From: Candidatus Fermentibacterota bacterium
Lineage (GTDB): Bacteria; JAFGKV01
Assembly (NCBI GenBank): GCA_016928395.1
Contig: JAFGKV010000004.1
Location: 1-47,922, forward strand
Reading direction: 5' to 3'
DNA: 47,922 nt
Shown: piece after piece, positions 1 through 47,922 of the stretch
How the letters are laid out: each line of letters starts with the position of its first letter
Numbering within the stretch: position 1 is the stretch's first letter
Made by a program: the position numbers and the translations under genes
The notes under the pieces: generated by a model
Told to the model about the DNA's origin: nothing
The model's input: only the letters and a program-made list of their open reading frames with translations
The model's database searches: none

Positions 1-4
1 CCCC

Positions 5-229
5 ATGACTCAGAACACCCACGACATCGACCCCGGGATTCGATCTGACGCCATCGGTCTCATCGAGCAGAACCGGGAGCGGTGTCTGTGGTTCCTCTCG
101 CCCGGCTATGTGCCTGCGTCTGCCGAAGACATGCTGAGAGTTCTCAAGTACCTGCAGCGATACGGGACCCGTGACGTGTACGTGAAAGCCCGGAATCTCG
201 CAGCCGCCCTCCGCGCGGACACCGGCTAA
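5..229 (+). CDS. Small conserved-type protein coupled to an AbiEii-like gene (possible antitoxin or partner)
   Basis: This 74-residue soluble protein has no signal peptide or membrane segment. Its core (about residues 28-70, with RCLWFLSPGY and a segment predicted to form two helices) resembles small proteins that I recall being encoded just upstream of nucleotidyltransferase-like genes in GC-rich bacteria; that recollection is the only family evidence. The stop codon is one base before the ATG of the next gene, so the two are almost certainly co-transcribed and probably translationally coupled. A role as antitoxin or regulatory partner is inference from this arrangement. It could equally be a structural partner with no toxin-neutralising role. 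The start lies 4 bp from the window edge, so the upstream signals cannot be judged. Confidence 0.6.
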   Translation: MTQNTHDIDPGIRSDAIGLIEQNRERCLWFLSPGYVPASAEDMLRVLKYLQRYGTRDVYVKARNLAAALRADTG

Positions 230-230
230 G

Positions 231-1043
231 ATGGGTATCACTCCGTTTCAGCGCGCCATATGCAGACTGATCGCTGCGAACAGAGCGCAGACCGATCAGG
301 CGTATGTGGCGGGTGGCGTTGCGCTGAATCTGCTTCTTGATGCGCCGCGGATATCCCTGGATATCGACCTCTTTCACGATACCGCTGAATCCCTGGCCAA
401 GACGTGGGACGAGGATCGGCGTCTTCTCACCGAACGCGGCTACGCCGTCGAGATCGTTCGGGAGCGCCCCTCTTTTGTCGAGGCCCTCGTCAGGAAGGGG
501 GGCGAAAGCGTCTTGATGCAGTGGACTCAGGACAGCGCCTATCGGTTCTTTCCCCTCCTCACGCACGACGATCTCGGGCTTACTCTCCATCCCTTCGACC
601 TCGCGACGAACAAGGTTCTTGCCTTGGCCGGCCGTTTGGAGCCCCGCGATTGGATTGACCTCATGGGCTGCCATCATGGCGTGCAGAGGCTTGGCTACCT
701 CGCCTGGGCTGCCTGCGGGAAGGATCCGGGATTCAGCCCTGAGGGAATCCTGAACGAGGCCAAGCGATCATCCCGCTATACCGCGGTGGAGATCGCGGAG
801 CTCTCCTTTGACGGTCCGCCACCCGATGTTGCCGCGCTGTCAGAAGAGTGGAAGTCGATGCTTTCTGAAGCCGAGGAGATCATCGGGCTGCTGCCCGTGG
901 ACACTGTCGGAACATGCGTCCTTGCGGCCGATGGGCAACTGTTTCGGGGCGGAGCCGACGAGGCTGCCCGCGCCCTTGCACGGGGCACGCTGCACTTCCA
1001 TCCAGGCAGCATACGGGGCGCGTTTCCCCGTATCGCGGCCTGA
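231..1043 (+). CDS. Nucleotidyltransferase AbiEii/AbiGii toxin family-like protein
   Basis: The 270-residue protein carries the nucleotidyltransferase-fold signature near its N-terminus: a GG at about residues 28-29 (AGGVALNLLLDAPR) followed by SLDIDLFHD, giving the paired Asp residues of the DNA polymerase beta-like site. A third acidic position would be expected further along (possibly DDLGLTLHPFDLATNK), and the FDLATNKVLALAGRLEPRDWIDL stretch is typical of the AbiEii group, where a helical domain follows the catalytic fold. Family members transfer nucleotides to RNA or protein targets and act as toxins in type IV toxin-antitoxin or abortive-infection systems. The small upstream gene is the likely partner, though it does not look like the classical winged-helix AbiEi antitoxin. 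Function as a toxin is inferred. Confidence 0.75.
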   Translation: MGITPFQRAICRLIAANRAQTDQAYVAGGVALNLLLDAPRISLDIDLFHDTAESLAKTWDEDRRLLTERGYAVEIVRERPSFVEALVRKGGESVLMQWTQDSAYRFFPLLTHDDLGLTLHPFDLATNKVLALAGRLEPRDWIDLMGCHHGVQRLGYLAWAACGKDPGFSPEGILNEAKRSSRYTAVEIAELSFDGPPPDVAALSEEWKSMLSEAEEIIGLLPVDTVGTCVLAADGQLFRGGADEAARALARGTLHFHPGSIRGAFPRIAA

Positions 1044-1127
1044 CCCTGCCGCCTCGCTACGGCGTGCGGCCCCGCGCTTCTTCACCCCTTCACTTCTTCA
1101 CTCCCTCCCCGACACGCCAGAGCCCCG

Positions 1128-1796
1128 CTACTCGTGGATGATGCGCACTCGATCGGCGGCGACGCTGTCTCCGACGCAGCGGGTGAAGAGGTAGCGAGCT
1201 GTGTCTTCCTCGTTGAAAGGGCCTCGGTAGTTCCACCCAAGAGGCGTGGGGTTTCCCATCCGCGCCAGGGGCATTAATCCCTCTCCCCCGCCCCCGGGGG
1301 TCTCCCGCACCGGCGCAAGCCGGGCCGCGATGTCGGCGGCTAGCTCGGCCCGGCGAGCGCCCCGGGCGGCGCCATAGAGCTCGAAGGTCTCCTTTAGGCC
1401 GGCAAGAGGCGCTGCGGACGCCACCATGTGAATCGTCTCAACACCCGTATTGTCATCCAGCCTGAGCCACGGCAGCGATCTCAGGGTTTCGCCCTCTTGC
1501 TCTCCCCGAGACGCATGGAACAGGGAGTAGTCGCCGTTGGCCATCTGGATGATCACGTACACGAAGGTATCCAGCATCCTGTGCAGTATGATCCGGATCT
1601 GATCTCCGGAGTGCATGGCAACCCCGTCCTGCACCGCAAAGAGGCTGTCCTGCCGCGATGCGGTGCGGCCGACAATCCCATACTCAAAGGTAACCGGCCC
1701 GGATGCCATAGCCTGGGGCTGGCCAGCGGCCACGCCACAAGAGAGTGCGACTATCGTCACCAGGCACGCAACCCCCGCGCCGAGACGCGAGGTCAT
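1128..1796 (-). CDS. Secreted DUF4384-like protein of the sigma/CHAT locus
   Basis: The 222-residue protein starts with a clear Sec signal peptide (hydrophobic core VACLVTIVALSCGVAAG, probable cleavage near residue 25). The mature part begins with a beta-rich segment (SGDQIRIILHRMLDTFVYVI then GDYSLFHAS) that resembles DUF4384, a domain often attached to caspase-like or kinase signalling proteins. The C-terminal half (about residues 130-222) is not recognised. Its start codon overlaps the anti-sigma stop by 4 bp (ATGA), so the two are translationally coupled. A periplasmic role in sensing or in modulating the CHAT protein or the anti-sigma sensor domain is inference. The DUF4384 assignment rests on pattern similarity only. 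Confidence 0.65.
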   Translation of the reverse strand: MTSRLGAGVACLVTIVALSCGVAAGQPQAMASGPVTFEYGIVGRTASRQDSLFAVQDGVAMHSGDQIRIILHRMLDTFVYVIIQMANGDYSLFHASRGEQEGETLRSLPWLRLDDNTGVETIHMVASAAPLAGLKETFELYGAARGARRAELAADIAARLAPVRETPGGGGEGLMPLARMGNPTPLGWNYRGPFNEEDTARYLFTRCVGDSVAADRVRIIHE

Positions 1797-2539
1797 GGCG
1801 TCTCTTTCGAGGAAACAACCGGCGCGATACGGAAGAGAAACACGAACCGGTTCATGACCGCGCCGTCGCCTGGGCGCACCTCTTCGACATGGAGCTCATA
1901 GTCTCCCGGGGTGAAGAACGAGCTGTGGCATGCAATGGCGAACGTCCCATAGGGGCCGTGGCCTTGGAGGCCGGCGCCGCTCCACGCCACCGCGCCCCTT
2001 GCGTCGATGATACGCGCGCGGTGGTGTGTTTCCTCGTGCGCGCGGGAGACCACATTGAACTGAAGGAGGAACCGGCCCGCGTCCTTGGGGATGACAACCG
2101 AAGGCTCTTCGCCCCTCGTCCCCTCCTCCGCCACATAGGTCAGGAGTCCGGCGGACGGCATCCGAAGCGCATGAACCTCGTGCCTGAGGGCCGCGACCCG
2201 CACCCACCCCAACGTCGCCGGGATCCCCACGATCACCGCCGCCGCGGCGGCGGCCAGAATGGGCTTCCAGGCAGGAACCGGAAGAAGCCACTGGTGGAAC
2301 CGTTTCGCGGGAACACGGAGTCGCACGACAGACGCGGCCCGTGCGGGAAGGGGCGTGGGGTGCGCCACTTCTCTCTTGACGAAACGTTTGATCTGTGAGG
2401 TCTCCTCCAGCGCCTTGAAGCACTCATCACACTGGAAGTAGTGTGCTTCCCACTCCTGCTCCTCCTCCGGGGTCAGTTCATCCCGGAGGTAGCGTTCGAT
2501 GATCTCCAGGCGCGCGACGTCATCGTGGTCAATCACCAT
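1793..2539 (-). CDS. Membrane-anchored zinc-finger anti-sigma factor
   Basis: The 248-residue protein has the layout of an ECF anti-sigma factor. The N-terminal cytoplasmic domain holds the zinc-associated motif HYFQCDEC (H33, C37, C40; H-x3-C-x2-C). One membrane helix lies at about residues 93-118 (Ala/Val-rich, after a Lys/Trp-containing segment). The C-terminal part, about residues 120-248, is beta-rich and would be periplasmic (motifs RFLLQFNVVS and FTPGDYELHVEEV). The sigma gene lies upstream on the same strand after a 191-bp gap, and the DUF4384-like gene follows with a 4-bp overlap. By family knowledge it should hold the adjacent sigma factor inactive until a signal reaches the periplasmic domain. 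The ATG is preceded by an AAGGA ribosome-binding site. Confidence 0.85.
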   Translation of the reverse strand: MVIDHDDVARLEIIERYLRDELTPEEEQEWEAHYFQCDECFKALEETSQIKRFVKREVAHPTPLPARAASVVRLRVPAKRFHQWLLPVPAWKPILAAAAAAVIVGIPATLGWVRVAALRHEVHALRMPSAGLLTYVAEEGTRGEEPSVVIPKDAGRFLLQFNVVSRAHEETHHRARIIDARGAVAWSGAGLQGHGPYGTFAIACHSSFFTPGDYELHVEEVRPGDGAVMNRFVFLFRIAPVVSSKETP

Positions 2540-2730
2540 TGCCTGGTCCTTTCACGCCCCGTCCCCGGCCGGCGTCGCTCGCGGTTCCCCGCTTGCGGTT
2601 CACGATTCTCTCTCCTCCTCATCCATCCGTCTATCGTTCCCGATTCCCAACGGCTCGTCCTTCCAGGCCGCTCCCTCACCTACTATGTTCACGGTCCGCT
2701 TCATTCGTGACATGATGACGGGGAGTGAAC
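2540..2730 (-). other. Gap between sigma and anti-sigma genes with a possible leader mini-ORF
   Basis: This 191-bp gap breaks an otherwise tight operon. On the minus strand a GTG at 2603 follows GGAGG-type purines and opens a 24-codon frame. That frame ends with TGA at 2531-2529, so it overlaps the anti-sigma ATG (2539-2537). The encoded peptide is basic and Gly-rich and has no recognised homology. It may be a leader that couples translation into the anti-sigma gene, or chance. I saw no convincing promoter or terminator in the gap. Confidence 0.3.
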
Positions 2731-3288
2731 TCACCCGGTCTCCGTCAGGCCCTTCCGAAGAGCTGCCACGGCGCGACAGACCCGTTGCCGCACGGCGTCT
2801 TCCTTCAGATTGAGTTCGGCGGCGATCTTCCGGTAGCTCCATTCCTCGCCGAACCTCAAGACCAGGAGCCGTCGCTCCGCGTCTCCCATGGAGGCCATGA
2901 GGCGTCTCAGCCGCTCGTGGGCTTCCTTCTCCAGGTGGATCGCTTCGGGGTCTTCCTCTCTGCTGCGCAATGCCGCGGTGTCGCCCAGGGGAAGAGACCG
3001 CCGCGTGTGCTGCGTCCAGCGAGTGGTGAGATTCGAGCTGATCTTGTACACATACGCCCCCGCATTGCCGGTCTCCGTCAGGCGGCCTTCCCGTACCGCC
3101 AGCAAGAGCGCCACGAATACGTCCTGCTCCAGGTCTTGGGCCGCGGCATCGTCTCCCCGTAACCTGCGCAGGATGAAGAATCGAACTCGTCCCCGGTACC
3201 GCTCCCAGAGAGAGCGCTCCGCAGCCGTGTCGCCGGCCAGTATGCCGCGGATGAGTTCGGCATCGGTCGGTGCGGCCATAGGCGGCAT
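2731..3288 (-). CDS. ECF-type RNA polymerase sigma factor
   Basis: With the ATG at 3288, one base after the TPR-CHAT stop codon, the protein is 185 residues, the usual size for an ECF sigma factor. An upstream in-frame ATG at 3357 would run into the CHAT gene and is not preferred. Region 2 is visible as YRGRVRFFILRRL and AQDLEQDVFVALL. Region 4 is visible as GDAERRLLVLRFGEEWSYRK followed by a helix-turn-helix (IAAELNLKEDAVRQRVCRA). There is no region 1 or 3. It sits between the TPR-CHAT gene and the anti-sigma gene, so its activity is presumably controlled by them. Its target promoters cannot be told from this window; autoregulation is common in this family. Confidence 0.9.
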   Translation of the reverse strand: MPPMAAPTDAELIRGILAGDTAAERSLWERYRGRVRFFILRRLRGDDAAAQDLEQDVFVALLLAVREGRLTETGNAGAYVYKISSNLTTRWTQHTRRSLPLGDTAALRSREEDPEAIHLEKEAHERLRRLMASMGDAERRLLVLRFGEEWSYRKIAAELNLKEDAVRQRVCRAVAALRKGLTETG

Positions 3289-3289
3289 C

Positions 3290-6200
3290 CTAATTCCGCC
3301 CGACCAGCACGAAGGGCGCCCAGTAGTAGGGATGCCGCAGGGCAGGAACCTCGCCATGAAGGAAAGAGAGTTTCGCCTGCCGTGCAGCCTCGGCCCTGGT
3401 GGCGCCGGATGCCAGCCCGCGGTAGAACTCTTTCATCCATTGCGCGGTGGATCGATCATTCACTGGCCAGAGACTGACCAGCACCGCCTGGCTGCCGGCG
3501 TGGAAGAATGCCCGCGCCAGGCTCACCATGCCCTCTCCCGGCACAGGTTCGCCCATGGCGCTCTCGCACGACGACAAAACCATGAAGGCGGGCGATGATG
3601 CCAGTTGGAGGATTTCATCGAGCACCAGCATTCCGTCGTCTCCCGGATCGGGCCCCGGGGTGAGGACGATGCAGGACCTCCGGGGCGCCTGCACGTCGAT
3701 GAGTGAATGCGTCGCGAAGTGCGCGATCCCATGGGGCCGCTGAAGCTCGCTGACCACGCGGCCTTCATTGGCCTCCCCTCCAATGAGCATGGTACAGCGC
3801 CCCGCGTCAAAGGATACGCACACGCTCTCAGCCTCGGCCTCGGCCCAGCGCAGCAGGGGAAGTGAGCGTGACGAAGGAGGAGAGAATCCCGAAACGGCGC
3901 TGGCGCCCCCGGGCCCTGCGGAGGGGGGGCGTGTCTCAGCCACTCCCCGCGAATCCCTGATGCCGACCGCCAGCACCGAGGGCTCGCCTCCACGATCTCC
4001 TTGCCGCCATAGGGCGAGAAGGCTCGTGGCCGATGGTGCGTACGACACCACATGGGTCTCGATCAGCAATGGCCTCGCGGAATCGGGCGCCGCGGGTAAT
4101 GCCTCGAAGGGGATCGCCAGCAGCGGGCCGTCGGGCACGATGCAGATGCGCAGCCCAGGAGAGGCTCCCAGACCGCCGGCAGGAAGAATCGTGGCCGCCA
4201 GCCTTTGCCCCTCCTCGTCACAGCGGGCGCCTAGGCGGGGAGATTGGGCCGTCTCAGCCAGGAGGCGGCCCACCATCTCGGCAACGCGAGCCCGGGAGGG
4301 TAGCCGGCGCATCGCCACGGAGTCGGGAGAGACTTCCCACAGAAACGACTGCCGCTCCCCCACAAAGTACTCCAAGAGCACCGCAACGCCGTGACGTCGC
4401 ATGGCTGCCTGAAAGGATCGACACGGATCAGCGAGTGTGGCCCATTCCGGCGACCCACAAGCCTCACCTCGCGCCCGCAGGCGGTTGAGTTCGTCTTCAC
4501 GGGCGGCCGCTTCGCGACGGAGTGAATCCGCCCGGGGAGAATCCCTGGCCTCGTGCCAGATCAGCCCGCTGAGCCGGCTGATCTCCCGAACCAGCGCGGC
4601 GCGGGACGAATGGCCATGGACCTCCCGCCCTCCTGCGGCGCCCAGAAGATCCAGGAATGAACGGGCCTTGGCCCGCTCCGCGGCGACGAAGGCGCGGTGT
4701 GAGAACCCGGCGGCGGGATCCTGTTCGTGGAGCACGGCCAGAAGCCCGACGAATCGCTCGTAGACCTCCATCTTGCTGGCGAGAAACCCGAAACGCCATT
4801 CCTGTACCGACAGCATCGCACGGGAGTCCTCGATGGCCACGGCCGCCGCGTCGTACATGGCCAGAGCCTTGCGCCAGTCGCCGGCGTCTTCGTGGCAGCG
4901 AGCCAGCCCATAGCGAGTGAACCAGACCAGCTCCGGCGCCTCGCTCATTGTCGCCTGCTGGAGGCTTTCGGCGAAAAGCGTCGCAGCCTCCACCGGTCGG
5001 CCCGCCCGCAGGGTCACTTCCCCCAATGCGGCTGAGGCCAGGGCCTGACCGTGCCGGTCGGCACACTCGGCGGCCACTGCCCGCGCGTTTTGTATGGTCT
5101 GTTCGGCCAGCGGCTGATCGTCGCCTCCCAGGGCCATCCCGGCATTCAGCAGGGCCGCGGCTGTGGATTTTCCGTCGCCCAGCCGCTCGAACAGGATGGC
5201 CGCCGCCAGGAAGTGCTCCCGTGCCTCGGCTCGTCGGGCCCGCCGAAACTCCAACCCGCCAAGCGAACCCCGAGCCGCGGCAACCGTGGCGGTATCGCGC
5301 AGTGTCGTCCCCACAACGAGGGCCCGCTGGACGGCATCCTCGGCCCGTGCATGATCGCCGATGGCCATATAGGCGTTCGCCAACCCGATGGATCCGGTCG
5401 CTATCCCCAGGGAATCTCCCAGTGTCTCGGCAAGGCTTACAGAGCGGTGGAAGAGGCCCAGCGCCCGGCCCGGCTCGCCGTGATCGAGCAGCACAGACCC
5501 CAGATTGGACGCCGTCGCGGCCTCTGCCGATTGGTGGCCGAGGGTCACATGGAGCGTTCGCGCATCCTCGTAGCGCGCGATGGCAAGATCGGGCCGGCCT
5601 CGCCGGGCGGCAATGCCTCCCAACGCGTCAAGACAGGCGGCCGGGCCTTCGGGATCGTGCACGAGGCGTAGCGCACGCATCGCCGTATCCAGTGTAGTTT
5701 CGGCGCCCGACAGATCACCGAGCCGCGCCAGCGCATCGCCTCGCAGCTTCAGCGCCCACCCCTGGGCTCGCCTGTCGCCCGCCCGCGCCGCGACCGTGGC
5801 GGCGATGGCGAGCATCGCCTCCGCGCCGGCCGCATCGCCCTGCAGAAGCCTGAGATACGCCAGTTCGCACCGAACAGGCGCCTCCAGATGGGGCAGGCCA
5901 TAACCGGTGCAGAGCTGTAGAGCCTCCAGGCCTGCCGCGGCGGCGCCGGCGGTATCGCCGAGGAGGCGGCGGACAATGCAGAGGGCATCCAGGCTGCGCA
6001 CGTGCAGCTCCGGATCGCTGGATGCCATGGCCAGGGACACGGCATGCTCGGTGTGGCGCAGGGCTTCCCCATAGCGCCCCATGCCGCGCACGGCGCGAGC
6101 CATCAGCAGGCAAGGCTCTCCCCAGTTGGGCGCCAGCGCCACGGCCTGTTCGGCGCAGGCCAGCGTGGAATCCCACGCGGCGGCTTCTGCCAGAAGGAGA

Positions 6201-6763
6201 CCACGGCCCAGCAGCCGGGTGGCGGCGTACGGTTGGTCACTACCCGCATTACGGGTCTCCGCGGCGATCTCGGGCAGCGCACCCCTCCGCCGGGCGGCTT
6301 CGGCGAGATAAGCCCAGCACAGGGCGTCGCCGGGATATGACGCGGTTACGGCGCGAAGATAGGCCAATGCCGCACTGTCGTCGCCTGACGCCAGCATGAC
6401 CACGCCGATGCCGTAGCGGGCTCTTGGGTGTGAGGGCACGGCGTGCAGGGTGTCCAGCCAGGCCGCCAGAAGCCGGGTTCTCTCCACGCTGTCACCCGCA
6501 GCCACGGCAACCCTGATAACGCGCCACGGCGCAGGATCCGCCACGAGTTCCTGGCGCAGAACTCCAGTGCCCGGCAGCGGGGGGTGCGCGTCGGTGGATA
6601 CCGACCGGCGTGCAGGCTCCGTCCCACAGCCGGTAAGCACGGCGACAATCAGTGCCAACGCCGCGGCCTGATACCCCGACCACGTGACGGCCCCATGCGG
6701 GCGCGCCTCTCTCGGGGGAGGGCAGGCGTCCCAGAGACCGGGTTCAACCAGTTCCATTCTCAT
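3290..6763 (-). CDS. TPR-repeat CHAT-domain protein (caspase-like protease), predicted lipoprotein
   Basis: Starting at the ATG at 6763, which follows an AGGGG ribosome-binding site, the protein is 1157 residues. The frame is open about 39 codons further upstream, but without such support. A hydrophobic stretch ends in the lipobox-like LTGC about 46 residues in; the region before it is unusually long for a signal peptide. Many tetratricopeptide repeats fill about residues 80-700. The last 300 or so residues form a CHAT domain: HFATHS supplies the catalytic His (H1019) and LSSCESA the catalytic Cys (C1066), followed by the typical SLWPVND and PYYWAPFVLVG ends. Both residues of the dyad are present, so protease activity is plausible. 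It is the first gene of a minus-strand operon with sigma, anti-sigma and DUF4384-like genes. The natural substrate is unknown; the anti-sigma sensor domain is a reasonable candidate. Confidence 0.9.
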   Translation of the reverse strand: MRMELVEPGLWDACPPPREARPHGAVTWSGYQAAALALIVAVLTGCGTEPARRSVSTDAHPPLPGTGVLRQELVADPAPWRVIRVAVAAGDSVERTRLLAAWLDTLHAVPSHPRARYGIGVVMLASGDDSAALAYLRAVTASYPGDALCWAYLAEAARRRGALPEIAAETRNAGSDQPYAATRLLGRGLLLAEAAAWDSTLACAEQAVALAPNWGEPCLLMARAVRGMGRYGEALRHTEHAVSLAMASSDPELHVRSLDALCIVRRLLGDTAGAAAAGLEALQLCTGYGLPHLEAPVRCELAYLRLLQGDAAGAEAMLAIAATVAARAGDRRAQGWALKLRGDALARLGDLSGAETTLDTAMRALRLVHDPEGPAACLDALGGIAARRGRPDLAIARYEDARTLHVTLGHQSAEAATASNLGSVLLDHGEPGRALGLFHRSVSLAETLGDSLGIATGSIGLANAYMAIGDHARAEDAVQRALVVGTTLRDTATVAAARGSLGGLEFRRARRAEAREHFLAAAILFERLGDGKSTAAALLNAGMALGGDDQPLAEQTIQNARAVAAECADRHGQALASAALGEVTLRAGRPVEAATLFAESLQQATMSEAPELVWFTRYGLARCHEDAGDWRKALAMYDAAAVAIEDSRAMLSVQEWRFGFLASKMEVYERFVGLLAVLHEQDPAAGFSHRAFVAAERAKARSFLDLLGAAGGREVHGHSSRAALVREISRLSGLIWHEARDSPRADSLRREAAAREDELNRLRARGEACGSPEWATLADPCRSFQAAMRRHGVAVLLEYFVGERQSFLWEVSPDSVAMRRLPSRARVAEMVGRLLAETAQSPRLGARCDEEGQRLAATILPAGGLGASPGLRICIVPDGPLLAIPFEALPAAPDSARPLLIETHVVSYAPSATSLLALWRQGDRGGEPSVLAVGIRDSRGVAETRPPSAGPGGASAVSGFSPPSSRSLPLLRWAEAEAESVCVSFDAGRCTMLIGGEANEGRVVSELQRPHGIAHFATHSLIDVQAPRRSCIVLTPGPDPGDDGMLVLDEILQLASSPAFMVLSSCESAMGEPVPGEGMVSLARAFFHAGSQAVLVSLWPVNDRSTAQWMKEFYRGLASGATRAEAARQAKLSFLHGEVPALRHPYYWAPFVLVGRN

Positions 6764-7071
6764 CACACCCCTGACCTGGGGGCCGGGTGCTCCGGCGGGG
6801 GATGCCAATCGTCCTCTGACACATTGACACACTAGTGCCTCCCTGCGCCTGCGGCAAGAGCCGCCATCAATGCGGAACAACGGAAGGTTGGATCTTCTGA
6901 TGGATGGACGGCGGGAAGGAATGGGGGGCGTGGGGGCTGCTCTGTTGACGGTGAGCGGCGCTCTGCTCGCGAAGTGAGCCTCCTCCCTGGATGAATGGAC
7001 CGCGGCCTGTTATCATGGGCGTCAGTTCATCCTCGCTCTTCTCGACACAGCCTACATCCAGGAGTCTTCCC
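6764..7071. other. Divergent intergenic region between the TPR-CHAT operon and the subtilase gene
   Basis: These 308 bp must hold promoters for both directions. A tandem TGACACA repeat (6817-6831, 8-bp period) lies about 54 bp upstream of the TPR-CHAT start and could be an operator. A TATCAT at 7011-7016 lies 56 bp upstream of the subtilase start, but no good -35 element stands 16-18 bp before it. I saw no further gene; short frames here lack ribosome-binding sites. Confidence 0.35.
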
Positions 7072-10000
7072 ATGGGCCGCCTCTCTCTGTTCGTCACCCT
7101 CGCCATTCTCGCCCATACCGCCTCTGCCGGCGACTATGCACCCGGCAGACTGGTAGTAAAGCTCGAACCCGCGGCGGCGTCACAGCTGCTTTCGGGTGGT
7201 GCGACCGGAAATGCGGCGCTGGATGACTACTTCGCTGCGCTGCGGCCGCGGCAGGTCCGCCGGCTGGCCGCTGCGCGCCGCGATGGGCGCAACGAGGCGC
7301 TCCGTCGCCGGTTCGGCTCGGATGGAGTACTTGCCTTCTCCTTCACGGGAGATCGCGATCCGGCCGCCGTAGCGGCAAAGCTGGCGGACATGCCCGGTGT
7401 GGTGTACGCCCATCCGGATTACTACGCCCGTATTGCCGCCGAGCCCAACGACCCCCTCTACCCCCACCAGTATGCCATGCCGCGCATGAGCATGCCCGCG
7501 GCCTGGGACATCGCCCGAGGGTCGGCCTCGGTCATCATCGGCATCAGCGATACCGGCACCGACTGGAACCATCCCGACCTGCGCGATATCATCCGGATCA
7601 ACCCGGCCGAGGATGTCAACGGCAATAGCGTATTCGACAACTTCCCGGCCGACTCGGGCGGCGATCTTGATGGCATCGATGCCGATGGCAACGGCTATGT
7701 GGACGACGTCATCGGCTGGGACTTCGTGACCGCCGACAATGTCGCCGAGGGGGAGGACGGCCTGCCACCGGACCCGGATCCCATGGACTTCGACGGCCAC
7801 GGCACGGCCACGGCCGGGATAGCCGGCGCGGCCACGGACAACGGAGTCTTCGTTGCCGGCACCTCGTGGGGCTGCACCATCATGCCGTTGAGAACCTTCT
7901 ATCGTCACCCTTCGGGCTCGGGCACGGCGGTCGCCTCCGACATCATCGAGGCGTTCTACTACGCGGCGGACAATGGGGTTGACGTGCTCTCCATGAGCTT
8001 CCGCAGCGGCGGCTCCGAGGGCCTCGAGGACGCCGCTCTCTATGCCCATGCCGCCGGGGTGTTTCTGGTGGCCTCGGCAGGCAATGAGGGCTCGGAGACT
8101 GCGCCCGCCCCGGCCGGATACCCGCAGGTCTTGGCAGTCGCGGCCACGCAGCAACAGGATCTGAAGGCGTCCTTCTCCAACTACGGAGCCTGGGTCGGCG
8201 TGTCGGCTCCGGGGGTAGACATCTGGACCACGGCCTTTGACGACACCTACATGGCAGACTTCGGCGGCACCTCAGCTTCGTGCCCCTATGTCGCGGGCAT
8301 GGCGGGCCTGCTCCTTTCCCACAATCCTTCGCTGACCAATGTAGACCTGTACTACCGGTTGGTGGGCACCGCCGATGAGATTGACTCCGTCAACCCCGAG
8401 TTTCGCGGCGCGTTGGGCTGCGGACGGCTGAACGGCTTCCGAGCCCTCACCGAATCGCCGCATCCAGCGCTGCGGCTCGTGGCCGTGCAGGTCGACGACA
8501 CCACCGGCGGCAACGGCGATGGGTTGTTGGGACCGGGCGAAACCGCCATCCTGTCCTTTGCCGTGCGCAACTACTGGGAAGACGCCCCAACCGTGGCGGG
8601 GGCGGTGCTCTCGGCGGATCCTCACATTACCGTGGATTCGACGTCTACAGTCATGTTCGGCCCAATTCCCACCGACAGCGTGGTCGCCTCGCCTGAAGGC
8701 ATCTGCGTCACGGTCTCCACCGATGCCGAGATCGGCTATCATGTGCCGTTCACCCTAAGGCTCACTTCGGGCGCCTACACCGAAGACGTGCTCTTCCATA
8801 TACCCATGGCAGCCCAAATGCTGATCGACGCGGCGGCCGACTTCGGGTTGTCCGGTGTGTCGGGCGGTATCACCGCGGTGTTCGCGGATTACGACGGTGA
8901 TGACGATCCCGATCTCTATCGTTCGGCGTGGAGCGGGACTCCTGCGTTGTACCGCAACGACGGTGATACCCTGATCGATGTCACCGCCTCCGCCGGCCTG
9001 CCGGTCTCGGGCCAGGGCCAAGGCGCCGCGTGGGGCGACTATGACAATGACGGCGACCCCGACCTCGCCCGGGGCACCGCCGCCGGATTAGCCCTGTTTC
9101 GCAATGACGATGGCGTCTTCACCGACGTGAGCGCCTCGGCGGGTTTTTCCTCTTCCTCGCCGCGCAACTTCGCACCCGTGTGGGGCGACTTCGATAATGA
9201 CGGCTGGCTGGACTTGTTCGTGACGCATCAGCAGCAGGTCAACCAACTCTTGTGCAACAATGGTGACGGCACCTTCACCGACGTTGCGAGCACGGCCGGA
9301 GTGGCGAGCGATTCGGTCTCGTACGGCGCATCGTGGGCCGATTTCGATCGCGACGGCGATCTGGACCTGTTCGTGGCCAATTACGGGTCTGTGTGGCAAG
9401 GGCAGGTGAACCAGTTCTATGTAAACCAGGGCGACGGCACCTTCCTGGAGTGCGCTGCCTCGCTGGGATTGGCTGATGAGGCCCTCATCTCCACAGGTGG
9501 CCTCTGGGGCGATTACGACGGCGACGGCTGGCTCGACCTGTACGTCACCAACAAGGGTTCGGCAGGCCAACCCAACCGCCTCTACAGGAACATCCAGGGA
9601 GCCGGGTTCGTGCGCCAGCCGCAGGCGGGGCTGGAGGATCCGCGCAGTTCCTCCAGCGCCGCCTGGGTCGATTTCGATGGCGATGGGCGGCTTGATCTCC
9701 TCGTGTCCAATACACAAGGAGGAGCTCTCTACCGGAATTTCGGCAGCACCTTTGGCGATGCCACCGAGAGCGCGCCCCTGGCCTTCAATGGGCTGGTAGC
9801 GGCTGTCGCCGATTTGGATGGTGATGGCGACGACGATATCTACGTGGGCAGTCCCGCCGGAGACCGGATCCTTCTCAACCTGTCCGATCCGGCCTCAGCC
9901 CTGCGAGTATGCCTGGAAGGGGCCCCTGGGCCGTGGGGAAGCCCGCGGGATGCCGCGGGTGCGCGAGTGACATTGGACGGCTGCCGGCGGGTCACCAGGA

Positions 10001-11199
10001 CGGTGCACGAGGGAAGCGCGTGGGGTCAGAGCAGCCCCATTCTCACCATGCCATGGCTGGGCGACGCCGAGAGCGCCATCGTGGAATGGCCGTCGGGGAC
10101 GATCCAGCGGGTGGATCTTGCTGGCCCGGGAATGCTCTCCATTGTCGAGGCCAGGCCCACCGTGGACCTCGCCCTGAGGGCCATGGGCCTTCCCTTGGCC
10201 ATCTCCCACGGCGAGTCGCGCCTCAAGGTCTGTGCTGCCGTGCAGGATAATGGCACCACCCCTTGTACCGGGAACGTCGTGACCCTTGCAGTTGCCGATG
10301 AAGGCGGCATCACCGTGTACACTGACTCGTTGAGCGCCGAAGACGCGCCGGGGCCGATCGCGGGCTTCGACGGGGTACCCGCGCCACCATCGGGTGCGAG
10401 CTACACGTACACCGTGACCGCGGTGGCTCTTGGCGATGAGGCCGCCTGGAACAATGAACAGATACAGATCGTCACCGGTGGCGAACCTCACGAAGACTTC
10501 GAGCTGCCGCCGGTCTACTGGGATCTGCCGTCATCGTGGCGATGGGCTCGCTCAAGTCCCGTTCATCCGGCCTTTGCTGGGGAAGGATTGCTTGTGCTGG
10601 AGGCATCCGAAGATGAGCCGGCCGCGCTCTCCCCGTTCTACCCGGTGACGACGGGCACCGTAGTGGCGGTGCGCTTCATGGGCTCGTGGAGCCTGGGAAG
10701 CGACTCGGTGGTGGTCACCGTCAGGCAGGTCGATCTGGACCTGGGCAGGCTGGTCTTGGGCGGCACGGCTCACTATTGGGGGCATCAAGTCCTGGAGTTC
10801 CAGGTTGCAGAACCCGGTGATATTCAGGTGGAGTGGCGCAGCGTGGCTGCCAACGGCGGCGACCCCGACGCGTTCTTCCGCGTAGATGATGTCGAGGTGG
10901 TTGTCGTGGCGTCCGGCCAGCCCGAGACCATGCCGACGGTGTTGTCGGTCTTTGGGCCCTGGCCGAATCCGACCCGGGGAACCCTGACGTGGAGTCTCAG
11001 TGTTCCCCGCGCCGCAACGGGACGCCTGGAGGCATATGATCTTCTGGGCCGTCGTGCCGTCGTGCATGACCTGGGCTTTCTGCCGTCTGGAACGCAGCGG
11101 GTGGTACTCAACACAGACAGGCTGGCGCCGGGCATCTACGTGGCGAGGTTCACTGTAGAGTCTTCAACGTGTGTCCGGCCTTTCGTACGGCTTCGATAG
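7072..11199 (+). CDS. Giant secreted subtilisin-like (S8) protease with FG-GAP/ASPIC repeats and C-terminal sorting domain
   Basis: The ATG at 7072 follows AGGAG by 7 bp and begins a signal peptide cleaved after about residue 19 (TASA-GD), giving a 1375-residue precursor. A propeptide-like segment is followed by an S8 domain with the full triad: D160 (ISDTGTD), H243 (DGHGTATAG) and S401 (GGTSASCPYVAG), with oxyanion Asn338. Acidic insertions (DVNGNSVFDN, DADGNGYVDD) look calcium-binding. About residues 590-940 contain seven FG-GAP/VCBS-type repeats of the form DYDGDGWLDLYV. An ASPIC/UnbV-like domain follows (WPSGTIQRVDL). The last 80 or so residues (PNPTRGTLTWSL, YDLLGRRAV, LAPGIYVARF) match FlgD-like/type IX secretion sorting domains. 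It is probably exported to the cell surface or medium for protein degradation. Divergent from the TPR-CHAT operon. Confidence 0.95.
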   Translation: MGRLSLFVTLAILAHTASAGDYAPGRLVVKLEPAAASQLLSGGATGNAALDDYFAALRPRQVRRLAAARRDGRNEALRRRFGSDGVLAFSFTGDRDPAAVAAKLADMPGVVYAHPDYYARIAAEPNDPLYPHQYAMPRMSMPAAWDIARGSASVIIGISDTGTDWNHPDLRDIIRINPAEDVNGNSVFDNFPADSGGDLDGIDADGNGYVDDVIGWDFVTADNVAEGEDGLPPDPDPMDFDGHGTATAGIAGAATDNGVFVAGTSWGCTIMPLRTFYRHPSGSGTAVASDIIEAFYYAADNGVDVLSMSFRSGGSEGLEDAALYAHAAGVFLVASAGNEGSETAPAPAGYPQVLAVAATQQQDLKASFSNYGAWVGVSAPGVDIWTTAFDDTYMADFGGTSASCPYVAGMAGLLLSHNPSLTNVDLYYRLVGTADEIDSVNPEFRGALGCGRLNGFRALTESPHPALRLVAVQVDDTTGGNGDGLLGPGETAILSFAVRNYWEDAPTVAGAVLSADPHITVDSTSTVMFGPIPTDSVVASPEGICVTVSTDAEIGYHVPFTLRLTSGAYTEDVLFHIPMAAQMLIDAAADFGLSGVSGGITAVFADYDGDDDPDLYRSAWSGTPALYRNDGDTLIDVTASAGLPVSGQGQGAAWGDYDNDGDPDLARGTAAGLALFRNDDGVFTDVSASAGFSSSSPRNFAPVWGDFDNDGWLDLFVTHQQQVNQLLCNNGDGTFTDVASTAGVASDSVSYGASWADFDRDGDLDLFVANYGSVWQGQVNQFYVNQGDGTFLECAASLGLADEALISTGGLWGDYDGDGWLDLYVTNKGSAGQPNRLYRNIQGAGFVRQPQAGLEDPRSSSSAAWVDFDGDGRLDLLVSNTQGGALYRNFGSTFGDATESAPLAFNGLVAAVADLDGDGDDDIYVGSPAGDRILLNLSDPASALRVCLEGAPGPWGSPRDAAGARVTLDGCRRVTRTVHEGSAWGQSSPILTMPWLGDAESAIVEWPSGTIQRVDLAGPGMLSIVEARPTVDLALRAMGLPLAISHGESRLKVCAAVQDNGTTPCTGNVVTLAVADEGGITVYTDSLSAEDAPGPIAGFDGVPAPPSGASYTYTVTAVALGDEAAWNNEQIQIVTGGEPHEDFELPPVYWDLPSSWRWARSSPVHPAFAGEGLLVLEASEDEPAALSPFYPVTTGTVVAVRFMGSWSLGSDSVVVTVRQVDLDLGRLVLGGTAHYWGHQVLEFQVAEPGDIQVEWRSVAANGGDPDAFFRVDDVEVVVVASGQPETMPTVLSVFGPWPNPTRGTLTWSLSVPRAATGRLEAYDLLGRRAVVHDLGFLPSGTQRVVLNTDRLAPGIYVARFTVESSTCVRPFVRLR

Positions 11200-11235
11200 C
11201 GGAATGCACCTCGTGGATTCGGGAAGGAGCACGAC

Positions 11236-12198
11236 ATGACTGAGGAGATCAAGGCAGCCTCGCTGGACACCGCGCGGTTCATCGAAGAACAGGTGGCTGA
11301 GATCAAAACCGCAGTGGGAGACGGCAGGGCGATCAATGCCCTGTCGGGCGGCATTGACTCATCGACGGTCACCATGCTGGGCCATCGGGCCCTGGGAGCC
11401 CGGTTGAAGACCGTATTCATCGACAACGGCCTGATGCGCCAGGACGAGCCCGCGCGGGTGGCGGCACTGTTCACGGCCTTGGGGGTCACGGTTGACGTGA
11501 TTGATGCCAGAACGGAGTTCTTCTCTGCCCTCAAGGGCATCACTGATCCGGAGGAGAAGCGGGAAGCCATCACCCAGGCATTCTACCGAGACGTCTTCGG
11601 CCGCATCGTACGCGACAGCGGCGCCACCTGTCTGCTCCAGGGCACCATCCTTACCGACATCGACGAGACCGTGGCCGGCATAAAACGCCAGCACAATGTG
11701 TTCGCACAACTGGGCATCGACCCCCAGGCCGCGTTTGGGTACCGAATCCTTGAGCCGCTGGTGCGGCTCCGCAAGGATGGGGTCAGGAAGTTGGGCAAGG
11801 CCTTGGGACTCCCGGACGAGCTGTTCCGGCGAATTCCATTCCCTGGTCCTGCCTTGGCGGCCCGGGTGATCGGCGAAGCGACGCCCGAACGTATCGAGAC
11901 CGTGCGCAAGGCCACGGTGGTGGTGGAGCGGCTGCTGAAGGACACGGAGGCATTTCAGTATCTGGCGATCCTGCATGAAGACCGGGTCACCGGGATGCGG
12001 AATGGGAGGCGGGATTTCGGACAGCAGATCGAGGTGCGATGCTGGGACAGTGTGGATGCCCGCACTGCTGCTCCCACCGCGCTATCCTTCGACAGGTTGC
12101 GCGTTCTGGCCGACGAGATCATCCGCGAGGTACCGGGCGTGGTCAGTGTGACCTGCAACATCGCCTCGAAGCCTCCCTCCACCATCGAGGCGGTATAG
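11236..12198 (+). CDS. guaA: GMP synthase ATP-pyrophosphatase subunit, without glutaminase domain
   Basis: The 320-residue protein covers only the synthetase half of GMP synthase. It has the ATP-pyrophosphatase P-loop LSGGIDSST (about residues 36-44), the FIDNGLMR segment, LQGTILTDI, the FPGPALAARVIGE motif and the C-terminal dimerisation domain ending in SKPPSTIEAV (family: KPPATIEWE). It converts XMP, ATP and ammonia to GMP. The usual bacterial enzyme is about 520 residues with an N-terminal glutamine amidotransferase domain. Here the N-terminus begins directly before the P-loop with its own GGAG ribosome-binding site, so it is not a truncation artefact. The two-subunit form is typical of archaea. 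The glutaminase may be encoded elsewhere, or free ammonia may be used. Start 36 bp after the subtilase stop. Confidence 0.92.
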   Translation: MTEEIKAASLDTARFIEEQVAEIKTAVGDGRAINALSGGIDSSTVTMLGHRALGARLKTVFIDNGLMRQDEPARVAALFTALGVTVDVIDARTEFFSALKGITDPEEKREAITQAFYRDVFGRIVRDSGATCLLQGTILTDIDETVAGIKRQHNVFAQLGIDPQAAFGYRILEPLVRLRKDGVRKLGKALGLPDELFRRIPFPGPALAARVIGEATPERIETVRKATVVVERLLKDTEAFQYLAILHEDRVTGMRNGRRDFGQQIEVRCWDSVDARTAAPTALSFDRLRVLADEIIREVPGVVSVTCNIASKPPSTIEAV

Positions 12199-12329
12199 GG
12201 TTCTCGGCGGGAAGCGTGGGATCCGCAGCGACACGCCGGATTAGTGAGCCCGGCGGGAGGATTTGCCGTCCCGGCACGAGATCTGCTGAGTTGGTGTCAT
12301 CTGCCTCAGCCTGAACCGTGGAGGATTCC

Positions 12330-14846
12330 GTGCACCTGCGAATCATGAAGACCGGGATGATCGTCATGGCCGTAGTCAGCGTTGTGCTGGCCGGGCTCTA
12401 CCTCGTCCGCGACTTCACCAAAGTCGCCACCATGGTGCGCATGGGTGACATCTGGAGCATGGTGCAGCTCTCTGATGCGCCCTCGTCGGCGTTCATCGAA
12501 GTTGATCGCCGCGACTTCCCCGAACCCCCGTTTCCCGTTGCGGGTGACACCCTGCTCACCATTGATGGCAAAGCCGTCTCAGCCGAAACCTACTTCACGA
12601 TCTTCACCACCCACACTGCGCCGGGCTCCCGCCACGGCCTCACCTTCCTCCACGACGGCCAGGTATTCACCACGGACGCGGTCACCCGTGCCATTCCGTT
12701 GCCCCTGAAGATCCAGGTGGTGGCGCTTCACGTGCTCACCGTCGTGTTCACGCTCGGCCTTCTCGGTATTGGGATATGGGCCTATGCGACGAAGCCTTCG
12801 GCGGCGGCCGTTCGAGTCATGACGCTGCTGTGTCTCACCATGGCGCTCTCCAGTCTCATGTCACGCAGTGGCGTTGCCGGCGCCTACGCGACGTTCCAGC
12901 TCCCCCGGGTCGTGTTCAATCTCATCGGCGTCATCGGCCTCTTCTCCGGCGCCTTCTGGGTTCACCTCCAGTTGGTATTCCCTACCAAGGCATCGTGGTG
13001 TGCGGGTCATCGTGGCCAGGCACTCATCACGCTCTACGGACCCCTCGCGGCGTCATTGCTGCTGCGGTTGGCGCCGCCGCCGGTCCGCGAGCCTGCGATC
13101 CAGACCGTGGTCACCTCGTACTGGCTGCTCGGCTTCTTTCTTCTGAGCCGCAATCACCGCCAGGCCGCCAGTCTTCTCCAGCGCCGCCAGACAAGGCTCG
13201 TACTCTGGGGATCGGCCCCCGCAGTCTTGACGGGCCTGGCTATCGGCTGGAGCGGGGTCCTGGCGGGACCGTGGTTCAGGAGTCTCCCCTATGCCACGAA
13301 GCTCGCCGTGTTGAATGTCAACTCCCTGCTCCTGGTGTTCATTCCTCTCTCCGTGGGTTATGCCTTTGGCAAGTACCGGCTTCTTGAGGTGGAAACGAAG
13401 CTGAAACGCGGCACGAGGTTCCTGTTGACCACCGGGGCGACCGTCGTGCTGCTGCTGGCCGCCTGCGCTGTGCTCTATCTCGGCGCATCGCGTCTCTTCG
13501 CGCAACTGGGAGTAAGGGGTGAGTTCCCGCCCAACGCGGTGGCCGTCGTGCTGGCGCTGGGGTTTCTTCCGGCCCACTTCTCACTCCGCCGCTCCTTGGA
13601 GAACCGCATCTACCCCGAGCGCGCGCGACTGCATGCCATGCTGCAGGGCTTTCTGCAACAGCCGCACACAAGCCGATCCTTCTGGCTGGAGCTGGCACAG
13701 CAGCTCCGTGACGGCATAGGAGCCAGCGCCGTGTACCCGCTCCTGCGACGACGGGATGCGCTACCCTTCGCGGTCGAGTGCTGCGAACTGGCCCCGTTCC
13801 GTGCCGATGATCAGTTCAGTGAAGCCGTGCTCAAGGCTCGCCACCCCTTGCCGATGGATGAGATCGTCGCCAGCGGCCGCGTCCCTCTCACCGGCGATCA
13901 ACGGGAATGGCTTTCCCAGCGTGATGCGGCGTTGATCGTGCCCTTGGCAACCGTCTCAGGCCTCCGCGGCATTCTGGTGGTAAGTGCTCGTCTGGAGGGT
14001 GACGATTATGCTCCCGAGGAGCTGGAAATCCTGCGGGTGATGGCCACGCAGATCGCCTTGGTCGCCGAGACCATCGAGTTACTGGAAGAGCGGGTCGAGC
14101 GCCAACGTCTGCAGGAGGAGATCCGCCTCGCACGGCAGATCCAGGAGGGCCTGCTGCCCGGGAATCTGCCCGTCACGCCCGGGCTGGAGACAGCGGCGCA
14201 CATCCGCTTCAGCACTGACGTGGCTGGCGACTACTATGATGTGATTCCTCTCGATCGCGACAGAACGCTGGTGGCTGTAGGCGATGTGACCGGCAAGGGT
14301 ATGGGGGCTGCGCTCATCATGTCCAACCTGCAGGCTGCGCTGCGGGCCATCGGTGGGGTGGATCTCCCCCTGAGCCAGGCGGTGGGACAGATCAACTCGT
14401 TGATTCATGACAATACGCCCTCCGACCTGTTCATCACCGTGTTCGTGGCCGTCTACGACTCCCGCACGGGAGATCTCACCTACGTGAACGCGGGCCACGA
14501 CCCACCGATCGTGTGTACCGCCGGCGGTGAAATCCGGCGACTGCCCGCCACAGGCCTCCTGATCGGCGTGATCCGGGGCACGGCCTACCACGAACGGAGG
14601 GTTCATCTGAACCCCGGCGATCTCCTCTTCGTGTACACCGATGGGGCCAGCGAGGCTATGAATGACGATGAAGAGGAGTTCGGAGATGCCAGGCTCGCCG
14701 CTTTGGTGGCCGCGCACCGCGAGGCGCCCCTATCGAGGATGCTGGCGACTGTCGAAGAAGAGGTGAGGCGCTTCCACGGGGGCAGGCCCCTTCAGGACGA
14801 CGTGACCCTTCTCGCCGTCCGCCGCCTGCTGGAGACCACGCTGTAA
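12330..14846 (+). CDS. Membrane-bound PP2C-type (SpoIIE/RsbU-like) serine phosphatase with PDZ-like and GAF-like regions
   Basis: The GTG at 12330 is chosen because GGAGG ends 5 bp before it; a GTG at 12318 lies upstream of that site. The 838-residue protein has an N-terminal membrane helix, then an extracytoplasmic PDZ-like segment (GDTLLTIDGKAVSAETYF). Six to eight hydrophobic helices follow to about residue 415, then a GAF-like domain (about 430-590) and a coiled linker. A SpoIIE/PP2C phosphatase domain closes it (GDYYDV, VGDVTGKGMGAAL, NAGHDPP, LFVYTDGASEA), which keeps the metal-binding Asp residues. Such enzymes dephosphorylate anti-sigma-factor antagonists or similar partner-switch proteins. 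No partner kinase or antagonist gene lies next to it, so the target is unknown. Confidence 0.9.
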   Translation: MHLRIMKTGMIVMAVVSVVLAGLYLVRDFTKVATMVRMGDIWSMVQLSDAPSSAFIEVDRRDFPEPPFPVAGDTLLTIDGKAVSAETYFTIFTTHTAPGSRHGLTFLHDGQVFTTDAVTRAIPLPLKIQVVALHVLTVVFTLGLLGIGIWAYATKPSAAAVRVMTLLCLTMALSSLMSRSGVAGAYATFQLPRVVFNLIGVIGLFSGAFWVHLQLVFPTKASWCAGHRGQALITLYGPLAASLLLRLAPPPVREPAIQTVVTSYWLLGFFLLSRNHRQAASLLQRRQTRLVLWGSAPAVLTGLAIGWSGVLAGPWFRSLPYATKLAVLNVNSLLLVFIPLSVGYAFGKYRLLEVETKLKRGTRFLLTTGATVVLLLAACAVLYLGASRLFAQLGVRGEFPPNAVAVVLALGFLPAHFSLRRSLENRIYPERARLHAMLQGFLQQPHTSRSFWLELAQQLRDGIGASAVYPLLRRRDALPFAVECCELAPFRADDQFSEAVLKARHPLPMDEIVASGRVPLTGDQREWLSQRDAALIVPLATVSGLRGILVVSARLEGDDYAPEELEILRVMATQIALVAETIELLEERVERQRLQEEIRLARQIQEGLLPGNLPVTPGLETAAHIRFSTDVAGDYYDVIPLDRDRTLVAVGDVTGKGMGAALIMSNLQAALRAIGGVDLPLSQAVGQINSLIHDNTPSDLFITVFVAVYDSRTGDLTYVNAGHDPPIVCTAGGEIRRLPATGLLIGVIRGTAYHERRVHLNPGDLLFVYTDGASEAMNDDEEEFGDARLAALVAAHREAPLSRMLATVEEEVRRFHGGRPLQDDVTLLAVRRLLETTL

Positions 14847-14885
14847 CGCCGGCGCGGCGCCGCGAACAGCCTCTCAATGAACTTG

Positions 14886-14923
14886 AAAAAACAAAGTCCA
14901 TGCGTGGGCACTCTGACCCATGC
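14886..14923 (-). terminator. Possible intrinsic terminator for the 454-residue exported protein gene
   Basis: On the minus strand a 7-bp stem (14923-14917 with 14908-14902, one G-U pair) and an 8-nt loop are followed after 10 nt by a run of six T. The distance to the T-run is longer than usual, so the call is tentative. It lies between two convergent genes. Confidence 0.4.
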
Positions 14924-14954
14924 CTGTGCGCCCGCATATACCCTCGACGGCGGC

Positions 14955-16319
14955 TCAGAACCGGATGGCCACCTCTACCGCCGGCGCCGGGCGCCGGCTC
15001 GTCGATAGTGTATGCACTGACAGCCGAGGCGTGAGGGATACCGAGGCCGCCCCGCGATCTTCGGAGGAGCCGAGGGAATAGGCCGCCCGTTGTGTCGTGT
15101 CCATCTTCCTCGTTGCTCTGATGCCGGCGTATACCCCCCCGAGACTGCCCGCCGCCGCCAAGGCGATGGCCGGGTCTTCATCGCTCACTTGGGCGATAAG
15201 GGCGATGCCGAATCCGGCGATTCCGCCCAGAACACCCGCCATGTTGCAGACCCGAACTCGAGCCCGACTCACGGGCGAACCCCTGCCGGCCAGCAGGCCG
15301 GCAGACACCGCAATATCGCTGCCGATGAGCATGTCGCGAAGCACCTGGTCACCGTCATGATCTGCCAGCACCCCCGCAACTGCACCGAGCCAGGCCCCCC
15401 AGGGAAGCCCCGAGTTGGCGATCTCCGCGTGCCCGGGCGTCAAGTCGGCAGTGCCTGTCAACACGGTGGCCGCACCGATTCCCACAAGCCCTGCGGCGGT
15501 GCCCGCGGCAACGACCTGGCGGCCAGTCCTATCGCCCGCCCCAGCCCAGCCGATCCCCTGCCAGGTGCCCAGATGCCCGCCTAAGGAGATCATCCCGGCC
15601 CGGCCATCGCTGATCTGGGCATGCTTCGTGGCCTGGCTGGCCAGGAACAGACTCGCCGTGGGAATGACCAGAAGAGGAAGGCCATACTCTGCGGCGGAGT
15701 TGGCGCGGGCGATAATGGGAGTCGCGATGCCCAGCCACAGCCCATAGTACCCGCTGAAGACCAGAAGCTCCGTGCGGCCGGACTGGTCATACAGCGAGCC
15801 AGGCAAAAACAGCCCGCGAGCAGTGGCTAATCCTCGGAACGTATCCCGCAGTTCCACCAGCGCATCGGCCGTAGTGCCCTCATTGATGGCCGCACTCACC
15901 AGACGATGGGCCGCGTCGTACTCCCCGCGGGACGCCAGAAGCAGGCACGCGCGCTCCACGCAGGGAAGCGGCTCGCCGACTTCCTCCAAAGGCGCGCGTC
16001 GGGCCGCCCAGTATCGCTCCACGAGATGCGCGTGAATCCGTGTATGCTCGACCACCGATGGCGCAACCGGGATCGCGCGGGTCCGCAGCCTCGCCGGCTC
16101 GCCGACGGTGTAGTGGAGGCGGAAGTCTCCCTTGGGGGTGCGCGTCAGATGGGCCGAAACGAAACCCTCCACATCGGGGAAGAGGTGGTATCCCTCCTGT
16201 TCGGATGCGTCGATTTCAGACCCTAAGGAATCGGTGAGTGCAAAAGGCTCGCCCGGCGTTGCCGCCTGCACCCAACTCACGACCACCATGAGCACGATAG
16301 AAACCAACGAACTCCGCAT
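14955..16319 (-). CDS. Exported protein of unknown function with hydrophobic glycine/alanine-rich C-terminal half
   Basis: I do not recognise this gene. The ATG at 16319 follows GGGAGGT and starts a Sec signal peptide (MRSSLVSIVLMVVVSWVQA), giving 454 residues. Residues of roughly 25-190 are hydrophilic with a possible helical-repeat character (RACLLLASRGEYDAAHRLV). From about residue 195 on there are several Gly/Ala-rich hydrophobic segments (LVFSGYYGLWLGIATPII, GLLAGRGSP, GVLGGIAGFGIALI) ending in a tail that finishes with Phe (VEVAIRF). The terminal Phe and alternating pattern could suit an outer-membrane protein, but the helices look more like inner-membrane segments. It stands alone, between a convergent phosphatase gene and the tRNA region. 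Confidence 0.7.
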   Translation of the reverse strand: MRSSLVSIVLMVVVSWVQAATPGEPFALTDSLGSEIDASEQEGYHLFPDVEGFVSAHLTRTPKGDFRLHYTVGEPARLRTRAIPVAPSVVEHTRIHAHLVERYWAARRAPLEEVGEPLPCVERACLLLASRGEYDAAHRLVSAAINEGTTADALVELRDTFRGLATARGLFLPGSLYDQSGRTELLVFSGYYGLWLGIATPIIARANSAAEYGLPLLVIPTASLFLASQATKHAQISDGRAGMISLGGHLGTWQGIGWAGAGDRTGRQVVAAGTAAGLVGIGAATVLTGTADLTPGHAEIANSGLPWGAWLGAVAGVLADHDGDQVLRDMLIGSDIAVSAGLLAGRGSPVSRARVRVCNMAGVLGGIAGFGIALIAQVSDEDPAIALAAAGSLGGVYAGIRATRKMDTTQRAAYSLGSSEDRGAASVSLTPRLSVHTLSTSRRPAPAVEVAIRF

Positions 16320-16789
16320 CACAGGGACCTCCCCTCTCGCCGACACGGGGGATCGCCGGGCGATCAGGTCCGACAAGGCTGTGCCAGCACGCCGAGGAAA
16401 CACCATCTCCCGGATCCCGTGAATATGGCGATCCCTTGGGGTCTACGCCACCACATCATGGCATGCGAAGGGGATGGCTGTCCGCCTGCATCCTTGGCGC
16501 CACGATAGTCTGGTATGCGGGTTCTCCGGGTTCTGAGGTCTCCCGCTGAGGGGGCCGGGGTAGAGGGAACGCCCACTATCCCCGCCGAAGGAGAGACCCG
16601 ATGACACAGCCCGGAGCGGGAACGGTTGAGCGGCCAGACGGCCCCAGTCGCAGATTCGGTCATCGCGAGAACCCGCCCGCGAAACGGGGCGGGTTATCCT
16701 GGAATCGACCTGCAGGCCACATGGGGCCTCCCCAAAAGCAAACGGCCGGCTCCGTGCAAGGGGGCGATGCACGTGAATGAGTCGGCCGT
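16320..16789. other. Structured intergenic region, possible non-coding RNA
   Basis: No convincing protein gene lies here, but it is rich in complementary segments. Helices visible on either strand: 16537-16542 with 16593-16598 (GGTCTC/GAGACC), enclosing a strong hairpin 16556-16584 (CGGGGTAG-A-GGG over loop AACG, one bulged T). A 7-bp pairing CGATGAC/GTCATCG spans about 16600-16665. A perfect 9-bp hairpin lies at 16670-16695. A nested hairpin occupies 16742-16789 (ACGGCCG/CGGCCGT outside CGTGC/GCACG). I could not match this to tmRNA, RNase P, SRP, 6S or a known riboswitch. A 59-codon frame from an ATG at 16601 with GGAG upstream exists but is Pro/Gly/Arg-rich and unconvincing. Confidence 0.4.
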
Positions 16790-16828
16790 AAGCAGAACAA
16801 TGGGCATCGCTTGTCGGGCGCGATGCCC
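16790..16828 (-). terminator. Intrinsic terminator of the initiator tRNA gene
   Basis: Five bases after the encoded CCA end of the tRNA, the minus strand has a perfect 9-bp stem (GGGCATCGC at 16828-16820 with GCGATGCCC at 16810-16802). A 9-nt loop separates the arms, and a T-rich tail (ATTGTTCTGCTT) follows. Position, stem and tail all fit Rho-independent termination of a single-gene tRNA transcript. Confidence 0.75.
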
Positions 16829-16833
16829 GCATC

Positions 16834-16909
<76 letters not shown>

Positions 16910-16927
16910 ATTCGGTAACGATCCATA

Positions 16928-21071
<4,144 letters not shown>

Positions 21072-21095
21072 GCCGTGTCCTTTCAGTGCGTGATG

Positions 21096-23310
<2,215 letters not shown>

Positions 23311-23313
23311 GCT

Positions 23314-24357
23314 TCATCTCCCAATGTCCATAACGGCCAGAGCGTCGGGCCATCCGCTTTCCCGTCGCGCGCTACTGGCGACCACTTGGCCCGCCTCCAT
23401 GAAATGGCGGACCACTTCCCCGCTGCGCCTGGCATCCAGCTCCAATGCCAGGTCATCAACCAGGCAGAGCGGCGGCTCTCGCATGAGCCTGGCTTGCGCG
23501 ATTTTCAGGGCGAAGGCAACGCTACGCTTCTCGCCGCGGGAGGCAAAGGCCTTGGCAGGCATTCCGCCCAGCGTCACCTCAAGCCCCGCCCGATGAGGGC
23601 CCCATAGGGAATGCCCCCGCGCCACCTCCCGTCGCAGCATTCCCCTGAGGCCCTCTATCGAATCGCCACGGATGCCCGGCTGATACGCGAGGCGTACGGC
23701 CGTTCGGCATCCGGACACCTTCTCATAGATCTCCGGCACCAGCGACTCAACGGCCCGAACCAAATGTGTTCGGCGCTCCTCGATCTCCTTCCCCAGATCA
23801 AACAACTGAGCGGTCCACGGCTCCAGGTCATCCCGAACGCCGGTTCCACCATCATCTCGCCACCGGGCCAGCAGGGAATTGCGCTGCCGAAGCACCTGTG
23901 CGTATCGCACCAGCACCGACAGCAAGCCTCGTTCCTTCTGGCAGGCAAACAGATCTAGCCACCGGCGGGCATGAGCGGGGCTACCCTCTACCAAGAGAAT
24001 GTCCTCGCTGGTGGTAGTTACCACCGCCGTAGACTCGACGAGTTCGCCCAGCCTCGTCAGGGCCCGCCCGTCGACCAGCACCCGCTTGCCCGTGTCAGCC
24101 ACGCGGCACTCCACCCGATGAGGCGTGGCATTCCACACCACGTCGCCCACTGCTTCCATCAATGAAGCGCCATGCCTCACGAGTTGCTCATCGGGGACGC
24201 GCCTGAACGAGCGGCCGACCGCCACCACGTGAAGTCCCTCCAGCATCGATGTCTTGCCGACACCATTCGGACCCACGAGGAGGAGATGCCCGGGCAGGGC
24301 CAAATCCACAGCCCTGTGGACCCGGAAGTCCCGCAGCAGGAGGGAAGAAACCCGCAC
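23314..24357 (-). CDS. recF: RecF recombination and repair ATPase
   Basis: The 347-residue protein is of family length and acts in RecFOR loading of RecA at single-strand gaps. The N-terminus has LLLRDFRVHRAVDLALPGH and the Walker A GPNGVGKTSMLEGLHVVAVGR. A mid-region shows SEDILLVEGSPAHARRWLDL. The ABC signature region reads ASRGEKRSVAFALKIAQARL (family: LLSxGQqk), and Walker B reads LVDDLALELDARR. The signature is slightly divergent, with SRGE in place of the common SxGQ. It follows dnaN after 27 bp and precedes dciA by 3 bp, the classical order near an origin. Confidence 0.95.
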   Translation of the reverse strand: MRVSSLLLRDFRVHRAVDLALPGHLLLVGPNGVGKTSMLEGLHVVAVGRSFRRVPDEQLVRHGASLMEAVGDVVWNATPHRVECRVADTGKRVLVDGRALTRLGELVESTAVVTTTSEDILLVEGSPAHARRWLDLFACQKERGLLSVLVRYAQVLRQRNSLLARWRDDGGTGVRDDLEPWTAQLFDLGKEIEERRTHLVRAVESLVPEIYEKVSGCRTAVRLAYQPGIRGDSIEGLRGMLRREVARGHSLWGPHRAGLEVTLGGMPAKAFASRGEKRSVAFALKIAQARLMREPPLCLVDDLALELDARRSGEVVRHFMEAGQVVASSARRESGWPDALAVMDIGR

Positions 24358-24384
24358 GGGACGCCCGTCGGACTCGGCCCGTGC

Positions 24385-25494
24385 CTATTCGCTGAGCCGC
24401 AAGGGCATCAAAAGGCAGGTGTAGTTCTCGCCCTCCTCCTGGTGTTCCGCCACAACCAGCGCGGCCTTCAGCGGCGCATTCATCTTGAACACCACCTGCT
24501 CACCCGGGACATGGCCCAGGATGTCCAGAAGGTACTTCCCGTTGAACCCAATTTCGAAGGCCTCTCCCTCATAGGACACGTCAAGTTCTTCCGTCGACTC
24601 TCCGACTTCCGGGCACTCCGCGTGCAGCACCATCTTCCCCACGTCGATAACAAGCCGTATCTGGCTCGTGAGCGGCATGGCGAAGATCGTCGCTCGCCGC
24701 AACGCGGCCATGAGCGCCTCCCGGTTCACGAGCATCTCGAGGCGCGTCTCCTTGGGAATCACCGTCGTGTAGACTGGGTATGACACATCCAGCTCGCGCG
24801 TGTAGAGCGCCGCGTTGGGCAACTCAAAGCTCACGAAGCGCTCACCGAGACCGACAGTCACCTCCTCCGACGAAGCTGCCAAACGAACGACCTGATTCAG
24901 CGCCTTCGGCGGGAGGATGAACTTGCGCTCCAGCCGGGTCGGATTCTTCAGCTTGAGCTCCATCAAGGCCAGCCGCCGGCCATCCGTTGCCACCATGAGG
25001 GATGTCTCATCATGCAGTTCCCACAGCACGCTGTTCAACCCGGGCCGCGACTCTTCTCTGCCCGCGCAGAACACCGTGCCATCAACCAGACGGCTCAACG
25101 CCGGCGAGGGAAAGACCACCCGATCGGCGTGCTCCATGCTGGGAAAGACCGGAAAATCATCAGCACTCATGATGGGCATGACGAAGCGACTCCGACCGCA
25201 ACGCACCTCGGCCTTGCTGTCGCCCACGTCCAGCGTCATGTCTTCCCCTGGCAACTGACGGACTATGTCCGCTAATCGCCGGGCAGGCAACGCGGCTTTT
25301 CCCGATTGCAGCACGCTGCCATCCACCCGAAACCTTCCCGAAACATCCAGATCCGTGCTCCAGAACCAGATACCCTGCTCATCCGCAGTTACCAACGCGG
25401 AGCCAAGAATTGGAGAACTCGGATGCGCCGGTATGATGGCAGTGAGATCGCGTAGGCACGAACCCAACAGCGACGGTGAGAGCGTTACTTGCAT
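24385..25494 (-). CDS. dnaN: DNA polymerase III sliding clamp (beta subunit)
   Basis: The ATG at 25494, with AAGGAG 8 bp upstream, gives a 369-residue clamp; an upstream in-frame ATG at 25527 lies before that ribosome-binding site. Three repeated clamp domains are visible (DVSGRFRVDGSVLQSGKAAL..LADIVRQLP, DGTVFCAGREESRPGLNSVL, NGKYLLDILGHVPGEQVVFKM), and the C-terminus ends YTCLLMPLRLSE, matching the family's MPMRL end. It is the first gene of the recF-dciA-gyrB-gyrA block and is read leftward from the candidate origin at 27.5 kb, with a sigma70-type promoter about 93 bp upstream. dnaA, which usually precedes dnaN, is not present. Confidence 0.97.
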   Translation of the reverse strand: MQVTLSPSLLGSCLRDLTAIIPAHPSSPILGSALVTADEQGIWFWSTDLDVSGRFRVDGSVLQSGKAALPARRLADIVRQLPGEDMTLDVGDSKAEVRCGRSRFVMPIMSADDFPVFPSMEHADRVVFPSPALSRLVDGTVFCAGREESRPGLNSVLWELHDETSLMVATDGRRLALMELKLKNPTRLERKFILPPKALNQVVRLAASSEEVTVGLGERFVSFELPNAALYTRELDVSYPVYTTVIPKETRLEMLVNREALMAALRRATIFAMPLTSQIRLVIDVGKMVLHAECPEVGESTEELDVSYEGEAFEIGFNGKYLLDILGHVPGEQVVFKMNAPLKAALVVAEHQEEGENYTCLLMPLRLSE

Positions 25495-25586
25495 GGAGCG
25501 GTCTCCTTCATGGCCATGCGAGCCCACAAACGGTTACGAAACCAGCCACCCTGACGCCCGGCCAAGGTCTTACAGTCAAAGGCAGG

Positions 25587-25615
25587 AATATAGTCTCTGA
25601 CACCCTCCTCTTCAA
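25587..25615 (-). promoter_or_regulatory. Sigma70-type promoter of dnaN
   Basis: On the minus strand TTGAAG (25615-25610) and TATATT (25592-25587) stand 17 bp apart, close to the TTGACA/TATAAT consensus. Transcription would start near 25580, leaving a leader of about 85 nt before the dnaN ATG at 25494. This is the best-looking promoter I found in the window. Confidence 0.7.
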
Positions 25616-25739
25616 CCTTTCCTGCGTCGATCCCGGCCGTGTCCCACGGTTGCCCGACCCGTCCTGGAGGGCTGGAACATGGAATGAATCAAGAATGGAA
25701 TGACGGAAGGATGGGTATGGAGACGGCGGGGACGGTACA

Positions 25740-25757
25740 CCGTGCACGCGTGCACGG
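25740..25757. repeat. 18-bp perfect palindrome downstream of the glycosyltransferase gene
   Basis: CCGTGCACG is followed directly by its reverse complement CGTGCACGG. It lies 10 bp beyond the glycosyltransferase stop and about 125 bp upstream of the dnaN -35 element. With no loop it is more like a dimeric protein-binding site than a hairpin terminator; no T-run follows on either strand. Confidence 0.6.
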
Positions 25758-25767
25758 GAGAACCTAC

Positions 25768-26679
25768 TCATTGACTCTGATCTGTCCGCCGGCGAGGAAG
25801 GGCCGCAATGCCGCGCACCAGCGCACGAATCAAATGCCATTGACCTCTCACGGCCCATCCTCCCACGTACAATGCCGCGCCCATCCCTGCGCAAAAGGGG
25901 ATAGTGAGCCAGTGATACCATGATGCCCACCGGCGAAAGAATATCCACTGATTCCGGAATCGAAGCGTTACCTTCAGAGGCGTTGTTCCGCCGCCGCTGA
26001 AGGATGACACCCGATGCCACACGGTGGCGGCCGGTTCGTACACCAGCCGGCACCCGGCCCGTCGCGCACGCTGACAGAAATCGGTGTCTTCGAAGTAACT
26101 CGGAAAGTATGCATCGTCGAAGAGACCGATCCTCATCAGCAGGCCCGTGTCGATGAGAACCGCGCACGCGGTGAGATAGTCAACTTCACAGATGTCGTCA
26201 TATTGGCCTCGGTCCTTCTCTCTGATGCCGCGATGGGCAACGTCGCCGCACCACCACCGGATGACTCCGCCGGCAGACCAGAGAAGACTCGGATCGTGAT
26301 AATAAAATATCTTTGGTCCCACCATACCCGCACGATCGCTGACGGCCCTGGCCACTAGGCGTTCCACGCAGCCCTCTGCGGCGATCGCGTCATAGTTGAA
26401 CAAGAAAACGAACTCATCACCTCTCTCCATGGCGATTTTCATGCCAATGTTGTTTCCACCGCCAAAGCCGAGGTTGCGGCCGTTCTCGACAACCTGCACT
26501 CCCGGGAACTGCTCCCTGATCAGGGCAACGCTTTCGTCTGTCGAACCGTTGTCAACAACGATCATGTAGAGGTTCTCGTAGGTCTGGGACTGCAGGGAGC
26601 GGATGGCCTCACCGATGTAATCCTTCCCATTCAGATTAACCACCACCACACATACCCTTGGCTTGTCCGGCAGGCCCAT
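25768..26679 (-). CDS. Family 2 glycosyltransferase (rhamnosyltransferase/WbbL-like)
   Basis: The 303-residue protein (ATG at 26679 preceded by AAGGA at 7 bp; a weaker ATG lies at 26700) begins with VCVVVVNLNGKDYIGEAIRS and IVVDNGSTDESVALI, the GT-A nucleotide-sugar-binding start. The metal-binding acidic motif is FLFNYDAI, and later come YFPSYFEDTDFCQRARRAG and a TVWHRVSSF segment typical of rhamnosyltransferase-type enzymes. The C-terminus has one or two hydrophobic segments (LTIPFCAGMGAALYVGGWAV). It would add a sugar to a cell-surface glycan; donor and acceptor are unknown. It is divergent from nth and unrelated to the replication genes it interrupts. Confidence 0.88.
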   Translation of the reverse strand: MGLPDKPRVCVVVVNLNGKDYIGEAIRSLQSQTYENLYMIVVDNGSTDESVALIREQFPGVQVVENGRNLGFGGGNNIGMKIAMERGDEFVFLFNYDAIAAEGCVERLVARAVSDRAGMVGPKIFYYHDPSLLWSAGGVIRWWCGDVAHRGIREKDRGQYDDICEVDYLTACAVLIDTGLLMRIGLFDDAYFPSYFEDTDFCQRARRAGCRLVYEPAATVWHRVSSFSGGGTTPLKVTLRFRNQWIFFRRWASWYHWLTIPFCAGMGAALYVGGWAVRGQWHLIRALVRGIAALPRRRTDQSQ

Positions 26680-26801
26680 GGCGTGTTCCTTCCGTGTCAT
26701 TCTGTCACTCTCACCACCTTCACACCATCAGGTTAGGGATGAAACACCACTCGTCAAGCGCGCCCACACCTCATGAGTCCAATGCACCCGAGGCGGTGCC
26801 C

Positions 26802-27455
26802 ATGAGCGTCGAGGTCGTGGTGAAAGTTGTTTCCACGATCGCATCACAGGTCGCCGACCTTGACGATCCACTGGCCACGGATGACACCACCAATGGGGAT
26901 CCCTACCGGGTTCTGATCTCCTGTGTCCTGAGCCAGCGAACGAAGGAGGAGGTTACCAGCGTCGCATCCAAACGTCTCTTCGCCCGCGCCTCAACTCCTG
27001 AGGAGATGATCGGGCTCTCGATCGAAGAGATCGGCGCGTTGATCTACCCGGTTGGATTTTGGAGGACCAAGGCCCGTCATGTGCGCGATCTGAGTATACG
27101 AATCAGAACTGACCATAACGGCAGGGTTCCCTCAACCATTGAGGATCTGCTCTCTCTTCCCGGTGTGGGAAGAAAAACCGCCAATCTGGTGCTCTCTTCA
27201 GGTTTCGGCCTTCCTGCCATCTGTGTGGACACCCACGTTCATCGCATCATGAATCGCCTGGGCTTTGTCGAGACTTCGTCACCGAATGAGACCGAATCCG
27301 CCCTGCGCCGGACTCTCCCACGTTCACTCTGGCTCGACATCAACTACCTCCTCGTGCTTTTTGGACGAAACGTATGCACACCCCTGTCACCAAAATGCTC
27401 TCGGTGCGTGGTGAGAGAGTACTGTCATCAGGTTGGAGTACTTCGGTTTCGTTAG
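26802..27455 (+). CDS. nth: Endonuclease III (DNA glycosylase/AP lyase)
   Basis: A base-excision repair enzyme for oxidised pyrimidines. The helix-hairpin-helix LLSLPGVGRKTANLVLSS carries the catalytic Lys (K125) and VDTHVHRIMNRLG the catalytic Asp (D143), equivalent to K120 and D138 of E. coli. The C-terminal iron-sulfur cluster motif C-x6-C-x2-C-x5-C is complete (CTPLSPKCSRCVVREYC). The ATG at 26802 (GAGG 8 bp upstream) gives 217 residues, matching the family. In-frame ATGs at 26739 and 26658 would add unconserved tails. It reads toward the candidate origin and ends at its left border. Confidence 0.95.
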   Translation: MSVEVVVKVVSTIASQVADLDDPLATDDTTNGDPYRVLISCVLSQRTKEEVTSVASKRLFARASTPEEMIGLSIEEIGALIYPVGFWRTKARHVRDLSIRIRTDHNGRVPSTIEDLLSLPGVGRKTANLVLSSGFGLPAICVDTHVHRIMNRLGFVETSSPNETESALRRTLPRSLWLDINYLLVLFGRNVCTPLSPKCSRCVVREYCHQVGVLRFR

Positions 27456-27552
27456 ATTATTAATACTAGTAGTAGGCAGGATGGAACCTGTGAAGAACGC
27501 CTGAGGACTATGAATAGTAGAGAGTACTCTATTTCACAGCCTGTGAACAACA

Positions 27553-27561
27553 TGTGGATAA
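27553..27561 (-). promoter_or_regulatory. DnaA box (perfect, TTATCCACA)
   Basis: The minus strand matches the consensus TTATNCACA without mismatch. It lies 2 bp from a one-mismatch box (27542-27550) in the same orientation and faces the perfect box at 27588-27596. Confidence 0.85.
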
Positions 27562-27587
27562 CACCGTTTGGGACGAAGGTAGGGCGG

Positions 27588-27596
27588 TTATCCACA
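27588..27596 (+). promoter_or_regulatory. DnaA box (perfect, TTATCCACA)
   Basis: The plus strand matches the consensus TTATNCACA without mismatch. It is inverted relative to the box at 27553-27561, with 26 bp between them. Confidence 0.85.
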
Positions 27597-27666
27597 GGCG
27601 ATCAACAGGGTAGTGTTCATACGTACGCACGAGCGCGCAGTGACACGAACATGAAGCCTCGAACAC

Positions 27667-28491
27667 TTATGAAAGCAGTGCCCGCGCATGCCGTATTCGG
27701 CGCTCGACCAGAGTTTGGGGACGCAGGCTTTTCAATACCTTGATGGCACGCTCGACGCAGTCGCGAGCGTGAGCCGTGTCGCCGGAGGATCTGTGGATCC
27801 GAGCGAGAAGCAGTAAGTCATCCACGATGGCGGGCTTTGCACCCGTGAGACGGTCAACGGCCAGTACGCGTTCACCATAGATACGGGCCTTCGTATGGAG
27901 GCCGCGCACGGAGTTCATCCATGCCAGAAGGAAACGGTGTTCCTGATCCACCTCTGCCCGGGCCGCCCGGGGAATATTCCGCGGACGGCGTAGGTAGTGC
28001 CCGGAAGCGGCAACGTCGCCCGAGACCAAGGCCGCTCGCGCCTCCATGAAACGAAGGCGGCAGCGGAATAGCGTGCTCTTGCACATTCGTCTCAAGGTCT
28101 GAGCAGCGGGGGCGGGTTCGCTGCCAGTGGTCAGCGCGATTCCCCAGAGGAGGATGTGACCATCGGCTTCCAGACAGGCAAAGCCGGCGTCCTTGGCCAC
28201 AGAGGTGCCGTATTCCGCCGCTGCCCGGGCGGAATCGTTGTATGCCAGCCAGCGGTACATCCCCGCGCGGGCCAGAATGGCCTCGATCCTGGTCTCCTGA
28301 TCGTCGAATCCGGTGGCCTCGTGTTCTGCCTGGCGCGCAAGATCCAAGGCCAGCCCTATGTCACCCTTGGCAAATGATGTGTGGGCAGATCCCAAGAGTC
28401 TGCGCGGGCGCGCAGACGGTGATGCGGGTGAAGGCAGTATTGCGGCGCACGAAACAACGAGGCAGAGGCCAAGTATAGCCAGCGCTTTCAC
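27667..28491 (-). CDS. TPR-like putative lipoprotein at the end of the Mla/MCE operon
   Basis: The GTG at 28491, with GGAGG 8 bp upstream and a 4-bp overlap (GTGA) with the mlaD-like stop, gives a 274-residue protein. It begins with a hydrophobic stretch ending in a lipobox-like VVSC (C15), so it is probably lipid-anchored in the periplasm. The rest is alpha-helical with degenerate tetratricopeptide-like units (SFAKGDIGLALDLARQAEHE, SGDTAHARDCVERAIKVLKS). No specific family is recognised. Co-translation with mlaE-mlaF-mlaD suggests an accessory role in the lipid-transport complex, in the position where mlaC or mlaB would sit in other operons, but there is no sequence similarity to either. Its end borders the candidate origin. 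Confidence 0.75.
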   Translation of the reverse strand: MKALAILGLCLVVSCAAILPSPASPSARPRRLLGSAHTSFAKGDIGLALDLARQAEHEATGFDDQETRIEAILARAGMYRWLAYNDSARAAAEYGTSVAKDAGFACLEADGHILLWGIALTTGSEPAPAAQTLRRMCKSTLFRCRLRFMEARAALVSGDVAASGHYLRRPRNIPRAARAEVDQEHRFLLAWMNSVRGLHTKARIYGERVLAVDRLTGAKPAIVDDLLLLARIHRSSGDTAHARDCVERAIKVLKSLRPQTLVERRIRHARALLS

Positions 28492-29387
28492 GGATTCATC
28501 CTCCCCAGGCCCGGCGCACCCAGGGGTTGCTCGGCCCTGCCTCCCAGGATCCAACTCGCGCGGGTCTGCTCCAAGGTCAATCGGAGCTCCTGTAGAAGGG
28601 GGACAAGTTCGGGTGTGGTCTCTGCCGCGGAGTTGGCTGCCTGCGCCAAGGACCGGAGTAGGGTATCTGACGTGGCGGCCATCGCATTCAGGCGGCAGAG
28701 GAGCTCCGCGAGTTCCTCCGCGGCCGTCTGTGCCGCGATTAGGGTGGAATCAACATGGATGCGGAGCGGCCCATCGGCGGCCAAAGAGGTAAGCAGACCT
28801 TCCGGTGCAGCCGTCATGTCAAGGAGGGAAGCCGTGGACCGGAGTATCCGGCGGAAGGCGCTGTCAGGATGCGCCAGGGTGGCCGTCAGTGGCACCATTT
28901 CCGCGGCGATGGTATGCAGCAGTGCCGCGATGGAGTCGGCCCTGTCGAGGATAGGTTGCGCCGAGGCCGTCAACCGCGCCAGGCCGCCTCCCGTCACAGC
29001 GGGAATCGTATCGCCGTCGGCGACCCGCTCGCCACTGCCTGAAGGTATGAGCACGATCCTACCGGCGCCGATGAGCAGGGGAGGCTCGGCCCGAGCACAC
29101 GTGCCTCGCTTCAGGTGAGCCAGGGAGCGTCGTTCTACCTTGAGGGCGGCGGCGATACGAAGTTTGTCGGTGAGGACAAACCGATCGATCTCGCCGACCG
29201 TGAGCCCCGCCAGGGTCACCGGATCGCCGACCCGAAGGTGCTCGGCGCTGTCGAGCATGGTCCACAGGGTGGCGCGAGGGATGAGCCAGCCCTGACGCAC
29301 GCCCAGGCCGACGATGGCCGCCACGGCCATAATGCCCGCACCCAAGACGAAAAGCCCCACGACCTTGACAAAAGGCGTTTCTCTCAT
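28488..29387 (-). CDS. mlaD: MCE-domain protein (MlaD-like lipid transport subunit)
   Basis: The 299-residue protein has one N-terminal membrane helix (FVKVVGLFVLGAGIMAVAAIVGLG) and then an MCE domain (about residues 38-115; HLRVGDPVTLAGLTVGEID and LLIGAGRIVLIPSG). A long helical C-terminal region follows (about 130-280). MCE proteins form periplasmic hexameric rings that pass lipids between inner and outer membranes, working with an MlaE/MlaF ABC transporter. It is encoded immediately after those two genes and overlaps the ATPase gene by 4 bp. The longer C-terminus than E. coli MlaD (about 183 residues) resembles the helical extensions of MCE proteins with tunnels. Confidence 0.88.
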   Translation of the reverse strand: MRETPFVKVVGLFVLGAGIMAVAAIVGLGVRQGWLIPRATLWTMLDSAEHLRVGDPVTLAGLTVGEIDRFVLTDKLRIAAALKVERRSLAHLKRGTCARAEPPLLIGAGRIVLIPSGSGERVADGDTIPAVTGGGLARLTASAQPILDRADSIAALLHTIAAEMVPLTATLAHPDSAFRRILRSTASLLDMTAAPEGLLTSLAADGPLRIHVDSTLIAAQTAAEELAELLCRLNAMAATSDTLLRSLAQAANSAAETTPELVPLLQELRLTLEQTRASWILGGRAEQPLGAPGLGRMNP

Positions 29388-30043
29388 GGCTCCTCCATAC
29401 GGCCTTGGCGCAGCAGTCGAACCGACTCAGCCACGATACCGGCGATGGTCTCCGAGGAAGTCGCACTGACCATGGCCAGGCCGCGGCTACGGAGGTCGCG
29501 CAGAAGGCTCAACACCCGCTGTGAGCACTCAACGTCGACCACTACCACTGGGTTGTCAAAGAGAAGGACGTGTGGCTCCAGGATCAAGGCACGGGCCAAG
29601 GCGACCAACTCGGCCTCACCGGGGGCCAAAGCGGCGGGGCGCGCAAGGGGTTGGGTCACGCCCAAAGCGTCAAGCAGGGCGTATGCCCGCGACCGCGCGT
29701 CGTCCGCGGGAACATGACCGTGATACAGGAGGGGGAGTTGCACATTGTCCAGCACCGTCATGTTGCTCCGCAGGCCAAGATTCTGTGAGATGTAGCCGAT
29801 TCCCGCGGGCCACGGCACGGCCAAGGGCGCATACGACCTCACGGGTTTCCCTCGGAAAAGGACCGTGCCGCTGCTGGGGCGGATCAGGCCCGCCAGCACT
29901 CGTACCAGCGTGCTCTTGCCCGAATTGGATCCGCCCACCACGGCGAGGCTGTCTCCCGGGCGCAGGGTGAGACTTGCCCGGTCCAGCACCATCATGCCGT
30001 CGAATGACACGCGCACATCGCGGGCCGAGAGTATCGGTTCCAT
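29384..30043 (-). CDS. mlaF: MlaF-like ABC ATPase with degenerate catalytic motifs
   Basis: The 219-residue protein has ABC ATPase organisation: Walker A GGSNSGKST (37-45), Q-loop region GYISQNLG, and a hydrophobic Walker B strand HVLLFDN. Several catalytic elements are lost. The Walker B glutamate is Asn (N164, LLFDNPVV; family FDEP). The signature LSGGx is replaced by LAPGE (139-143). The D-loop GLD is replaced by VVVD, and the switch His is missing (MVSATSSET; family VSHD). By family knowledge Glu-to-Asn/Gln at this position blocks or slows hydrolysis. It sits between the mlaE and mlaD genes (1-bp and 4-bp overlaps), so it is the ATPase of this transporter unless a second one substitutes. 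Confidence 0.88.
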   Translation of the reverse strand: MEPILSARDVRVSFDGMMVLDRASLTLRPGDSLAVVGGSNSGKSTLVRVLAGLIRPSSGTVLFRGKPVRSYAPLAVPWPAGIGYISQNLGLRSNMTVLDNVQLPLLYHGHVPADDARSRAYALLDALGVTQPLARPAALAPGEAELVALARALILEPHVLLFDNPVVVVDVECSQRVLSLLRDLRSRGLAMVSATSSETIAGIVAESVRLLRQGRMEEP

Positions 30044-30861
30044 CAGAGTCGCAAGGATGTGAACGTGATCAGCAGGTCAGCGACAAGGCACAAGAGGATG
30101 GCGTGCACCACCGTTCTCAGCGCAGCCTTTGGTATCTCGGTCGGTGAAGGCTGCACCGCCAGGCCGAAATGGCAGGCAATGGACGAGATGATGGCGCCAA
30201 AGAGAAATCCCTTGGCCACCGTGGCGGCCAGGTCGACGACTCGAAGGTGGTGCGCTACGGAGCCAAGGAAGAAGGAAGGTGAGATGCGCACGAACATGAA
30301 GCTTACCACATAGCCGCCGAGAATCGCCGCGACATCGAAGTAGATGAGAAGGGCCATGGTTGCTACCGTGATGCCTGCGAGGCGGGGGAACACGACATAG
30401 GCGCGGGGAGGAATGCCCAAAGATCGCAGCACCGCGATCTCGTCGCCGACCACCATGGTCCCAAGCTCCACCGAGGCGGCGGTGGCGGACCTGCCAATGA
30501 CAATGAAGGCAACCAGGAGCGGGCCGACCTCCCGAATGACGATAAGTGCAAGCAGCTTACCCAGAGTATCCGCTGCGCCCACCTGGGGAAGGATAGCCAT
30601 ACTCTGAATGATAACGATGGCACCAGTGATGATGCCTGCGGCAGTCACTATGGTGAGGGCGTGAACGCCTGTGAAGCGCACCTGCTGCACCCAGATGGCA
30701 TGGATGCAGTCAACCGCCGAGGGTGGCGCGGCAAGGGCTTCTCGGAAACTGGACGCAGCGAGGCGGATGGCACCAACCACGTGGCTCCCGGCAGTCACCA
30801 CGGGCATGCCGATATGGCGGACAACGCGGTGTGGAAATGTCTCAGCCACGACGTACCCCAC
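30043..30861 (-). CDS. mlaE: MlaE-like ABC transporter permease
   Basis: The 272-residue integral membrane protein has five or so hydrophobic helices and the family signature around residues 115-165 (REVGPLLVAFIVIGRSATAA, SVELGTMVVGDEIAVLRSLG, then PPRAYVVFPRLAGI). The N-terminal amphipathic segment and C-terminal AILLCLVADLLITF also fit. MlaE is the permease of the ABC complex that powers phospholipid movement between the membranes. It is first in the operon mlaE-mlaF-mlaD-TPR lipoprotein, with overlaps of 1-4 bp between genes. The ATG at 30861 is used; no clear promoter was identified in the 128-bp divergent region to the M42 peptidase gene. Confidence 0.92.
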   Translation of the reverse strand: MGYVVAETFPHRVVRHIGMPVVTAGSHVVGAIRLAASSFREALAAPPSAVDCIHAIWVQQVRFTGVHALTIVTAAGIITGAIVIIQSMAILPQVGAADTLGKLLALIVIREVGPLLVAFIVIGRSATAASVELGTMVVGDEIAVLRSLGIPPRAYVVFPRLAGITVATMALLIYFDVAAILGGYVVSFMFVRISPSFFLGSVAHHLRVVDLAATVAKGFLFGAIISSIACHFGLAVQPSPTEIPKAALRTVVHAILLCLVADLLITFTSLRL

Positions 30862-30989
30862 GGGATAGGGTCAACAGGGTGCAAGAAAGCAGTTGAGGGC
30901 CCTGGCAGAAAGGCCGGCATTGAGGGTGGTTGACAAGTAGGCCGCTGGCCCATGTTCTTGCCGACTCATCCCATCACGGAGGAAGACGC

Positions 30990-32060
30990 GTGGATCCTGT
31001 ACACCTCTTGAAAGAGCTCTCTGAAGCCATCGGTGCACCGGGCGCCGAAGATGAAGTGCGGTCGATACTCCGGAGCCGCCTGGCGGAGCATGCCGACGCG
31101 GTCGAGACCGACGTGATCGGCAATCTCTTTGCCGTTTCAGGAAACCCCGGTGGTCCCACAATCATGGTCGCGGCTCACACGGACGAAGTGGGTCTGCTGG
31201 TGAGCGGGGTGGAACCGGAGGGATTCCTGCGGGTCGCTCCGCTGGGCCGCTCGGATGCCCGGGTACTTCCCGGCCAGGAGGTCGTGGTCCAGAGCGCGTC
31301 CGGCGGGCGGATCTTCGGCATTGTGGGTTCGCCGTCACCCCACATCACCCAGGAATCGCAACGGAGCGTCGTGTCTCCAGTGGAGGCGCAGTTCGTGGAT
31401 ATCGGCGCTCGATCGGCCGATGATGTTGCCTCGCTGGGCATACAAATCGGTGATCCGGCGGTTCTGAACGCGGAATTCCGCGAGCTCCCGGGGCGGATGG
31501 TCATGGGCAAGGCGTTAGACGATCGCGCCGGGTGTGCACTGCTGGTCATGGCCCTGAAGCATCTGGCAACGATTGAGCTGGACGTGCGGCTGGTGGCGGC
31601 ATTCACCTGTCAGGAGGAGGTGGGAGTGCGAGGCGCCACGGTGGCGGGGTACAGAATAAACCCCGACGTGGCCTTTGCCCTGGAAGGCACTGCCGCCGGG
31701 GATTTCCCCGGTATCGAACGGCATCGGGTTCCCGTCGCCATAGGCAAAGGCGTGGCCCTGACAATCGCAGACAATCGGCTGCTGGCCCACCGGGGGCTCT
31801 TCCGCTTCGTGGAGGAGGTAGCCGAGCGGCATGGAATTCCCCACCAGACAAAGAGGCCGCTGTTCGGGGGTACGGACGCGGGCGCGCTCCACATGGCCCG
31901 CGCCGGCGTCATGGCGGGCGTGATGTCCGTGCCATGCCGGTATATCCACACTCCCAGGGCAATGATGAGCCTCGACGACTTCGATGCGGGTGTACGGCTC
32001 CTCGTGGCGGTACTTCGAGAGGTCGGGGGCTGGTTGCGGACCGTTGGCACTTCCCCGTGA
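30990..32060 (+). CDS. M42-family metallo-aminopeptidase
   Basis: The GTG at 30990, 7 bp after GGAGG, gives a 356-residue protein of family length; the frame is open to an ATG at 30930 but without such a site. Two-metal ligands are recognisable: AHTDEVGLLV (His and Asp), KALDDRAGC (bridging Asp), TCQEEVGVRGA (catalytic Glu pair), ALEGTAAGDFPG and the final RYIHTPRAM (His). The dodecameric TET/FrvX-type peptidases remove N-terminal residues from peptides released by the proteasome or other proteases. The metal-site position that is usually Asp in other M42 sequences is Glu here (LEGT), a common variant. The gene precedes deoD by 112 bp. Confidence 0.92.
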   Translation: MDPVHLLKELSEAIGAPGAEDEVRSILRSRLAEHADAVETDVIGNLFAVSGNPGGPTIMVAAHTDEVGLLVSGVEPEGFLRVAPLGRSDARVLPGQEVVVQSASGGRIFGIVGSPSPHITQESQRSVVSPVEAQFVDIGARSADDVASLGIQIGDPAVLNAEFRELPGRMVMGKALDDRAGCALLVMALKHLATIELDVRLVAAFTCQEEVGVRGATVAGYRINPDVAFALEGTAAGDFPGIERHRVPVAIGKGVALTIADNRLLAHRGLFRFVEEVAERHGIPHQTKRPLFGGTDAGALHMARAGVMAGVMSVPCRYIHTPRAMMSLDDFDAGVRLLVAVLREVGGWLRTVGTSP

Positions 32061-32172
32061 GACTTGCGCGCACGGGATGCCGAGCCAAACTGCTGGGGCA
32101 TGAGGGACGCGGAGCCCGACGGGACCCAGCGCTTCCTTCGGGTATGTACACCTACTCACCGAGGATTGACCC

Positions 32173-32877
32173 ATGAGTCTTCACATTGCCGCACCCGAGG
32201 GCGCCGTGGCTGAGAGAGTCCTGCTGCCCGGCGATCCCCTTCGTGCCCGTCATATCGCAGAGCGTTTCCTAAAAGACCCGATCCTGTACAATGAGATCCG
32301 GGGAATGTACGGCTTCACGGGAACCTGCAAGGGCGTTCCGGTCTCGGTGCAGGGCACGGGCATGGGCATGCCGTCGATCTCCATTTACGCGCACGAGCTC
32401 ATCACCGCGTACGGCGTACGACGGCTGATCCGCGTGGGAAGCTGCGGCGCCATGCAGCCTCATCTCAACCTTCGGGACGTAGTGATCGCCATGTCGGCCT
32501 CATCAGACTCCAACCTGAATACCCACTGTCTGAGAGGCTTCTCATACGCCCCCACGGCGGATTTTTCCCTTCTTGTGCGGGCGTACGACGCGGCCCGGGA
32601 AACAGGGTCTGTGGTGCATGTAGGGCCGATTCTCTCCAGCGACCTTTTCTACCATGATGACGATGACTCGTGGAGAATGTGGGCGGAGTACGGCGTTCTG
32701 GCGGTGGAGATGGAGACAGCCGCCCTGTACACAATGGCGGCGAAGCATCGGGCCCAGGCATTGGCGTTGCTCACCGTCAGCGATCAGATCGTACGGGGCG
32801 AGGCCGTGGCGCCCATCGATCGGCAGACCACCTTCGATTCGATGGTGGAAATCGCCCTGAAGGTAATCGTCGGCTAA
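32173..32877 (+). CDS. deoD: Purine nucleoside phosphorylase (DeoD type)
   Basis: A 234-residue protein of the hexameric DeoD class that cleaves purine nucleosides with phosphate. The N-terminus carries [17 protein letters not shown] (phosphate-binding GDP and Arg), followed by [43 protein letters not shown] (ribose-binding Glu residues) and the catalytic-Asp segment [10 protein letters not shown], in which E. coli has SDHIRTGE. Length matches the family (239 in E. coli). It follows the M42 peptidase gene and is probably its own salvage gene. Confidence 0.95.
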
Positions 32878-33064
32878 GCGTCTTTCGATTCAAGGCCGTG
32901 CGTGGAGCCTCAAACCAGGAATCCGGCACACCACACCCGAGAGACAAAGGGTGCGGTGGCGTGGAAGAGCGGGTGATCTGAGGGATTCGTCGCGGGGGCT
33001 TTGGGTGTGAGGGCCAGGAGCGTGGAACCGTCGACCACACCTCGAGCGGAGCGAGGCGGCGCGG

Positions 33065-33811
33065 TCAGCCGGAGGAGGGGGGCGTCAAAGAGACGGCCGG
33101 CATGGAAATGATGAAACCCTCACCAGCACTGAGCGCGAGCCCATCGCCGGAGAACAGAGCCATCAGATGTCCAGACTCGTCGGGCATGGGCACGGCGCCC
33201 GGGTCTATCCCCGCGGCGGCGATGGAAAGGTGGACCTGCCTATCCCGGACATCGGCGCTGATGCGCAAAGGCGTCGGGTCGCTCACCGCGCCACAGAGGG
33301 CCAAGAGCACCTCGGCGACACAGAGCTTCAGATCCACGGGACGCACCAAGACCGGGGGAGTCGCTGCCGGGAGTGCGTACTCAAGCTCCAGGCCGCGGCG
33401 GGAGAGGTGCCGGCCCAAGAGAAGACCAATCTCTGCCACGTGATCGGAGAGTACGGTCGGTGTAGGATCTCCCGGCTGTGCCGCCTCTCGGGCCAGCGAT
33501 CCGATGGTGTGCACCTTTTCGCTGACGAGCAGGGCGTGCTCGTATATGCCGTCCAGACCCGCGGGGCCCTGGGGCATGCCCCCGGAGCCGCGGGCCTGGT
33601 GGATCTGAATCCGGCCCAAGACCACCGCCAGTGGGTTGCTGATGTCGTGGGATACCGGAATCACCAAGCGCCCCACCGCCGCGAGACGAATGACCGCAGG
33701 GGGAACCGAAGCGTCAGCATGCACACAGGCCTCCTCGCAAGATGCCGCCTGCGGAGGTAGAAACACATAGGAGGCCCCAAGAGCAAGGGCCATCGAGCCA
33801 AGCAGTTGCAC
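33065..33811 (-). CDS. Degenerate histidine-kinase-like protein
   Basis: The 248-residue protein starts with GTG, with no strong ribosome-binding site. A hydrophobic N-terminus (LLGSMALALGASYVFLPP) may be a membrane or signal segment. An H-box-like sequence VSHDISNPLAVVLGRIQIHQ resembles the HisKA dimerisation domain, including the phospho-accepting His. The C-terminal half should be the ATP-binding domain, but the N-box (NLxxNA) is replaced by AEVLLALCGAV and no DxGxG or GTGLGL glycine boxes are present. It may therefore be a pseudokinase or a phosphotransfer/scaffold protein. Divergent from ileS with 98 bp between; no response regulator is adjacent. Assignment rests on the H-box only. Confidence 0.6.
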   Translation of the reverse strand: MQLLGSMALALGASYVFLPPQAASCEEACVHADASVPPAVIRLAAVGRLVIPVSHDISNPLAVVLGRIQIHQARGSGGMPQGPAGLDGIYEHALLVSEKVHTIGSLAREAAQPGDPTPTVLSDHVAEIGLLLGRHLSRRGLELEYALPAATPPVLVRPVDLKLCVAEVLLALCGAVSDPTPLRISADVRDRQVHLSIAAAGIDPGAVPMPDESGHLMALFSGDGLALSAGEGFIISMPAVSLTPPSSG

Positions 33812-33909
33812 CTTGGAGCAATCCAGCGTTTATTCGCTCGTCTTTGCGCCGTGCGCAGGGACGGCGTATGCGGCATTGTCACCGCCCGCACCTTACTGTC
33901 GAGGCCAGC

Positions 33910-36900
33910 ATGTTCACGCCCGTATCGTCTACCCTTTCCCTTGTGCCGCTGGAGCACAGGATCCTCAAGTTCTGGGAACAGAACCGCACGTTTGACGCGC
34001 GGCGCGCCCTGAACGCGGGCGGGCCTCCATGGTCGTTTCTCGACGGTCCCATCACCGCCAACAACCCCATGGGCGTCCACCACGCCTGGGGGCGGACGTA
34101 CAAGGATATCTTCCAGCGCTACCGGGCCATGCGGGGCTTCCACCAACGCTACCAGAACGGGTTTGACTGCCAGGGGCTCTGGGTGGAGGTCGAGGTCGAG
34201 AAGGCCCTGGGCTTCACATCCAAACGTGATATTGAATCCTTCGGAGTCGCCCAGTTCGTGCAGCGATGCAAGGAGCGGGTCTTCAAGTATTCCCGGATCC
34301 AGACGAACCAGTCCATTCGCTTAGGCTACTGGATGGATTGGGCCAACTCCTACTACACCATGAGCGACGAGAACAACTACACTATCTGGATGTTTCTCCG
34401 TCGCTGCCACGATCGCGGCTGGATCTACCAGGGGCACGATGTCATGCCCTGGTGCCCCCGGTGCAGTTGCGCCCTGTCCGAGCACGAAATCGCCACCGAA
34501 GGATATCAGGAACTGACCCATGCCTCGGTGTTCCTCCTGTTTCCTCTTATCGACCGTCCCGATGAGCACCTGCTGGTCTGGACCACGACGCCGTGGACCC
34601 TGAGTTCCAATGTCGCCGCTGCCGTGAACCCAGAGCTGACCTACCTCAAGGTTCGACAGGACGGGAAGATCCTCTACCTCTCCTCCGGGGCTGAACAGGT
34701 CTTAGGGCCCGGGTACGAAGTGCTGGGGCGCATCAGCGGCGCAGATATGGCGGGATGGGCCTACCGTGGCCCCTTCGATGAGCTGCCGGCCCAGGCCGGC
34801 GTGGCCCACCGGGTGATACTGTGGGATGCGGTGTCCGACACTGAGGGAACCGGCATCGTGCACATCGCGCCGGGGTGCGGCAAGGAAGACTTCATGCTCT
34901 CCGCCCAGTGGGATCTGCAGGCCATTGCTCCGCTGGACGAGTATGGGGTATTCCAACCCGGATTTGAGCCACTCACCGGCGGTACCGCGGCAGGCGTGGC
35001 GCCGCAGGTGTTCGGGTGGCTCAGGGACCATGGCATTCTCTACCGCATCGAAGAGTATACCCATCGCTACCCCGTGTGCTGGCGCTGCGGGTCGGAGCTG
35101 GTGTTCCGACTGGTTGATGAGTGGTTTATCGCCATGGATGAGCTGCGGCCCCGCATAATGGCCGTGACCCAGCGCATCACCTGGATGCCGTCGTTCGGCC
35201 TCGAGCGCGAGTTGGACTGGCTGCGCAACATGCACGACTGGTGCATTTCAAAGAAGCGGTTCTGGGGCTTGGCCTTGCCCATCTTTGTGTGTCCCGAGGG
35301 CCATTTCCACGTGATCGGTAGCGAAGAGGAGCTGCGGGACAAGGCAGTGGAGGGGTGGGAAGCATTCGTTGGTCACTCGCCTCACCGCCCATGGATCGAC
35401 GCGGTTAGGATTGCCTGCCCGACCTGTGAAGCCCCTGCGGTCCGCATCCCGGATGTGAGCAACCCGTGGCTGGATGCGGGGATTGTGCCGTATTCGACCA
35501 TGGGCTACCGCCGGGGCTCTCACATCTGGGCCACGTGGTTTCCCCCCGCCTTCATCACGGAGTGTTTCCCCGGCCAGTTCCGCAACTGGTTCTACAGCCT
35601 GCTGGCCATGAGCACCGTCATGGAGGATCGGGAACCCTTCAAGGTGGTGCTGGGGCACGGGTCGGTGCGTGACGAGCACGGCGAGGAGATGCATAAGTCC
35701 AAGGGAAATGCCATCTGGTTTGACGATGCCGCCGAGACTGTGGGCGTCGAGACTATGCGGTGGGTATTCGCCCGCCAAAACCCTTATGCAAACCTCAACT
35801 TCGGCTTTTCGCTCGCCGCCGAGGCCGGACGACGCCTGGCGACGCTGTGGAACTCCTACGCATTCTTCGTGACCTATGCGAACCTGGACGGCGTCGATCC
35901 GGCCACACTACCGCCTGCGCCACCTGCGCCCTCGCTGCTGGACCGGTGGATGCAGGCCCGGCTGGCCCAGTTGGCCAGGGACGGTCGCGAGGCGATGGAG
36001 GGGTATGAGCTGGCGGGTTTCATCAAGGCCGCGGAAACCTTTTTGGATGATCTCTCCAACTGGTACATCCGGCGGAGCCGGCGACGCTTCTGGAAGAGCC
36101 AGTCGGATCTGGACAAGCAGTCAGCATACACCACGCTGTACCATACGCTGCTGGGCCTCTGCCGGATCTTGGCCCCAGTCATTCCCTTCCTGACCGAAGA
36201 GATCTACCAGAACCTGGCGCCGGAGGGGTCGCCCTTTTCCCGGGGGAGCGTGCATCTGGAAGACTATCCGATGACCCAGCCCTCGTCCGAGGACGAAGAT
36301 CTGGCCGCTTTGATGGCCGAGGTGCACCAGGTGGTGACTCTGGGCCATGCCGCCCGGAACAAGGCCGGCATCAAGGTGCGGCAGCCCCTGGCGGAGATCG
36401 TGGTGAGGGGCTGGTCTCCAGAGCGCCAGGCCCAGTGGGTTGATGTCGAACCCATGGTGCGCGATGAACTGAATGTCAAGGAGATCCGTCTGGCCGGCCC
36501 CGGCGAGACCCTGGCCGAACCCGTGGTGAAGCTGAACTTCGCCAAGGTGGGCCCGCGCCTTGGCCCCAAGGTCAAGCTTCTGGCGCAGAAGGCCGCCGCC
36601 GAGGCAGCAGCGGCCGCCGGAGCGTTGGGCAAAGGCGTACCGTGGCAGGTTGACCTGGAAGGTGAATCGGTGACCGTGGAACCGGAGGAGGCCGCCATCC
36701 AGTTTGTGTCTCCCCCGGGGTGGGTGTTTGTGGCCGAGGGGGCCTTCGAGGCCCTGTTGAATACCACCGTGACGGAGGCTCTGGCCAGGGAGGGCGCGGC
36801 GCGGGATCTTGTCCGCCACATCCAGAGCCTGCGCAAGGATGCCGGCCTGGAGATCAGCGACCGAATCAAGGTAACCTTGGGCCCACGGGAAGCCGTCGAA

Positions 36901-37053
36901 GGGATCCTGGCAGAACACGGCGACTATATCGCCCAGGAAGTGCTGGCCACGAAGATCGAAGCGGCTGAGCCCTCGGAGGGTGACGCCACCGCGACCTGCC
37001 CGCTGAGCGGCATGACGGTCACCATCGGCCTGCACCGCGCGCCCGGAGCCTGA
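33910..37053 (+). CDS. ileS: Isoleucyl-tRNA synthetase with altered (GVHH) signature motif
   Basis: The ATG at 33910 (GAGG 7 bp upstream) gives 1047 residues, the length of bacterial type 2 IleRS. It charges tRNA-Ile with isoleucine and edits valine. The class I HIGH position reads ITANNPMGVHHAWGRTYKD, so the canonical HxGH is replaced by G55-V56-H57-H58. KMSKS is MHKSKGN around residue 594. Zinc-type Cys pairs (CPRCSC, CWRCG), the WLDAG segment and a type 2 C-terminal region (GAARDLVRHIQSLRKDAGLE) are present. The GxHH swap has been described in a subset of type 2 enzymes and linked to mupirocin hyper-resistance; this is recalled knowledge and not testable here. Confidence 0.95.
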   Translation: MFTPVSSTLSLVPLEHRILKFWEQNRTFDARRALNAGGPPWSFLDGPITANNPMGVHHAWGRTYKDIFQRYRAMRGFHQRYQNGFDCQGLWVEVEVEKALGFTSKRDIESFGVAQFVQRCKERVFKYSRIQTNQSIRLGYWMDWANSYYTMSDENNYTIWMFLRRCHDRGWIYQGHDVMPWCPRCSCALSEHEIATEGYQELTHASVFLLFPLIDRPDEHLLVWTTTPWTLSSNVAAAVNPELTYLKVRQDGKILYLSSGAEQVLGPGYEVLGRISGADMAGWAYRGPFDELPAQAGVAHRVILWDAVSDTEGTGIVHIAPGCGKEDFMLSAQWDLQAIAPLDEYGVFQPGFEPLTGGTAAGVAPQVFGWLRDHGILYRIEEYTHRYPVCWRCGSELVFRLVDEWFIAMDELRPRIMAVTQRITWMPSFGLERELDWLRNMHDWCISKKRFWGLALPIFVCPEGHFHVIGSEEELRDKAVEGWEAFVGHSPHRPWIDAVRIACPTCEAPAVRIPDVSNPWLDAGIVPYSTMGYRRGSHIWATWFPPAFITECFPGQFRNWFYSLLAMSTVMEDREPFKVVLGHGSVRDEHGEEMHKSKGNAIWFDDAAETVGVETMRWVFARQNPYANLNFGFSLAAEAGRRLATLWNSYAFFVTYANLDGVDPATLPPAPPAPSLLDRWMQARLAQLARDGREAMEGYELAGFIKAAETFLDDLSNWYIRRSRRRFWKSQSDLDKQSAYTTLYHTLLGLCRILAPVIPFLTEEIYQNLAPEGSPFSRGSVHLEDYPMTQPSSEDEDLAALMAEVHQVVTLGHAARNKAGIKVRQPLAEIVVRGWSPERQAQWVDVEPMVRDELNVKEIRLAGPGETLAEPVVKLNFAKVGPRLGPKVKLLAQKAAAEAAAAAGALGKGVPWQVDLEGESVTVEPEEAAIQFVSPPGWVFVAEGAFEALLNTTVTEALAREGAARDLVRHIQSLRKDAGLEISDRIKVTLGPREAVEGILAEHGDYIAQEVLATKIEAAEPSEGDATATCPLSGMTVTIGLHRAPGA

Positions 37054-37141
37054 TCGCCATCATCAGTCTGGCCGGTCGAACGCGGTGGTGGTCGTTCGCC
37101 GCCGCACGCACGACCACAATCCTTCGTCAACGAGGCTGACC

Positions 37142-38521
37142 GTGCGTGCCGCCACGCCGCTGGATCGTATGTACCGTTGGCTGGCCGCGGGCGATGCCGT
37201 CATCGGCATCGTGTCATGGGTCGGGGCCTGGGGGATCCGAAGGGCCATGGATGGCATGCTGGCCCGGCCCGTAAGTCCCTTGGGCAATCACCTGGCCCTG
37301 CTGCCCATCTTGCTGCCGCTGTGGCTGGCAGTCAATGCATCCCGGGGCTTGTACCGAAGGCCCACGGCTTTGGGAAGGCTCAAGGAGTTCCAGCTCCTGC
37401 TGCAGTCTGTGATCGCGGCGCTCGTGGCGTCCATGGTGCTGTCGTTCGTGCTGAAGGAGCTGGAAGTGGCGCGCATGGTCGTGTTCCTCGCCGCCGGCCT
37501 CATGCTGTGTCTTGTGGCGATGGAGCGCTCCATGGTTCGACGGTGGGCCCTGCGCCGCGCTGCACACGAGGGCCCGCTGGTACGCAGCGTGATCGTGGGC
37601 CACGGGGAACTGGCACAGACAGTCGCCCACAGGCTGGGCGGCCGGCCGGGATGGCAGGCCGCGGTGGGGTATCTGGGACCTGAAGGCACTGAGGGCCGCA
37701 TGGGAGCGCTGCCCCGTCTGGGCGACCGGGACGATCTCCCGCGGGTCCTGGACCATCACGGAATCCATGAGGTCTACGTGGCCGTACCTGACATGCCTCA
37801 TCAAGAGTTGCTGGACCTGGTGGCCCGTTGCCATGGGCGCCAGGCGAGTTTTAAGGTCGCCAGCGGCATGTTCGAGGTGGTGGCCCTGCAGGGCTCCATA
37901 GATGAGGCCGCCGGCATCCCGGTGGTGGAGCTGGGTCCCGGCCTGCTGTCGCCCGGAGAATCCCTGGCGAAACGTCTCCTGGATCTGTGGCTGGCGGTCA
38001 CCCTGGGAATTCTGATCCTCCCTCTGGCGCTTCTGGTGGCGGTGGCCATCCGCCTGGATTCGCGGGGTCCCATCCTGTTCTGTCATGCCAGGGTCGGCAA
38101 GGATGGCTGCGAGTTCACCATGTTCAAGTTCAGGACCATGCGTCACGACGCCGATCCCTTCCAACAGGCCCCCCGTGACACGAGAGATCCCCGCATCACC
38201 CGCGTAGGCCGGTGGTTGCGTCGCACCAGCCTCGACGAACTGCCCCAGATCCTCAATGTGCTGCGCGGCGCCATGAGTTTCGTGGGGCCGCGGCCGGAAA
38301 TGCCCTTCATCGTTGCCCGATACCAGGGGTGGCAGAGCCAACGGCTCAGCGTCAAGCCCGGCATGACGGGCCTGTGGCAGATCATGGGGCGCAAGGATCT
38401 TCCCCTGGAGGACAATCTGGAGTACGACTTCTACTATATTCGCAACCAGTCTATCCTGCTGGATATCACCATCCTCCTGCGGACCATACCCACCGTGTTT
38501 CTCGGTAAGGGGGCCTACTGA
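37142..38521 (+). CDS. Polyprenyl-phosphate sugar-1-phosphate transferase (WbaP/EPS initiating enzyme)
   Basis: The GTG at 37142, after GAGG at 6 bp, gives 459 residues; a GTG at 37085 would add 19 residues with no such site. About five membrane helices precede a Rossmann-like middle domain (RSVIVGHGELAQTVAHRLGG). The C-terminal catalytic part has a membrane anchor (LDLWLAVTLGILILPLALLV), then HARVGKDGCEFTMFKFRTM, RRTSLDELPQILNVLRGAMS, FVGPRPEMPF and KPGMTGLWQI. These enzymes transfer a sugar-phosphate from UDP-sugar to undecaprenyl phosphate and so start capsule, exopolysaccharide or glycoprotein synthesis. The stop overlaps the next start (TGATG). First gene of a five-gene plus-strand cluster. 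Confidence 0.93.
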   Translation: MRAATPLDRMYRWLAAGDAVIGIVSWVGAWGIRRAMDGMLARPVSPLGNHLALLPILLPLWLAVNASRGLYRRPTALGRLKEFQLLLQSVIAALVASMVLSFVLKELEVARMVVFLAAGLMLCLVAMERSMVRRWALRRAAHEGPLVRSVIVGHGELAQTVAHRLGGRPGWQAAVGYLGPEGTEGRMGALPRLGDRDDLPRVLDHHGIHEVYVAVPDMPHQELLDLVARCHGRQASFKVASGMFEVVALQGSIDEAAGIPVVELGPGLLSPGESLAKRLLDLWLAVTLGILILPLALLVAVAIRLDSRGPILFCHARVGKDGCEFTMFKFRTMRHDADPFQQAPRDTRDPRITRVGRWLRRTSLDELPQILNVLRGAMSFVGPRPEMPFIVARYQGWQSQRLSVKPGMTGLWQIMGRKDLPLEDNLEYDFYYIRNQSILLDITILLRTIPTVFLGKGAY

Positions 38522-39486
38522 TGGACCCGAACATCCATCTCAGCGTGATCATCCCCGTGTTCAATGAGGAGGCGAATATTCCCCCTCTCCACGCGGAGCT
38601 GCACGGCGTCATGGAACGCACGGGCCGCGCCTATGAGATCCTCTTCATCGATGATGGCTCCACGGACGGGTCATTTTCGGTGCTCAAGGAGGTGGCGCAC
38701 GCCAACCCAGCGACCCGAGTGATCAGGTTCCGCCGCCGTTTCGGCCAGACTGCGGCCCTCTCCGCCGGAATCGACCATGCCCGGGGAGAGATCATTATCA
38801 CCATGGATGCCGATCTTCAGAATGACCCTGCGGATATCCCCGCGCTCTTGGCCAAGCTGGAGCAGGGATTTGACATCGTGAGCGGCTGGCGAGTTCGCCG
38901 CAAGGATCCGTTTCTCAACCGGCGCCTCCCGTCCATCCTGGCTAACAGGCTGATCTCAAAGCTCTCAGGCATCCGTCTTCACGACTACGGGTGCACGCTC
39001 AAGGCGTACAAGGCCGGCGTGCTCAAGTCCATCAGGCTGTACGGCGAGATGCATCGCTTCATTCCGGCTTTGGCCTCATGGCTCGGCGTCGAAGTCGCCG
39101 AGGTGCAGGTCAATCACCGGCCGAGGATTCACGGCAAATCCAAGTATGACCTTACCCGGGTCGTCCGGGTCGTCCTGGATCTCATCAATGTGAAGTTCTT
39201 GCTCACCTACAGCACCCGGCCCATACAAGTGTTTGGCTTCTTCGGCGTCGGCGCGTTCGGACTTGCGCTGGTGGGTCTGATCATCACGGCCTTGCTCAGG
39301 CTTCGCGGGGTGGACATCACCGGCAATCCGCTGTTCCTCATCAGCATCATGTTGCTGCTCATGGGTATGCAGTTTGTCACTATGGGGCTTTTGGGCGAGA
39401 TCAGCATCAGGACCTACCATGAGACTCAGGACAAGCGGATCTACGTGATTCGGGAGACGGTGAACTCACCGGGCGGGGAGGCATGA
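38521..39486 (+). CDS. GtrB/DPM1-like glycosyltransferase (polyprenyl-phosphate sugar synthase)
   Basis: The 321-residue family 2 enzyme starts with SVIIPVFNEEANIPPL and ILFIDDGSTDGS. The metal-binding motif is TMDADLQNDP, and it continues with RRRFGQTAALSAGIDHARG. Two C-terminal membrane helices (about residues 235-260 and 268-295) are typical of GtrB/ArnC. The enzyme moves a sugar from a nucleotide donor to polyprenyl phosphate, giving a lipid-linked sugar for later transfer at the outer face of the membrane. It overlaps the preceding transferase stop by 1 bp and ends 4 bp before the first radical SAM gene. Confidence 0.93.
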   Translation: MDPNIHLSVIIPVFNEEANIPPLHAELHGVMERTGRAYEILFIDDGSTDGSFSVLKEVAHANPATRVIRFRRRFGQTAALSAGIDHARGEIIITMDADLQNDPADIPALLAKLEQGFDIVSGWRVRRKDPFLNRRLPSILANRLISKLSGIRLHDYGCTLKAYKAGVLKSIRLYGEMHRFIPALASWLGVEVAEVQVNHRPRIHGKSKYDLTRVVRVVLDLINVKFLLTYSTRPIQVFGFFGVGAFGLALVGLIITALLRLRGVDITGNPLFLISIMLLLMGMQFVTMGLLGEISIRTYHETQDKRIYVIRETVNSPGGEA

Positions 39487-39490
39487 CCCG

Positions 39491-40582
39491 TTGAGAGGCG
39501 CCCGCCGCGCGGCCCAGGGGCTGCAGGCCCTTCTGTTCGCCGCAGGCAGGCGCACCCCCCTCAGGGGGCCGGCCAAGCTGGCCTGGGAGGTCACCGAACG
39601 GTGCAACTCGCGATGCCTTACCTGCAGCAGGAGGGATGCCGCACCCGAGGAGCTGAGCACCGAGGAAGGTATGTCCCTCATACAGGAGGCCGCCTCCTTA
39701 GGAGTGCTCTCCCTCTCGTTCTCTGGAGGCGAACCATTGCTGCGCCGTGACCTACCCGACCTGGTGCGGGAGGCTGCTCGTCTTCGGTTGCACGCCAGCA
39801 TTTCCACCAATGGCCTGCTGCTGAGGGGGGAGACGGCGCGGATGGCCCTGGAAGCGGGACTCTCCACTGCCTATCTGTCGCTGGATGGGTGTGAGGCGAC
39901 CCATGACCGGATTCGCGGCGTGCCCGGGGGATTCCGCAAGGTCACCGAAGGGGCGCGCTGGCTCGTGTCTTCGCATCCCCGCCCACGGGTGTTCTACAAT
40001 ACCACCATCAGCCGTGCCAATCTGGCCGAACTGCCGGCCATCGCGGCCCAGGCCATGGAAGACGGGGTCGACGGCCTGACCGTGCAGCCGGCCCAGATCG
40101 CCCCGGAGGTGGGGCTCTTGCCCGAGCCCGACCTGGTCCTTACTGCGGAGGATGCCGCCGACCTTGCGCGAACTTTGGGCTCGGTGGTGCGGCGATACCC
40201 CCGGCTCATCCCGCTGCCGCCGCGTTACCTCTCGGACATGCCGGCCTTTCTACGCCGCCCTGCCATGTCCCAGGAAACACCGTGCGTGGCGGGCATACTC
40301 CACGCGGTGGTGGGCAGCACGGGCGAGGTGTTTCCCTGCCCCGTGCAGTTCGCGTCATTGGGCTCGCTACGGGAAGGCTCGCTTGGCCAGGTATGGCGGA
40401 GTCCGGCGGCCCGTGACCTTCGGCGGCGCATCGCCCGGGGCGACCACCCGCCCTGCTGGTTTAACTGCGTGGTGCCGGCCTCCCTGGCCCTTTCCGGGCT
40501 GCTGCCGCTGGGGTGGTTGAGCCTGGTTCGTTCTCCCGCTGTCCGGCACCTGCTGCGGCGCACCGCCTGCACGGGGCAATGA
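39491..40582 (+). CDS. Radical SAM/SPASM protein (first of two)
   Basis: The 363-residue protein starts with TTG at 39491, 4 bp after the upstream stop. The radical SAM cluster-binding motif is CNSRCLTC (C-x3-C-x2-C), followed by FSGGEPLLRRDLPDL, typical of PqqE/MoaA-like enzymes. C-terminal Cys residues (CVAG..EVFPCPVQ..PPCWFNC) form a SPASM-type auxiliary iron-sulfur domain. The last 50 residues are hydrophobic (SLALSGLLPLGWLSLV). Radical SAM/SPASM enzymes modify peptides, or sugars or lipids in surface-glycan loci; the substrate here is unknown. No precursor-peptide gene was seen beside it. Confidence 0.85.
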   Translation: MRGARRAAQGLQALLFAAGRRTPLRGPAKLAWEVTERCNSRCLTCSRRDAAPEELSTEEGMSLIQEAASLGVLSLSFSGGEPLLRRDLPDLVREAARLRLHASISTNGLLLRGETARMALEAGLSTAYLSLDGCEATHDRIRGVPGGFRKVTEGARWLVSSHPRPRVFYNTTISRANLAELPAIAAQAMEDGVDGLTVQPAQIAPEVGLLPEPDLVLTAEDAADLARTLGSVVRRYPRLIPLPPRYLSDMPAFLRRPAMSQETPCVAGILHAVVGSTGEVFPCPVQFASLGSLREGSLGQVWRSPAARDLRRRIARGDHPPCWFNCVVPASLALSGLLPLGWLSLVRSPAVRHLLRRTACTGQ

Positions 40583-40598
40583 CCGCCATGGAGCCGTC

Positions 40599-41630
40599 GT
40601 GAACGTTCTCCACCACTGGGCGACGATGGCGCGCGCGTATGTGGCGTACCGGCGCGGACGGGAGCCGGGGTATGGGCCGTTTCGGATCTGGGTCGAACCC
40701 TCCAGCATGTGCCAACTGCGCTGCGTCATGTGCCCCAACCGGGATTTGCCCCGAGAGATGCTCGCCCACATGCCCCTGGAGATGTTCCACGCCGTCATAG
40801 ACGAGTGCCAAAGCTTTGCCTATGATGTGAACCTGACGCATCGCGGCGAGCCCCTGCTCAATCCTGAGATCGTGGACATGGTGGCCTACGGCGCCCGGGC
40901 AGGCCCCAAGATCAGGTTGCACACCAATGCAATGAACCTGACCCGTGAACTATCCCGGGATCTCATCGGGGCAGGCCTGCAGCTCATGTCGTTCTCCGTG
41001 GATGGGTTCACACAGGAGAGCTATGAGCAGATCCGCATCGGCGGCTCATGGGAGCTGGTCATGGGCAATATCCGGGGATTCCTGGAAGAAAAGGCCGCGG
41101 TGGGTGCGCGGCGGCCGTATACCATCGTGCAGATCATCGATGTGCCGGGATTCGACGCGGGGCCAGAGGAGAGGCAGCGGTTCATCCGAGAGTTCCATGG
41201 CCTGCCGGTGGACGAGATCTACGTCAAGAAGCCCAGCAACTGGGCCGGCTCCTACGGGGTGGAGCAGTACGGGGCTGTTCCCCGTGCCCCCTGCACCTTT
41301 CCCTGGTATGCGCTGGTGGTGTGCAGCGACGGGACCATTGTGCCCTGCCCCCAGGACTTTTTCTGCCGCATGCCTCTAGGCGCCGTCGGGCAGGGGGGGC
41401 TGATGGGCGCGTGGCGATCTGAGCCAATGCGCGCTCTGCGGGCGGCCATGGCTTCACGACGGTTTGACGGCCTGGATCCCTGCAGAGACTGCGATCGCCT
41501 TCGACGCCCCCGGACCGCCGGGCTGCCAGCCACCAATGTGGCGGTCTTCCTCGTCGAGAACCTTTTGGGTTACACCCGCTGGAAGACCCGCCTGTTCGCC
41601 AAAGACGACGGCACCGTGAGCACGAAGTAG
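40599..41630 (+). CDS. Radical SAM/SPASM protein (second of two)
   Basis: The GTG at 40599 has GGAG 5 bp upstream, giving 343 residues. The motif CQLRCVMCP (C-x3-C-x2-C) binds the SAM iron-sulfur cluster, and RGEPLLNPEIVDMV takes the place of the usual GGEPL segment. A C-terminal SPASM-like region follows (APCTFPWYALVVCSDGTIVP, then CPQDFFC and CRDCDRL). It differs from the upstream radical SAM protein by more than the domain variation expected of a recent duplicate, so the two likely do separate steps. Together with the sugar-phosphate transferase, GtrB-like and sulfatase-fold genes it forms one transcription unit; the substrate is unknown. Confidence 0.85.
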   Translation: MNVLHHWATMARAYVAYRRGREPGYGPFRIWVEPSSMCQLRCVMCPNRDLPREMLAHMPLEMFHAVIDECQSFAYDVNLTHRGEPLLNPEIVDMVAYGARAGPKIRLHTNAMNLTRELSRDLIGAGLQLMSFSVDGFTQESYEQIRIGGSWELVMGNIRGFLEEKAAVGARRPYTIVQIIDVPGFDAGPEERQRFIREFHGLPVDEIYVKKPSNWAGSYGVEQYGAVPRAPCTFPWYALVVCSDGTIVPCPQDFFCRMPLGAVGQGGLMGAWRSEPMRALRAAMASRRFDGLDPCRDCDRLRRPRTAGLPATNVAVFLVENLLGYTRWKTRLFAKDDGTVSTK

Positions 41631-41744
41631 TGTTCTGTCCGGGAGATGCCGTGACATCCGTGGCCCCAGGGGTGCACACCTCCCCCCTGGAGGGAGGAGC
41701 GCACGATGGCATAGAGATCCTCCGATGGTCGCAGAAGGCATGAG

Positions 41745-43508
41745 ATGAGCGCGGGGCACCGGCTGCGATGGCTGATGGCGTGTGCCGGGTGCTGGGCGCT
41801 CGCATCTGCTGCGGAGCTGGTCGGCCAGTGGCGGCTGCTGTCGCCACCGTTCTCCTCGTTTTTCGGCCAGCCCGTCGTCATCCTGGTCGTGAGCCTCTAC
41901 ATCGGTTGCGGGCTTGCGCTGGCGATGTTCATGCTGATCGTGCCGCGGTCCGATGCACGATGGATCCTGCTGCTGTCGCCGCCGGCCTTTCTGGGCACGG
42001 CCGGCCTGCTCTTTCCGCAGGGGGGGCTAATGGGCCCATGGGGCGCCCTGCTCGGTACGGGAATACTGCTGGCGACCGTGTTCACGGGGCGCGCCGTGCG
42101 ACACCGCGTTCCTTCGCTGCTTCTTGGACTTCCGATGGTCTTGCTTCTTGTCCCTGCGGCGCTGTCGTCATGGATGCGGCCGGCTGCCCAGGAGTCCCGC
42201 ATGGGGGACCACGCCGCCACAAATGTTATTGTGGTGACGCTGGATACCCTTCGCCCGGATCATCTGGGCCTGGCAGGCTATGGGCGGCCCACCTCGCCGG
42301 GACTTGATTCGCTGGCGGTCGCCGGCATGGTGTTCTCCACGGCATACGCGCCCACGCCCAGCACATCCCCTTCCCATGCCAGCATCTTCACCGGGCTTTC
42401 TCCGGACGATCACGGGGTCTGCCGCAATGGGTGGCCCCTGCCCGACGGTATTCCCACCCTGGCGGAAGCGCTCCGTACCGCCGGGTACGAAACTGGCGCG
42501 GTCGTGAGCGTGGCCCATCTGGCAGGGTGCTTTGGATGGAGTCGGGGATTCTCGTCGTTTTACGATCAGGGCCGGTTGGATCGGCTCTTTCCCTACTCCG
42601 GCGTCAGGCTCCTTCGCCTGATTCTCCGCGTGGCGCCGCTCTCCTTCTCGTGCCGTGCCCACGCCTCGATGGATCGGGCCATCGCCTGGCTGGGCGGGGC
42701 ACGGGAGCCATTCTTCCTGTGGCTGCACCTCTGGGATCCCCACGATCCGTATGCGCCTCCCCCGCCGTACGATACGATGTTCACGGGGCCGGTTTCCGCC
42801 CCGCCGGGATCGGGCTACGATGACGGCCAGGTAGCCACTTGGGTGAACGGATATGACGGGGAGATCCGTTACGTCGATGATCAGCTCAGCCGGCTGTGGC
42901 AGCATCTTCGTGACCGGGGAATCGACTCCCGGACCCTTGTCGTGGTGGCTTCCGACCATGGCGAGTCGCTGGGCGAGCGCTCGTACGTGGGCCACTCAGT
43001 CTTGCTCTATGAGGAACAGGTGAGGGCGCTCTTCCTGATCGCGGGGCCGGGCATCAGTCCGGGAGAGAATACCACGCCGGTCAGTCTTGTGGACATCATG
43101 CCGACGGTCATGGCATCGTTGGCAGTCCCCGCCGCAGGCCCTATGGAAGGCCGGGCTCTCCTGTCCGGTTCGCCTCAAAAGGCTCGTGCCATTCGGTTCG
43201 AGGCTGACATGTGGGGCTTTGCGGGTCGCGGCCTGCGAATGGGTCGGTGGAAGCTGGCGTTCTACGACCGCGTGAATCCCTCCCACAGGGGTTTTGCGCC
43301 CTCGTGCGGGCCGCAGGCATTCCTGGCGGGTCTAAAGTTGTACGATGTGGCTGCCGATCCTGGGGAAACCGTCAATCTGGCTTGGGAGGTTCCAGAGCAG
43401 GTGGCACTGCTCACCGGGCTCCTGGGTGAGGGGAAACCTGAAAGCAGATCCGGCGCTCTGTCGCCGGGGGTGGAGCGGGCCCTGCGCAGCCTGGGCTATC
43501 TGGAGTGA
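41745..43508 (+). CDS. Membrane-anchored alkaline-phosphatase-superfamily (sulfatase-fold) protein
   Basis: The 587-residue protein has four or so N-terminal membrane helices (to about residue 147) and then a sulfatase-fold domain facing the periplasm. It starts VIVVTLDTLRPDHLGLAGYG and includes SPSHASIFTGLSP and ASDHGESLGERSYVGHS (metal ligands). The nucleophile motif of true sulfatases, C/S-x-P-S-R, is T207-S-P-S-H211 here: the Cys that becomes formylglycine is Thr and the Arg is His. That pattern is shared with phospho-ethanolamine- or phosphoglycerol-transferase-like relatives. A phosphotransferase or hydrolase acting on surface glycan or lipid is therefore more likely than sulfate release. 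Last gene of the cluster. Confidence 0.85.
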   Translation: MSAGHRLRWLMACAGCWALASAAELVGQWRLLSPPFSSFFGQPVVILVVSLYIGCGLALAMFMLIVPRSDARWILLLSPPAFLGTAGLLFPQGGLMGPWGALLGTGILLATVFTGRAVRHRVPSLLLGLPMVLLLVPAALSSWMRPAAQESRMGDHAATNVIVVTLDTLRPDHLGLAGYGRPTSPGLDSLAVAGMVFSTAYAPTPSTSPSHASIFTGLSPDDHGVCRNGWPLPDGIPTLAEALRTAGYETGAVVSVAHLAGCFGWSRGFSSFYDQGRLDRLFPYSGVRLLRLILRVAPLSFSCRAHASMDRAIAWLGGAREPFFLWLHLWDPHDPYAPPPPYDTMFTGPVSAPPGSGYDDGQVATWVNGYDGEIRYVDDQLSRLWQHLRDRGIDSRTLVVVASDHGESLGERSYVGHSVLLYEEQVRALFLIAGPGISPGENTTPVSLVDIMPTVMASLAVPAAGPMEGRALLSGSPQKARAIRFEADMWGFAGRGLRMGRWKLAFYDRVNPSHRGFAPSCGPQAFLAGLKLYDVAADPGETVNLAWEVPEQVALLTGLLGEGKPESRSGALSPGVERALRSLGYLE

Positions 43509-43995
43509 GACCGCGCGGACGCGGAGGTCCAGAGTGTGCGGGGATGGAATGGAGAAACGGGGGGATCGCGGAACCGCTGATGGGCAGATGAGGTTGCACA
43601 GGTAGCTGTGTGTTTCGCGTCCCGGAACCTGGCGGGCGCGAAACGGTTACCATATTGATTGGGAACGTGGCGGCCAAAGGACTACGACCTGCGGGCCGGG
43701 CTTCGGGAGCGATCCCAGGCGGGCACCCCCCACCGCCGGCCCGGCCCGCGCCTCTTCTGCAAAGACTCACGTCTCCAACTATCCCATGAGAATAGGTTCC
43801 CGCTCTTGCCCCTCAGACGCCCGTGCGCACCAGTAGGGCGTCACGCTCGTGTGCCGACGGCCAAGGCGGGCGAGGACCCATACCTCGGTGCCCGTGTCCT
43901 GTCACGAATCACTGTCACGATTCACGCGAACCTCTGCCCAAAGAGAACGGCCCAGAGGGATGGGCCCCTGGGCCGGGATGCTTCAGGTCTCTGGG
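43509..43995. other. Non-coding gap between convergent genes, with a terminator hairpin
   Basis: These 487 bp separate the ends of the sulfatase-fold gene and serC. Apart from the hairpin at 43612-43644 I see no gene. A short direct repeat GTCACGA.TCAC occurs twice near 43909-43923. Short frames here have no convincing start signals. Confidence 0.5.
43612..43644. terminator. Possible bidirectional terminator hairpin
   Basis: GTTTCGCG (43612-43619) pairs with CGCGAAAC (43637-43644) and inner CCCG (43621-43624) pairs with CGGG (43633-43636), a 12-bp stem with one bulged base and an 8-nt loop. No long T-run follows on either side. Its position between two convergent transcription units supports a terminator role. 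A smaller 5-bp hairpin (CACAG/CTGTG) lies at 43597-43610. Confidence 0.5.
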
Positions 43996-45075
43996 CTAGC
44001 TGCGCTTGCGGAAGTCCTGCATGAAGTCAACGAGGCTCTGCACCGCCTCGTGGGGCAGCGCATTGTACAGGGACGCGCGGATGCCGCCGACGGACCGGTG
44101 GCCCTTGAGCCCGACCATGCCCAGTTTCTTCGCCTCGGTGATGAAGGCTGCTTCCAGATCCTCGGTGGGCAGGCGGAACACGACGTTCATGTAGGAGCGG
44201 CTGTCCTTGCGCACCGGCGCGCGGAAGAAATCGGGATCCGAATCCAAGGCTGCGTAGAGCATGTCGCCCTTTCGCCGGTTGTGCTTCTCCATGGCCGGTA
44301 GGCCACCCTGGTCCTTCACCCAGGCCAGTACATTGCGCACCATGTAGATCGAGAACACCGGGCAGGTGTTATGGAGGGATTCTTTCGTTACGTGGGTGCC
44401 GTAGCTCAGCATGGTGGGCAGACCAGGCCTGCATTTCTGCAGCACGTCATCACGGATGATGACCAGCGTCACGCCCGCCGGCCCCATGTTCTTCTGGGCG
44501 CCGGCGTAGATGAGTCCAAAGGGCTTCACGTCGAATTGACGCCACATGATGTCTGAGGACATGTCTGCGACGATGGGTACGGACCCTGTATTCGGGAAAC
44601 CGTGGTACTGGGTCCCGCCGATGGTGTTGTTTGACGTGATGTGGACATACGCCGCATCGGGATCAAAGGTGAACTCGGTGGGGATGTAGGTAAAGCTGTC
44701 CTGCTCGCTGCTGGCGGCGACCTTCGGCGCGCCCAGGATCTTGGCCTCCTTGAGCGCCAGCTTCGACCAGCTTCCGGTGATGACATAGTCGGCGCTCATG
44801 CCCGCGCCCAACAGGTTCATGGGCACCATGGCGAACTGGAGGCTGGCGCCGCCCTGGAGGAAGAGTACATGGTAGTCAGCCGGCAGCCCCAGGAGTTCTT
44901 TGACCAGCGCCATGGCTTCGTGGTGCACCGCGTCGTACTCTTTCGAACGGTGGCTGGACTCCAGCACCGACATACCGGAACCGGAGAAATCCATGAATTC
45001 GTCCCGCGCCCGCTCCAATGCGGGAACAGGCAGGACCGCGGGGCCGGGGTTGAAGTTGAACACGCGCTTGCTCAT
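43996..45075 (-). CDS. serC: Phosphoserine aminotransferase
   Basis: The 359-residue PLP enzyme is of normal length and converts 3-phosphohydroxypyruvate to phosphoserine with glutamate. The start shows FNFNPGPAVLPVPALERA and GMSVLESSHRSKEYDAVH. Further on come LFLQGGASLQFAMVPMN and HITSNNTIGGTQYHGFPNTG. The PLP-binding Lys lies in FGLIYAGAQKNMGPAGVTLV, and the C-terminus has GLKGHRSVGGIRASLYNALP. It is the last gene of the DUF1015-serA-serC operon, 13 bp after serA. A phosphoserine phosphatase gene (serB) was not seen in the window. Confidence 0.97.
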   Translation of the reverse strand: MSKRVFNFNPGPAVLPVPALERARDEFMDFSGSGMSVLESSHRSKEYDAVHHEAMALVKELLGLPADYHVLFLQGGASLQFAMVPMNLLGAGMSADYVITGSWSKLALKEAKILGAPKVAASSEQDSFTYIPTEFTFDPDAAYVHITSNNTIGGTQYHGFPNTGSVPIVADMSSDIMWRQFDVKPFGLIYAGAQKNMGPAGVTLVIIRDDVLQKCRPGLPTMLSYGTHVTKESLHNTCPVFSIYMVRNVLAWVKDQGGLPAMEKHNRRKGDMLYAALDSDPDFFRAPVRKDSRSYMNVVFRLPTEDLEAAFITEAKKLGMVGLKGHRSVGGIRASLYNALPHEAVQSLVDFMQDFRKRS

Positions 45076-45088
45076 GGGATTCTCTCCT

Positions 45089-45967
45089 TCATGCCGAGGC
45101 GGCGAACGACTCGATGATCTTCTCGACCTCCGCGCCGATGCGCAGGAGGTTCTCCTTCGTCTCCGCGCCGATGTGCGGGGTCATGAACACATTGGGTGCG
45201 GTGAGCAGTGGGCAATCCGCCGGAGGGGGATCGCTGAACCACACATCCGTCCCGAAGGCACGTACCTTACCATCGCGCAGGGCTGCGGCCAGATCGGGCT
45301 CGTTGATGCACTTGCCGCGGCCGGAATTGATGATGACGACCCCGTCTTTCATCTTGGCGATGGCGTCGGCATTAATCATGCCCTTGGTTTCATCGGTCAG
45401 CGGGGTGTGGAGCGAGACATAGTCGGCGCTCGCCAGTAGCTCGTCCATGGGCACCAGCCGCGCATAGTCCGACTCCTTGAGATACGGGTCATAGGCGATG
45501 ACGTTCATGCCGAAGGCCTTGGCGCGCTTCGCAACCTCGGATGCGATGCGCCCGGCGCCGATGAGCCCCAGGGTCTTGCCGTAGAGCTCGGTACGCTTGA
45601 GCTCTTTCTTGGCCCACTGGCCGTTGGCCATGGTCATGTGGCCCTCGATGACGCGGGCAGAAATGGCGGACATGAGCGCCATGGCCAGCTCCGCCACGGC
45701 GATACTCGATGCCGCGGGCGTGTTTTTCACGATGATGCCCTTGGTCTTGGCATACTCGCGATCCACGTTGTCCAGCCCCACGCCTCCGCGGATGATGAGC
45801 TTCAGCTGTGGCGCGCCGTCCATATACTCCTTGGTGCACTTGGTCTTGCTCCGAACGAGCACGACGGTAGCCTCGGGCAGCCGGGCCTTGTCGTCGGTTA
45901 CCTCGCCGAACCGTGCCAGTGTGGCCGGCAGGCCCTTGTCAAAGGCGTCACTGATCAGAATGAGCAT
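45089..45967 (-). CDS. serA: D-3-phosphoglycerate dehydrogenase (short form)
   Basis: The 292-residue protein oxidises 3-phosphoglycerate to 3-phosphohydroxypyruvate, the first step of serine synthesis. The dehydrogenase fold shows IIRGGVGLDNVD (catalytic Arg), the nucleotide-binding LGLIGAGRIASEVAKRAKA, INSGRGKCINEPDLAAALRD (Asp/Arg region) and the final MTPHIGAETKENLLRI (catalytic His). There is no ACT or ASB regulatory domain after residue 292, so feedback inhibition by serine is not expected to work through ACT. The gene lies between the DUF1015 gene (21 bp gap) and serC (13 bp gap). A short SerA of this type is common in anaerobes and Bacteroidetes. Confidence 0.95.
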   Translation of the reverse strand: MLILISDAFDKGLPATLARFGEVTDDKARLPEATVVLVRSKTKCTKEYMDGAPQLKLIIRGGVGLDNVDREYAKTKGIIVKNTPAASSIAVAELAMALMSAISARVIEGHMTMANGQWAKKELKRTELYGKTLGLIGAGRIASEVAKRAKAFGMNVIAYDPYLKESDYARLVPMDELLASADYVSLHTPLTDETKGMINADAIAKMKDGVVIINSGRGKCINEPDLAAALRDGKVRAFGTDVWFSDPPPADCPLLTAPNVFMTPHIGAETKENLLRIGAEVEKIIESFAASA

Positions 45968-45988
45968 GGTTCACCTCCTGCCGCGGGG

Positions 45989-47227
45989 CTAGTCGCTCAG
46001 CGGCCGTACGACCAAACCAGACCTTAGTTTTGGTTCAAACCACGTCGACTTGGGCGGCATCATCATGCCGCTATCGGCGACCGACATCAGCTGTTCGATG
46101 GTGGTCGGATGAAGGGCGAAGGCGACCGCCATGCCCTGGTGTACGCGCTTCTCCAGTTCGTCAAGACCCCGGATCCCACCGACGAAGTCGATCCGCTTGT
46201 CCGTCCGTGGGTCATGAATTCCCAGGATCGGCGCCAGCAGGTTGTCCTGGAGGATAGACACATCCAGGCTCTTCACAGGGTCACCGGAAGGGAACGACTC
46301 TGGTTTCGCCGTGAGACGGTACCATGCTCCTCCCAGGTACATGCCGAAGTCGTGCACCACCGCCGGCTCTCGCTTCCGTCCCGGTTCGACAACGAAGCGA
46401 GTGGAGACCTCGTGCAGGAACTGCTCCGGAGAGCGGCCCAGAAGGTCGTGCACCACCCGGTTGTACGCCATGATCTTCATCTGATCATGGGGGAAGATGA
46501 CTGCCAGGAAATGATTGTACGCTTCGTCTCCCGTATGGCCGGGGTTTGCCGCGCGGCGCACCGAACACACTCTGGTTGCCGCGGCGCTACGGTGGTGGCC
46601 ATCGGCAACGTAGAGGCGGTCTATGGCGCCGAACGCCCGGCGAATGGCGGCCACATCGGCGGGGGAGTCGACAACCCAGACGGTGTGGCCGATGCCGTCG
46701 GGGGCCGCGAAGCTGTAGGTCGGCGACGAGGCCTTGAGCCTCCCGATCAGGCTGTCTATCTCGGGCCGGGCATGATAGGTGAGAAACACAGGGCCAGCCT
46801 GGGTGTTCAGCGCCTCGATGTGGCGGGTACGGTCATCCTCCTTGTCGCGCCGGGTCAGCTCGTGCTTTCGGATCAGATCGCGCTCGTACTCCACGACGCT
46901 GGCGCCGGCCACAAGCCCGATCTGTACGTGCTGATTCATCTGCTGCTGGTACAGATAGAAAGCTGGCCTATCCTCGCGAAAGAGCACTCCTTCGGCCACG
47001 AAGCGGTCGAAGTTCTCTCTCGCCTTGGCATACACCTCGTCACTGTACAGCTCGGTGCCTGCCGGCATGTCGATCTCCGGCTTGGACACGTGCAAGAAGG
47101 CGTACGGGTTGCCATCGGCCATGACCCGTGCCTCTTCGCTGCTCAAGACATCATAGGGAGGGCTTGCAACCTTGGCCGCCAAATCGGCGCGGGGCCGCAA
47201 CGCCCGAAACGGTCGCACATCTGCCAT
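45989..47227 (-). CDS. DUF1015 family protein of the serine operon
   Basis: The ATG at 47227, 5-6 bp after GGAGG, gives 412 residues, the usual length for the family. Features include a start MADVRPFRALRP and ASPPYDVLSSEEA, a central DRLYVADGHHRSAAATRVCS and the C-terminal SGMMMPPKSTWFEPKLRSGL, all recognised family signatures. The ADGHHRSAA segment resembles the G-x-H-R motif of ParB/sulfiredoxin-fold nucleotide-binding proteins, some of which are serine kinases. Its position first in a tight operon with serA and serC suggests a role in phosphoserine metabolism, perhaps replacing serB. The biochemical function is not established as far as I know; both are inference. Confidence 0.9.
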   Translation of the reverse strand: MADVRPFRALRPRADLAAKVASPPYDVLSSEEARVMADGNPYAFLHVSKPEIDMPAGTELYSDEVYAKARENFDRFVAEGVLFREDRPAFYLYQQQMNQHVQIGLVAGASVVEYERDLIRKHELTRRDKEDDRTRHIEALNTQAGPVFLTYHARPEIDSLIGRLKASSPTYSFAAPDGIGHTVWVVDSPADVAAIRRAFGAIDRLYVADGHHRSAAATRVCSVRRAANPGHTGDEAYNHFLAVIFPHDQMKIMAYNRVVHDLLGRSPEQFLHEVSTRFVVEPGRKREPAVVHDFGMYLGGAWYRLTAKPESFPSGDPVKSLDVSILQDNLLAPILGIHDPRTDKRIDFVGGIRGLDELEKRVHQGMAVAFALHPTTIEQLMSVADSGMMMPPKSTWFEPKLRSGLVVRPLSD

Positions 47228-47580
47228 CAAGTCCTCCGGAACGCGAATGCCGTCACCATGGTGGTTTCTTCTATCTTGCCCATGAATGTGTTGCGTGTCA
47301 AGGATAGGCGGAGCCCGCGGCATGCTGCCCGGGAAAACCGAAGCACAAGAGGACGAAATCCGAGAGTAAGCGTCGCGATTCACACCGGTTACCCCTACGC
47401 CGCCGGATGCACGGCTCTAATCCTGAGAATGCGGTGCACTCGCCCGGTTGGAGCGTCGTAAGGCGCGACAGGCAGGTTGAACTCGGGGGGTGATTCGAAA
47501 TCCCTCCCAACCTTCCTCGGTAAGAGAGAGAGAGAAACACTGACGCTCTCGTCAGTCAGAAGTCGCCAGTCGGTAGCCCG
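47228..47580. other. Non-coding segment upstream of the DUF1015-serA-serC operon
   Basis: This segment must hold the operon promoter. I could not pick a convincing -35/-10 pair. Short frames that cross it lack start signals and recognisable protein patterns. It runs into the repeat region at 47581. Confidence 0.4.
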
Positions 47581-47698
47581 ACTACGCTGTAACTTCACAG
47601 GGGAGCAGAGGTTCCCACGCGGAGCATGAGATCGAGCCGGAGGAATGAGGAGCACGGAAGTCATCACCCGGCTTGACCGGGTGATCCAGAAGTCGGTC
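47581..47698. repeat. REP-like direct repeat, copy 1 (118 bp)
   Basis: A 118-bp sequence that recurs 214 bp later with a single mismatch (position 47621 G versus 47835 A). It contains a 9-bp hairpin ATCACCCGG-cttga-CCGGGTGAT (47663-47685). Such CACCCGG...CCGGGTG palindromes are typical of intergenic REP-type elements spread in many GC-rich genomes. No open reading frame with function is evident. Confidence 0.85.
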
Positions 47699-47715
47699 CA
47701 AATGCTCCTGCCTGG

Positions 47716-47738
47716 ATTGCCCGAACGAGTCGGGCAAT
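47716..47738. repeat. Second REP-like palindrome between the two 118-bp copies
   Basis: ATTGCCCGA (47716-47724) and TCGGGCAAT (47730-47738) form a perfect 9-bp stem with a 5-nt loop. It has the same layout as the palindrome in the flanking repeats but a different stem sequence, so the region is a mosaic of at least two REP-like units. Confidence 0.7.
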
Positions 47739-47794
47739 GACGGGGAGAGGCGTGGAAGTTTGACCAGGTATCGTCCGGGCGCCCCGAAGCCCCC

Positions 47795-47912
47795 ACTACG
47801 CTGTAACTTCACAGGGGAGCAGAGGTTCCCACGCAGAGCATGAGATCGAGCCGGAGGAATGAGGAGCACGGAAGTCATCACCCGGCTTGACCGGGTGATC
47901 CAGAAGTCGGTC
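47795..47912. repeat. REP-like direct repeat, copy 2 (118 bp)
   Basis: Second copy of the 118-bp unit, offset exactly 214 bp from copy 1 with one mismatch. It ends 10 bp before the window edge, so further copies may continue to the right. Confidence 0.85.
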
Positions 47913-47922
47913 GATATGCGTC

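Follow-up and report, generated by a model that had tools for sequence, protein, structure and literature searches.

Recurrent association of TPR-CHAT protease genes with ECF sigma factor/anti-sigma factor pairs and its possible role in sigma factor control

Introduction

Regulated intramembrane proteolysis, as represented by RseA/DegS/RseP and RsiW/PrsW, employs site-1 proteases of the PDZ-trypsin-like or PrsW families. A protease of a different kind controls a sigma factor in the type III-E CRISPR systems (CASP/Craspase), where Csx29 cleaves Csx30, the inhibitor of CASP-sigma, and so relieves sigma inhibition (PMC10028731). Proteolytic control of an ECF factor with the involvement of CHAT has also already been proposed for the ECF54 group, which is described as acting without an anti-sigma factor and whose gene context, with an example from Geodermatophilus, includes CHAT, subtilase and carboxypeptidase neighbours (PMC8999054). 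In a literature search that lay outside the ECF classification, the sole CHAT protease found with an established role in sigma factor control was the CRISPR one, and ECF54 was the only case found in which CHAT had been linked to ECF by gene context.

Here we describe a gene cluster from a Candidatus Fermentibacterota bacterium, carried on a stretch of 47,922 nucleotides (the window; contig JAFGKV010000004.1) from an assembly of 4.8 Mb in 343 contigs. As in RseA/DegS/RseP and RsiW/PrsW, the anti-sigma factor is a single-pass protein with an outer domain and the genome encodes a site-2 protease, but the candidate site-1 protease is a CHAT protein. The cluster resembles type III-E systems in linking a TPR-CHAT protease to an ECF-type sigma factor and an inhibitor; it differs from them in having no Cas7-11 or CRISPR genes, in the predicted export of the CHAT protein and in its inhibitor, which is a zinc-type, one-helix membrane anti-sigma factor and not Csx30 (PMC10028731). 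With ECF54 it shares a CHAT gene in an ECF context for which proteolytic control can be proposed, together with a subtilase gene adjoining the cluster, whereas the presence of an anti-sigma factor sets it apart (PMC8999054). An initial annotation of the window had suggested that a periplasmic, lipid-anchored CHAT protease cuts the anti-sigma factor and thereby frees the sigma factor.

Results

Four minus-strand genes make up the cluster, encoding a caspase-like TPR-CHAT protease of 1157 aa that is predicted to be exported (3290..6763), an ECF sigma factor of 185 aa (2731..3288), an anti-sigma factor of 248 aa (1793..2539) and a secreted DUF4384-like protein of 222 aa (1128..1796). These positions from the initial annotation were found again, as were the spacings of 1, 191 and -4 bp, the TPR-CHAT stop codon TAG (3292-3290) and the sigma ATG at 3288 leaving 1 bp between them. 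The surroundings are those of a chromosomal housekeeping region (gyrA, gyrB, enolase and a class I tRNA synthetase). An AbiEii-like nucleotidyltransferase gene with weak PADLOC matches (231-1043, plus strand) adjoins the cluster. At 6991-11199 (plus strand), divergent from the CHAT gene and about 230 bp from it, lies the gene for a large subtilase, which contains FG-GAP repeats and has a weak Por-type sorting tail; another gene stands there in G001, a genome of the same genus.

A type III-E or defence origin was considered and rejected in view of these surroundings and of the profile matches: on the TPR-CHAT protein the Csx29 model NF041237 reached 14.3 bits, far under its cut-off of 300, and no Cas7-11 (multi-RAMP) protein was found at the locus or in the genome, the assembly being 94% complete. 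PADLOC gave a TPR match only for the CHAT protein. Elsewhere the genome has one lone RAMP, of 374 aa and on another contig; the Cmr1-like RAMP gene at G000:C87:24229-24819 (L133) stands by itself, no further CRISPR genes being seen in the retrieved stretch. In agreement with the earlier description, the cluster does not belong to a type III-E CRISPR system.

The CHAT domain (PF12770) occupies residues 854-1156 of the protease (3296..4204, minus strand) and matches at 185.5 bits against a cut-off of 24, which identifies the protein as a CHAT protease; TPR_12 matches eight stretches, the TPR region extending from about 100 to 650, and a PDB sequence search returned TPR proteins only. The catalytic dyad had been correctly numbered as H1019 and C1066, and in an alignment of the surveyed CHAT domains these columns hold His and Cys in 112-113 of 115 sequences. 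At the N-terminus, a hydrophobic stretch (about 33-46) ends in LTGC, with the cysteine at position 46, and follows an n-region that is unusually long and non-basic. The orthologue from the same genus keeps the hydrophobic stretch and the cysteine, but reads MITC, which is no canonical lipobox. Export of the window protein is therefore likely while a lipid anchor is uncertain, so that of the periplasmic, lipid-anchored protease first suggested the location stands as a prediction and the anchor is doubtful in the sister species.

The sigma factor gene product scored above the cut-offs for Sigma70_r2, r4 and r4_2 and reached 79.2 bits against 42.9 for TIGR02937; with Sigma-70 regions 2 and 4 only, it is an ECF sigma factor. 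As the initial annotation had it, the anti-sigma factor combines a zinc motif (HYFQCDEC, residues 33-40, of the form HxxxCxxC with H33, C37 and C40) with a single predicted membrane helix at 94-112. The histidine and both cysteines are retained in the sister genome, and the N-terminal motif next to an adjoining ECF gene marks the protein as a putative zinc (ZAS) anti-sigma factor, its PF13490 (zf-HC2) score of 18.8 lying below the cut-off of 22.2. Its outer domain (about 149-240) was modelled, with moderate confidence and the rest of the model with less, as an Ig-like beta-sandwich, for which Foldseek gave generic Ig-like matches and no informative homologue; a PDB sequence search with the anti-sigma factor gave no match. 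The gap between the sigma and anti-sigma genes contains a block of about 45 bp that is common to two genomes of the genus (the window, and 12657-12855 as the corresponding gap in L016), with the core GTGAACATNGTAGGTGAGGG at 2673..2692 on the minus strand. This block could be an ECF promoter for the anti-sigma and DUF genes, or a small reading frame, a possible one being VNIVGEGAA in one genome and VNMVGEGAA in the other. A reading of the block as a regulon motif was unsupported because the remaining near matches in the genome sit within predicted reading frames.

The fourth gene product carries a signal peptide (about residues 1-25). Pfam gave no match when run on this protein alone, so that PF14326 was not reached, and its structure model (pLDDT 41) was too low in confidence for fold comparison. 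When sequences of this genus were left out of the DUF4384 profile, the profile still found it (E ~1e-4, Z = 5000), which makes the label ‘DUF4384-like’ a fair one as long as it is taken to denote a remote relationship. DUF4384 was found next to CHAT in three settings. In the window, G001, L017, L035, L026 and L078 it forms a protein of its own, in most cases with a signal sequence; in L074 it is the outer domain of an anti-sigma factor, and in L051, L089 and L111 it has this place in membrane Ser/Thr kinases adjoining ECF and CHAT genes. This distribution suggests that DUF4384 is a recurrent CHAT partner which in the window stands as a protein of its own.

The host phylum is represented by three genomes in the searched collection. 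G001 keeps the order CHAT, sigma (after 4 bp), anti-sigma (after 199 bp) and DUF, and identity between the two genomes of the genus is 51% for CHAT, 59% for the anti-sigma factor and 55% for the DUF protein; in G002, of the same family, the TPR-CHAT (at E 1e-30), anti-sigma and DUF proteins had no match. CHAT was present in 81 of the 290 genomes searched. We retrieved about 108 CHAT neighbourhoods, drawn from the upper part of a score-ordered list and including eight loci picked because they resembled the window protein, and scored all open frames with purpose-built sigma and CHAT profiles, sigma factors being called mechanically. An ECF-like gene lay no more than 3 kb away from 49 of 115 CHAT frames, and about half of the CHAT genes had no ECF neighbour. 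Up to 2 kb from CHAT there were 12 ECF genes per 100 kb, compared with 0.8 at distances over 3 kb, an enrichment of about 15-fold (binomial p ~2e-15) seen in 26 of 53 families. The conservation of the sigma/CHAT neighbourhood, on which the original proposal depended, thus extends from the genus to about half of the families surveyed.

Among 36 curated sets of sigma, anti-sigma and CHAT genes, the order sigma, anti-sigma, CHAT in one direction accounted for 25; the CHAT gene came first in three (the window, its sister and L088), seven sets were convergent and one was divergent. The distances of CHAT and sigma were correlated (r 0.31, 0 of 5000 permutations). The anti-sigma factors had zinc motifs or related N-terminal domains, with outer parts that varied between Ig/FnIII-like (judged by eye and from the window model), TPR and DUF4384-like.

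When the predicted anti-sigma membrane helix (TM) was set against the predicted CHAT signal sequence (SP), calls made by eye and not blind gave 22 TM/SP, one TM/noSP (L038), no noTM/SP and 13 noTM/noSP cases (Fisher 6e-9). Fixed automatic thresholds gave, for the same four classes, 19/4/1/13 (p 1.4e-5), 20/3/1/13 (p 1.9e-6) and 16/6/2/13 (p 6e-4); L055, the one locus that both looser settings put in the noTM/SP class, has a helix closely flanked by arginines. Both kinds of topology occur within a single genome in G188 (L074 and L104) and G200 (L044 and L081). On a CHAT tree there are four switches of one trait and five of the other, and nearly all independent pairs are concordant, the co-variation depending on about four switches, two of them on supported branches, a number with which a phylogeny-corrected test cannot reach significance. 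Membrane anti-sigma factors are thus predicted to pair with exported CHAT proteins and soluble ones with cytoplasmic CHAT proteins, nearly always on the same side of the membrane. A cytoplasmic window protease, which would have spoken against the initial proposal, is not predicted, and the predicted export of CHAT tracks the anti-sigma membrane helix.

At one locus the two proteins are joined. In L064 (genome G134) a single reading frame, starting 11 bp after an ECF gene, encodes a protein of 1191 aa in which two zinc motifs (zf-HC2 above cut-off) are followed by a helix at 144-160, by TPRs and by a CHAT domain (206 bits). In G323, of the same genus as G134, a frame at L167 3-3590 (minus strand) likewise has zinc motifs, a helix and TPR-CHAT, with a single in-frame TGA in the linker just past the membrane helix; with this layout in a sister species, the L064 fusion is no single mis-assembly. 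An N-terminus inside the cell and one helix would place the TPR-CHAT part outside, as predicted for the window, and the fusion speaks for CHAT and anti-sigma factor being direct partners.

Discussion

Our working model is that the sigma factor would be held by the membrane anti-sigma factor, with the zinc domain inside and the Ig-like domain outside, and that the exported TPR-CHAT protein would act on the outer side as a dedicated partner of the anti-sigma factor. A signal sensed by the TPR region, the secreted DUF4384-like protein or both might lead the CHAT domain to cut the anti-sigma factor, or a protein that shields it, outside the membrane, and an RseP-like site-2 protease would then free the sigma factor; an M50 protease of this kind is encoded in the genome (PF02163, 187.7 bits) and adjoins dxr. 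Export, physical contact, cleavage, the order of events and the signal are the parts of this mechanism that we infer. The recurrent pairing and the shared membrane side suggest, without amounting to proof, that the protease helps to throw the sigma switch, and it is probable that CHAT and anti-sigma factor work as direct partners within the same compartment. That CHAT cleaves the anti-sigma factor is plausible given the conserved dyad, the precedent of Csx29, Csx30 and CASP-sigma, and the RseP-like protease. Against a shared cleavage target, the anti-sigma outer domains belong to several families, so that a common substrate is not evident, and the fusion protein would require CHAT to cut in cis, which also counts against cleavage. 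The roughly half of CHAT genes without an ECF neighbour and the small number of topology switches likewise weigh against the model. The complete module, with CHAT cleaving the anti-sigma factor or a shielding protein before RseP-like site-2 release, is for us possible rather than probable. Of the original idea of CHAT as the partner that frees the sigma factor, the conserved neighbourhood, matching topology and fusion speak in its favour; the lipid anchor is doubtful in the sister species and the idea was partly preceded by ECF54.

ECF genes frequently adjoin their own target genes and CHAT is an effector domain in conflict systems, so the protease might instead be an output, induced when the ECF/anti-sigma pair senses stress in a compartment and serving there for repair, for clearance or for cell death. 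The genes would then form an autoregulated regulon, as the 25 of 36 sets in the order sigma, anti-sigma, CHAT would fit, and the common topology would mirror only the location of the stress. We regard this as rather unlikely: it accounts for the operons but not for the fusion, which places CHAT within the regulator, nor for the seven convergent sets and the one divergent set, which are adjacent without co-transcription, and the window CHAT gene lies ahead of the sigma gene. That an ordinary ECF/anti-sigma pair merely happens to lie next to an unrelated CHAT gene would agree with the roughly half of CHAT genes that lack a nearby ECF gene, but the enrichment, the conservation in the genus, the topology co-variation and the fusion make chance very improbable indeed, and at the level of genomic association it is ruled out.

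A further alternative accepts the partnership and questions the cut. CHAT could be a co-sensor bound to the anti-sigma outer domain that does not cut, or cuts differently with substrates elsewhere, and that is restrained by this outer domain or by the DUF4384-like protein. The L064 fusion, in which TPR-CHAT can serve an anti-sigma factor as its sensor domain on the outer side, and the alternation of DUF4384 between a separate protein and the outer domain of anti-sigma factors or kinases are both in keeping with it. The near invariance of the catalytic His and Cys speaks against a non-cutting role, since it indicates that catalysis is under selection whichever the substrate, and we consider this explanation improbable.

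Returning to CHAT as the activator, we suggest tentatively, and with about as much conviction as for the window itself, that there is a widespread CRISPR-independent class of ECF switch in which CHAT is a dedicated anti-sigma activator, placed on the side of the sensor domain and sometimes fused to it; Csx29/Csx30/CASP-sigma would in that case be a CRISPR-captured branch of this older scheme. If so, CHAT proteases would gain a general signalling role in bacteria and a new class of site-1-like protease for anti-sigma control would be added, with a hint at the origin of the type III-E arrangement. For many orphan TPR-CHAT proteins, the module also offers a partner that can be tested directly.

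The host genome has a second TPR-CHAT gene on G000:C333 (L001), its 5' end beyond the stretch, and no ECF gene was found near it in the retrieved part of that contig. At L114, L115, L120 and L107, which form a single clade, the CHAT domain is N-terminal or mid-protein and the anti-sigma factor is soluble and helix-free. ECF sigma factors under Ser/Thr kinases offer another comparison: L051, L089 and L111 are similar in having an ECF gene together with a membrane kinase that has DUF4384 as its outer domain, unlike the window, which has an anti-sigma factor and no kinase. With L017, where a Ser/Thr kinase is also present, these CHAT loci appear to carry a variant of the module that is built around a kinase.
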